Counted from the first letter of the stretch, positions 1-43,288 are shown. The stretch: 43,288 nucleotides of DNA from Bacteroidota bacterium (GCA_029571985.1 JAKQVC010000249.1:1-43288), one strand, 5' to 3'. Numbers and translations are program-made. Notes: generated from the sequence alone by a model not told the origin.

Positions 1-349
1 GAAGCAATCTAGCTGATACGCAAGAGCAGAATTCAATTAAGCATTATTCCTCATTCCTTATTCCTCATTCCTCTTTCAAAAGGTAGTGAGTAGTGGGTAG
101 TGAGTAGTGAGACGAATGCAGGAAATCGACTTCGTCGAGGGTGTGTGTGGCGAAACAATTTAGCTGATACGCAAGAGCGGAATGGAATTTAGTAATATTC
201 CTCATTCCTTATTCCTTTATTAATTTGTGAGACGAATGCAGGAAATCAACTTCGTCAAGGGTGTGTAGCGAAGCAATCCAGCTGATACGCAAGAGCGGAA
301 TGCAATTAAGTAATATTCCATATTCCTCATTCCTTATTCCTCATTCCTC
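1..349. repeat. Composite repeat region (7-bp arrays plus structured element)
   Basis: This gene-free stretch is built from repeats. Arrays of the 7-mers TCATTCC/TTATTCC lie at about 48-75, 197-216 and 317-349, and an array of GTAGTGA/GTAGTGG at about 82-110. Two copies of a roughly 75-80-nt non-tandem element start at 111 and 231, and a third, cut copy starts at 1. Copies at 111 and 231 are exactly 120 nt apart. The element contains a small hairpin (TCGAC-TTC-GTCGA in the 111 copy). The same parts recur inverted at 37592-38016. No coding sequence was seen. It lies downstream of the minus-strand gene at 401-2590, beyond its terminator. Confidence 0.85.
111..193 (+). repeat. Structured interspersed element, copy at left end
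   Basis: Begins GACGAATGCAGGAAATCGAC and runs through a GTGTGTGTGG tract to AAGAGCGGAATG. A second copy lies at 231-308 with both stem Gs changed to A (TCAAC-TTC-GTCAA), which breaks rather than compensates the hairpin. An inverted copy is at 37877-37950. Confidence 0.7.
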
Positions 350-386
350 AAAAAAAAAGAGAGGCTTTACGCCTCTCTTTTTTTTT
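350..386 (-). terminator. Bidirectional intrinsic terminator
   Basis: A perfect 7-bp stem GAGAGGC (359-365) and GCCTCTC (371-377) with a 5-nt loop is flanked by nine As on the left and nine Ts on the right, so it can work on both strands. It lies 15 nt after the stop codon of the T9SS gene at 401-2590 and is the likely end of that transcript. Confidence 0.9.
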
Positions 387-400
387 GTGTATTAAACTTC

Positions 401-2590
401 TTATTTAATAACTACAACAGGATAATTCAATTGATGTGTTTCGTTCATCAATGAAACCTGATACATGCCTGCAGATGCAGAGCTTAAATCAATTGTTTCA
501 GCAAAGTTATCGCTGTTCACGTTAATTACTTTGGTGTAAACAACCTGACCTGTAGCGCTGGTAATTACCATGTTGAAAGTGTTATTGTTATAACCACTTA
601 CATTAATAGTAAATGCACCTGAAGTTGGGTTAGGGAACATGCTTACTACACCATTATCTTCACCAATACGACCAAGGGTAGTAAAGTAAGACCATGGTGA
701 AGGTGCAGAAATAATGCCTAAATCATCATAGCATACAGTTTTAACACGGAATGCATAGGTAGTTAATGGATCTAAAACATCAGTCAACACAGCCATGTTT
801 TCAGAGAAACCTCTTGTTTTCAAGAAGCCTGTAGCAGTGTTTTGAAGTGCTACGCGATATTGATCAGCACCGTCAACTGCATCCCAATGTAAAGTTGCGT
901 CATCAGTTGTAACACCATCAGCAAATAATCCGGTTGGTATTTCGCAAATAGCAACTGGTGAGCAGCTTAAATAACTTAAAATGTTTGCACGCAAGTTAGC
1001 AGCTTCTGTAAGTGGAGAATGGAAGTTGTTTGTAGTCATACCACCAAACATAACTGTTCCAGAACCCCATGATTTTTCTGTTAATACAGCAGCTGTTGGA
1101 TTAAACAAGTCTACAATTACATTAGTAAGACCTGTTCCGCTCACAATAGCGTGTCCGAATGAAGAACCTGTCCAGTCAGTTCCTACAGGTGTAAATGGAC
1201 CTGAGAAAATTGGGTGACCTACAGCGCCAACAGTTGCGTTGTTAGTGAAGTAAGCATATGTTAAGGTAGTTCCACCAAAGCCAAAGCTCATACCATCACC
1301 TTCGTTAGGTGCAGCATTCAGTAATAATTTACCACCTGAAGAAACCCAGTTTTCAATTAAGGTAATGTTAGCTGTCAGGAATGTTTCTAATTCATTTGCA
1401 TGCGCATCTGAACCTTCCAGGAATACAAAGCAATTGTCTGGAGTGAAAGTAGCACCCGGATCGATTGTTTCGAAGAAAGCACGAGTCCAACCTGTTCCTT
1501 CAGCACCAAATACAGATGTCATAGCAGTTGTATTTGTAGTAGTGCCCCAAGGTTCAGCACCGGTTGTGTTGCTATAAACATAAACAGCTCCAGTTCCAGT
1601 AATAGGACCGAGGTTACAAACAGATTCAGTATAGCTGTCGTTTGCCGCATCACCATCACCAACTAAACCGGTGTAGGCAGTGATATCATAACAACCATCA
1701 GCAGAAAAATCATAAGTAGTAGCAAAAGTATAGCTACCTGTACCTAATGAAGGAATAGTACCTGTATAGGTTTCAGTTACTGCTGCACCACCATCTACGC
1801 TATAGCTTACAGGGAATCCTGAAATAGCATCTGCACCGTAGTTTTTAACGGTAACGGTGATAGATTCAGTAAATAAATCAACAGCTGTTGTTGGAGCTGT
1901 TACATCTATTACACCTGCATCTAATGCAAATGGTGTGAATACAGTGAAAGAAATACACTCAGAAAAAGCAGACCAGCTGGTGCTGTTACGACCAGGAACT
2001 ACATCAGCTTCAGTACCATCATGGTTTAAACCCATTGTGTGAAGACCACCATCGCTGTTCATTTGTGTAGTAACAATGCGAATTTCATTTGTGCCTTCAT
2101 ACAATTGTAATTGAACAGTAATTGGGAAAACACCTTCTGGACCAGGATAGTGAGGTACGTCAACGTAGCTCAATACAAAAATCTGGCTTCCCGGAGCACC
2201 TGTTGTATAGTAGGTAATATCACCATCTATACAAGAGTTTGGATCCCAGTCTTCTTGTCCGAGGAAAATTGTATTTGGGAATGTTCCGCTTGGTAATACC
2301 TGACCTGTGCAACAGCCACTTCCCATACCGGCTGTAAAGCTGAAAAATCCGTTTGAGCTAATATAACCCTGCGTAAAATCAGTGCCATAAAAGTTAAACG
2401 TAAAACCCAGTGGTACAGCTGAACTTACTACATCATCACCCAGACAAACAACCGTTCCGGCTGTGCCCAGTGGCGTAAAGTCACAACTGTTCTGGACATA
2501 ATACGACTGGGCGTTCGTTGCCGCAACCCCCATACCTGCCACAAACAGAGTCGCCATCAGTTTGCGGAAGTTTAGTGTCAAAATTTTCAT
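401..2590 (-). CDS. T9SS type A sorting domain surface protein
   Basis: A 729-residue secreted protein. An N-terminal signal peptide (about residues 1-28, ending NAQ-S) directs Sec export, and the last ~80 residues (MFPNPTSGAFTINVSG onward, ending YPVVVIK) match the T9SS type A sorting signal, so the product should cross the outer membrane and be anchored or released. Between them I see a beta-rich Cys-containing region (about 29-215), a CARDB-like segment of extracellular beta-sandwich type (about 222-325), a stretch resembling the ThuA/glutamine-amidotransferase-like fold of unknown activity (about 335-550), and a fibronectin type III domain (about 555-640). No catalytic residues could be assigned. 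It is a single-gene unit with its own terminator, divergent from pepD. Cargo class is confident, function unknown. Confidence 0.88.
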   Translation of the reverse strand: MKILTLNFRKLMATLFVAGMGVAATNAQSYYVQNSCDFTPLGTAGTVVCLGDDVVSSAVPLGFTFNFYGTDFTQGYISSNGFFSFTAGMGSGCCTGQVLPSGTFPNTIFLGQEDWDPNSCIDGDITYYTTGAPGSQIFVLSYVDVPHYPGPEGVFPITVQLQLYEGTNEIRIVTTQMNSDGGLHTMGLNHDGTEADVVPGRNSTSWSAFSECISFTVFTPFALDAGVIDVTAPTTAVDLFTESITVTVKNYGADAISGFPVSYSVDGGAAVTETYTGTIPSLGTGSYTFATTYDFSADGCYDITAYTGLVGDGDAANDSYTESVCNLGPITGTGAVYVYSNTTGAEPWGTTTNTTAMTSVFGAEGTGWTRAFFETIDPGATFTPDNCFVFLEGSDAHANELETFLTANITLIENWVSSGGKLLLNAAPNEGDGMSFGFGGTTLTYAYFTNNATVGAVGHPIFSGPFTPVGTDWTGSSFGHAIVSGTGLTNVIVDLFNPTAAVLTEKSWGSGTVMFGGMTTNNFHSPLTEAANLRANILSYLSCSPVAICEIPTGLFADGVTTDDATLHWDAVDGADQYRVALQNTATGFLKTRGFSENMAVLTDVLDPLTTYAFRVKTVCYDDLGIISAPSPWSYFTTLGRIGEDNGVVSMFPNPTSGAFTINVSGYNNNTFNMVITSATGQVVYTKVINVNSDNFAETIDLSSASAGMYQVSLMNETHQLNYPVVVIK

Positions 2591-2629
2591 GTTAATTGAA
2601 TTTAGAAATTATGAAAAGATTTTAAGAGC

Positions 2630-2656
2630 ACAATATAGGTAAAGTTTGCCAACTTT
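2630..2656. promoter_or_regulatory. Divergent promoter region with inverted repeat
   Basis: On the minus strand TATATTGT (2637-2630) is a 7/8 match to the -7 element TAnnTTTG, about 40 nt before the T9SS gene. On the plus strand CAACTTTG (2650-2657) is a 7/8 match facing pepD. Between them AAAGTT-TGCC-AACTTT (2641-2656) is a perfect 6-bp inverted repeat that could be an operator. Weak evidence only. Confidence 0.35.
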
Positions 2657-2686
2657 GCCTGAATATTTACATAAAATTCTATTGTT

Positions 2687-4126
2687 ATGCATAATCCCGT
2701 TCGTCAATTAGCCCCGGCACCGGTTTGGAGTTTTTTCGAGGATATCAACGAAATCCCCCGCCCTTCTAAGAAAGAGGAGAAAATTTCAGCCTATATGGTC
2801 GCTTTTGGTCAATCGTTGAACCTGCGCACTGTTCAAGACCCTATTGGCAACGTGATTATCTTTAAGCCGGCCACCACCGGCATGGAAAACAGGCCAACCG
2901 TTATCCTGCAGAGCCATTTGGACATGGTGCACCAAAAAAACGCAGATACAGCGTTTGATTTCGCTACACAGGGTATTCAGTCCTATATCGACGGTGAATG
3001 GGTAAAGGCTAAAGGAACTACCTTGGGTGCGGATAATGGCATGGGCATGGCTGCTATTATGGCATTATTGGCGTCAACAGATATTCCGCATCCGGCTTTG
3101 GAGGCTTTGTTTACTATTGATGAAGAAACCGGTATGACCGGTGCAAAGGAATTACAACAAGGTTTATTACAAGGAAAAATCTTATTAAATCTGGATACCG
3201 AAGATGATGATGAATTTTCAATTGGTTGCGCAGGCGGTATCGATACCAACACTAAATACATCTGTCAACAACAAACACCTCCGGCACACGCGCAGGCGTT
3301 TAGAATTGCGGTAAGTGGATTAAAAGGGGGGCACAGCGGGGTCGACATTCATCTTGAACGCGGAAATGCGAATAAAATCATGAATCGTCTGATGTACGAT
3401 TGCCGCACCTATGGATTGCAAATTGCATCTATAGATGGTGGTAGTTTGCGCAATGCCATTCCACGCGAATCATTTGCAATAGTTACGGTTACAGATGCAC
3501 AATGGGTGTCAATAGCCAAGCAACGTGCTGCGGATATGCAATTAGAATTCCAGTTGCAAGATGGTGGTTTACAGATTTCTATTGAGCCGGTTGCTTTACC
3601 TGCACAAGTACTGTCAATTGACGATACACAAAAAATAATCTACGCCATTCAGGCAGCGCATAATGGTGTATATACCATGAGTAGTGCTATAGCCGGATTG
3701 GTACAAACGAGCTCGTCGCTTGCAAGGGTGATTGTGCAAGACGGCACGTTTATTACACAGAGCTTACAACGCTCTTCTATAGAAAGCGAAAAAATGGATG
3801 TTGCCTATACGGTGGCCGCTCCCTTTGCATTAATTGGCGCAGTTGTTGAACACGGCGGCGCATACCCGGGCTGGGCGCCAAATCCGGATTCGCATATTTT
3901 ACAGGTGTTGAAAGATAATTATCAAAAACTGTTTGCATCTGCACCTAAAGTAATGGCGATACATGCAGGGTTGGAATGCGGCATTTTAGGCGAACGTTAT
4001 CACGGATTGGATATGATTTCATTCGGCCCTACTATTAAACATCCGCATTCGCCTGATGAAAAAGTACATATTGCTTCTGTCGAAAAATTTTGGACTTTAT
4101 TGTGCGCCACACTGGCAAATATATAA
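2687..4126 (+). CDS. pepD: Aminoacyl-histidine dipeptidase (M20 peptidase)
   Basis: A 479-residue cytosolic metallopeptidase of the M20C/PepD family (E. coli PepD is 485), which hydrolyses Xaa-His dipeptides such as carnosine-like substrates. The two-zinc site motifs are visible: SHLDMVHQ (metal ligand His77, catalytic-type Asp79), the ADNGMGMA Asp (~116), DEETG with the catalytic Glu (~145), LNLDTED, the dimerisation/lid region with GLKGGHSGVDIH, and the C-terminal IKHPHSPDE metal ligand motif. The ATG at 2687 is chosen because the family starts just before a segment like PVWSFFEDINEIPRPS. It is divergent from the T9SS gene and convergent with the next gene, so it is probably monocistronic. 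Confidence 0.95.
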   Translation: MHNPVRQLAPAPVWSFFEDINEIPRPSKKEEKISAYMVAFGQSLNLRTVQDPIGNVIIFKPATTGMENRPTVILQSHLDMVHQKNADTAFDFATQGIQSYIDGEWVKAKGTTLGADNGMGMAAIMALLASTDIPHPALEALFTIDEETGMTGAKELQQGLLQGKILLNLDTEDDDEFSIGCAGGIDTNTKYICQQQTPPAHAQAFRIAVSGLKGGHSGVDIHLERGNANKIMNRLMYDCRTYGLQIASIDGGSLRNAIPRESFAIVTVTDAQWVSIAKQRAADMQLEFQLQDGGLQISIEPVALPAQVLSIDDTQKIIYAIQAAHNGVYTMSSAIAGLVQTSSSLARVIVQDGTFITQSLQRSSIESEKMDVAYTVAAPFALIGAVVEHGGAYPGWAPNPDSHILQVLKDNYQKLFASAPKVMAIHAGLECGILGERYHGLDMISFGPTIKHPHSPDEKVHIASVEKFWTLLCATLANI

Positions 4127-4132
4127 ACCACT

Positions 4133-4858
4133 TTATTTTCTTCTGAGCAGCGCATCTAAAGTCTGCTGACGCGGTTGATTTTTTTTGTAAGCAATAATAT
4201 CAACAACGGTTTTTATGGTTACAAATAACACACCATAGCCAATACTTGCTGCCCGCGGATGGTTCGGGAAAATGTTTTCGCTGGTATACATCGCCAGAAA
4301 CGTACCTAATACAATTACTAAGTGCATCAGTATAATCCTGCCATCAAAAGGCGAAGAAAGTTCGCGCAAGGTGGTCTCTTTGTATGCCTGACGCATTATC
4401 CACGTGATATATTCGGTAAGATGTAAGGCGGTAAATCCAATGAAACTCCAAAAAACCCAAGGCTCTTCAAACGTAATCGCACTTGCAAATCCACTGATGT
4501 CTTCATGCATCGTGCTCACTGCACCCACAAACACAATAATAAAAATCAGGTAAAATAAGAGAATGGCGCTGCGTATAAAAAAATATTGCCTGCGCGTGCG
4601 ACCGCGGTTGTTCACCTGCTCATACGTTAACGTGCGACCATTCACCGTGTAATTTGGATCAGGTTCGGAAGGCTTCTCAGCCCACGACATTTTTAGCCAG
4701 CGAAAAATGCTCACAATTACAGTTTCCCACCAATACAAATAGAATAAAGCGAAAAAAGAAATTTCATCATAGATAATACCAACCAGCGGAAATATATTCG
4801 CCATAATTAAGGCCGGCAATACCGGACCCTTGATTTCACGTGGATCTAAAATGGGCAT
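4133..4858 (-). CDS. Multi-pass membrane protein, DUF6498-like
   Basis: A 241-residue integral membrane protein with about five to six hydrophobic segments (near residues 10-30, 32-50, 90-112, 130-152, 174-190 and 205-225). The N-terminal pattern, two hydrophobic stretches with FYLYWWETVIVSIFRWLKM, resembles the DUF6498 family as I remember it; no function is known. It starts 1 nt after the stop of the gene at 4860-5279, so the two are almost certainly cotranscribed. The start MPILDPREIKGP is the only good ATG. No catalytic motif was seen. Confidence 0.7.
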   Translation of the reverse strand: MPILDPREIKGPVLPALIMANIFPLVGIIYDEISFFALFYLYWWETVIVSIFRWLKMSWAEKPSEPDPNYTVNGRTLTYEQVNNRGRTRRQYFFIRSAILLFYLIFIIVFVGAVSTMHEDISGFASAITFEEPWVFWSFIGFTALHLTEYITWIMRQAYKETTLRELSSPFDGRIILMHLVIVLGTFLAMYTSENIFPNHPRAASIGYGVLFVTIKTVVDIIAYKKNQPRQQTLDALLRRK

Positions 4859-4859
4859 A

Positions 4860-5279
4860 TTACTGTTTGATGCTGTTTAAATAATCAACACCCTTTTTAG
4901 TAAGCATTTTTGTTTGCAGAGCGTCATCAAAATAATAGGCAGCATGTCTGCAGTCTTCTTCCAGATTAAATTCAACTACAATTGTATTTTTTCCCGGCGG
5001 CGCCATGTCTGGATATAAAAAGAACACCATTTTACCGCTAAATCCACAGGTGTATACCGGTGTGTTGTCGTCGCTTATAAATCCATCAAACTGTTTAATG
5101 TCCGAACGATCGGTAATATCCACAAATTTTTCAGTGCCATCCGGCTGATAAAATATAACTTGAATTTTTTCTGTATGACTAACAACTTCTGTTAAATCAG
5201 TTTTGTCGCCAACACGTAAAAACATAATCACCATAAATGTGATAAATACACCGAGTATGATGTAAAAAACCTTCATCAT
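4860..5279 (-). CDS. Hypothetical single-pass membrane protein
   Basis: A 139-residue protein with one N-terminal hydrophobic segment (residues ~4-23, FYIILGVFITFMVIMFLRV), which is an anchor or uncleaved signal, followed by a soluble domain of ~115 residues with two Cys (CGFSG and EDCRH) that could pair outside the cytoplasm. I recognise no family. It is the first gene of a two-gene unit with the membrane protein at 4133-4858, which suggests they work together in the envelope. The double Met start (MMKVF) leaves the exact first residue open by one codon. Confidence 0.65.
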   Translation of the reverse strand: MMKVFYIILGVFITFMVIMFLRVGDKTDLTEVVSHTEKIQVIFYQPDGTEKFVDITDRSDIKQFDGFISDDNTPVYTCGFSGKMVFFLYPDMAPPGKNTIVVEFNLEEDCRHAAYYFDDALQTKMLTKKGVDYLNSIKQ

Positions 5280-5478
5280 GCAATGTTAACGAATAGATTT
5301 GAATAAGTGGCATTTACGGCACTATGAAGCCGTTTACCTGCAATGCGAAAAAGGGGTAGGGAGAATGTATGTTCAGGTTATACGTGATGATACGTTTTAC
5401 AATGTACGGAAACGTGCCAGCGGCAGGCAGTTGTTTTTTGCAACCCTGTTGATTAAACCTACACCGGTAATGCCGCAA

Positions 5479-5769
5479 TCAAATGTATTGTATCTCTTTG
5501 CGAAACATATTGTAGTACGATTTTTCAATCCCGTTTTTTGTGACGAGATCAACCTTATACTGCAATAATTTGCCGAGCTCATCTTCAAGATCTACAATTT
5601 CAATACCGATTGGTTTCTTGAAATCCACAATAATCTCTATAGCGTGTTCTTCCTGAAAGTCGTCTGTCAGTACTGTGCCAAAAACACCGATGCTGGATAA
5701 GCTGTACTTAGAAAATAAATACGCTTTGTTTTTGGTAAGTATGTCTTTTATCGATTCTATAACCGGCAT
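5479..5769 (-). CDS. Degenerate MNT-type nucleotidyltransferase (MntA-like)
   Basis: A 96-residue protein with the layout of minimal nucleotidyltransferases, which as MntA antitoxins AMPylate HEPN toxins. The fold landmarks are present: IGVFGT (28-32), a beta strand EIIVDFKKPIG (45-55) and YKVDLVT (71-77) with the third acid Asp74. The catalytic signature is damaged: the usual G-S is G31-T32, and the usual D-x-D is Ala43-Ile44-Glu45, so the enzyme is probably inactive. No HEPN partner lies downstream (5280-5478 is empty) or upstream. It is divergent from adk, 75 nt away. It may be a non-catalytic survivor of a MntA/HepT pair or a repurposed binding protein. Confidence 0.75.
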   Translation of the reverse strand: MPVIESIKDILTKNKAYLFSKYSLSSIGVFGTVLTDDFQEEHAIEIIVDFKKPIGIEIVDLEDELGKLLQYKVDLVTKNGIEKSYYNMFRKEIQYI

Positions 5770-5817
5770 AATTGTAACCTGAAAGTTCTTGAGCGCCTGA
5801 ATTACCTATAACAACAG

Positions 5818-5825
5818 TATCTTTG
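5818..5825 (+). promoter_or_regulatory. -7 promoter element of adk-obgE
   Basis: TATCTTTG is a perfect match to the Bacteroidota -7 consensus TAnnTTTG and lies 18 nt before the ATG at 5844. No correctly spaced -33 TTG was found. The element overlaps the TTG at 5823, which rules that codon out as the adk start. Confidence 0.7.
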
Positions 5826-5843
5826 CGCTCTAAGTTCGAAATC

Positions 5844-6443
5844 ATGATCAATTTAATATTGTTTGGCCCTCCCGGCAGCGGAAAGGGCACGCAGGCAGAG
5901 CGTTTGAAGGAGCACTTTCAGTTGCTGCATATTTCGACCGGCGACCTCCTCCGTTCAGAAATTGCCAACGGAACAGCCCTTGGGCTTGCGGCTAAAGAGT
6001 TTATGGATGCCGGACAATTGGTGCCGGATGCGGTGGTAATCGGTATGTTGGGCGGTGCTGTTGATCAGGCGCGCCAGGCGGGTAAAAAAGGCATAATTTT
6101 CGATGGTTTTCCGCGCACCACTGCCCAGGCTGAGGCTCTGGAGCATATGCTCACCGATAAAGGAACGGCAGTAAGCTGTGTGTTGAGCCTCGTGGTAGAT
6201 GAAGAAGAGCTCACACAACGCATCCTCAAACGTGGCCTCACGAGCGGTCGCACAGATGATACGGATATAGATACCATTCGCAAGCGGGTGCAAGAGTATC
6301 GCACCAAAACAGAACCGGTAGCCTCTTTTTATAAAGACCGCGATTTACTGGAAGAAATTGAAGGGGTGGGCTCAATAGATGCCATTACCGAGGCCCTCAT
6401 GGATGCCGTAAATGCTTTTTCATCAAAACATAGCGACGGCTAA
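5844..6443 (+). CDS. adk: Adenylate kinase
   Basis: A 199-residue cytosolic enzyme catalysing ATP + AMP to 2 ADP. The P-loop GPPGSGKGT lies at residues 8-16, the AMP-binding region has STGDLLR, and FDGFPRT and the GRTDDTD lid are present. The lid is the short form without the four-Cys zinc domain, usual for Bacteroidota (about 190 residues). I chose ATG 5844 ([10 protein letters not shown]) over an in-frame TTG at 5823 because the TTG lies inside the -7 promoter element and because family members begin right at this strand. The gene is followed after 23 nt by obgE, a common Bacteroidota pairing. Confidence 0.96.
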
Positions 6444-6466
6444 AACACTTACGGTTAGGGCATTTC

Positions 6467-7462
6467 ATGGAAAATAAAAACTTTGTCGACTACGTCAAAA
6501 TCCACTGCAAGAGCGGTAAGGGTGGTGCCGGAAGTGTGCACTTTCATCGGGATAAGCATACCATTAAAGGTGGCCCTGATGGCGGCGATGGTGGTCGTGG
6601 CGGCCATATCATCCTCAGAGGCAATGCGCAACTCTGGACGCTCCTGCACCTGAAATACCGCAAGCATGTAATGGCCGGAAATGGCGGTATCGGCCTCGGC
6701 CAACTCCGCAAAGGCGCCGATGGTGAGGATATAATTCTGGAAGTGCCCCTCGGTACGGTGGCCAAAGACTTCGAATCGGATGAGGTGGAAGTGGAAATTG
6801 TAGAAGATGGCCAGGAAGTTATCTGGATACCGGGCGGAAGAGGCGGCATGGGCAATAATCACTTCAAAACACCTACCCGACAAGCACCTCGATTTGCTCA
6901 ACCGGGCGAAGAAGCGATTGAAGCCTGGAAAATATTGGAATTAAAAGTACTGGCTGATGTCGGATTGGTGGGCCTTCCAAATGCGGGCAAGTCGACCCTC
7001 CTGTCGGTTGTAAGTGCCGCAAAACCTGAAATAGCGAATTATCCGTTTACCACCTTGCAGCCAAATTTGGGCATCGTGTCGTATCGCGACCATCGCAGTT
7101 TTATCATGGCCGATATTCCGGGTATTATTGAAGGCGCATCCGAAGGAAAAGGATTGGGTTTGCGCTTTTTGCGACATATTGAAAGAAATGCCGTTTTACT
7201 TTTTATGGTGAGCTGTGAAGAAAAAAGTATTGCGGATACGTATAAAGTGTTATTGTCGGAATTAAAGAAATATAATCCCGACCTCGTGACCAAAAAACGC
7301 ATACTCGCCATTACAAAAAGCGATTTAATCGACGACGAGTTGGAAGCGATGCTGAAAAAAGAATTACCTAAAAAAGTACAAGTAGTATTTATTTCTGCGC
7401 ACACCGGAAAAAATATTACGAAGTTGAAAGACATGTTGTGGAAAGCCATAACAGAAGCGTGA
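6467..7462 (+). CDS. obgE: GTPase Obg/CgtA
   Basis: A 331-residue essential GTPase that binds the 50S ribosomal subunit and links GTP/ppGpp levels to ribosome assembly. The glycine-rich Obg fold fills residues 1-158 ([20 protein letters not shown], then [10 protein letters not shown]), followed by a G domain with P-loop GLPNAGKST (~168-176), DIPG (G3), TKSD (G4) and SAH (G5). It lacks the variable C-terminal OCT domain, as do many Bacteroidota copies. It is the second gene of the adk operon. Confidence 0.96.
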
Positions 7463-7509
7463 GCCTAATCATCTCCGCCTGAATAGACACATCTGATTAC
7501 ATCATATCT

Positions 7510-8382
7510 ATGCAATACTCCGGTAAGAATTGGCTCATGCTCATTGGGTTGAGTGTGATTTGGGGTTTTTCGTTTATTTTCATGAAATATGGACTCAAAA
7601 CCTTTTCATGGGATCAGGTGGCTGCACTGCGTATTTCATTTTCGTTTGTATTCACCCTGCCGCTGTTCATCTATTACTTTAAACATATCAAGCGCAGCGA
7701 AATCAAATATTATTTTGCTGTCGGATTTTTTGGCAGTGGCTTGCCTGCTTTTTGTTTCACATTCGCGCAAACACATATTGATAGTGGCATAACCGGTGTA
7801 TTAAATTCGCTCACGCCGGTGTTTACTTTTGTATTAGGCGTGTTCCTTTTTAGTCTGCAGTTTGAATGGCGCAAATTTTGGGGTATCGTAGTGGCACTAA
7901 CCGGTGCGTTGGTATTAGTTGCTTTTGATACTTCATCTACCGGAAATAGTAATCTCTTATATGCGCTTCCATTATTTGTTGCTACCATGAGCTATGCCAT
8001 GTCGGCAAACATTGTAAAAAAATATCTGCAATCAGCACATCCATTAGTATTGGGCGCTGTTGGTTTTATGTTTATTGGAATTCCGGCTATCACCTATTTA
8101 TTCAGCACCGATTTTGTTAGTCGTACGTCAATCGAAACATTCAATATCAGCTTCGGCAGCATCATGGCTTTATCCTTTTTCGGAACGGTATTGGCCTCAA
8201 TCGGCTACTATATGCTCATCCAAAAAACAGATCCAATTTTCGGCAGTTTAGTTGCTTATTTGATTCCGGTGGTTGCCATAATTGCCGGTGTTTTAGATGG
8301 CGAACAATTAAAATCCTGGCATTTCGCCGGAATGGGATTTATTTTGGCGGGGATTTATATTATTAATCGTTCTCGGAAATAG
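7510..8382 (+). CDS. EamA/DMT-family transporter
   Basis: A 290-residue inner-membrane protein with ten predicted hydrophobic segments arranged as two EamA repeats (about 8-135 and 150-285), the drug/metabolite transporter layout. Recognisable marks are the N-terminal WGFSFIFMK and the repeat end SLTPVFTFVLGVFLF; the second repeat ends near IPVVAIIAGVLDGE. The substrate cannot be read from sequence. It follows obgE by 47 nt on the same strand and may be read through from it. The stop codon is followed directly by a 7-bp repeat array. Confidence 0.88.
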   Translation: MQYSGKNWLMLIGLSVIWGFSFIFMKYGLKTFSWDQVAALRISFSFVFTLPLFIYYFKHIKRSEIKYYFAVGFFGSGLPAFCFTFAQTHIDSGITGVLNSLTPVFTFVLGVFLFSLQFEWRKFWGIVVALTGALVLVAFDTSSTGNSNLLYALPLFVATMSYAMSANIVKKYLQSAHPLVLGAVGFMFIGIPAITYLFSTDFVSRTSIETFNISFGSIMALSFFGTVLASIGYYMLIQKTDPIFGSLVAYLIPVVAIIAGVLDGEQLKSWHFAGMGFILAGIYIINRSRK

Positions 8383-8478
8383 GTATCAGGTATCAAGTAT
8401 CAGGTATCAGGTAGGTTTTGGCCGAAGGCCAATATGCATTTCTTCCCGACCCTTCCCGCCTCCCCGCCTTCCCGGCCT
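8383..8478. repeat. 7-bp array GGTATCA plus GGCC hairpin
   Basis: Directly after the EamA stop come about four and a half copies of GGTATCA/AGTATCA (8383-8413). These are followed by the perfect hairpin TTGGCC-GAA-GGCCAA (8418-8432) and a C-rich stretch of imperfect TTCCCGCC repeats (about 8442-8477). It sits between convergent genes. The GGCC hairpin resembles AGGCCTACGGCCA near 37692, which is also beside 7-bp arrays. Confidence 0.75.
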
Positions 8479-8513
8479 CGTGCATTAAAAAGGCTAATTA
8501 GAAACCCCAAAGC

Positions 8514-9152
8514 CTATCCCTCAAAATAAAGTGAGCCTTTTCTTTTTTCCATTTCCTCCGCAATTAAGGCACTATTACCACCACGTTTTTTCAACTGTTC
8601 AATAATATTTACATAACTCTCCTCATCCCGATTTTGACTGAGTTTGAAAACTGTATCCATTTTTTCAACCCGCATTTCAATACCCACTATGCCCGGCATC
8701 ATTTTATTTGTGTAGGCATCACCTAAATTATCATAAACAGTGGGCGATGCGGTATTGCCCTGTTCGTATTGCAAAGTAAATCTGCGCATCCAGTCAACCA
8801 GCGCTTCGGGCGACATAAATTGCATTTTTCCTGCGAGATGTACACTCATATAATTATACGTAGAACCCATGTGCGGATTACTGTACCACGACGCACTCAC
8901 ATAGGCGCTTGGTCCTGTAAAAACAATCAGCGCATGCGGATTTTCTTTCAGGGCTTTATGATGATCGGTGTTGCGCATGATATGTCCCTGTACAAATAAT
9001 TCACCATCGCGTTCCTCAAACAGCATGGGAATTTGTGTAGCCACCTGCGTGCCATTAGTAAAACTTCCAGTAACAAATGCAAATGGATGATCGGTTAGAA
9101 ATTGGCGTATAACCTGTTGGTCGTGTTCCTTAAAATAGCTGAAATGGTACAT
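8514..9152 (-). CDS. FMN-binding PaiB-like protein
   Basis: A 212-residue protein of the PaiB family (FMN-binding split-barrel fold), annotated in Bacillus as a negative regulator of protease and sporulation genes; a flavin- or heme-binding role is likely and DNA binding is not evident here. Family landmarks are the N-terminal HPFAFVTGS, the central GPSAYVSASWY, YMSVHLAGKM and the C-terminal helix with KLSQNRDEESY. The start MYHFSYF (9152) is preferred to a TTG at 9161 since a 7/8 -7 box (9170-9163) overlaps that TTG region. It is convergent with the EamA gene. Confidence 0.88.
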   Translation of the reverse strand: MYHFSYFKEHDQQVIRQFLTDHPFAFVTGSFTNGTQVATQIPMLFEERDGELFVQGHIMRNTDHHKALKENPHALIVFTGPSAYVSASWYSNPHMGSTYNYMSVHLAGKMQFMSPEALVDWMRRFTLQYEQGNTASPTVYDNLGDAYTNKMMPGIVGIEMRVEKMDTVFKLSQNRDEESYVNIIEQLKKRGGNSALIAEEMEKRKGSLYFEG

Positions 9153-9162
9153 GGCGCGCAAT

Positions 9163-9170
9163 CAAATGTG
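9163..9170 (-). promoter_or_regulatory. -7 promoter element of PaiB-like gene
   Basis: CACATTTG on the minus strand matches TAnnTTTG at 7 of 8 positions and ends 10 nt before the ATG at 9152. Confidence 0.45.
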
Positions 9171-9204
9171 AAAAATAAAGTGATGCAAGACTATTACAGT
9201 GAGA

Positions 9205-9576
9205 TTATTTTTTAATCGCTTTTTTTGCTTTAGCGGTATTTTCCTGTGCGCGAAAAGCAACGATATCTGCAATGAGATCATATGGCATGGGCTCGTTTAA
9301 CGGAAACTGAACGGAGCCCTTACCTTGTTTGTATCTGGATAGTGCTTGTGCAAATGCTTCATGCCCTGACGGCGTCGCATAAAAACCAATATGCTGCTTA
9401 AAGGCAGCAAAATACACGAGCGGTTTTTTGTGCAACTTGTAGCCCGGCATTCCATAAGAAAATATTTCTTCAGCGTCAGGCGCAGTGTCGAGTATTATTT
9501 TGCGTATTTTTTTAAGTTTCTCCTGCACGTCTTTCGGGAATTGAGCTATATATGCTGCTATCTGATCCATGTACAT
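9205..9576 (-). CDS. DUF1801 / YdhG-like protein
   Basis: A 123-residue cytosolic protein of the DUF1801 family, whose B. subtilis member YdhG was called an iron chaperone-like protein. Landmarks are the N-terminal helix IAAYIAQFPKDVQEKLKKIR, the core EIFSYGMPGYKL, VYFAAFKQHIGFYATPSG and the C-terminal VQFPLNEPMPYDLI; the tail is Lys/Ala-rich. Function is not established. Two ATGs lie two codons apart (9576 and 9570), either may be used. It precedes the PaiB-like gene on the same strand by 52 nt. Confidence 0.85.
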   Translation of the reverse strand: MYMDQIAAYIAQFPKDVQEKLKKIRKIILDTAPDAEEIFSYGMPGYKLHKKPLVYFAAFKQHIGFYATPSGHEAFAQALSRYKQGKGSVQFPLNEPMPYDLIADIVAFRAQENTAKAKKAIKK

Positions 9577-9820
9577 TGTTTTGGGTGAAATTATGGAATT
9601 GATAAAAGATATGTGTTAAAACAGTTCAGACATAGAAAGGTGTAAGTCAATTTTCTTGTTGCAGCCTACCCAATTTTCGGGGGCATGACAAAGCCCAACC
9701 GCTGCTACTCTTTGAATACTTACACAACAGGGGGTGCGAGCGAAAATGCCGCGAAAAAACCATGGTCATTTCCTACAAAAAAAAGGAAAGACGAATGAAC
9801 ACGTGCTGGTTGTTTGCGAT

Positions 9821-10291
9821 TTATTTAGCGCTTACGATAGCACTGATTTCTACACCTGCATTTTTGGGTAGTCCGGCAACTGCCACGGTTTCACGGGCGG
9901 GCGGATATTCGGGAAAATACTCGCCATACACGGCATTAACGGCGGCAAAATCTTGCATATTGCGCAAAAAAATGGTGCATTTAAGGATGTCTTGCATGGT
10001 ATGTCCGCTCTCCAAAACAATGGCTTTGAGGTTTTCCATTACCTGACGGGTTTCGGTGGCAATATCACCTCCGGTATACATGTTACCCGTAGCCGGGTCG
10101 ATGGCAATTTGCCCGCTGATAAATACAAATCCGCCGGCAGAAGTGGCCTGACTATAAGGACCTATAGGCGCCGGGGCATTTGGGGTGTATATGACTTGCT
10201 TCATCGTTTGCCTGTTGGTTGAACAGGACGTAAAAGTAAGGATTGCCAGCCAAAGCCCAACCTTACAAGCCGTTTTTACGTGAATTGTCAT
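9821..10291 (-). CDS. RidA family enamine/imine deaminase, possibly a lipoprotein
   Basis: The RidA core (residues 30-156, MKQVIYTPNAPAPIGPYSQA to the end) is complete. RidA proteins hydrolyse reactive enamine/imine intermediates from PLP enzymes in the cytosol. The conserved GPYSQ, FISGQIA, the catalytic Arg in CTIFLRNM, the Glu in PARETV and AGLPKNAGVEISAIV are present. In this gene the frame opens 29 codons earlier with a peptide like a lipoprotein signal: positive N-end, hydrophobic VGLWLAILTF and Cys in FTSCS. If translated from 10291 the protein would be exported and lipidated; from 10204 it would be a normal 127-residue RidA. A 7/8 -7 box (TACTTTTA) inside the leader could drive the short form. 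I favour the long form slightly. Confidence 0.88.
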   Translation of the reverse strand: MTIHVKTACKVGLWLAILTFTSCSTNRQTMKQVIYTPNAPAPIGPYSQATSAGGFVFISGQIAIDPATGNMYTGGDIATETRQVMENLKAIVLESGHTMQDILKCTIFLRNMQDFAAVNAVYGEYFPEYPPARETVAVAGLPKNAGVEISAIVSAK

Positions 10292-10367
10292 GCGACTGTA
10301 GAAAGTTTACCGATTTACTCGTAAATTTATCTTTTATTTTGGCTATACCATGCTCTAAGACGAACGC

Positions 10368-13214
10368 ATGACCACATTTTATACCCGCACTCTAAACCGA
10401 TTATTTGTAGCTGTAGCGCTGTTTTGCGCCGGAATTACTGCATCTCAGGCTCAGATTACCTGGACAACCGGGTATACCGCTGATTCGCTGGCCGGATACC
10501 TGGCCGGTCCGGGCGTTGAAATTGATAATGCTGTAATAGATTGTTACAACCTGGCTATCGGCATGTTTGATTGCGTGGATTGTAACGTGGGTATCGACAG
10601 TGGTGTAATTCTTACTACAGGCCGTGTATCGAATATTGCGGGTCCAAACAATAGCGGTAGTACGGGCACAAACAATGGCTGGCCGGGCGATCCGGATTTA
10701 AATGCCTATCCGGGTGTGGGTACAACAAATGATGCTTGTGCGTTAGAGTTTGATGTGTTTTCACCGGGCGATAGTTTGAAATTTGAGTATGTTTTCGGGT
10801 CTGATGAGTATCCGGAATATGTATTTTCGATAAATGATGCCTTCATTTTTATGTTGAGCGGTCCTGGTTATCCGGTGGCTACCAATATCGCCCTGATTCC
10901 CGGAACGGCGCTGCCGGTAACGATTGATAATGTGAATGCAACCACTAATCCGGCTTATTATATTGCTAATGGAACCGGTGGCACAGGTATTTATGCCACT
11001 GATCCATATTATATTGAATATGATGGATTTACGGTTGTAATGACAGCAGAGGCCGTTGTAACTCCGTGCGAATGGTACCACCTGAAATTGGTCATTGGTG
11101 ATGAGTCGGATTTTGTTTGGGATTCTGGTGTGTTTCTGAAGGCAGGCAGTTTAACAACGAATTTATTGGCTGACTTTACCTATGGCGGTGTGCCTTTTGG
11201 CGGTACGGCAGAATTTTGTTCTACTGATCCGGATCCTGCTCCTGTATATGCAGCCGGCGCACTTGCCGGTGAGTTTACGGCTGACCCTGCAGGCTTAGTT
11301 TATGACCCATTAACGGGCGTTATTGATGTGAGTGCGTCTGATCCCGGTATTTATACATTTACAAATACCTTAATGGAAGCTACATGTTATGGTGATACAA
11401 CAGAATTTACCATGACGGTTGCCATTTATGATCCGCCTGCGGCTAACTTCAGTTATTTTGGCAGCCCTTATTGCGATAATGAATCAGATCCTTCACCGGT
11501 GGCCGGTTTGGGAGCATTGTTAGGCACGTTTACTGCTGCTCCTGCCGGATTGGTTATTAATCCACTTACCGGTACAATTGACCTTGATGCCTCTGCTCCT
11601 GGAACTTACGTAATTACAAATACGGTACTAAGTGGTTCTGTTTGTCCGGATGGTGTCGCTACTACATCGATTACAATTTATCCTACTTATTTTTCTACCG
11701 AAACGCATGATATGTGTTTGGGAGATAGCTATGTGTTGCCGGATGGTACTACAGTATTTTCTTCAGGTACGTATACCAGCGACCTCAACACAATATATGG
11801 TTGTGATAGTGTGATAGAAACCACTGTTACAACGCACCCTGTTTATAATTACACATTAAATCCGGCTATTTGCGCAGGAGGATCTTATACATTACCTGAT
11901 GGCACCAGCGTTACCGCTGCGGGTACATATATCAATAACTTTACCTCTGTTTGGGGATGCGATTCAAATTATACGATTAACCTAACCGTATCACCGGTTA
12001 CCACTACAAATGTGAATGCACATATTTGTGATGACGAATCTTATACCCTGCCTGATGGAGCTGTTGTTACTGCACCGGGTGTTTATCCGGTAACACTTAC
12101 TACCGCTGCCGGATGTGATAGTGTGATTAATACAAACTTGTTAGTGCATCCAACATATGCGATTTTCGAAAATCCGATTATTTGTGATGATGCCACTTAT
12201 ACATTGCCTGACGGTACTGTTGTAAATACAACCGGTACTTATATAACGAATTTACTCACCATTAGAGGTTGTGATAGTATTATTACCACAAACCTGACGG
12301 TTAATCCAACGTATGCGATTACACAGAATCCGGAAATATGCGTGGGTGAAGTATATACTTTGGATGATGGCACAACCACTACAACCGGTGGTACCTGGGT
12401 GTTCCCATATACAACGATTGCAGGTTGTGATAGCATCATTACAACCAACCTTACGGTAAATCCGCTGCCGGTTATCAATTGGGTGATTGATGATATTTTC
12501 TGTTTAGAACAAGTGAGTATTGAAATGGAAGCAACGCCTGCTGGTGGTACTTATTCAGGTCCCGGTATGAGTGGTGATAATTTTGTTACAGCACTTGCAG
12601 GTGTTGGCGGTCCCTATACACTTACCTACGAATACACGGACGCAAATGGCTGTTACAGCAGTTATACCGTTACAACATCTGTTGATGACAATTTCGTAAC
12701 CGCTTGGGGTGATACTACATTGTATTATGGAGAGGCTACTACCTTATATAGCGAAACAGGTGGCGATTACACCTGGACGCCCGATAATGGTGTTGAATGC
12801 GTAACCTGTCCGATTACACTGGTGGTGGCGCCATATTCAATTGATTACATCATGACCTCTGTTGATGAGAATGGATGTATTGCTTCTGATTTTGTAACAG
12901 TTACCGTATTGCCGGTTCCACCAAATGATGTATTCATTCCAAACACCTTTACACCTAACGGTGATAATATCAATGATTTATTTTATGTGTATGGATTTAA
13001 CCTAACCTCTATTATTTCCTTGCAAATTTTCGACCGTTGGGGTGAAATTGTTTACTCAGGCGAAAACCTGGATGCAGGTGATATGAGTCAGGGTTGGGAT
13101 GGTACGGTTAAAGGTCAATTAGCGAATAACGGTGTATATGCGTTTATGATTGAAGTGGAATTCGACAACGGCCAACGCATGAATAAAGCCGGCAATATTA
13201 CGTTAATCCGTTAA
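10368..13214 (+). CDS. T9SS type B (gliding motility C-terminal) surface protein
   Basis: A 948-residue secreted protein. After a signal peptide (about 1-28, ends SQAQ) comes a choice-of-anchor L type domain (about 30-260, with GVILTTGR, FVFGSDEYPEY-like FEYVFGSDEYPEY and WDSGVFLKAGSL). Two repeats related to each other follow (about 265-430, each with FTADPAGL/FTAAPAGL and a GTIDLDASAPGTY-like end), then five 52-residue repeats (about 439-698), a PKD/Ig-like part and the type B T9SS signal starting VFIPNTFTPNGDNIND and ending AGNITLIR. It is an adhesin-like or matrix protein. It ends 25 nt from the convergent radical SAM cluster, and shares its plan with the gene at 20209-22389. Confidence 0.92.
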   Translation: MTTFYTRTLNRLFVAVALFCAGITASQAQITWTTGYTADSLAGYLAGPGVEIDNAVIDCYNLAIGMFDCVDCNVGIDSGVILTTGRVSNIAGPNNSGSTGTNNGWPGDPDLNAYPGVGTTNDACALEFDVFSPGDSLKFEYVFGSDEYPEYVFSINDAFIFMLSGPGYPVATNIALIPGTALPVTIDNVNATTNPAYYIANGTGGTGIYATDPYYIEYDGFTVVMTAEAVVTPCEWYHLKLVIGDESDFVWDSGVFLKAGSLTTNLLADFTYGGVPFGGTAEFCSTDPDPAPVYAAGALAGEFTADPAGLVYDPLTGVIDVSASDPGIYTFTNTLMEATCYGDTTEFTMTVAIYDPPAANFSYFGSPYCDNESDPSPVAGLGALLGTFTAAPAGLVINPLTGTIDLDASAPGTYVITNTVLSGSVCPDGVATTSITIYPTYFSTETHDMCLGDSYVLPDGTTVFSSGTYTSDLNTIYGCDSVIETTVTTHPVYNYTLNPAICAGGSYTLPDGTSVTAAGTYINNFTSVWGCDSNYTINLTVSPVTTTNVNAHICDDESYTLPDGAVVTAPGVYPVTLTTAAGCDSVINTNLLVHPTYAIFENPIICDDATYTLPDGTVVNTTGTYITNLLTIRGCDSIITTNLTVNPTYAITQNPEICVGEVYTLDDGTTTTTGGTWVFPYTTIAGCDSIITTNLTVNPLPVINWVIDDIFCLEQVSIEMEATPAGGTYSGPGMSGDNFVTALAGVGGPYTLTYEYTDANGCYSSYTVTTSVDDNFVTAWGDTTLYYGEATTLYSETGGDYTWTPDNGVECVTCPITLVVAPYSIDYIMTSVDENGCIASDFVTVTVLPVPPNDVFIPNTFTPNGDNINDLFYVYGFNLTSIISLQIFDRWGEIVYSGENLDAGDMSQGWDGTVKGQLANNGVYAFMIEVEFDNGQRMNKAGNITLIR
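11682..12461 (+). repeat. Five in-frame 52-codon (156-bp) tandem repeats
   Basis: Five consecutive units, each exactly 156 bp, encode P-x9-IC-x4-YTLPDGT-x5-GTY-x6-T-x2-GCDS-x-I-x-T-x-L-x-V. Each has two Cys (in IC and GCD) that probably pair. Nucleotide identity is moderate, so the array is old rather than freshly expanded. Confidence 0.9.
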
Positions 13215-13239
13215 AGGATATTTTCCTGATTTTCTTAGT

Positions 13240-14682
13240 TTATTTTGATAGTTGCATACGCAGTCTGTACGCACTTGCACTGATGGCATGATAGGGAGTG
13301 GCCATAATTCTGCGCAATGGCATAGGCCAGTAATTGCCCGATAAACCCAATCGTTGTTTCATGCCCATCCACCCCTGCAACAAACGAAAATATTGATGCG
13401 CGTAGCGATGCAGGTTTTTATAAAATCCCGGTGTATAGGTGCCGTGATACATCAGCAATAACTCATCGCTGTCGTTCCAGTTTTGTTTATCCGAAAGTTC
13501 TGCCCGTACGCGTTCATAAAACACAGTGCCCGGCAAAGGGTACGAAATGGATATGCCAATATCAAAAGGCATACATTCGGCAAGCATCTGCATGGTTTTT
13601 TGAATATCGGCCATTTCTTCACCCGGATATCCAAATTGTAAGAAGAAACAAGGTTTAATGCCATGCTTTTTCATCAGCGCGGTACTGTTCATGATCTGAT
13701 CGATAGTAGTGCCCTTGTCCATGGCATCTAATATTTTTTGAGAACCGCTTTCGGCACCGATCCAAATTTCATCACAACCTGAAGCGGCGAGAGAAGCAAT
13801 ATTTTCTTCATTGAGCAGCACATCGGCCCGGCATTGTATTTTGTAATGAATGCGGAAGCTTTGTTGCTGCATCAGTATTGAAAATTGTTGTATCCATCCG
13901 GGTTTTAATCCGAATATATCATCGCAAAACCAGACATGTTCAGCGCCATACGATTGCACGAGCAACTTGATTTCCTCCACCACCTGTTCAGGTGAGCGCG
14001 AATTATATCGATTTCCATAAATGGGTTTGGCACACCAATTACATTTAAACGGGCATCCACGAGTGGTGGTAATATTAATGGAAAACCTGCCACGGCTTTT
14101 TTTCCAGGCATTTCTATAGGGAGTGAGGTCAATTAAATCCCATGCCGGTAATGGCAGACGATCTAAATCATGTAAAACAGGTCGCTTGGTTGTATAATGT
14201 AAATTACCGTCCTGCAAAAAGGCAATGCCTAAAATGGATGCTGGCGGGATGTTGCCTGTGATAAGTTCAAGTAAAGTAATTTCCGCTTCGCCTATAATAA
14301 TACAATCGGCACCGGCTTGTAAATAATCAAGACAGTGGTCTGTTGCATCGCTACCTGAAACGAGCACACGACAATTATATTGCTTGGCTGTACGTATCAT
14401 GTCGAAACAGGCGTTTCGCATGTTGACCAGGCACATTTTAGTTAAGTAATTAAATCCATCGTCATATATCACAACTGTTTCGCCTGCATGTTGTGCAATA
14501 GCGCGACAAACATTTGAGGTATCTGTATCAAAAACAGTATCGTGTACGCTCACGGATACACCGGCTTCGCGCAGTACGGCAGCGGCATAAAGAGTGGCAA
14601 GTGGGGGATAGGGTTCCATCTTGCGCTCCTGTTTAGGGTCAAGATGAAGGAAGTAATTATTCGTGAGTAAAACACCTGCCAT
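13240..14682 (-). CDS. B12-binding-type radical SAM protein (third of cluster)
   Basis: A 480-residue protein: N-terminal cobalamin-binding-like Rossmann domain (about 1-175, with YPPLATLYAAAVL and IIIGEAEITLLEL) then a radical SAM barrel with the 4Fe-4S motif Cys210-x3-Cys214-x2-Cys217 (RGCPFKCNWC), followed by a ~120-residue C-terminal helical part. Such class B enzymes (relatives of BchE and HpnP) do methyl transfers or ring chemistry on unreactive carbons. Substrate is unknown. It is closely related to the protein at 17925-19298 (shared RSPEqVVEE, IWIGAESGSQkIlDAMD). The start overlaps the stop of the nucleotidyltransferase gene by 1 nt. It is the last gene of the cluster. Confidence 0.9.
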   Translation of the reverse strand: MAGVLLTNNYFLHLDPKQERKMEPYPPLATLYAAAVLREAGVSVSVHDTVFDTDTSNVCRAIAQHAGETVVIYDDGFNYLTKMCLVNMRNACFDMIRTAKQYNCRVLVSGSDATDHCLDYLQAGADCIIIGEAEITLLELITGNIPPASILGIAFLQDGNLHYTTKRPVLHDLDRLPLPAWDLIDLTPYRNAWKKSRGRFSINITTTRGCPFKCNWCAKPIYGNRYNSRSPEQVVEEIKLLVQSYGAEHVWFCDDIFGLKPGWIQQFSILMQQQSFRIHYKIQCRADVLLNEENIASLAASGCDEIWIGAESGSQKILDAMDKGTTIDQIMNSTALMKKHGIKPCFFLQFGYPGEEMADIQKTMQMLAECMPFDIGISISYPLPGTVFYERVRAELSDKQNWNDSDELLLMYHGTYTPGFYKNLHRYAHQYFRLLQGWMGMKQRLGLSGNYWPMPLRRIMATPYHAISASAYRLRMQLSK

Positions 14683-15635
14683 TACAGCAAAGATATCTGA
14701 TGTTGCGTTTCAAATTGTTTGCACTGTTGGTGCATGGCATCCATTACTTTAAATTGAAAGCCATGCGGATGGTGTTTAGATACATGTTTATGAGAACGGA
14801 AGCTGACAGCGTATTGCATCGCGGGAATGTGACGATACTTTTTTTTCAGGAAAAATGCCGTCAGTTTGAATGCAGCCATATCTGCGAGGTTGCCCGATTT
14901 GCCACTTAATATCCATTCTGCAAATCGTTTGACGACCTTCGGTTTATCAGTAATCGCAGGTTCAGTATGGTTCAGGTGATTGGGATAAAAGCGATTTACC
15001 CAAGTATTCGATTGCATAAAGGCATTATAATACGTAAAACCGGTTTGTGGTAATAAGGTGATGATTTCAGTTGCCGCAAAAATATTTTCATCGGGAATAT
15101 AGAGCGAATCGGAATCGATGTAGTAATTAATACAAAAGTATTTACGCCGGTTTAGCAGAAATATTTTTTTATACATCGTCAGCAGCAATCGGCACACCCA
15201 CAATCGACCCGGTTTGGTGATAACCATAAAATCGACATCGCTATTTTCATCGAAATACTGCTTGGATAGAGAACCGGAAATAAGCACGCTTCTAACAAAT
15301 GGAAATCGCTGAATAAACTGCGCACGTTTTTGAGCAATGGGCATAACCGTGTCGGCCATCGTGTTGCCTGCTTTCCTTCTCACGGCAATGCCGCTATCGT
15401 TTTGCGTGCTGTAGACATCGCCAAATTGAAAAATGAACAGGTGTTCTACCAGCCAGTTTACATCTGTTTGCAACTCAGATAAAGTGTGTATGCGGGTATT
15501 GCAAAATCGAAGAATTTCCTGAAGGGTGAGCGGATATTTAAAAATATCAAAATAGAGCAGGGTGCGTATAATTGCCGACTGCCTTGCGGATAAACTATCC
15601 GGTTTACTGTAAATAATATGCAATGGGCTCTTCAC
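14682..15635 (-). CDS. Nucleotidyltransferase-domain protein of radical SAM cluster
   Basis: A 317-residue protein. The N-terminal ~100 residues look like a winged-helix or helical domain (LLYFDIFKYPLTLQEILRF). Residues 118-140 hold a nucleotidyltransferase signature G121-S122 and D133-V-D135 (ISGSLSKQYFDENSDVDFMV), as in polymerase-beta-type enzymes that add nucleotides to proteins, sugars or antibiotics. A C-terminal helical region (~200-317) is Lys/His-rich. The catalytic residues appear intact. It overlaps the upstream methyltransferase by 4 nt and the downstream radical SAM gene by 1 nt, so translation is coupled. Its partner or substrate is unknown; it may activate a carboxylate or phosphate of the product made by the cluster. 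Confidence 0.8.
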   Translation of the reverse strand: MKSPLHIIYSKPDSLSARQSAIIRTLLYFDIFKYPLTLQEILRFCNTRIHTLSELQTDVNWLVEHLFIFQFGDVYSTQNDSGIAVRRKAGNTMADTVMPIAQKRAQFIQRFPFVRSVLISGSLSKQYFDENSDVDFMVITKPGRLWVCRLLLTMYKKIFLLNRRKYFCINYYIDSDSLYIPDENIFAATEIITLLPQTGFTYYNAFMQSNTWVNRFYPNHLNHTEPAITDKPKVVKRFAEWILSGKSGNLADMAAFKLTAFFLKKKYRHIPAMQYAVSFRSHKHVSKHHPHGFQFKVMDAMHQQCKQFETQHQISLL

Positions 15636-16294
15636 GCTTTTGTGAGTTTATATATATAATTCCACTCCCACAAGATACGTTTTTTTTCAATAACTTCCAT
15701 GTGCAATCCTGCCGCGTGTGCGATGTCTTCGATATGCACAGTGGAAGTATCTTCCGACAAAATCATCCAGGCTTCTGTATTTTCTGGTAGAAACGGGTGT
15801 ATGCCGGCAAAAAGGCGTTGAAAATATTGAAAATCAAGTCCTGCATACCAGGCGCGCTCCAGATCGTTTCTGGCATCTTGCGGGTAAAAGGGGGGATTAA
15901 TCAGTATATAATCAAAATGCATACCCTCCAGTGATCCAAATAAATCGCTATATACAATTTGCAGTTTTACCTGATTGTGTTCGGCATTTTGCTGCAATGC
16001 TTGTAGTGCTTGTTGATTGATGTCGCTCGCTGTCACCACTGCCCCTTTTTTTGCGGTGGCAATGCTGATGAGTCCGCTTCCTGCGCCCAACTCAAGTATA
16101 TGCTTTCCCGTTAATGGATGCCGAAGTGTAAAATCTAACAAAAATTGTGTGCTATGAAAATAGCCCGGATGAAAAACGCCCGGCGGAATAAATAAGCGTA
16201 TGTCGCCATGTGTATACATGGCAGATTGCTGCATGCGTTTACGCACTCGTGGCTGAAGCCAAATTCGAGAATAGAGTTTGTATAACTTGCGCAT
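15632..16294 (-). CDS. Class I methyltransferase with NPPF motif
   Basis: A 220-residue SAM-dependent methyltransferase. Motif I is ILELGAGSGLISIATA (about 67-82), the acidic end of strand beta2 is SDIN, and the catalytic-type motif INPPFYP lies near residue 133. NPPF/Y is typical of enzymes that methylate N atoms (HemK/PrmC, RlmG and adenine methyltransferases), so a glutamine, base or amide nitrogen target is plausible. Lys/Arg-rich N-terminus (about 1-20). It overlaps both neighbours (1 nt with the radical SAM gene, 4 nt with the nucleotidyltransferase), in the middle of the cluster. Confidence 0.88.
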   Translation of the reverse strand: MRKLYKLYSRIWLQPRVRKRMQQSAMYTHGDIRLFIPPGVFHPGYFHSTQFLLDFTLRHPLTGKHILELGAGSGLISIATAKKGAVVTASDINQQALQALQQNAEHNQVKLQIVYSDLFGSLEGMHFDYILINPPFYPQDARNDLERAWYAGLDFQYFQRLFAGIHPFLPENTEAWMILSEDTSTVHIEDIAHAAGLHMEVIEKKRILWEWNYIYKLTKA

Positions 16295-17802
16295 CAGAAT
16301 CCTTCAATCTCCGGCTGACGATATTTCAACCAATATTTTTGTAAAAATTTAATTTCCAAAGGCCAATGATAGGCTTTTGCATGGTATCGCCAGGCAGAAG
16401 CGGCGCGGATACAACTGCGTTTAAAAGCACTGAGTTTTACATCACTCACTGTAGGATAATATCCATTAAGCACCGTTTCAAAATTGCGAATCCGATCTAC
16501 CATATCTGGTGTTAGCCAGGGGGTTAACGGATTTTTGCGCAAATCAAATTCGGCCCATTCGGGTGAAATCCAATCATCAAGTGTTTTCGGAAAAGCAAAT
16601 CCTTGCTGTTGAACGGAGGTGAATAATTCGCTGCCTTCAGTGGGCACAGGTGAATACACGTAAATAATAATTTCTGTATCCGGATTAATGCGTTTGATTT
16701 CGCGGATAAAGGCTATATCGCGAATAATACGTTGCTTGGTTTCTGCCTGAGTTGCAGCCGGAGTGCCCAGAACAAAACTGTATTCAGGAATAATATCAAA
16801 TGTGCGTAAACGTGCTGCAAATTGTTTAATCTGCTCTGCTGTTTGTGTTCCGCCTTTATCCATGAATTGCAATACGGCATCATCACCGGTTTCTGCACCG
16901 AAAAATATCATCCGGCAACCTGAATCACGCATGGCTGCAAGTGTGCTGTCGGCATATTTGTTTATGGTGTCAATACGGCCTTCGCCCCACCAATGCATAT
17001 TTTCATGCCGCATGAGTCGACTAAACTCAAGAGTGCGTGCTTCCGATACAAAGAAATTATTGTCGTGAAATTCAATAGCATCGCCACCATACGTATTTTT
17101 TAATAACCGTATTTGCTGCACGATTTTTTCGGCAGATTGACCTTTCCATCGCGCTTCAAAAATGGGCACGATGCCACAAAAGGCACATGAAAACGGACAG
17201 CCTATGCTGCTGTGATAAGCAATTGTTTTTTTGCCTAACACGGTTTTCCCTAAGTAGCCGGAAATGGGATAAAAACGATTTAATGTTGCGTATGGTAAAT
17301 CAGGTAAAGTGTCCTGATCATATAAATGATCTTTTGTATTTTTTGTGATCACGCCATTTTCCCGCCAAATTAAATTCGGAATGGTATGCAACGAAGTTTT
17401 GTTTTGTATGGCATCCAACAATGCAGGAAATGCGCGATCGCCGGGTCCGTAAATGGTGTAATCAACAATTCCACTTTCCATAACAACCGTACTTTGGTTG
17501 CTGGCAAAATAGCCTCCCCAAATCGTTACTACATGCGGATATTGGTTGTGCACCAACCGGGTAATGGGTATGGCCTGTTTTAATTGTGGCCCGGGCATGA
17601 CGGTGGAAGCGAAGCAATTATAGATGCCACTGGCAAGATAGCTTTCGATAACGGCTTGCGGATCATCTTCCCGATTTCCATCTACAATCACATAGGGAAA
17701 CCTGCCTTCAATCGTAGCGGCTATGGCTAATATTGAATTAGGAATACGCGGTTTGTGTGATGCAGCGCGTGGATTAAATAATATGATGCCTTGAATTAAC
17801 AA
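16294..17802 (-). CDS. B12-binding-type radical SAM protein (second of cluster)
   Basis: A 502-residue protein with a cobalamin-binding-like N-terminal domain (about 1-150, IWGGYFASNQ and YGPGDRAFPALL) and a radical SAM domain with Cys202-x3-Cys206-x2-Cys209 (IGCPFSCAFC). It carries FFGAETGDDAVLQFMDKGG and a long C-terminal extension (about 390-502) that is rich in aromatic and basic residues. It is less like the two other radical SAM proteins of the cluster than these are to each other. No ATG is available near the N-terminus; the TTG at 17802 (M-L-I-Q-G) is the likely start. A 7/8 -7 box TAACTTTA lies 24 nt before it. Confidence 0.88.
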   Translation of the reverse strand: MLIQGIILFNPRAASHKPRIPNSILAIAATIEGRFPYVIVDGNREDDPQAVIESYLASGIYNCFASTVMPGPQLKQAIPITRLVHNQYPHVVTIWGGYFASNQSTVVMESGIVDYTIYGPGDRAFPALLDAIQNKTSLHTIPNLIWRENGVITKNTKDHLYDQDTLPDLPYATLNRFYPISGYLGKTVLGKKTIAYHSSIGCPFSCAFCGIVPIFEARWKGQSAEKIVQQIRLLKNTYGGDAIEFHDNNFFVSEARTLEFSRLMRHENMHWWGEGRIDTINKYADSTLAAMRDSGCRMIFFGAETGDDAVLQFMDKGGTQTAEQIKQFAARLRTFDIIPEYSFVLGTPAATQAETKQRIIRDIAFIREIKRINPDTEIIIYVYSPVPTEGSELFTSVQQQGFAFPKTLDDWISPEWAEFDLRKNPLTPWLTPDMVDRIRNFETVLNGYYPTVSDVKLSAFKRSCIRAASAWRYHAKAYHWPLEIKFLQKYWLKYRQPEIEGF

Positions 17803-17924
17803 TACACTATAATATCTGTAAAGTTAATGCAAGGATGCGCTATATGTATGTTAAAAAGTAGTTCTGCAACAAGGGCAATTGCCAATCGTCAGGTACGGTT
17901 GCACGTATTTATGTGCGCGCGACT

Positions 17925-19298
17925 TTATCTGGCATGCACAAGTCGTACCCATTGCATGCCCAATAAGGCCACTTTAGCTTTTAACAGGTGCATCCATTTA
18001 TGTGTTTTCGTGTAGGCTACGGCATGCACTACATAACGCACCGCATGCGGATAATACGTTTCCGGATAGGTGCGAGCAAATTGTATTTCACGGTCGCTGC
18101 CTGTTGCCCAATCAGGGGACTGCGTTATAGAGGGTTGAACTGTAGTGTATAATGCGGTTCCTTTAATGGGATAGGCAGTTGTAATGGTGAAATAATCTGG
18201 TTGTGCTGCAATCAGATGTTGTACGGTTGCATGAATATCTGATTCTGCTTCACCCGGATAGCCGAGCATGATAAATGTGCCGGCCTCAATTCCCTGTGCA
18301 CGAGTTAAGCGAATCATTTCCTGCACCTGTGTTACATCTACGCGGCGATCCATCGCATCAATAATGCGTTGTGATCCGCTTTCTGCACCTATCCAAACAC
18401 GGAAACATCCGGCTCGCTTTAACAAATGTATAACTTCCTCCGACATGCGATCGGCACGCGTGATGCATTCAAAGGGCATGTTGATGGATTGCTTTTCTAT
18501 TGCATCAGCAAAAGAGCTTAACCATTTATGACTAATTGTAAAAACATCATCAACAAACCAGATGGTATCCGGCGCATACGTGTTTTGAATATGCACTAAT
18601 TCTTCTACAACTTTTTCCGGTGATCGGCGACGATAGCTTTGTCCGTACACGGCCCGACTGCACCAGGTGCAGGTGTAAGGACATCCACGCATCGTGCTGA
18701 CGGATATCGCATTTTTACCGTGATGTTTTTTCCATACATCTAAATAGTGCTGTAAATCAACCGCCTCTCGATTGGGCATAGGCAAATCATCGAGGTTGCG
18801 CATTTTTTCCCGTTCTGCGGATATGCAAACCTTGCCGGATACATCTAATTGTGCAATGCCTTTAATTTGGTAGGTAGGCAGATTGTTTTGCAAACACTGA
18901 ATGAGCTCGAGAAAACTTTCTTCACCTTCACCTAATACCAAATAATCGGCGCCAAATTGTAAAAATTGTTCGGCATGATTGCGCACTTCAGGTCCACCGA
19001 GTATAATGCGTGTTTCTGATAAATTTGCATCGCTGCGAATGCGTTGCATAATGGAAACAATATGCTTGCGTGTCATCAGGTTGACATACAAGGCAATGAC
19101 ATCTGGTTTAATGGTGTTTATATAATCCCATTGTGCATCCGGTTGCATAAAGGTGGTGTCCAGTACATCATGTGCAACATCGTGTTTGTTTAACCATGCC
19201 GATATATACAAGAGACCTAAGGGTACGTAAGGGCGCATAATCTGCTGCTCGCGCTCGTCAAGTGCCAGAAAATATCCATGTGTTAAAAGTATGCGCAT
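17925..19298 (-). CDS. B12-binding-type radical SAM protein (first of cluster)
   Basis: A 457-residue protein: cobalamin-binding-like N-terminal domain (about 1-175; MRPYVPLGLLYISAWL, VLGEGEESFLEL), radical SAM domain with Cys206-x3-Cys210-x2-Cys213 (RGCPYTCTWC), then a C-terminal domain. Close relative of the protein at 13240-14682. I chose ATG 19298 (MRILLTHGYF) because a complete promoter, TTG-N20-TACCTTTG, lies just upstream and would be inside the gene if the alternative start at 19352 were used. The gene is followed by a 122-nt gap before the next radical SAM gene, the only sizeable gap in the cluster. Confidence 0.9.
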   Translation of the reverse strand: MRILLTHGYFLALDEREQQIMRPYVPLGLLYISAWLNKHDVAHDVLDTTFMQPDAQWDYINTIKPDVIALYVNLMTRKHIVSIMQRIRSDANLSETRIILGGPEVRNHAEQFLQFGADYLVLGEGEESFLELIQCLQNNLPTYQIKGIAQLDVSGKVCISAEREKMRNLDDLPMPNREAVDLQHYLDVWKKHHGKNAISVSTMRGCPYTCTWCSRAVYGQSYRRRSPEKVVEELVHIQNTYAPDTIWFVDDVFTISHKWLSSFADAIEKQSINMPFECITRADRMSEEVIHLLKRAGCFRVWIGAESGSQRIIDAMDRRVDVTQVQEMIRLTRAQGIEAGTFIMLGYPGEAESDIHATVQHLIAAQPDYFTITTAYPIKGTALYTTVQPSITQSPDWATGSDREIQFARTYPETYYPHAVRYVVHAVAYTKTHKWMHLLKAKVALLGMQWVRLVHAR

Positions 19299-19306
19299 GC
19301 CTGATT

Positions 19307-19337
19307 CAAAGGTATATCCAACAGCCGCAAAATACAA
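19307..19337 (-). promoter_or_regulatory. Promoter inside the radical SAM cluster
   Basis: On the minus strand, -33 TTG (19337-19335), a 20-nt spacer and a perfect -7 TACCTTTG (19314-19307) lie 8 nt before the ATG at 19298. The radical SAM genes can thus be expressed apart from the upstream methyltransferase, on a transcript with almost no leader. Confidence 0.75.
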
Positions 19338-19373
19338 CTGTATGTTCAGCAAGCCTGTTCAGCATTTCATGCA

Positions 19374-20156
19374 TTATGCCTGCTTTTGCATAATAAGCAC
19401 ATAATGATCTGATGCATGGGCACACCAACTCAAGTTTGAAAGCAGCTTATCCAATGCAACAAGACATCTGAAAATAAATGGATGTTTTACACAAAATGCA
19501 TTCAAATACGAAGGTGGAATACAAATACCAACCGGTTTTAATGCAATTTGTTGCCAATCTGGCGGACAAAGTGCCTTACATGAATTTGGTGCATAATAAT
19601 AGGTGTCAACTGTGTTGTGGTTGTCGAGTCTGATGTGTTGCATCGAATTTCTCCGGCGCATTGCACGCAGGTTTCCTTTTAACAGAAAATATAGCCGTTC
19701 CATCCAGCAAACGCGACCCATCAGCACCAACACCACCTTGCCACCGGGTACTAAACAGGTGTTCAACTGTGCGAGACTATTGCGCAATTGTTCCGGACTC
19801 AAACAATTCAAACCTCCGAAATTGCTCCAAATCAGGTCCATCTTTCCAATAGCTTCCGGAATTGGTTTTGTTACATCCCATATGCCTGTGCGAACATTTT
19901 CCTTACCGGCATTTCTGCGACGAGTTTGCTCCAGCATGCCGGTTGACATATCCGTCGCCAATACCTGATGGCCCTGATTTGCCAGCCATTCAGCATCAAT
20001 TCCTGTTCCGCAATTTATTTCTAATACGCGTCCGGACGGGGCTGGCAACAGCGGTTGTGCGCACGACCATACCATTTCGCGTTGCGCTTTTCCAACAAGC
20101 GTTTCGGCAAATGTGGCGTCGTACGCAGGTGCTGACAAATCGAACGCGGATGACAT
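19374..20156 (-). CDS. Class I SAM-dependent methyltransferase
   Basis: A 260-residue methyltransferase of the type 11/25 kind. Motif I is VLEINCGTGIDAEWLA (about 44-59), with the post-I acidic TDMSTGML, the beta4 region DLIWSNFGGLNCL and a lid-like segment near VPGGKVVLVLMGR. These enzymes methylate small molecules, quinones or lipids. The first ATG (20156, MSSAFDLSAPAYDATF) is preferred to a TTG at 20174 because family members begin with such a FD..A..YD pattern and a -7 box lies at 20183-20176. First gene of the minus-strand cluster; 75 nt separate it from the next gene start. Confidence 0.87.
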   Translation of the reverse strand: MSSAFDLSAPAYDATFAETLVGKAQREMVWSCAQPLLPAPSGRVLEINCGTGIDAEWLANQGHQVLATDMSTGMLEQTRRRNAGKENVRTGIWDVTKPIPEAIGKMDLIWSNFGGLNCLSPEQLRNSLAQLNTCLVPGGKVVLVLMGRVCWMERLYFLLKGNLRAMRRRNSMQHIRLDNHNTVDTYYYAPNSCKALCPPDWQQIALKPVGICIPPSYLNAFCVKHPFIFRCLVALDKLLSNLSWCAHASDHYVLIMQKQA

Positions 20157-20175
20157 ACAGGCTGTATTCTTCAAA

Positions 20176-20192
20176 CAAACCTACTACATTTG
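20176..20192. promoter_or_regulatory. Back-to-back divergent -7 elements
   Basis: CAAACCTA (minus-strand TAGGTTTG, 20183-20176) and TACATTTG (plus, 20185-20192) are both perfect TAnnTTTG matches, separated by one base. The minus box lies 19 nt from the methyltransferase ATG at 20156, the plus box 16 nt from the ATG at 20209. Two RNA polymerases could not bind at once. No -33 element with correct spacing was seen on either side. Confidence 0.6.
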
Positions 20193-20208
20193 TGTTAACC
20201 ATTACAGC

Positions 20209-22389
20209 ATGAAAACCTTATCGCTCCTCTCGATTCTGCTGTTAACTGCATGCGCATCTTTTGCTCAGATCATTTGCGATCCTGCAGGTAACGTGATGAT
20301 TTATTCGAATTATGAAGGAGGCACGCTGAATGTTGAGGTGGATGTTGATATACCCAATCTGAAAATTGGTATTTGTACTTACGAACCGGTAACCGTAAAT
20401 TTTACAGGAACGTATGTAGGTAATATAACGGAAGTGCTTTTTGCCGGATTTAATGAGCCCCTCGCCATCACAGGTGTGCCTGCAGGTATTGTAACAACTT
20501 ATGCCTGCGCCTCAGGCAATGTGGCTATCTCTCCTTATTTAAGTGAATATGAAATTTTAGGTGTGCCCATTGCTAATTGCATGGTGGGCGCAGAAGATTG
20601 CACAGATTATGCCTCCGGCGGTGGAAATTCATCACCACAAATTGTGCAATTCTTTTTAGCCGAGTTTGGACCCGGTAATATTTTTTATGCCCATTATACA
20701 GACTATGTTTTTTTCCCGCCCGGTGTGTTTCAAGTAAGTGATGGCGGTAATTGTTGTTTGGATACGCCATTAGGTGCTCCTAATCCGATTTACACAGGGG
20801 GTATTACCTATAATTTTTTACCGGATACTTTATTGTTGTGTGATGATGATATTACACTCGACATCTCTTTTTATGAAACTTTATGGGGCACTACAACCTG
20901 GAGCACCGGCGCTACCGGACCAACTATTACTGTAGATGCGCCCGGTGTATATAGTTTTACGATGTGGGATTATTGTCACTACGATCCGGATAATTTATTA
21001 ACGGATACTGTAGTGATTATTCCGTGCTATACTTTGATTGATACAACTATTTGCGCAGGCGAAACACTTACCTTACCTGACGGAACTGTTGTTGCAGATG
21101 CAGGTGAATATGTAGTTACGATTCCGGCTGTGGATGGTTCAGATAGTACTATTTCAGTTACCTTATCCCTGTGGCCAACTTATTTTACTACAGTTACGGG
21201 TGCCATTTGTGATGGTGAAGCGTATACATTACCTGATGGCACTTCTGTAACATTGCCCGGTATATATACCATTAATTTACCAACCGCTGCAGGTTGTGAT
21301 AGTACGATAGAGGTAACACTCAATGTATCTGCTTCATTTGCAACAACCGTGGATGCATCTATTTGCAGTGGTGATACTTATGCGTTGCCAGACGGAGGTG
21401 TGGCAACAGTTGCCGGTACTTATACCTCATTATTATTAACAGCCTCGGGATGTGATAGTATAATTACAACAAACCTGGCTGTGAATCCGGTGTATACATT
21501 TATTTTAGATACCACCATCTGTACAGGCGAAACAGTGACTTTACCCGATGGCACGATTGCATCAACTGCCGGCGTATATGAACTTGATTTTACCACAACC
21601 TTGGGTTGTGATAGTATTTTCTATTATTATGTCGATTTCTATCCTATCACAACAGTAACCACAACTATTCCGGATGTTTGGTGCATCGAAGATGGCGTTG
21701 TTTTACTGGAAGCTGACCCGGCGGGTGGACTCTTTAGCGGACCAGGTGTTTCCGGTAGTACGTTTGATCCGGTTGCAGCGGGTGTTGGTGATCATATTAT
21801 TACCTATACATTTGTAGATGCTTTTGGTTGTGCATCTGCGCAGTCGGAAACGATAACAGTTGATCAGAATTTTGCGGATGCCGGCCTGGATACAACTATT
21901 TTTGATTCAGGCGTCGCTGCATTATCTGGTGCTACGGGCGGCAATTACTTCTGGTCGCCACCTGATGGATTAACGTGTACTGATTGTGCAAATCCATTTA
22001 CAGGTGTTGATGCTACTACTACTTATTACCTCAGTTCAGTTTCCGCTAATGGATGTGTGGCGATAGATTCTGTTACCGTATTTGTTATTCCTTCTAATGA
22101 AGAAGTATTTATTCCAAATACCTTTACGCCTAATGGTGATGGCATAAATGATGTATTCGGTGTGTTGGCTCCCGGCGTTAGTCAATTATTATCTTTTACG
22201 GTATACGATCGCTGGGGTGAACGCATTTGGTATGCAACAGATACTGATCCGCAAAGCGCGGGGGCCATGTGGGACGGATATTTTAATGGCGAATCGGTTA
22301 ATCAAGGCGTGTATGCCTATGTTGTGCGTCTGCAATTTTATTCAGGCCGCGTTGAAACGTATAGTGGAAATATTACGCTGATACGATAG
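20209..22389 (+). CDS. T9SS type B (gliding motility C-terminal) surface protein
   Basis: A 726-residue secreted protein and a paralogue of the gene at 10368-13214. The signal peptide (about 1-20, LLLTACASFAQ) may be of normal or lipoprotein type (Cys in LTAC is followed by ASFAQ, so signal peptidase I cleavage after AQ is more likely). A Cys-rich N-terminal domain (about 21-265) is followed by four 51/52-residue repeats (about 272-478), an Ig-like part containing VWCIEDG and GGLFSGPGVSG, and the type B T9SS sorting signal beginning VFIPNTFTPNGDGINDVF and ending SGNITLIR. I chose ATG 20209 because its -7 promoter element (20185-20192) lies downstream of every earlier start. Divergent from the radical SAM cluster. 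Confidence 0.9.
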   Translation: MKTLSLLSILLLTACASFAQIICDPAGNVMIYSNYEGGTLNVEVDVDIPNLKIGICTYEPVTVNFTGTYVGNITEVLFAGFNEPLAITGVPAGIVTTYACASGNVAISPYLSEYEILGVPIANCMVGAEDCTDYASGGGNSSPQIVQFFLAEFGPGNIFYAHYTDYVFFPPGVFQVSDGGNCCLDTPLGAPNPIYTGGITYNFLPDTLLLCDDDITLDISFYETLWGTTTWSTGATGPTITVDAPGVYSFTMWDYCHYDPDNLLTDTVVIIPCYTLIDTTICAGETLTLPDGTVVADAGEYVVTIPAVDGSDSTISVTLSLWPTYFTTVTGAICDGEAYTLPDGTSVTLPGIYTINLPTAAGCDSTIEVTLNVSASFATTVDASICSGDTYALPDGGVATVAGTYTSLLLTASGCDSIITTNLAVNPVYTFILDTTICTGETVTLPDGTIASTAGVYELDFTTTLGCDSIFYYYVDFYPITTVTTTIPDVWCIEDGVVLLEADPAGGLFSGPGVSGSTFDPVAAGVGDHIITYTFVDAFGCASAQSETITVDQNFADAGLDTTIFDSGVAALSGATGGNYFWSPPDGLTCTDCANPFTGVDATTTYYLSSVSANGCVAIDSVTVFVIPSNEEVFIPNTFTPNGDGINDVFGVLAPGVSQLLSFTVYDRWGERIWYATDTDPQSAGAMWDGYFNGESVNQGVYAYVVRLQFYSGRVETYSGNITLIR
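21022..21642 (+). repeat. Four in-frame 51/52-codon tandem repeats
   Basis: Four consecutive units of 51, 52, 52 and 52 codons carry the same consensus as 11682-12461 (IC-x-GE-x3-LPDGT...GCDS). The first unit has GSDS instead of GCDS, so it cannot form the usual Cys pair. Confidence 0.88.
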
Positions 22390-22463
22390 TAGTTGGTATA
22401 TCGGCAAAAAAAATACCGGCCTGGAAATCTCTAATTCCCAAACCGGCATTCATTGCGTTTGCA

Positions 22464-23966
22464 TTAATTACTTTCCCAGCTCGTGCCTTCTTTACTATCT
22501 TTCAACTGTATACCTACAGCAGTTAAAGCATCTCGAATTTTATCGCTGGTGGCAAAATCCTTTTTTGAGCGCGCGTCTTTGCGTATGTCAATTACCAAGT
22601 CCATCACGCCGCTTAGTTTGCTATTATCTCCTTCAGTTTCCTGTCGCAATCCAAAAATATCAAACAGAAATGTAGCATACGTTTTCTTTAAGCGCTCTAA
22701 TGTAAAAGCAGAAATGGATGCAACTTTATTATGTTGGTCGTTCCAGGTATTAATCATGCTGGCTGCTTCGCTTAATTCAGCAATAGTTTGGGCGGCATTG
22801 AAATCATTATTCATGCCTGCATAAACACCTACCAGAATTTTATTTACGGCTGCTTCATCTGCTGCATTTGGTTGATCGGTGGCCTGCAAGTTTTCTAATA
22901 ATTGTTGCGCAGCCATTAAACGCTTATATCCTTTTTCAGCCGCTTTCAATGCGTCATTGCTGAAGTCCAGGGTGCTGCGGTAATGTGCTTGCAGCATACT
23001 GAATCGCACGGTCATTGGTGAGTATCCTTTATCCAAAAGTGGATGGGTGCCTTCGAATAATTCGGCCGGTAAAAAGGCATTGCCCAAACTTTTACTCATT
23101 TTTTGACCATTTACCGTCAGCATATTTGGGTGTAACCAATATTTCACGGGTTCGGTATGGTTGCAGGCAATGCTTTGTGCAATTTCGTTGGTATGATGTG
23201 TAGGAATTAAATCCATCCCACCGCAATGAATATCGAATGTTTTTCCCAGATACTTGGTGCTCATGGCTGAACATTCTATATGCCAGCCCGGATACACATC
23301 TCCCCATGGCGATGGCCAGCGCATGATATGTTCAGGTTTTGCTTTAATCATAAGTGCAAAATCCAATCGGCCTCGTTTGGAAGATTGTCCGTCGAGCTCA
23401 CGAGTATTATTCAGCAATTCATCGAGATTCCGGCCACTGAGTTTTGTGTACGGATAAGTCGCATTGAATTTCTCTACATCAAAATAAATAGCCTCCGGTG
23501 TTTCATAAGCAAACCCATTTTCCATTATGGTTTTTGTCATCTCAATTTGCTCAACAATATGTCCGGTTGCTGTTGGTTCTATACTGGGAGGTAAACAGTT
23601 GAGCATATCCATAATCCAATGAAATTTAACCGTGTATTTCTGCACGATTTCCATTGGTTCTACTTGTTCAAGCTTAGCCTGTTTACTAATGCGGTCGCCT
23701 GCTTCGCCGCTCGTGCTTTCTACGTGTCCGGCATCGGTAATATTGCGGAGATAGCGCACTTTATAACCCAAATGTGTCAGGTAGCGGAACATCAGGTCGT
23801 ACATGGTGAAGCTGCGACAATTACCGAGATGTGGTTCGCTGTAAACAGTCGGGCCGCATGCATACATCCCTACGAAGGGAGCATGCAGGGGCTCAAAAAC
23901 TTCTTTCTGACGGCTCAGTGTATTGTAAACTACAACCTGGTTTTGGTGATATAACGCCTTCTCCAT
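22464..23966 (-). CDS. cysS: Cysteinyl-tRNA synthetase
   Basis: A 500-residue class I aminoacyl-tRNA synthetase that charges tRNA-Cys. Signature motifs are the N-terminal zinc ligand CGPTVY, HLGN (the HIGH motif), the WHIECSAMS zinc region, the CGGMDLIPTHHTNEIAQS metal and Cys-binding region, and KMSKSLGN. The DALR-type helical domain fills the C-terminal ~110 residues. I chose ATG 23966 (MEKALYHQNQ) over the upstream ATG at 24056 because cysteinyl synthetases begin just before YNTLSRQKEVF and a perfect -7 box (23979-23972) lies between the two. Confidence 0.97.
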   Translation of the reverse strand: MEKALYHQNQVVVYNTLSRQKEVFEPLHAPFVGMYACGPTVYSEPHLGNCRSFTMYDLMFRYLTHLGYKVRYLRNITDAGHVESTSGEAGDRISKQAKLEQVEPMEIVQKYTVKFHWIMDMLNCLPPSIEPTATGHIVEQIEMTKTIMENGFAYETPEAIYFDVEKFNATYPYTKLSGRNLDELLNNTRELDGQSSKRGRLDFALMIKAKPEHIMRWPSPWGDVYPGWHIECSAMSTKYLGKTFDIHCGGMDLIPTHHTNEIAQSIACNHTEPVKYWLHPNMLTVNGQKMSKSLGNAFLPAELFEGTHPLLDKGYSPMTVRFSMLQAHYRSTLDFSNDALKAAEKGYKRLMAAQQLLENLQATDQPNAADEAAVNKILVGVYAGMNNDFNAAQTIAELSEAASMINTWNDQHNKVASISAFTLERLKKTYATFLFDIFGLRQETEGDNSKLSGVMDLVIDIRKDARSKKDFATSDKIRDALTAVGIQLKDSKEGTSWESN

Positions 23967-23971
23967 GCATG

Positions 23972-23979
23972 CAAAGGTA
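23972..23979 (-). promoter_or_regulatory. -7 promoter element of cysS
   Basis: TACCTTTG on the minus strand is a perfect TAnnTTTG and ends 5 nt before the ATG at 23966, so the transcript should be leaderless or nearly so. No -33 TTG at the right spacing was seen. Confidence 0.6.
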
Positions 23980-24165
23980 GCAGAATGCCAGGTTTCTTTG
24001 TCGTATTGGCTGGAAGAAATGGTATATTTTTTGCTGTGATAATATATCGGCTGCAAAATACCGCTTCAACACAGGCGTGTAAGTTTCCTATTTCCTGACG
24101 GGTAAGCAGATTCATGCGTTGTTCAGTGTACGCATGGCGTCAATCAGCATACATTTCAAAAAAGG

Positions 24166-25266
24166 CTAGTCATCACCTATGGTAAAGCGTGTGATGCAGG
24201 GATAATGATCGCTGTAATCTTCTTTAATGCGCATATAATCAATGAGTTCAAATTGATCATCTTCAAACAACATATAATCAATGCGAATAAGCGGCAATTG
24301 TGAGTATGTAGCGCCAATTCCTATGCCACGGGCCAGAAAGGCGTCTTGCATATTGCGTGACATTTTCTGGTAAGTATAGGAAACCGGTGTGTCATTAAAG
24401 TCGCCGCAGGAAATAATCGGATGTGGAGATAATGCCATATGTGCATGCACGGAATCGGCTTCCTGTGCCCGCAATGCAAAACTCATTTTAAGTTTGTTGG
24501 TGATGCGTTCTGCATCAAAATCTGTATTTCCTTCATTACTGGCTTCAATAAATTCAAGGTCGCGGTGGTTGATTTGTGTACTTTGCAGATGGCTGCAAAA
24601 CACGCGTATCGTATCTTCCGGGAAGGCAATATCGGCGTAAATGGTTGAGTTTAATTTGCTCAGGGATAGAAATTCAAGACGACCGCTGTTTACAATCGGG
24701 TATTTCGATAAAATGATGAGTCCGAAGCTGCGGGTAGTTTTTTCGTTTTCGTAGGCTTTGTAATAATAGTAATGTGTTAATCCGGTTGCCTCCAGTACCA
24801 TTTTGAGATTGCTTTTCTCTTTAGGATGGTTGGTGTAGGTGTTAAATTCTTCGAGACACACCACATCCGGTTTTTCCTGTCCGATATTGGAAACGATTTC
24901 ATCGCGGTATTTATACTTACCGTCTTTATTGTAGGCATCAAAGCCTTGTACATTATATTGTAAAATAGTATGTACTTGTTTTGCTTCGGGGTCAGCCTTT
25001 TTCAATCCGCCGAAACCAAAATGCCTGAAATGTGCGGTTGATCCAAGCACAAAAAAAAGAAACATCCACCAAAAAATCCGACGTCGCATAAATAGCCAGA
25101 TAATCATGCAGATGGTATAGAGCAGAATAACCGGTAAATACCCTAACCCTAAAAAAGCAAGCGGCCAGAAAAATTCAGGGCTGATGAACATGGCCAGCCA
25201 GGCGCCGAGATATAAAATGCTCACCAGTATGGTAAATCCAAAAATAATCTTTTGCCACCACTTCAT
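24166..25266 (-). CDS. Endonuclease/exonuclease/phosphatase family membrane protein
   Basis: A 366-residue protein. Three hydrophobic segments (about 8-30, 38-58, 66-80) place the N-terminus in the membrane; the EEP domain follows. Its metal-dependent phosphodiesterase/phosphatase motifs are visible: LQYNVQGFDAY (Asn), VVCLEEF (Glu), SHLQS (His), CGDFND (Asp and Asn) and the terminal SDHYP (Asp-His pair). All catalytic residues are present. Substrate is unknown; it may cleave DNA, inositol phosphates or lipids. It is the last gene of mutL-rhomboid-rhomboid-EEP, a group packed with 3-14 nt gaps. Confidence 0.9.
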   Translation of the reverse strand: MKWWQKIIFGFTILVSILYLGAWLAMFISPEFFWPLAFLGLGYLPVILLYTICMIIWLFMRRRIFWWMFLFFVLGSTAHFRHFGFGGLKKADPEAKQVHTILQYNVQGFDAYNKDGKYKYRDEIVSNIGQEKPDVVCLEEFNTYTNHPKEKSNLKMVLEATGLTHYYYYKAYENEKTTRSFGLIILSKYPIVNSGRLEFLSLSKLNSTIYADIAFPEDTIRVFCSHLQSTQINHRDLEFIEASNEGNTDFDAERITNKLKMSFALRAQEADSVHAHMALSPHPIISCGDFNDTPVSYTYQKMSRNMQDAFLARGIGIGATYSQLPLIRIDYMLFEDDQFELIDYMRIKEDYSDHYPCITRFTIGDD

Positions 25267-25269
25267 ATC

Positions 25270-26160
25270 TTACTTCTTGTTGCTGATCTTAAACAGAAAT
25301 TCTTTTTCAGATTTACTTAAGCTATCGTATCCGCTTTCTCGTATTTTGTCAAGGATGGCATCTACCTTATCTTGTTCATCAAGTGCGTGTTGACGTGCCG
25401 TTGGTCGTTGGTTTGGATTAACATACGCAACGCGGGTTTTTACAGGATGAAATAGCCCATATACGCGACGTTCAAATTTTCCCCACCAGCCAAACCAGTT
25501 ACCGGAACGTTTGTAGCTGCGAATATATAAAAACCCGGTGAGTGCTCCGCCCAGATGTGTGATGTGTCCACCGAGGTTATCATTATTAGAAATACTCAAT
25601 AAATCAATTATGAGCACAAATGCCGCAATATATTTGAGTTGAACCGGGCCAATAAACATTAGGTGCACAGTATAAGTAGGCTGCAATGTGGCAGTGGCCA
25701 ATACAATTGCCATTATCGCTGCCGACGCGCCAACGGTAGCCGTGCCAATATAGGCATGGTAATCGGGTATTAAATTGTATGTGGCAATAGAAAAAATCAG
25801 ACCAACTAATCCACCGGCCAGATATAAGGGATAAATCATTTTCGGCTGCATAATATCAGAAAAAATGCGCCCGAAAAAGAACAAATACATCATGTTAAAT
25901 AATACATGAAATACACTTTGTAAATCATGCATAAACATATACGTAAACAATGTCCATGGTTTGGTGAGCAGCTCAAGTATATCGGAGCTTGCATAGAACC
26001 ATTCGCTGATAAACTGCAAATAACTTTCGCGCATCCCAAAAATGCCGCCAATAATTGATCCGGCAGCTTGTATCAGGAAAATTCCAATATTTACCAGCAC
26101 CAACTTAATCGTAGGTCCGCCATGTTGCCATTGATATTTAATATCAGATGAAAAGCTCAT
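25270..26160 (-). CDS. Rhomboid family intramembrane serine protease with DUF6576-like tail
   Basis: A 296-residue six-helix membrane protein. The nucleophile serine is Ser146 in VGASAAIMA (the usual GxSG reads G-A-S-A, last Gly replaced by Ala), and the catalytic-dyad His is in THLGGALTGF. HDLQSVFHVLFNMMYLFFFG is the typical N-terminal HxxxHxxxN helix region. A soluble C-terminal tail ends in a helical segment (VDAILDKIRESGYDSLSKSE) found in Bacteroidota rhomboids (DUF6576). It cleaves transmembrane proteins of unknown identity. The change at the GxSG Gly may weaken activity. It follows its paralogue by 14 nt. Confidence 0.9.
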   Translation of the reverse strand: MSFSSDIKYQWQHGGPTIKLVLVNIGIFLIQAAGSIIGGIFGMRESYLQFISEWFYASSDILELLTKPWTLFTYMFMHDLQSVFHVLFNMMYLFFFGRIFSDIMQPKMIYPLYLAGGLVGLIFSIATYNLIPDYHAYIGTATVGASAAIMAIVLATATLQPTYTVHLMFIGPVQLKYIAAFVLIIDLLSISNNDNLGGHITHLGGALTGFLYIRSYKRSGNWFGWWGKFERRVYGLFHPVKTRVAYVNPNQRPTARQHALDEQDKVDAILDKIRESGYDSLSKSEKEFLFKISNKK

Positions 26161-26174
26161 GCCTGATTAGCCGA

Positions 26175-26861
26175 TTAATAGAAACGCGTTTTATTTCGCG
26201 ACCAGATTTTAATCAGAATAAAGCCCATGAGTGCCCCGGATAAATGCGCCAGGTGCGCGATATTATCGCCCGGATTGCTCGATAAACCCAGGAATAATTC
26301 AATGGCAATCATGATAATAATTAAATACTTGGCTTTAATCGGTAGTAGCAAGTACACATATATAAGTGTATTGGGAAACAGCATACCAAAGGCAACGAGC
26401 ACCGCATAAATGGCTCCGGAAGCGCCAACGGTAGGGCTGTAAACCGACTGAATGGTATTTATTTGAGCGGAGGTAAACATGCCACCCGGATCTACTGAAA
26501 AGCTGCCTATGGCGTTATGTAATTGCAGCGCATGCACGCCGGTATATAACAAGGCGGCGCCAATACCGGTAATCATAAAAAATTGTAGGAATCGCTTCGG
26601 ACCCCATACGTTCTCCAACACAGCGCCAAACATCCAAAGTGAAAACATATTAAAAAATACATGGCTTAAACTACCATGGGTAAACATATGTGTAATAAAC
26701 TGATAGGGTCTGAAATTTTCAGAAGCAGGATAATATAATGCCAGATAATTGGTCAGGTCAGGAAATGTTACCGTAGCCAGAAAAACCAACCCATTAATAA
26801 TGAGTAGATTTTTAATAACCGGAGGCAAATAGTTAAACCTTGTAAATTGAAATTGTGACAT
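26175..26861 (-). CDS. Rhomboid family intramembrane serine protease
   Basis: A 228-residue six-helix membrane protease. Ser148 lies in a canonical GASG (SPTVGASGAIYAVL) and the His in HLAHLSGALMGF completes the dyad; HMFTHGSLSHVFFNMFSLWMFG is the characteristic H-x5-HxxxN region of helix 2. Unlike its downstream paralogue, it lacks a soluble C-terminal tail. It starts 5 nt after mutL and is cotranscribed with it. Two rhomboids in tandem next to mutL and an EEP gene is an arrangement I recall from other Bacteroidota. Confidence 0.93.
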   Translation of the reverse strand: MSQFQFTRFNYLPPVIKNLLIINGLVFLATVTFPDLTNYLALYYPASENFRPYQFITHMFTHGSLSHVFFNMFSLWMFGAVLENVWGPKRFLQFFMITGIGAALLYTGVHALQLHNAIGSFSVDPGGMFTSAQINTIQSVYSPTVGASGAIYAVLVAFGMLFPNTLIYVYLLLPIKAKYLIIIMIAIELFLGLSSNPGDNIAHLAHLSGALMGFILIKIWSRNKTRFY

Positions 26862-26866
26862 CTTGA

Positions 26867-28693
26867 TTATGCATTCGATTTTTGAAATTGCTGTGCTAAA
26901 GCATCTAAGGAAAACGTTATAAAAGTTAAATTACCAAATGGCGATGTAAATGGTGTTTCGCAGGCAAATAACTGATCGGCAAGATGGCGCATGCCGCGAT
27001 CATCGAGTCGGTGGCCGCGTTTGATACTGTTTGTTCTGGCCAGCGACCGCGCAATCGTTTCATGTCGATTCAGTTTTAAGGCAGAGCGGTCCTCTTTAAA
27101 TTGTTCAAGCAACTCCTCGATAACGGTATGAGCATCGCTGCTTTCAAATTCAACCGGAATGCCATGCACCACAAACGTATCTTTTCCAAACGGTTGTATA
27201 TCGAACCCCATATTTTGTAAATCGGGCAGCAAGGCACTTAGTACTGCATGATCAGCACCGGTAACCTGCAACGATTGTGGAAAGAGTTGCTGTTGTGAAT
27301 GATGTTTTTTCTGCTGCAATTGATGGATATATTTCTCAAACAATACACGCTCATGCGCAGCTTGCTGGTCGATTACAATAAATCCGCTCTTAATCTGCGT
27401 AACGATATATTGATGATGAATCTGAAAAGAAACAGAGCCTTCTATCTGCGCTTCATGCGTGCCAATCTCTTCTTCCCGAATGCCCGTTTTGGCAAATTGT
27501 TCACGACGTTGATGAAAAGCTTCCGAAAAGGCATCAGAACCAGCAAGCTGATGCGTTGATTGCCTGTGGTCATCCATACGCGGCAGATCATTCATGCGGC
27601 TTTCAACCGTTTTAAATGTTACAGCCGGTGCTTCAGGGCGTTTATAAAACCCGGGTAAATTGGCAAAGGTATTATCCTGCTCAAAATCTAAGGTGGGTGT
27701 AACACTATATTGTGCTAATGCATGTCGAACAGCAGCCTGAATAAATGTATAAATGATACGTTCGTCTTCAAACTTGATTTCCTGTTTGGTTGGATGTACG
27801 TTTACATCAATACGTGCGGGATCAATATCTATATAAATTGTATATAAAGGATAACTCCCTTCCGGCAGCAAATCTTCATACACACTCATTACTGCATGAT
27901 GCAAATATGGACTGCGGATAAAGCGGTTGTTGACAAAAAAGAATTGTTCGCCTTTTGTTTTTTTAGCCGCATCCGGTTTACCGATAAAACCGCGAATATT
28001 CGTAACCGATGTGCTTTCGGCAATAGGCACTAGCTTTTCATTGTAACCTGCACCAAATAAATGGGTGATGCGCTGACGTAAATTGCCGGCTTTTAAGTGA
28101 AATAATTCGACACCATTATGTGTAAGCGAAAAAAACACATCTTCATGCGCAAGCGCAACACGTTCAAACTCATCAATAATATGTTTGAGTTCAACGGTGT
28201 TTGATTTTAAAAAGTTGCGACGTGCAGGAACATTAAAAAATAAATTCTTGACCAAAATATTGGTTCCGGCTGAACATTGAATGTGTTCGTGCGCTTTAAT
28301 ATCAAATCCTTCTATCGCTATTCTGGTGCCGGTTTCCTGCTCTTGCTGGCGCGTTTTTAATTCTACCTGTGCAATGGCTGCAATACTGGCCAGTGCTTCA
28401 CCGCGAAATCCTTTGGTACGGATGGAAAAAATATCATCAGCCGACCTGATTTTGCTCGTGGCATGTCGTTCGAAACACATACGTGCATCCGTAAAACTCA
28501 TGCCTTTGCCGTTATCAATCACCTGAATCAGCATTTTGCCCGCCTCTTTAATCACCACCTTAATTTCGGTGGCACCGGCATCAACAGCGTTTTCCATCAG
28601 CTCCTTCACGGCAGAGGCCGGGCGCTGAATCACTTCGCCTGCTGCGATCTGGTTGGCAATGGCATCCGGTAAAAGGTGAATGATATCTCCCAT
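26867..28693 (-). CDS. mutL: DNA mismatch repair protein MutL
   Basis: A 608-residue protein that links mismatch recognition by MutS to strand removal. The GHKL ATPase N-terminus has IAAGEVIQRPASAVKELMENA, DNGKGM, the ATP lid RHATSKI and TKGFRGEALASIA. The C-terminal domain has the endonuclease region D442-Q-Q-A-x2-E-x4-E453, where the usual DQHA reads DQQA. This would affect the metal-site motif of a nicking MutL. First gene of the four-gene group 24166-28693; a perfect -7 box lies at 28746-28739. Confidence 0.96.
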   Translation of the reverse strand: MGDIIHLLPDAIANQIAAGEVIQRPASAVKELMENAVDAGATEIKVVIKEAGKMLIQVIDNGKGMSFTDARMCFERHATSKIRSADDIFSIRTKGFRGEALASIAAIAQVELKTRQQEQETGTRIAIEGFDIKAHEHIQCSAGTNILVKNLFFNVPARRNFLKSNTVELKHIIDEFERVALAHEDVFFSLTHNGVELFHLKAGNLRQRITHLFGAGYNEKLVPIAESTSVTNIRGFIGKPDAAKKTKGEQFFFVNNRFIRSPYLHHAVMSVYEDLLPEGSYPLYTIYIDIDPARIDVNVHPTKQEIKFEDERIIYTFIQAAVRHALAQYSVTPTLDFEQDNTFANLPGFYKRPEAPAVTFKTVESRMNDLPRMDDHRQSTHQLAGSDAFSEAFHQRREQFAKTGIREEEIGTHEAQIEGSVSFQIHHQYIVTQIKSGFIVIDQQAAHERVLFEKYIHQLQQKKHHSQQQLFPQSLQVTGADHAVLSALLPDLQNMGFDIQPFGKDTFVVHGIPVEFESSDAHTVIEELLEQFKEDRSALKLNRHETIARSLARTNSIKRGHRLDDRGMRHLADQLFACETPFTSPFGNLTFITFSLDALAQQFQKSNA

Positions 28694-28738
28694 GGTCTGG
28701 TTACCTCACAATTCTCTGCGGTCGTTCCTGTAAAGGTG

Positions 28739-28746
28739 CAAATGTA
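28739..28746 (-). promoter_or_regulatory. -7 promoter element of mutL group
   Basis: TACATTTG on the minus strand, a perfect TAnnTTTG, 45 nt before the mutL ATG. A TTG at 28773-28771 is 24 nt upstream of it, longer than the usual 19-21. Confidence 0.55.
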
Positions 28747-28842
28747 CTGTTTTAGCGGCCGCTGTGGTGGCAACTGTCCTATTTATTAGTGTAAACACAA
28801 CATGACCCGCACATTTTCCGTTCCTTGGGCACATCATTTGTA

Positions 28843-28850
28843 TAAATTTG
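28843..28850 (+). promoter_or_regulatory. -7 promoter element of GH3 gene
   Basis: TAAATTTG, a perfect TAnnTTTG, 28 nt before the GTG at 28879. TTG at 28825-28827 is only 15 nt away. The ATG at 28852 is followed after two codons by a stop and is not the start. Confidence 0.55.
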
Positions 28851-28878
28851 CATGAACTGCTAAAACAGCTATTCTATC

Positions 28879-31836
28879 GTGCACTTGCGTTATTTCATCA
28901 TACTTATACTCACCGTAGGACTTGTGTCTGCCGCTAAAGGCCCGCAAAGTCAGGAGGTTAAACTGCCTGAGGATACCCCTTTTTATGACCTGGAGTATGC
29001 CTGGGTAGATTCCTTAATGGGCAAAATGACCCTCGATCAAAAAATTGGTCAGCTCTTTATGGCACCTGCCTACTCCAATAAAGACGCAGCACATGTGCAA
29101 CAAATTGAGCAACTCATCAAAAATTATCAGATTGGCGGCCTCATATTTATGCAAGGAGGGCCCGTTCGTCAAGCCAAACTGACCAATAACTACCAAAAAC
29201 TGTCTAAAACACCCCTCCTGATTGGCATGGATGCCGAATGGGGTCCTGCCATGCGATTGGATAGTGTTATTGCTTTCCAGCGACAACTTACCTGGGGGGC
29301 TATGACCAACGACTCTATTGTTTACCAAACAGGCGTGGTTATCGCCAACCAATTGCGGCGTTTGGGCGTGCACGTGAGTTTTAGTCCGGATGTGGATGTC
29401 AATAATAACCCATCGAACCCGGTTATTGGTGATCGCTCTTTTGGTGAAGACAAGTTTAATGTAGCACTGAAGGGTCTTATGTATATGCAGGCTTTGCAGG
29501 ATAATAATGTCATCGCCTGCGCAAAGCATTTTCCCGGACACGGCGATGTGGATGCCGATTCACATAAAACACTGCCGGTAATTAATCACTCGTATGCGCA
29601 TTTAGATAGTCTGGAGCTCTATCCATTTAAAGTTTTAATGAATGAAGGTGTTGGTTCAATTATGTTGGCCCACTTATTTGTGCCGGCTTTAGATAATACC
29701 GATAAAACACCAACTTCTCTCTCGCCTAAAGTAGGTGTTGAACTCGTGCGCGAAACCTTGCAGTTCAGAGGACTCATTTTTTCTGATGCACTCAATATGA
29801 AAGGTGCTGCAGAAAATGTGGCCGCCGGTGAATTGGAAGTGCGGGCCTTTTTAGCCGGAAATGATGTGTTGTTGTTCAGCGAAAATATTCCGGTGGCTTT
29901 TGAAGCTATCAAAAAAGCTGTTGCGGATGGCAGAATTACTACACAACGCATCGATGAAAGTGTACGCAGAATTCTAAAAGCAAAAGCCTTTGCCGGTTTA
30001 GATAAAAAAAAGCTGGTGGATGTAAAAAATATTACGGCTGATTTGAATTCAACGCAAGCAACTTTACTCAAACGCACGATAACAGAACACAGCATTACGT
30101 TGGCACATGCCGAAGGCTCGTTAGTGCCATTCAAAAATTTAGATACCTTGTCTATTGCATCTCTAAGTATTGGAAATGGAAACGCAACGGTATTTCAAAA
30201 TTATTTGGGTAAATATGCAAAGGTTGATCACTATCAAATAAAAAAAGAAGCAGAAGCCGCCACGTTTACCACGATGTTGAATAAACTCAAGGGTTACGAC
30301 GTGGTTATTATTGGTGTGCATGATATGAAACGTGCACGCAGCAGTAATTATGGTATTTCTACTGCAACGGAAGATTTAATTGTCAAACTGCAATCCCAAA
30401 CGCAAACAGTGGTATGTCTTTTTGGCTCGCCTTACGCGTTAGAACGTGTGCGCAATGCACAATATCATGTAGTTGGATATGATGATGATGACTACACACA
30501 ACAGGCTACCGCAATGGCTTTGTTTGGTGCGCTTGGTTTTGATGGCAAATTACCTGTAAGTGCCGGCACCTTCAAAGTGAATAGCGGCATTGAAACCGGT
30601 GAAATCAAAAGATTAAAATATACGATTCCGGAAGAGGTGGGTATTGCTGCGGACAAACTCAATAAAATTGACAGCATCGCACAGGCGTGTATTGCTGTGC
30701 AAGCGGCTCCGGGTTGTCAGGTTTTAGTTGCCAAAGAAGGAAAAGTAATTTACGATAAGGCGTTTGGCAATTTTACCTACAGCAAAAAACAATCGGTAGA
30801 ATTAAGCAGCATTTATGATTTGGCTAGTGTTACAAAAACTTCTGCCACAACCATGATGCTCATGGATTTATATAATGCCGGTAAACTCAATTTACGCAGC
30901 AAGGTGAGCGATTATTTACCTGAAACGGAAGGCACCAATATTGGTGGTTTGGTATTGCAGGATATTTTGACACATCAAAGCGGATTACCTGCCTGGGTGC
31001 CTTTTTATAAACGCACTTTAAATCCCGACGGCACGCTGAATCCTTTATATTATAATCAATCGGCCATCTCCGGATTTACAACACAGGTGGCAGATGGCGT
31101 GTATATGCGTGATGATTATCGCGACAGCATCTGGTCGATTATCCAACAGGTGGAAATCAAATCCAAAAAATATGTCTACAGCGATTTAAGCATGTATATC
31201 AGCCGGAGAATTGCTGAAAAAATTGCCGGTATTTCGCTGGATACATATGTGTATCAAAAATTTTATCGCCCCCTGGGCATGGAAACGACGTGGTTTAATC
31301 CATTACAGCAATTTCCTAAGGATCGAATAGTGCCGACTGAAAATGATAATTATTTCCGCTTTCAAACCGTGCAGGGATATGTGCACGATATGGGTGCAGC
31401 CATGATGGGTGGGGTAGAAGGCCATGCCGGGTTGTTCAGTAATGCGGAAGACCTCGCCATTCTCTACCAAATGCTATTGAATGATGGCTATTACGGTGGC
31501 GTGCAATATTTTGATGCAAAAACGGTTGCACTTTTTACCAAGAAACAAAGTGATGTTTCACGCAGGGGGTTAGGTTTTGATAAACCGGAACCGAACGGGC
31601 CATCGCCCTGCAGCGGCTATGCCAGCGCCCAAACGTTTGGTCACCAGGGTTTTACCGGCATTTGCGTTTGGGCGGATCCTGAATACGACCTCTTGTATAT
31701 TTTCCTCTCTAATCGTGTGCAACCTGCCGCAGAGCCAAATAAACTGAGCTCTGAAGGCATCCGGAATAAAATAATGGATGTGATTTATGAGGCCGTGCTC
31801 ACCAGCGATCCACCGCATGGACCCGCTTCTGATTAG
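28879..31836 (+). CDS. Glycoside hydrolase family 3 / serine hydrolase fusion
   Basis: A 985-residue exported protein (hydrophobic N-terminus ~5-19) with two enzyme parts. Residues ~45-380 are a GH3 domain with NagZ features, the K216-H-F-P-G-H-G ... D227-S-H229 general acid motif and the nucleophile Asp303 in FSDALNMKG, indicating beta-N-acetylhexosaminidase activity on murein fragments. A GH3 C-terminal-like segment (~400-580) follows. Residues ~595-970 form a beta-lactamase/class C serine hydrolase with S650-V-T-K653, a YSD in place of Y-x-N, and HQGFTG as third motif. It may turn over cell-wall peptides. The GTG start follows a -7 box. Confidence 0.92.
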   Translation: MHLRYFIILILTVGLVSAAKGPQSQEVKLPEDTPFYDLEYAWVDSLMGKMTLDQKIGQLFMAPAYSNKDAAHVQQIEQLIKNYQIGGLIFMQGGPVRQAKLTNNYQKLSKTPLLIGMDAEWGPAMRLDSVIAFQRQLTWGAMTNDSIVYQTGVVIANQLRRLGVHVSFSPDVDVNNNPSNPVIGDRSFGEDKFNVALKGLMYMQALQDNNVIACAKHFPGHGDVDADSHKTLPVINHSYAHLDSLELYPFKVLMNEGVGSIMLAHLFVPALDNTDKTPTSLSPKVGVELVRETLQFRGLIFSDALNMKGAAENVAAGELEVRAFLAGNDVLLFSENIPVAFEAIKKAVADGRITTQRIDESVRRILKAKAFAGLDKKKLVDVKNITADLNSTQATLLKRTITEHSITLAHAEGSLVPFKNLDTLSIASLSIGNGNATVFQNYLGKYAKVDHYQIKKEAEAATFTTMLNKLKGYDVVIIGVHDMKRARSSNYGISTATEDLIVKLQSQTQTVVCLFGSPYALERVRNAQYHVVGYDDDDYTQQATAMALFGALGFDGKLPVSAGTFKVNSGIETGEIKRLKYTIPEEVGIAADKLNKIDSIAQACIAVQAAPGCQVLVAKEGKVIYDKAFGNFTYSKKQSVELSSIYDLASVTKTSATTMMLMDLYNAGKLNLRSKVSDYLPETEGTNIGGLVLQDILTHQSGLPAWVPFYKRTLNPDGTLNPLYYNQSAISGFTTQVADGVYMRDDYRDSIWSIIQQVEIKSKKYVYSDLSMYISRRIAEKIAGISLDTYVYQKFYRPLGMETTWFNPLQQFPKDRIVPTENDNYFRFQTVQGYVHDMGAAMMGGVEGHAGLFSNAEDLAILYQMLLNDGYYGGVQYFDAKTVALFTKKQSDVSRRGLGFDKPEPNGPSPCSGYASAQTFGHQGFTGICVWADPEYDLLYIFLSNRVQPAAEPNKLSSEGIRNKIMDVIYEAVLTSDPPHGPASD

Positions 31837-31926
31837 TCGTAGGCCTTTTTCGGCAAACAGGTATTTCTGCTGCATCTGAACTTTTCAGCCGGTATAAACA
31901 TTACTGAAACACATTACCTTCACAGC

Positions 31927-33057
31927 ATGAAAATCGGGATAGTATGTTACCCAACGTATGGGGGAAGTGGCGTTATCGCTACAGAATTGGGCAAGGCGCT
32001 GGCGGATAAAGGGTACACCGTTCACTTTATTACCTATAAACAACCTTTTCGTCTCGATTCATTTCATGAAAATATTTTTTTTCACGAAGTCAATTTTACC
32101 AACTATCCACTGTTTGAATATCCTCCCTATGAAATTGCCCTGAGTAGCAAAATTGTAGATGTGGCTATCAATGAAAAATTGGATTTGTTGCACGTACACT
32201 ATGCTATTCCACATGCGTCTGCCGCTTATTTAGCTAAGCAGATATTAAAGGAAAGAAATTATCACCTGCCTTTTATCACCACTTTACACGGCACAGATAT
32301 TACCCTGGTTGGAAAAGATGAAACATTTGTTCCGGTAGTTACTTTCAGTATTAATCAAAGCGATGGGATTACTTCTGTTTCTGATAGCCTGAAGCAGGAT
32401 ACCTACGCGAATTTTGATATTAAAAAAGATATCGCCGTTATTCCAAACTTCATAGACTTCACCCGTTTTAAAAAATTAAATAAAGAGCATTTCAGAAAAG
32501 TGATTGCCAAAAATGGCGAACGCATCGTTGTGCATACTTCAAATTTCAGAAAGGTGAAAAGGGTAGAGGATGTTGTTAAAGTATTCTGTCAGATTAAAGC
32601 AGCAGTGCCATCTAAATTATTGCTGGTGGGTGATGGGCCTGAGCGACAAAATGTAGAAAAACTCGCGCGCCAGGTATGTAATGAAGACGATGTGTATTTT
32701 TTAGGCAAACAAGAAGCCGTTGAAGAATTATTAGCTATTGCTGATTTATTTATACTGCCATCAGAAACAGAAAGTTTTGGTCTTGCGGCGCTGGAAGCCA
32801 TGGCTTGTGAAGTGCCGGTAATCTCTACCAACACCGGCGGTATTCCTGAAATTAATATTCATGGCGTAACCGGATTTATGAGTGCGGTGGGCGATGTGGA
32901 TGATATGGCAAAAAACGCTATCCATATTTTATCCGACGATCAAACATTGGCGCAGTTCAGAGCTAACGCCATCACACAGGCTAAGGTTTTTTCTTTAGAA
33001 AATATTTTACCGCAATACGAATCCTACTATCGCAAAATAGTAGAAAGCAGCAAATAA
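31927..33057 (+). CDS. bshA: N-acetyl-alpha-D-glucosaminyl L-malate synthase
   Basis: A 376-residue GT-B fold glycosyltransferase (GT4) that joins UDP-GlcNAc and L-malate in the first step of bacillithiol synthesis. The N-terminal KIGIVCYPTYGGSGVIATEL is a BshA hallmark; further marks are HVHYAIPHA, TLHGTDITLVG and the nucleotide-sugar region LPSETESFGLAALEAMA with E-x7-E. The length matches BshA of Bacillus. Malate-binding residues could not be checked. It lies 90 nt after the GH3 gene on the same strand; the ATG at 31927 directly precedes the conserved start. No bshB or bshC is in the window. Confidence 0.94.
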   Translation: MKIGIVCYPTYGGSGVIATELGKALADKGYTVHFITYKQPFRLDSFHENIFFHEVNFTNYPLFEYPPYEIALSSKIVDVAINEKLDLLHVHYAIPHASAAYLAKQILKERNYHLPFITTLHGTDITLVGKDETFVPVVTFSINQSDGITSVSDSLKQDTYANFDIKKDIAVIPNFIDFTRFKKLNKEHFRKVIAKNGERIVVHTSNFRKVKRVEDVVKVFCQIKAAVPSKLLLVGDGPERQNVEKLARQVCNEDDVYFLGKQEAVEELLAIADLFILPSETESFGLAALEAMACEVPVISTNTGGIPEINIHGVTGFMSAVGDVDDMAKNAIHILSDDQTLAQFRANAITQAKVFSLENILPQYESYYRKIVESSK

Positions 33058-33069
33058 CAAGTAGGGATT

Positions 33070-33495
33070 TTATTCCTGATCGCGCACAAAAGTGGCCAGG
33101 AAATAAAAATTGTCGTAATTGGATATAAAGGATTCCGGATACACGGTGCCGGTTAAATCGTAACAAATAGTCAGCGTATCGTTTTGCAGTTTGTATCTGG
33201 CCTTAAAATGTTTGCCGGCATTTGGTCCCTCTAAGCCATAGATATCCATAGTACTGTCAGTTAAAATAGCTTTACCTGCATCAATAGATTCAGCAGATAA
33301 AATATAACTGGAATCATACATCATCAAACGTTGCGTAGCCCAAACGGTTTCTGGAAATGGGTTACCGGCAATGATTTCAGAAATAGGTTTCCATGTGCCA
33401 TTTAGCGCCGAATAGGTGGAATTCTTTTGCTGAATCACCACACATCCGGCAAGTCCGAACATCCAAACGAAAAATAGAATTTTACTGTTACGCAT
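33070..33495 (-). CDS. Small lipocalin-like lipoprotein (TIGR03067-like)
   Basis: A 141-residue predicted lipoprotein: signal peptide ending LAGC with the lipidated Cys18. The body resembles TIGR03067-type beta-barrel proteins (NGTWKPISEIIAGNPFP near the start, EGPNAGKHFKARYKLQNDTL in the middle and CYDLTG..YPESF near the end). Function unknown. I chose the ATG at 33495 over 33513 because a 7/8 -7 box (TACCTTTA, 33508-33501) lies 5 nt upstream and overlaps the longer reading. It is convergent with bshA (gap of 12 nt) and divergent from yqeY. Confidence 0.75.
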   Translation of the reverse strand: MRNSKILFFVWMFGLAGCVVIQQKNSTYSALNGTWKPISEIIAGNPFPETVWATQRLMMYDSSYILSAESIDAGKAILTDSTMDIYGLEGPNAGKHFKARYKLQNDTLTICYDLTGTVYPESFISNYDNFYFLATFVRDQE

Positions 33496-33500
33496 AGGAT

Positions 33501-33508
33501 TAAAGGTA
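33501..33508 (-). promoter_or_regulatory. -7 promoter element of lipoprotein gene
   Basis: TACCTTTA on the minus strand (7/8 match) ends 5 nt before the ATG at 33495, giving a leaderless or nearly leaderless transcript. Confidence 0.45.
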
Positions 33509-33596
33509 CGCATTTTAGCGATATACGGCTGCCACGCCGGTAAAAGTGGATATCCTAAATCGTTTATGATTAACTTTACAAAATAATAATCAAGCT

Positions 33597-34052
33597 ATGT
33601 CACTCTTCGATCAGGTAAATGAAGGCATCAAAGATTCCATGAAAAATAAGCAGGAAGGTCGCCTCCGCGCACTCCGTGGAATAAAAGCAGCCTTATTGCT
33701 GGCAAAAACAGAAAAAGGGGCTGAGGATACACTCACAGAGGCAAAAGAAATGCAAGTGCTCACCAAGATGATGAAGCAGCGTGAAGAAAGTTATACAACT
33801 TATACGCAACAAAATCGTCCCGACCTTGCTGCTGCTGAAAAAGAAGAGATGGATGTTATTGCCACCTTCCTGCCGCAACAAATGTCGGCAGAAGAATTGC
33901 GTGCCGAAGTATCAGCCATCATTACCCAACTGGGCGCTACAGGTATGAAAGATATGGGCCGTGTTATGGGCACTGCCACCAAGCAATTGGCGGGTAAAAC
34001 CGACGGAGATAAAATTGCGGTTATCGTTAAAGAAATTTTGGGCACCGCCTAA
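33597..34052 (+). CDS. yqeY: GatB/YqeY domain protein
   Basis: A 151-residue protein of the YqeY family, related to the helical tRNA-binding tail of the GatB amidotransferase subunit; its own role is unproven. Landmarks: the N-terminal QVNEGIKDSMKNK, MMKQREESY (a QR-x3-SY motif), FLPQQMSAEEL and MKDMGRVMG at the C-terminal domain. A 7/8 -7 box TAACTTTA lies at 33571-33578. It heads a plus-strand run with cvpA and pabA. Confidence 0.92.
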   Translation: MSLFDQVNEGIKDSMKNKQEGRLRALRGIKAALLLAKTEKGAEDTLTEAKEMQVLTKMMKQREESYTTYTQQNRPDLAAAEKEEMDVIATFLPQQMSAEELRAEVSAIITQLGATGMKDMGRVMGTATKQLAGKTDGDKIAVIVKEILGTA

Positions 34053-34088
34053 AGCATTTTACCCACCGCCTCCGAAACGGCTGTTTGT

Positions 34089-34634
34089 ATGATACTGGAT
34101 ATTATTTATGCAGGTTTTTTATTGTTGGCCTTAATACATGGGTATAAAAAAGGCATCATACATTCTATTGTCACCTTGCTTGCGCTCATCATCGGATTAC
34201 TGGCAGCAGTGCGCTTCAGCGAATTAGCGGCGGTGTATATCGATAAATGGTTTAACGTGTCCGGAAAATATCTGCCACTCATTGCTTTTATTGCGGTGTT
34301 TGTTGGTTTATACTTTTTATTCCGGCTGTTGGAACAAGCCATGGAAGGTGTGTTTAAATTGATTAAACTCAACTTTATCAATCAGGCTGCCGGTGCATTG
34401 GTATGGGGATTTGTGTGGACGCTCCTGTACTCTACCATATTATTTTACCTCAACAATATGGGTTTGTTTTCTGAAGCATTGAAAACAGATTCAGTAACCT
34501 ATGCCCATATCATCGCTTTAGCACCGGATACATTTGCATTAATTGGCAAAGTTATTCCACCCATGCGCGATGCTTTCGATAAACTGGATATCTGGTTCAG
34601 TCATTTTAACGCTAAGCATTCGGTCGCACAATGA
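34089..34634 (+). CDS. CvpA family membrane protein
   Basis: A 181-residue protein with four predicted membrane helices (about 3-22, 27-48, 62-85, 103-125), like CvpA, required for colicin V production in E. coli and tied to envelope homeostasis. Recognisable marks are ILDIIYAGFLLLALIHGYKKG at the start and an F-x-LF pattern in helix 3. Its stop overlaps the next ATG by 4 nt (ATGA), so translation is coupled to pabA/trpG; these are otherwise unrelated functions. Confidence 0.88.
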   Translation: MILDIIYAGFLLLALIHGYKKGIIHSIVTLLALIIGLLAAVRFSELAAVYIDKWFNVSGKYLPLIAFIAVFVGLYFLFRLLEQAMEGVFKLIKLNFINQAAGALVWGFVWTLLYSTILFYLNNMGLFSEALKTDSVTYAHIIALAPDTFALIGKVIPPMRDAFDKLDIWFSHFNAKHSVAQ

Positions 34635-35200
34635 AAGTGCTATTGCTCGATAATTACGATTCTTTTACCTGGAATATATATGATTATATACGGCGCTCCG
34701 GTATTGAGGTGCTGGTGAAAAAGCATGATGCCATTTCTGTCGCGGATATCAGAAAACTCTCCATTGCCGGTATCGTGTTGTCCCCGGGTCCCGGCCGACC
34801 TGAACAGGCAGGTATCCTGATGGAAACCATAGCTGAATTTCACACAAAACTGCCTCTTTTTGGCGTTTGTCTCGGCTACCAGGCCATCGGGGCCTATTTT
34901 GGCGCCTCCGTGATCCATAGTCAGGTGCCCATGCACGGAAAAACCTCCCATATCACTCATTCCGGAACGGGTATTTTTCATCAGATTCCACAGCACACAC
35001 CGGTAATGCGCTATCATTCCCTGAATATCGACAGGGTGCCTGACGGCTTTCAATGCACTGCCCGGACCGTAGAAACCGACGAATTTATGGCCATGGCGCA
35101 TGAAAATTTACCGGTTACCGGGGTCCAATTTCACCCCGAATCCGTTGGTACACCTGAGGGAGCGGCTATGATTACGAATTGGATTCACAGTTTGCATTAG
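34631..35200 (+). CDS. Glutamine amidotransferase of aminodeoxychorismate or anthranilate synthase
   Basis: A 189-residue class I glutamine amidotransferase that supplies ammonia to chorismate-using synthases. Motifs: LDNYDSFTWNI (8-17), SPGPGRPEQAG (51-61), catalytic Cys80 in GVCLGYQ and the His168/Glu170 pair in FHPESV. The sequence does not let me separate PabA (folate) from TrpG (tryptophan), and no synthase large subunit is next to it. Starts within the last 4 nt of cvpA. Confidence 0.92.
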   Translation: MKVLLLDNYDSFTWNIYDYIRRSGIEVLVKKHDAISVADIRKLSIAGIVLSPGPGRPEQAGILMETIAEFHTKLPLFGVCLGYQAIGAYFGASVIHSQVPMHGKTSHITHSGTGIFHQIPQHTPVMRYHSLNIDRVPDGFQCTARTVETDEFMAMAHENLPVTGVQFHPESVGTPEGAAMITNWIHSLH

Positions 35201-35219
35201 CATTACTCACATTAAATGC

Positions 35220-35227
35220 TATTTTTG
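35220..35227 (+). promoter_or_regulatory. -7 promoter element of alpha/beta hydrolase gene
   Basis: TATTTTTG, a perfect TAnnTTTG, 20 nt before the ATG at 35248. A TTTG at 35191-35194 is 25 nt upstream, outside the usual spacing. Confidence 0.55.
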
Positions 35228-35247
35228 TAACGCACTCAAAACCAAGT

Positions 35248-36006
35248 ATGACGCACACTGTCAGAGAAGAAAACGGATTCAAATACGTGGAAGAAGGGGA
35301 AGGTGAAGTGCTGATGCTCCTGCACGGACTTTTCGGCGCCCTGAGTAATTTTTATGATATCATAGAGCATTTCCGCGGTTCGCATAAGGTGGTTATTCCT
35401 ATTTTGCCCCTGTATGACCTGCCTTTGGAGGAAACTACTGTAAGCGGCTATGTACAATACGTAGAGCGCTTTGTAGCCTATAAAGGGTATGGAAAAGTAA
35501 TTGTGCTGGGCAATTCCCTCGGCGGACATATTGCCCTGATTTATACCTTGCAAAATCTGGAAAAAGTGAAAGGCGTGGTGCTTACCGGTTCGTCCGGTTT
35601 GTTCGAAAGCGCTATGGGCGACAGCTATCCGAAACGCGGCGATTACGATTATATCAAACGCAAGGCAGAATTGACCTTCTACGACCCGAAACATGCTACG
35701 AAAGAACTCGTAGACGAGCTTTTTGATATCGTAAACGACCGGAATAAAGTTATTCGCGTGCTGGCAACGGCAAAAAGTGCCATCCGCCAGAACCTGGCCG
35801 AGGAAGTAAGTAAGATTACGGCACCAACTTTGCTGATTTGGGGTAAGGATGATACCATAACACCTCCTTTCGTTGGCGAAGAATTCAATAAACTGATACC
35901 GAATTCTAAACTTATTTTCATCGATAAGTGCGGACATGCCCCGATGATGGAACAACCTGAGGAGTTTAATCGTTATCTGGATATATTCCTGAAGGAATTA
36001 CACTGA
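35248..36006 (+). CDS. Alpha/beta hydrolase
   Basis: A 252-residue alpha/beta-fold hydrolase. The oxyanion region HGLFGALSNF, nucleophile Ser90 in LGNSLGGH, the acid in WGKDDTITPP and the His in CGHAPMMEQPEEF are all in place. Substrate unknown. I chose ATG 35248 (MTHTVREENG) and not the ATG at 35179, which would overlap pabA/trpG by 22 nt and lie upstream of the -7 box. It starts a three-gene unit with the CBS protein and nadK, spaced 1-2 nt. Confidence 0.92.
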   Translation: MTHTVREENGFKYVEEGEGEVLMLLHGLFGALSNFYDIIEHFRGSHKVVIPILPLYDLPLEETTVSGYVQYVERFVAYKGYGKVIVLGNSLGGHIALIYTLQNLEKVKGVVLTGSSGLFESAMGDSYPKRGDYDYIKRKAELTFYDPKHATKELVDELFDIVNDRNKVIRVLATAKSAIRQNLAEEVSKITAPTLLIWGKDDTITPPFVGEEFNKLIPNSKLIFIDKCGHAPMMEQPEEFNRYLDIFLKELH

Positions 36007-36007
36007 T

Positions 36008-36673
36008 TTGCTCGCAAAAGATATCATATCGGAAAATATCCCGCCCCTTAAAGTAAAGGACACCGGAACCAAGGCGATAGAATGGATGTACGAATTCAAG
36101 CTCTCGCACCTCCCGCTTGTCGACCAAAAAAAGTATATCGGCCTCGTGAGTGAGGAGGATATTCTTGACTTCAACAATACCAACGAGCAACTCGGCAAAT
36201 TCCTGCGCACCTTGTACAAGCCTTTTGTGCGCGACACCGAACATATTTATGAAGTGCTCAGGGTTGCCGCAACGTTAAAATCTACGGTTATTCCGGTTAT
36301 TGATGCGGAAGAAAAATACCTTGGCCTGATTACGCTGCAAAGTCTGTTATACCACTTTGCAAAAATGAGCAGCATCAGTGAACCCGGCGGCGTGATTATT
36401 GTTGAACTGCAACAAAAAACAGATTACGTACTCAGTGATATTGCCCGTATCGTAGAAGGCAATGATGCCCATATTTTAAGTTTGTATTTTAACCTCGACC
36501 CGGATACCGGTCAGCATACGGTTACCATGAAGGTGGATACCACCGAAGTGAAACATATTGTTGCCACTTTCGAACGATACGAATATCATGTGCGCGCATT
36601 TTTTCAGGAAAGTGATTTGGGTGAAATGCTGAAAGACAGATACGATGCACTCATGAATTTTCTTAATATCTGA
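36008..36673 (+). CDS. CBS domain protein
   Basis: A 221-residue cytosolic protein with a CBS pair (about 1-130), which usually senses adenosine nucleotides, then a ~80-residue domain like an ACT domain (VIIVELQQKTDYVLSDIARIVEGNDAHILS). It begins with a TTG (MLAKDIISENIPPL) 1 nt after the hydrolase stop. An AcuB-like regulator is a loose comparison. The next gene, nadK, follows by 2 nt; I recall CBS protein-nadK pairs in other Bacteroidota, so it may tune NAD(P) metabolism, but this is inference. Confidence 0.85.
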   Translation: MLAKDIISENIPPLKVKDTGTKAIEWMYEFKLSHLPLVDQKKYIGLVSEEDILDFNNTNEQLGKFLRTLYKPFVRDTEHIYEVLRVAATLKSTVIPVIDAEEKYLGLITLQSLLYHFAKMSSISEPGGVIIVELQQKTDYVLSDIARIVEGNDAHILSLYFNLDPDTGQHTVTMKVDTTEVKHIVATFERYEYHVRAFFQESDLGEMLKDRYDALMNFLNI

Positions 36674-36675
36674 TT

Positions 36676-37560
36676 ATGCATATTGCTATTTACGGCCGAC
36701 TCATAAAAAAAGATGCATTGCCTTATGTGCAACAAATGTTTGATGAGTTGTATGCACGAAAAATCAGCAGTTATATTCACGAAGATTATTATCCGCATCT
36801 GATCAATAATATTCAATTCCGCGAGCAACCGGTTTTATTTAATGAACGCAACCTGGATGTCATCGCCAGACTTGATTATATTTTTAGTCTCGGCGGCGAT
36901 GGTACACTGCTCGATACCATGACCATTGTGCGCAATACCAATATTCCGGTAGTAGGCATTAATATCGGGCGACTCGGTTTTTTGGCCAACGTGGGTAAAG
37001 ATGAAATTGTAAGTGTGTTGGATGCGCTGGAAAAGGGCGCTGTTACGCACGACCCGCGCACCTTAATTCATCTCGACTCAAACGTGCCCGGATTATTTGG
37101 TGAAGCACCTTTTGCCCTGAATGAATTTACCATTCACAAAAAAGACAGTTCTGCCATGATTGTAATTCACACGTACATCAATGGCGAATTTCTGATGAGT
37201 TATTGGGCGGATGGATTAATCGTGAGCACACCAACCGGCTCCACCGGCTATTCTTTATCCTGCGGAGGTCCGATTATTTTCCCGGGCTCCGAAAATTTTG
37301 TGATTACACCGGTAGCACCCCATAACCTCAACATACGACCAATTGTGGTGAGCGATAATTCAGTCATCAGTTTCGAGATAGAAGGTCGCTCCGATCATTT
37401 TCTGGTGACACTGGACAGCCGGTATGAGTCGGTTGACAGTTCGATTCAGCTTGCCGTCAGAAAAGAAGACTTCACCGTAACCCTCATACGCCCTAACGAG
37501 CAACATTTTCTCGACACGCTCCGCAACAAACTCAGCTTAGGACTCGATCAGCGGAATTAA
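36676..37560 (+). CDS. nadK: NAD kinase
   Basis: A 294-residue enzyme that phosphorylates NAD to NADP. The GGDGT signature is at residues 73-77 (FSLGGDGTLLDT, catalytic Asp75); NE(F)TIHKKDSSAM and the glycine-rich PTGSTGYSLSCGGPI are both present. Length is normal. Third gene of the unit that begins at 35248. The stop codon is followed 30 nt later by the 7-bp repeat arrays. Confidence 0.95.
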   Translation: MHIAIYGRLIKKDALPYVQQMFDELYARKISSYIHEDYYPHLINNIQFREQPVLFNERNLDVIARLDYIFSLGGDGTLLDTMTIVRNTNIPVVGINIGRLGFLANVGKDEIVSVLDALEKGAVTHDPRTLIHLDSNVPGLFGEAPFALNEFTIHKKDSSAMIVIHTYINGEFLMSYWADGLIVSTPTGSTGYSLSCGGPIIFPGSENFVITPVAPHNLNIRPIVVSDNSVISFEIEGRSDHFLVTLDSRYESVDSSIQLAVRKEDFTVTLIRPNEQHFLDTLRNKLSLGLDQRN

Positions 37561-37591
37561 TAAGCGTTTTTTCTTTCATTTCTTTTTGTTG

Positions 37592-38016
37592 AGGAATGAC
37601 TAAAGAGGAATGAGGAATAAGGAATGAGGAGTTTTGTCTTGAAATGGCGGGTAGTGAGTAGTGAGTAGTGGGTAGTGAGACAAATACAATAAGGCCTACG
37701 GCCATAGAATGCAGCTTTTTCTTATGATAATAAAAACCGAAAGTATAATTTCCTGCTCCACCAAAATCCCAGCATTGTCCCACTACTCACTACCCACTAC
37801 TCACTACCTTTTAATGGAGGAATAAGGAATGAGGAATAAGGAATGAGGAATGAGGAATGAGGAATATGCATAATTACATTCCGCTCTAGCGCATCAGCTA
37901 GAATGTTCGCCACACACACCCTCGACGAAGTCGATTTCCTGCATTGTCTCACTACTCACTACCCACTACTCACTACCTGCTTATAGGAATAAGGAATAAT
38001 GAATAAGGAATGAGGG
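37592..38016. repeat. Composite of inverted 7-bp arrays
   Basis: GGAATGA/GGAATAA arrays lie at about 37592-37635, 37816-37866 and 37984-38016. GTAGTGA/GTAGTGG arrays lie at 37651-37680 (plus) and, inverted, at 37780-37808 and 37951-37977. The first two GTAGTGA arrays face each other around ~100 nt that hold the GGCC-TAC-GGCC hairpin near 37693, so ~28-nt arms could form a large stem. This is the right-hand counterpart of 1-349. No coding sequence was seen between 37561 and 38199. Confidence 0.85.
37877..37950 (-). repeat. Inverted copy of structured element
   Basis: Inverse of the 111-193 element. Two perfect 5-bp hairpins are visible: CTAGC-GCATCA-GCTAG (37886-37901) and TCGAC-GAA-GTCGA (37922-37934). 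The first stem is present only in this copy; the left copies are decayed there. Confidence 0.7.
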
Positions 38017-38033
38017 GTGGTTGTTTAGAACAT

Positions 38034-38172
38034 GGCAAGCTTACGTTTTCTAACTGCTTGAATGTGGCGATTTTTTGGCACTAGATGTTTGACTTCATTG
38101 AACTCGGTACGGAGCGCAACGCTTCATTTAATTACTGAACCGGCAGTTTGCAGGAGGTGCTGTAATAGCCAG
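38034..38172. repeat. attC-like inverted-repeat element A
   Basis: A ~139-nt element whose ends form imperfect inverted repeats: GGC..TTAC..CTGC at the left end and, in reverse, the same TTAC and CTGC boxes at the right end (GCAGGAGGTGCTGTAATAGCC). Length and box order match element B at 38770-38905. It lies just past the stop of the gene at 38200-38763, as an attC site lies behind a cassette gene. Decayed compared with B. Confidence 0.45.
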
Positions 38173-38199
38173 TGTATATTGTGTTGCCTGTGCTTGGTG

Positions 38200-38763
38200 T
38201 TATTTGGTTAGTTGCTTTATTGTTTTGCGATTGTCATTTATCATGACTGCATGGAGATCAGCATCCTTGTAATATTTTTCTTTTATAAAGTGGAAAGTCA
38301 AGCCGAAACAGCAATCACAAGCGCAGTAAGTTCCATAGCCGTAATATATGAGATTGAGTGTTCCGGTGCTGTCAATGGAAATATCGCATAGGAATTCATA
38401 ACAGCAGTTGTCTGTAATATTAATATCAACTGTGAGCGTTGAGTCGGTGCTTTTGATGGAGTTAATTTTGTCCGGGGTCGATTTTTCAAAAGCGTCTGCC
38501 TGACATTCCGATTTGTTGACATCAGCCAAATAAATCCCATAACCTCTTGCGATCATTTGATTGTGTGTTGAAGGCAGGATAGTGGTACCCATTAAAATAT
38601 GCTTAGTCATACCACTTCCAAAAACTACCGTGTCTGTCGAGTAGATCAAAGTATCATCAAAATGATGGTCTTGTCTTATAAAAACAGTATCGGGTGCTTG
38701 TGCGAACCCGACTGTAGAGAATAAGATGGTTGTTATTAGTAGTATGATTTTGTGGTGTGTCAT
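38200..38763 (-). CDS. Cys-rich secreted protein of unknown function
   Basis: A 187-residue protein with a signal peptide (about 1-21, ends FAQA) and a mature part of beta-strand type. Six Cys lie in two clusters, NCCYEFLC and YCACDCCFG, plus one in ECQADAF, suggesting disulphides or metal binding. I recognise no named family. It sits between attC-like elements A and B, so it could be one cassette; its ATG (38763) is 7 nt from element B. Codon use looks more AT-rich than the core genes. Confidence 0.7.
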   Translation of the reverse strand: MTHHKIILLITTILFSTVGFAQAPDTVFIRQDHHFDDTLIYSTDTVVFGSGMTKHILMGTTILPSTHNQMIARGYGIYLADVNKSECQADAFEKSTPDKINSIKSTDSTLTVDINITDNCCYEFLCDISIDSTGTLNLIYYGYGTYCACDCCFGLTFHFIKEKYYKDADLHAVMINDNRKTIKQLTK

Positions 38764-38769
38764 TTTTTT

Positions 38770-38905
38770 GGCTATAACGTTTTGGGTATTGTCGAAGGCG
38801 GGGAGTTTCAGCGCTAATGTTGATTGGAAAACTAATGTTCAGTTATGCACTAAAGTGTCATAGAATTAAGTCTGCCCCAATTTTTGCAATACCTTGTTAT
38901 GGGCT
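38770..38905. repeat. attC-like inverted-repeat element B
   Basis: A 136-nt element. Left end GGC-TATAAC-(GTTTTGG)-GTATTG, right end CAATAC-(CTT)-GTTATG-GGC: the ATAAC and GTATTG boxes pair across the element, with unpaired spacers of different length between them, which is the R-box/L-box layout of integron attC sites. An inner GGCGGGG (left) and TGCCCC (right) extend the pairing. The stop codon of the CPBP gene (38897) lies inside the right end. Confidence 0.6.
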
Positions 38906-39709
38906 GATGTACTTCTCTCGTTCATTTGTCGACAAGTTTTTGGGTTTAAAAATTATGATTGTCAAAATACCCCAAACTGTTATGAGAAACCCCATATAGT
39001 TTACAATATTTTTGTCTGCAAGGTCGGCAGTAAATGCTATGTCAATGGTTGAATGAAAAACTGCACAAATTAAAATGCTTGCTCGTGAAGAGTTGTAAAG
39101 CCAAGTCAATAATACACTTCCTGTCAATAGGCTGAATGTCCAACCACATATACCTGCAAAGTCCATTGAAGTGTAACCAGGCCTATAAAAGAAAAGTGGC
39201 CAATGCCAAACAGCCCAAAAAAGTGTCAAGACTATGCTGGATGTTAATGCGTTAAATTTTTCTTGAAACCTTGGCAGTGCAAAACCACGCCACCCGATTT
39301 CTTCACCGAAGCCAAAAAAGATTATGTTGTAAATAAAAAATGTCAATAAGTTAAATTGTGGAAACTCTTTTGATGTTAAAAGCGCAGAAATATTGATTGG
39401 CGTGTTGTCGACGAAGTAGTTTATAATTGTCGCTATGAATACAAGTAAGAACGGACTCAATAGTGCAATTGTCAAATAAATGAGTGGTCGTACTTGTAAG
39501 CATTTTTTGATTAAATGTTTTACGCCTTCACCTCTTTGATATATCCAAGTTGTCAAGAACGATGCAATTAACGGTCCGAGTCCACCAATTCCGTGATGAT
39601 AGGGTAAGGTCGGTAAATTGGTCAATCCAAATGCATGTCCATACAAAGGAAGCCAGATTGTCCAACTGATTAAGTAAGCAAGTCCGAAATATGTTAGAAG
39701 TTGTTTCAC
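38897..39709 (-). CDS. CPBP family intramembrane metalloprotease
   Basis: A 270-residue membrane protein with about seven hydrophobic segments and the CPBP (CAAX-protease, Rce1-like) active site: Glu136-Glu137-x3-Arg141 in FGFGEEIGWRGF, His169 in FWAVWHWP and the His219-x3-Asp223 pair in VFHSTIDIAF. All expected catalytic residues are present. In bacteria such proteins work in bacteriocin self-immunity or envelope proteolysis; the target here is unknown. The start is GTG (39709). The 3' end overlaps attC-like element B, as in a gene cassette. Confidence 0.88.
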   Translation of the reverse strand: MKQLLTYFGLAYLISWTIWLPLYGHAFGLTNLPTLPYHHGIGGLGPLIASFLTTWIYQRGEGVKHLIKKCLQVRPLIYLTIALLSPFLLVFIATIINYFVDNTPINISALLTSKEFPQFNLLTFFIYNIIFFGFGEEIGWRGFALPRFQEKFNALTSSIVLTLFWAVWHWPLFFYRPGYTSMDFAGICGWTFSLLTGSVLLTWLYNSSRASILICAVFHSTIDIAFTADLADKNIVNYMGFLITVWGILTIIIFKPKNLSTNEREKYISP

Positions 39710-39734
39710 TATCCAGATGTTAATTTGTTAACAC

Positions 39735-39807
39735 TACAGTCTGTTGCACTTGCCCAAAACGTACTTACGCTGGATGTTTGTGCGAGATTTCTAGACACCA
39801 GACTGTA
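39735..39807. repeat. Inverted repeat between CPBP and higA
   Basis: TACAGTCTG (39735-39743) and CAGACTGTA (39799-39807) are perfect 9-bp inverted repeats 55 nt apart. TTGCAC and GTGCGA inside them could add one more stem. It does not show the box order of elements A and B clearly. Confidence 0.55.
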
Positions 39808-39905
39808 ACCCCTGCACAAAAGCCAAATATGTGTACTATAGGTAAATTTAAGCAAGTCACCCTCTTGCCGCCAAATGTGTGTTGCGCATTCGGGATTCTT
39901 TTCTT

Positions 39906-40232
39906 TCAAGTGAGCTTGACAAAGTTGTCTTCTAGCTTTACGTTAAAATTGATTTCTGCTTTTAATGCTCGAAACACTTTGATTATTGTGCCTATAGTCG
40001 CACTGTTAGCACTGCTTTCGAGTTTTGAAATTTGAGCTTTCTGTACCCCAACAAGTCGGCCAAGTTCTTCCTGGGTCAAATTTCTTTCTTGTCTTGCGGC
40101 TTTAATCATTTTACCTAACACGTCCATACGAAGTTCGTATTCGAATTCATCACGCTCTTGTGTTCCTACTTTGCCGATATACTTGTCTTTCATCTGGGCA
40201 AGTGAGTAAGTCTTTAAGTCTTTAGTTGCCAT
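39906..40232 (-). CDS. HigA-type antitoxin (XRE family)
   Basis: A 108-residue DNA-binding antitoxin with a Cro/C1-type helix-turn-helix at about 41-95 (ARQERNLTQEELGRLVGVQ, then QISKLESSANSATIGTIIKV). The extra N-terminal ~38 residues (with VGTQERDEFEYELR) are common in this type of antitoxin. It would neutralise the toxin and repress the operon with it. Its gene lies 4 nt after the toxin gene, in the toxin-first order typical of higBA. Confidence 0.9.
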   Translation of the reverse strand: MATKDLKTYSLAQMKDKYIGKVGTQERDEFEYELRMDVLGKMIKAARQERNLTQEELGRLVGVQKAQISKLESSANSATIGTIIKVFRALKAEINFNVKLEDNFVKLT

Positions 40233-40236
40233 CTGA

Positions 40237-40578
40237 TTACTTGTTTTGTTTCTTGTTAAAATATTTCTCTCTCAGTTTTACTGCCCGGTCAATTTCGTTT
40301 GCCGGTACTTTGTCAACTTTCTTTACAAAACCATGGGTTGCAATAACCAAAGTTTCTTTGTTATCTGTCTTGTCCCAAAATGCAAGAAGTCGGATTTGAA
40401 GTCCTGCGAATTTTGTCCTGAACTCCCAAATATCATTTTTAAGTTTCTTAAAAAGTTTTGGGTCATTTGTCTGTTCAGCAAGATCAATATTGTAAAGGAT
40501 TTTCTTAATTGTCTTATGGTCAAGTTTTGCAATAAACTCGTTCGCTTCTTCTAGAAATTTTGTCTCAAAAAAACGCAT
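40237..40578 (-). CDS. HigB-type toxin (RelE superfamily, Gp49-like)
   Basis: A 113-residue protein matching the phage-derived Gp49-like (PF05973) branch of the RelE/HigB superfamily: FLEEANEFIAKLDHKTIKKIL helix, then KKLKNDIWEFRTKFAGLQIRLLAFW and VIATHGFVKKVDKVP. These toxins are ribosome-dependent mRNA interferases; Arg and Lys residues of the usual active site (RTKF, IRLL, KKVDK) are present. First gene of the operon, with operator and -7 box just upstream. Confidence 0.9.
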   Translation of the reverse strand: MRFFETKFLEEANEFIAKLDHKTIKKILYNIDLAEQTNDPKLFKKLKNDIWEFRTKFAGLQIRLLAFWDKTDNKETLVIATHGFVKKVDKVPANEIDRAVKLREKYFNKKQNK

Positions 40579-40602
40579 TCAATACTGTCTTGTTAAACAT
40601 CA

Positions 40603-40634
40603 CAAATATATATAAAGTTTCCAAAAATAGAAAC
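40603..40634 (-). promoter_or_regulatory. Promoter and operator of the higBA-like operon
   Basis: On the minus strand a perfect -7 TATATTTG (40610-40603) lies 24 nt before the toxin ATG. The perfect inverted repeat GTTTC-N8-GAAAC (arms 40617-40621 and 40630-40634) lies just upstream; its distal arm reads TTTC where a -33 TTTG is expected at the proper 19-nt spacing. A repressor bound there would block the polymerase, as with HigA autorepression. Confidence 0.65.
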
Positions 40635-41140
40635 ATTTTATTCGCGATTGAATTTTGGTGCCGGTTTTCGGGGTTAGGGCATAACTTATATATGGTCGGA
40701 AAAAAAAGCCACTATCTATCCAAATTCAGCTATTTATGCGCAATACATGTTAAAGGTGCTTCGCCTTAATTTTGGCCGGATTCTGTGACTTCCATTGTGT
40801 TTTCCTCCTGTTTTGGATATAGCCATTCTAACGCGCCGCTACTTATTCCCATTTACGGAAAACCGCTATTCTGTTAATGTCACAAAATTTGATGTGAAAA
40901 TAGACTGAAATGGTTTATTGACTAATATTTCAGCCTATGCGTAGGTGATTTTATAGATTATAACCCTGTCACAAATCTCATTTATTTCACAACTTTTTCG
41001 ACAGACCAAGTTAGTGTGCGTAGCCATGGATGCAATATGAAACGCAATGTACCTAGATATTTTATCAGCCCTTTCAATAGTCGTGCAAACCTGGCAATTC
41101 GGGTTTGTAATTGAATTGCGCTAGCTCTCAAAGCTTAAAA
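40635..41140. other. Gene-free stretch between two TA-like operons
   Basis: About 500 nt with no convincing coding sequence. A hairpin-prone repeat CTGAAAT-N15-ATTTCAG lies at 40905-40933, and AAGG-TGCTTCG-CCTT at 40753-40767. No tRNA-like sequence or attachment site was recognised. Confidence 0.5.
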
Positions 41141-41146
41141 TTTCTT

Positions 41147-41186
41147 ATTTCGCGTATTGCGAAATGCGAAAATTCTTGTATCTTTG
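41147..41186 (+). promoter_or_regulatory. Promoter with overlapping operator-like inverted repeat
   Basis: A textbook promoter: -33 TTG (41157-41159), 19-nt spacer and perfect -7 TATCTTTG (41179-41186). The perfect inverted repeat ATTTCGC-N5-GCGAAAT (41147-41165) covers the -33 element, and a third half-site GCGAAAAT follows at 41166-41173. A dimeric regulator bound here would block transcription, so autorepression is likely. Confidence 0.8.
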
Positions 41187-41190
41187 TACT

Positions 41191-41715
41191 ATGAGAAAGC
41201 ACAATGGAATGCGGCCACAAGACATCGCGATTTTATTAAAAATCTGCAGTGGGAATAATGCCAATTGGCAACTTGTTCCACTGTCTAATGCACTGCATAT
41301 CAGCATTTCTGAAATATCAGAGTCGTTAAATCGCAGTCGCCTTGCTCATTTGGTCGACTATAATAAAAAGAAAGTCAGCCGGCAAAATCTCCTGGAATTC
41401 TTAGAGCATGGCGTGCAGTATGTTTTCCCGCAAGCGCCCGGTGCGATTGTCAGGGGTATGCCAACAGCACATTCGCATCCATCGATGAAACAACTGTTCA
41501 TTAGCGAAGTCGATTATGTTTGGCCAGACGCTAAAGGAACACACATGGGTATGCTGATAGAGCCCCTTTACCCTAAACAGACGGAGGCCATACAGGAAGA
41601 TCCACTTTTCTATGAATTGCTTGCGCTTGTCGACATCATTAGAGTGGGTAAGGTGAGGGAAGTAAAATATGCAGTTGCCGAATTAAAGAAGCATTTAAAT
41701 GAACCATCACATTAA
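41191..41715 (+). CDS. Winged-helix regulator, putative antitoxin
   Basis: A 174-residue protein (168 from the Met at 41209). The N-terminal ~60 residues are a winged-helix DNA-binding domain (recognition region HISISEISESLNRSRLAHLV). The rest is a conserved region I remember from other genomes as a family of unknown function (YVFPQAPGAIVRGMPTAHS, VWPDAKGTHMGM, PLYP, ELLALVDIIRVGKVRE). An in-frame ATG at 41164 is excluded since the -7 box lies inside it; 41191 begins 4 nt after the box, so the mRNA may be leaderless. It overlaps the nucleotidyltransferase gene by 17 nt. It is probably the autoregulating antitoxin of the pair. Confidence 0.8.
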   Translation: MRKHNGMRPQDIAILLKICSGNNANWQLVPLSNALHISISEISESLNRSRLAHLVDYNKKKVSRQNLLEFLEHGVQYVFPQAPGAIVRGMPTAHSHPSMKQLFISEVDYVWPDAKGTHMGMLIEPLYPKQTEAIQEDPLFYELLALVDIIRVGKVREVKYAVAELKKHLNEPSH

Positions 41716-42379
41716 CATCCTTAGAATAAAGGCGGTTGCTCGCGCTTTAGAAAATCTCCAAACTAAAATTGTTTTTGTTGGTGGGGCGACAATTTCGCTC
41801 TATCCAGGCAGGCCGGTGTTTGAAGTAAGGCCAACTGACGATATTGATGTTATAATTGAGATTCTTAATTATTCCGATCGATCAGAACTGGAGCGCAAGT
41901 TGGGGGAACTTGGATTTACGCATGATATAGAATCTGGAATAATTTGTCGATATAAAATTCAAGGGATTATCGTTGATATAATGCCAACCGATGACCCCAC
42001 AATTGGCTTTAAAAATAAATGGTATCCTGAAGGATTTGATCATGCTATCGACTATGACATAGATGAGGTTACGGCAATCAAAATACTTAGTCCTGCTTAT
42101 TTTATTGCGACCAAAATTGAAGCCCACAAGGGTCGGGGCAAGAACGACGGCAGAACAAGTCAAGATTTTGAAGACATTGTCTTTATCTTAGAAAATAGAG
42201 AATCCATCTGGGATGAAATGAATAGTGCAAGCGTGAATTTGAAAAATTACCTAAAAGAAGAATTCCGCAAGTTGTACGAAAATCAGCATTTGTTCGAATG
42301 GATTGACTGTCATGTCGAGCGTGGTTCGCCGCCAGCTACATACCACATTATGGAGCAAATTGAGAAATTCATCTCATGA
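41699..42379 (+). CDS. AbiEii-like nucleotidyltransferase, putative toxin
   Basis: A 226-residue nucleotidyltransferase of the AbiEii/AbiGii (MenT-like) type. The active site looks complete: VGG (27-29), D48-I-D50 in RPTDDIDVII, a third acid Asp93 in IVDIMPTD, and the C-terminal KIEAHKGRGKND...DFEDIVFIL block (139-164) with Lys and two Asp. AbiEii-type toxins transfer nucleotides to RNA, such as tRNA 3' ends, and AbiE acts in phage abortive infection. The ATG at 41699 lies 17 nt before the regulator stop in another frame, so translation is coupled. No other partner is near. Confidence 0.85.
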   Translation: MNHHINILRIKAVARALENLQTKIVFVGGATISLYPGRPVFEVRPTDDIDVIIEILNYSDRSELERKLGELGFTHDIESGIICRYKIQGIIVDIMPTDDPTIGFKNKWYPEGFDHAIDYDIDEVTAIKILSPAYFIATKIEAHKGRGKNDGRTSQDFEDIVFILENRESIWDEMNSASVNLKNYLKEEFRKLYENQHLFEWIDCHVERGSPPATYHIMEQIEKFIS

Positions 42380-42460
42380 AGAAACATCACGAATTGTTTG
42401 TAACCGCTGTACGATAGCGCCTTTCCCGTAAAATCTATTTATATTATTAATTTGGATTTC

Positions 42461-42563
42461 CGGTGGCACAGTATCCGCCGAAATGTCATTTTAAAGGCAC
42501 AACTTCATCATAATAATAGGAGGTCAAAATCGCCGGAATGGTGGGGTCAATTTGGAGCGGAAT
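42461..42563. mobile_element. Possible IS21-type terminal repeat remnant
   Basis: Three imperfect direct copies of a ~23-nt unit: GGTGGCACAGTATCCGCC (then GAAAT), AGGAGGTCAAAATCGCCGGAA and GGTGGGGTCAATTTGGAGCG (then GAAT), at 42461-42484, 42518-42539 and 42540-42563. Multiple copies of such GGTCA...CCGGAAT units are the form of IS21-family ends, as I recall them. No transposase gene is in the window, so this would be a solo end or a scar. Confidence 0.45.
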
Positions 42564-42648
42564 CTTCAGCTTCTAAAAATCAACTCACAGCAACCTCAAT
42601 TAACGCGACTTTTAAGTCGTGCAAAAGTAGGAAGTCAAAAAAAACACC

Positions 42649-43288
42649 TCAATGATACCCCCACAAAAACGCACTCATCTGCGCACAGTTGTTGGAAAAG
42701 AGGATATACCCATCCCCATTGTAGCGTGACGACCAAAAAAGGAGTTCGCTTTGGCCGTTGTTGTCGTAATCACCGGCGTCTACGAGGACGTTGGTGGAGT
42801 AGTCGTCGTCACTAAAATCATCGATGAAGGGGAGGTCGATGTTGTAGGAGAGGTTGACATAATAGCCGTTATGCGATTGGTATATCCAAATGGGGTAGCC
42901 GGACCAATTATCCGCCGTAGTTTTCAAACGCACCTGGAGCAATTGATCATTATTGACGGATTTGTATGATTTCGCAAATTGTAAATCGGTATAAGCTACC
43001 GGATCAACATCATCCATTAAGGCGAGGTAAGAATTGTAAAGGCGCAGCAGATTGGGCAATTCCGCTGTGTCCGGTTCGAAAGGTTTCCATCGCTGCGGGT
43101 CCAGGCAATTGTTTTCCGAAACCACCACTAATGGTCTGGGTGCGGCACCACCCGTCCAACCGCTGAATGCCTCTGTTGGCTGCCCGATTACGGGCAGGTT
43201 TTTTTCTATGGTGCTATGATAGGTATCTCTCGGCCATGTCCACGATGCATCCGGAAACCTCGGCGGCTCTTGTTTACTATGCAACTCC
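42649..43288 (-). CDS. Conserved protein of unknown function, cut by window edge
   Basis: The last 212 or so residues of a protein whose start is beyond the right edge; no stop or good start is seen upstream in frame. The C-terminal region has LVDAGDYDNNGQSELLFW, like the FG-GAP/VCBS calcium-binding repeat DxDxNGxxDL, and the ending NGDGYILFSNN...WGYH recalls the conserved tail of a family found in several phyla. A Trp/Pro-rich segment (WTWPRD, GWTGGAAPRPLVV) lies near the cut end. No signal peptide can be assessed. It ends 86 nt from the possible IS21 remnant. Confidence 0.6.
   Translation of the reverse strand, partial: ELHSKQEPPRFPDASWTWPRDTYHSTIEKNLPVIGQPTEAFSGWTGGAAPRPLVVVSENNCLDPQRWKPFEPDTAELPNLLRLYNSYLALMDDVDPVAYTDLQFAKSYKSVNNDQLLQVRLKTTADNWSGYPIWIYQSHNGYYVNLSYNIDLPFIDDFSDDDYSTNVLVDAGDYDNNGQSELLFWSSRYNGDGYILFSNNCAQMSAFLWGYH

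Follow-up and report, generated by a model that had tools for sequence, protein, structure and literature searches.

The question raised by this locus is what a bacterium makes with three radical SAM proteins, two methyltransferases and a nucleotidyltransferase that are encoded side by side. Some of the most demanding reactions of biosynthesis fall to radical SAM enzymes with a B12-type domain, and to our knowledge most families of these enzymes still lack an assigned substrate. No characterised pathway with the present combination of enzymes is known to us, and a description of such a cluster was not found in the openly licensed literature. The original prediction held that the six products act together on a molecule of some kind, a lipid, peptide, cofactor or surface protein, by a route that fits no known class.

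Gene organisation of the cluster

The cluster occupies positions 13240 to 20156 of the window, by which we mean the whole stretch of 43,288 nucleotides of Bacteroidota DNA that was analysed, and consists of six co-oriented ORFs in an operon-like arrangement (Table 1). All six predicted minus-strand genes were recovered, transcribed in the order MT1, rS1, rS2, MT2, NTase, rS3, and the overlaps of 1-4 nt described for the last four of them measured 1 nt (rS2/MT2), 4 nt (MT2/NTase) and 1 nt (NTase/rS3). A gap of 122 nt separates rS1 from rS2 and one of 75 nt separates MT1 from rS1, the latter being counted from the rS1 ATG. The mechanically called rS1 ORF opens at a TTG at 19352, and in the alignment its homologues begin at the position of the ATG at 19298, which is probably the true start of this shorter protein. 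Upstream of MT1 the putative promoter TAGGTTTG fits the Bacteroidota -7 element TAnnTTTG, and a clear -33 element is absent. Sigma-70 and terminator scans performed no better than on shuffled sequences, and Rfam gave zero matches in the window.

Table 1. Position and assignment of the cluster's genes and of a candidate promoter in the window.
Feature	Coordinates	Strand	Assignment
MT1	19374..20156	-	UbiE-like class I SAM methyltransferase, 260 aa, ATG start, first in cluster
rS1	17925..19298	-	class B-type radical SAM protein and rS3 paralogue; 457 aa when read from the conserved ATG
rS2	16294..17802	-	class B-type radical SAM protein, 502 aa, TTG start
MT2	15632..16294	-	NPPF (MTS/HemK-like) methyltransferase, 220 aa
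NTase	14682..15635	-	winged helix and pol-beta/KNT-type nucleotidyltransferase, 317 aa, GTG start
rS3	13240..14682	-	core class B-type radical SAM protein, 480 aa
TAGGTTTG	20176..20183	-	candidate promoter by pattern match only; the start codon of MT1 follows after about 20 nt

The cluster is flanked by two CHU_C secreted proteins. A functional tie to these proteins was considered and rejected, the neighbour being explained by synteny conserved within the family with a second genome (G002). The nearest glycosyltransferase found in the window lies about 12 kb from the cluster, and none is encoded inside it.

Properties of the encoded enzymes

An intact CxxxCxxC motif was confirmed in all three radical SAM proteins, as CPYTCTWC in rS1, CPFSCAFC in rS2 and CPFKCNWC in rS3, and Pfam Radical_SAM scored above its cut-off in each of them (76.0, 38.0 and 87.2 bits, respectively). 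The B12-binding-type N-terminal domain that had been assigned to all three was supported to different degrees. In rS1 it passes the Pfam B12-binding cut-off (47.7 against 32.1 bits), and in rS3, with a Pfam score of 26.1 bits that lies below this cut-off, it is seen in the structural model (pLDDT 85.7), which is built of a B12-type Rossmann domain and a radical SAM barrel; for rS2 the domain has a sub-threshold Pfam score only (24.3 bits). The paralogy of two of the proteins likewise holds for rS1 and rS3, for which the predicted “close” is generous because they are 34% identical over 462 aa. The third protein, rS2, is distant from both and is the slowest-evolving member, with 45-69% identity across the phylum.

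None of the three proteins reached the cut-off of any NCBIfam radical SAM family, in agreement with the view that the cluster fits no known class. The best scores were 143 bits for rS1 (PhpK, cut-off 600), 125 bits for rS3 (BchE, cut-off 481) and 100 bits for rS2 (ApyD, cut-off 750). HpnJ, BchE and PhpK were among the best-scoring families for the three proteins, at 86-143 bits against cut-offs of 481-600; HpnJ (cut-off 577.6) scored 119.7 bits with rS3, 119.1 with rS1 and 89.3 with rS2, and BchE scored 125.1, 139.7 and 87.2 bits in the same order.

Comparison of the rS3 model with solved structures gave AprD4, the radical SAM 1,2-diol dehydratase of apramycin, as the nearest full-length match, aligned end to end (Z 26.0, 424 residues, 3.6 Å), followed by OxsB (Z 24.2), MgmA (23.4), TsrM (21.2) and CysS (20.6). 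AprD4 was also the top PDB sequence match of all three radical SAM proteins, at only about 20% identity and with NCBIfam scores far below the cut-off of 500 bits (81.4 for rS3, 84.3 for rS1 and 58.0 for rS2). From its fold rS3 models as a class B enzyme of the OxsB/AprD4/MgmA type. The same plan of a Rossmann domain and a radical SAM barrel is found in OxsB (oxetanocin A), TsrM, TokK and CysS; rS3 lacks the N-terminal domain of OxsB, identity is 13-17% and the gene context differs. In a profile alignment Asn78, invariant across the rS3 and rS1 rows, takes the position of OxsB Asn186, a residue that sits beneath the cobalt (PMC13331322). A clear counterpart of this residue was not seen in rS2, where the loop reads TVMP in all rows. 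AprD4 is not known to require cobalamin, whereas rS3 and rS1 retain the OxsB-type Asn. The genome that carries the window (G000) encodes MetH and a cobalamin adenosyltransferase, so that cobalamin use is feasible, and the radical SAM proteins may employ it.

The AlphaFold2 model of the NTase (pLDDT 92.7) combines a winged helix at about residues 13-81, which matched a winged-helix regulator over 65 residues at 1.4 Å (Z 7.5), with a catalytic domain closest to the kanamycin nucleotidyltransferase ANT(4') (Z 6.7, 110 residues, 3.0 Å); both Z values are modest (<8) and within the range where common fold arrangements occur. Residues G121, S122, D133 and D135 of the GS...DxD motif are invariant in an alignment of 28 sequences, and in a divergent group (L122-L124) GG replaces GS. 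The protein thus has the GS and DxD motifs as well as the fold of a pol-beta-type nucleotidyltransferase, and we assign it to this class. Its sequence diverges quickly among relatives, its Pfam hits all fell below cut-off and a search of the sequence against the PDB returned nothing significant. With the ANT(4')-type aminoglycoside nucleotidyltransferases it has the catalytic fold and the GS...DxD motif in common. It differs from them in the added N-terminal winged helix, in having no detectable sequence homology to the solved enzymes and in its tie to biosynthetic genes, with nothing suggesting drug resistance.

Of the two methyltransferases, MT1 matched Pfam Methyltransf_25 (58.6 bits) and MT2 matched Pfam MTS (68.4 bits). 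MT2 carries the NPPF motif by which it had been recognised in the original prediction, a motif found in methyltransferases with planar nitrogens as their targets, and it scores near HemK2/MTQ2-type N-methyltransferases, below the cut-off.

Distribution and neighbourhood of the module in Bacteroidota

The phylum survey covered 395 genomes drawn evenly from Bacteroidota, with match thresholds of our own choosing. The NTase was present in 27 of these genomes and rS3 in the identical 27. Neither rS2 (17/395) nor an amidohydrolase, f7 (9/395), was ever found outside this set. The corresponding chance values, 3e-23 for rS2 and 8e-12 for f7, assume independent genomes and are overstated and indicative only because the genomes are related; the nesting itself is exact. 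Co-occurrence of the module genes is not a matter of chance, and the shared genome sets therefore define a dedicated module whose core is NTase-rS3(-MT1) and to which rS1, rS2 and MT2 are optional additions. On plasmids there was no match to the NTase, and relatives of rS2 only were detected, at about 25% identity.

A scan for relatives of rS3 gave 80 loci, all of them from Bacteroidota judging by their titles (Chitinophagales, Mucilaginibacter, Niastella and others), and in most of them MT1, NTase and rS2 lie near rS3. Among the 75 loci of at least 19 kb, all six genes were present in 7 and four or five in 48. A contiguous rS2-MT2-NTase-rS3 block was found in six loci, and of the 92 locus pairs in relatives 86 have MT1 as the next gene after rS3. 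Joint action of the genes is supported by their near-perfect co-occurrence (27/27 genomes) and by the order kept in sub-blocks. The stronger expectation of six genes conserved together in order stood in part: the genes are not scattered and sub-blocks are maintained, but the complete set is confined to 7 of the 75 loci. The six genes of the window are one lineage's version of a larger module, of which they form a variable part and whose carriers are dispersed over the phylum.

The glycosyltransferase context and the extra genes (f4, f7 and more methyltransferases) become visible in relatives and not from the window alone. Glycosyltransferase genes were found in 22 of 29 module loci versus 1 of 20 control stretches taken elsewhere in module-carrying genomes, a contrast that is somewhat inflated because the profiles were built from families beside the module; in 7 of the 29 loci no glycosyltransferase was detected. 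Several relatives encode fusions, namely GT4-NTase in a 662-aa frame (L124), rS3-MT1 in a 727-aa frame (L145) and a borderline MT1-GT29-like protein (L132; 22.2 against a Pfam cut-off of 23), for whose GT29-like domain a match among solved structures was not found. In a sister genome (G001, locus L137) a GT4 gene lies inside the operon between rS1 and rS2, where the window has the 122-nt gap, and a search of G000 for this gene returned no match.

The module of Mucilaginibacter is embedded in an exopolysaccharide-type cluster with glycosyltransferases, Wzx- and Wzy-like proteins and a sugar-phosphate transferase, roles that were assigned by Pfam where scanned and otherwise by reading the sequences. 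It differs from the exopolysaccharide clusters of Bacteroidota in being found also as compact operons that lack such machinery, in the window and in the loci L125 (NTase-rS3-MT1-f5-GT4-rS2-MT2) and L132 (NTase-rS3-MT1-rS2-f9-f7-f5-f4). Operon structure is seen in the distant relative L133 as well. Families of neighbouring genes in related loci were numbered f4 to f33; f4 is a SPASM-type radical SAM protein, for which G000 gave a weak generic radical SAM match only, f5 and f9 are methyltransferases, and the amidohydrolase f7 is weakly similar to 5'-deoxyadenosine and aminofutalosine deaminases. A TadA-like deaminase adjoins MT1 in three distant lineages (L141, L146 and L149), and several lineages have GT87 and GT9 glycosyltransferases alongside the module.

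Candidate substrates and chemistry

The evidence from relatives favours a sugar or glycan substrate over a peptide or an undefined lipid. We propose, at a probability of about one half, that the module tailors a sugar, be it part of a glycan, a glycolipid or a glycosylated small molecule, by radical chemistry. The earlier idea that the cluster modifies a molecule is retained, and the relatives shift the choice from lipid, peptide, cofactor or surface protein towards a glycan or sugar. AprD4 itself acts on paromamine, an aminosugar pseudodisaccharide (PMC5461906). A counterpart of its partner AprD3, an NADPH-dependent reductase, was not recognised among the conserved neighbours of the module.

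Both the substrate and the order of steps are what we infer from these comparisons. In the proposed scheme rS3, together with rS1 where present, would generate a 5'-deoxyadenosyl radical that abstracts a hydrogen from a sugar carbon. The outcome would be C-methylation via cobalamin or, by analogy with AprD4 or OxsB, a deoxygenation or ring rearrangement. A second radical step of like kind may be carried out by rS2, and MT1, plus MT2 or its stand-ins, would methylate O or N positions. The NTase would move a nucleoside monophosphate onto a hydroxyl of the sugar or of an intermediate, as aminoglycoside nucleotidyltransferases do, and the nucleotidyl group could be transient, serving to activate or protect, or could stay in the final product. 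In relatives the sugar would be installed by the GT4 glycosyltransferase, an enzyme that the window's cluster does not encode.

Several observations count against a sugar. The window's cluster and 7 of the 29 module loci gave no glycosyltransferase, the GT29-like fusion scores just short of its cut-off and the fold match of the NTase is modest. In fold, moreover, rS3 is nearly as close to OxsB, which acts on nucleotides, as to AprD4 (Z 24.2 versus 26.0), and the occurrence of deaminase-type partners in relatives might instead indicate a nucleoside. The product might then be a modified nucleoside or nucleotide, with the NTase and the radical SAM proteins acting on a nucleotide in the manner of OxsB and a deaminase finishing the base. 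Such a product would suit the second rank of OxsB among the structural matches of rS3 and the Asn below the cobalt common to both, the nesting of the deaminase-like f7 in module genomes, the TadA-like deaminase beside MT1 and the planar-nitrogen type of methylation suggested by the NPPF motif of MT2; the glycosyltransferases would be present because the loci are specialised-metabolite islands. Nevertheless we consider it unlikely, as neither deaminase is found in the window's cluster and a search of G000 for f7 gave no match, f7 could instead clear 5'-deoxyadenosine or SAH produced by the radical SAM enzymes and methyltransferases, and both the glycosyltransferase fusions and the GT4 genes within operons are left unexplained.

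The sugar reading has also to be weighed against a lipid product, a glycolipid or polyprenyl carrier made in the manner of HpnJ, a hopanoid enzyme thought to act on lipid-linked glucosamine. The lipid-associated TIGR04072 ranks, like HpnJ, among the highest NCBIfam scores below cut-off, and GT87 and GT9 would be in keeping with such a product, yet the HpnJ scores of 89-120 bits are far from the cut-off, none of the shared neighbours was recognised as a lipid-making gene, and squalene-hopene cyclase is absent from the genome and from most module carriers tested, which makes a lipid quite improbable. Within G000 the search for this cyclase (PF13243) found no match, and a positive control in Bacillus subtilis was matched; since the genome is without it hopanoid synthesis is unlikely, and the hopanoid pathway was rejected. 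Placement in a known hopanoid or bacteriochlorophyll pathway is likewise opposed by the scores of HpnJ and BchE.

A protein or peptide target, either a T9SS-secreted surface protein or a RiPP, is very unlikely. The flanking CHU_C proteins speak for it, as do sub-threshold hits to some radical SAM enzymes of RiPP systems, ApyD among them, and, in relatives, the SPASM protein f4, whose class is common in peptide modification. Against it, the CHU_C neighbour is accounted for by synteny, the shared neighbours included no recognisable peptidase or partner for peptide recognition, and the short ORFs in the cluster gaps (29-62 aa only) include no plausible precursor, as had been noted originally. The RiPP route was rejected, the precursor gene not having been found and the rS1-rS2 gap being filled by the GT4 gene in the sister genome.

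Taken together, the enzyme families are known and we class their combination as a tailoring pathway that has yet to be characterised, built on an obligate core of radical SAM protein and nucleotidyltransferase. Orphan radical SAM clusters are numerous and one more is of limited surprise; this cluster stands above the average of its kind by its strict co-occurrence and its glycosyltransferase fusions. More tentatively, and as a possibility rather than an expectation, the module may represent an undescribed sugar-tailoring pathway, spread throughout the phylum, that depends on a winged-helix NTase as well as on two or three class B radical SAM enzymes, and nucleotidylation of the sugar or of an intermediate would then form part of the radical carbon chemistry. 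The obligate NTase-rS3 pair, its nested partners and the glycosyltransferase fusions point to sugars as the likely class of substrate, and the cultured carriers of the module, which include Mucilaginibacter, Niastella and Chitinophaga, make the question of its substrate experimentally testable.

Secreted proteins flanking the cluster

The cluster lies between two paralogues that each carry a CHU_C tail (type IX secretion) and repeats around an LPDGT motif. Relatives of the first adjoin the class B-type radical SAM protein rS3 in the sister genome G001 and in G002, which is consistent with conserved synteny.

Features around the cluster and its related loci
Feature	Locus	Position	Strand	Match (bits)
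CHU_C-tailed protein, first	window	10368-13214	+	
CHU_C-tailed protein, second	window	about 20203-22389	+	
GT4-type glycosyltransferase	window	31927-33057	+	100.9
GT29-like domain fused to MT1	L132	9150-9950		
TadA-like deaminase	L141	11123-11701		
TadA-like deaminase	L146	7238-7789		
TadA-like deaminase	L149	8118-8840		
Amidohydrolase	L132	12180-13355		
Amidohydrolase	L133	11297-12427		

Glycosyltransferases and divergent nucleotidyltransferases

Some 12 kb away from the cluster, the window encodes a glycosyltransferase of the GT4 type. Nucleotidyltransferases of three related loci (L122, L123 and L124, in G196, G284 and G496) form a divergent group in which SGGTANYG replaces the SGSLSK motif, and a GT4 glycosyltransferase adjoins or is fused to them. 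In L132 the UbiE-like methyltransferase MT1 is fused to a GT29 (sialyltransferase)-like domain, a borderline Pfam assignment that found no match among the solved structures compared.

Deaminase-like neighbours

A TadA-like deaminase with a hydrophobic N-terminal segment adjoins MT1 in three distantly related genomes, where the radical SAM protein rS2 was not found. In L132, L133 and relatives the module is accompanied by an amidohydrolase with weak similarity to deaminases that act on 5'-deoxyadenosine and aminofutalosine; this enzyme might remove the by-products 5'-deoxyadenosine or SAH.
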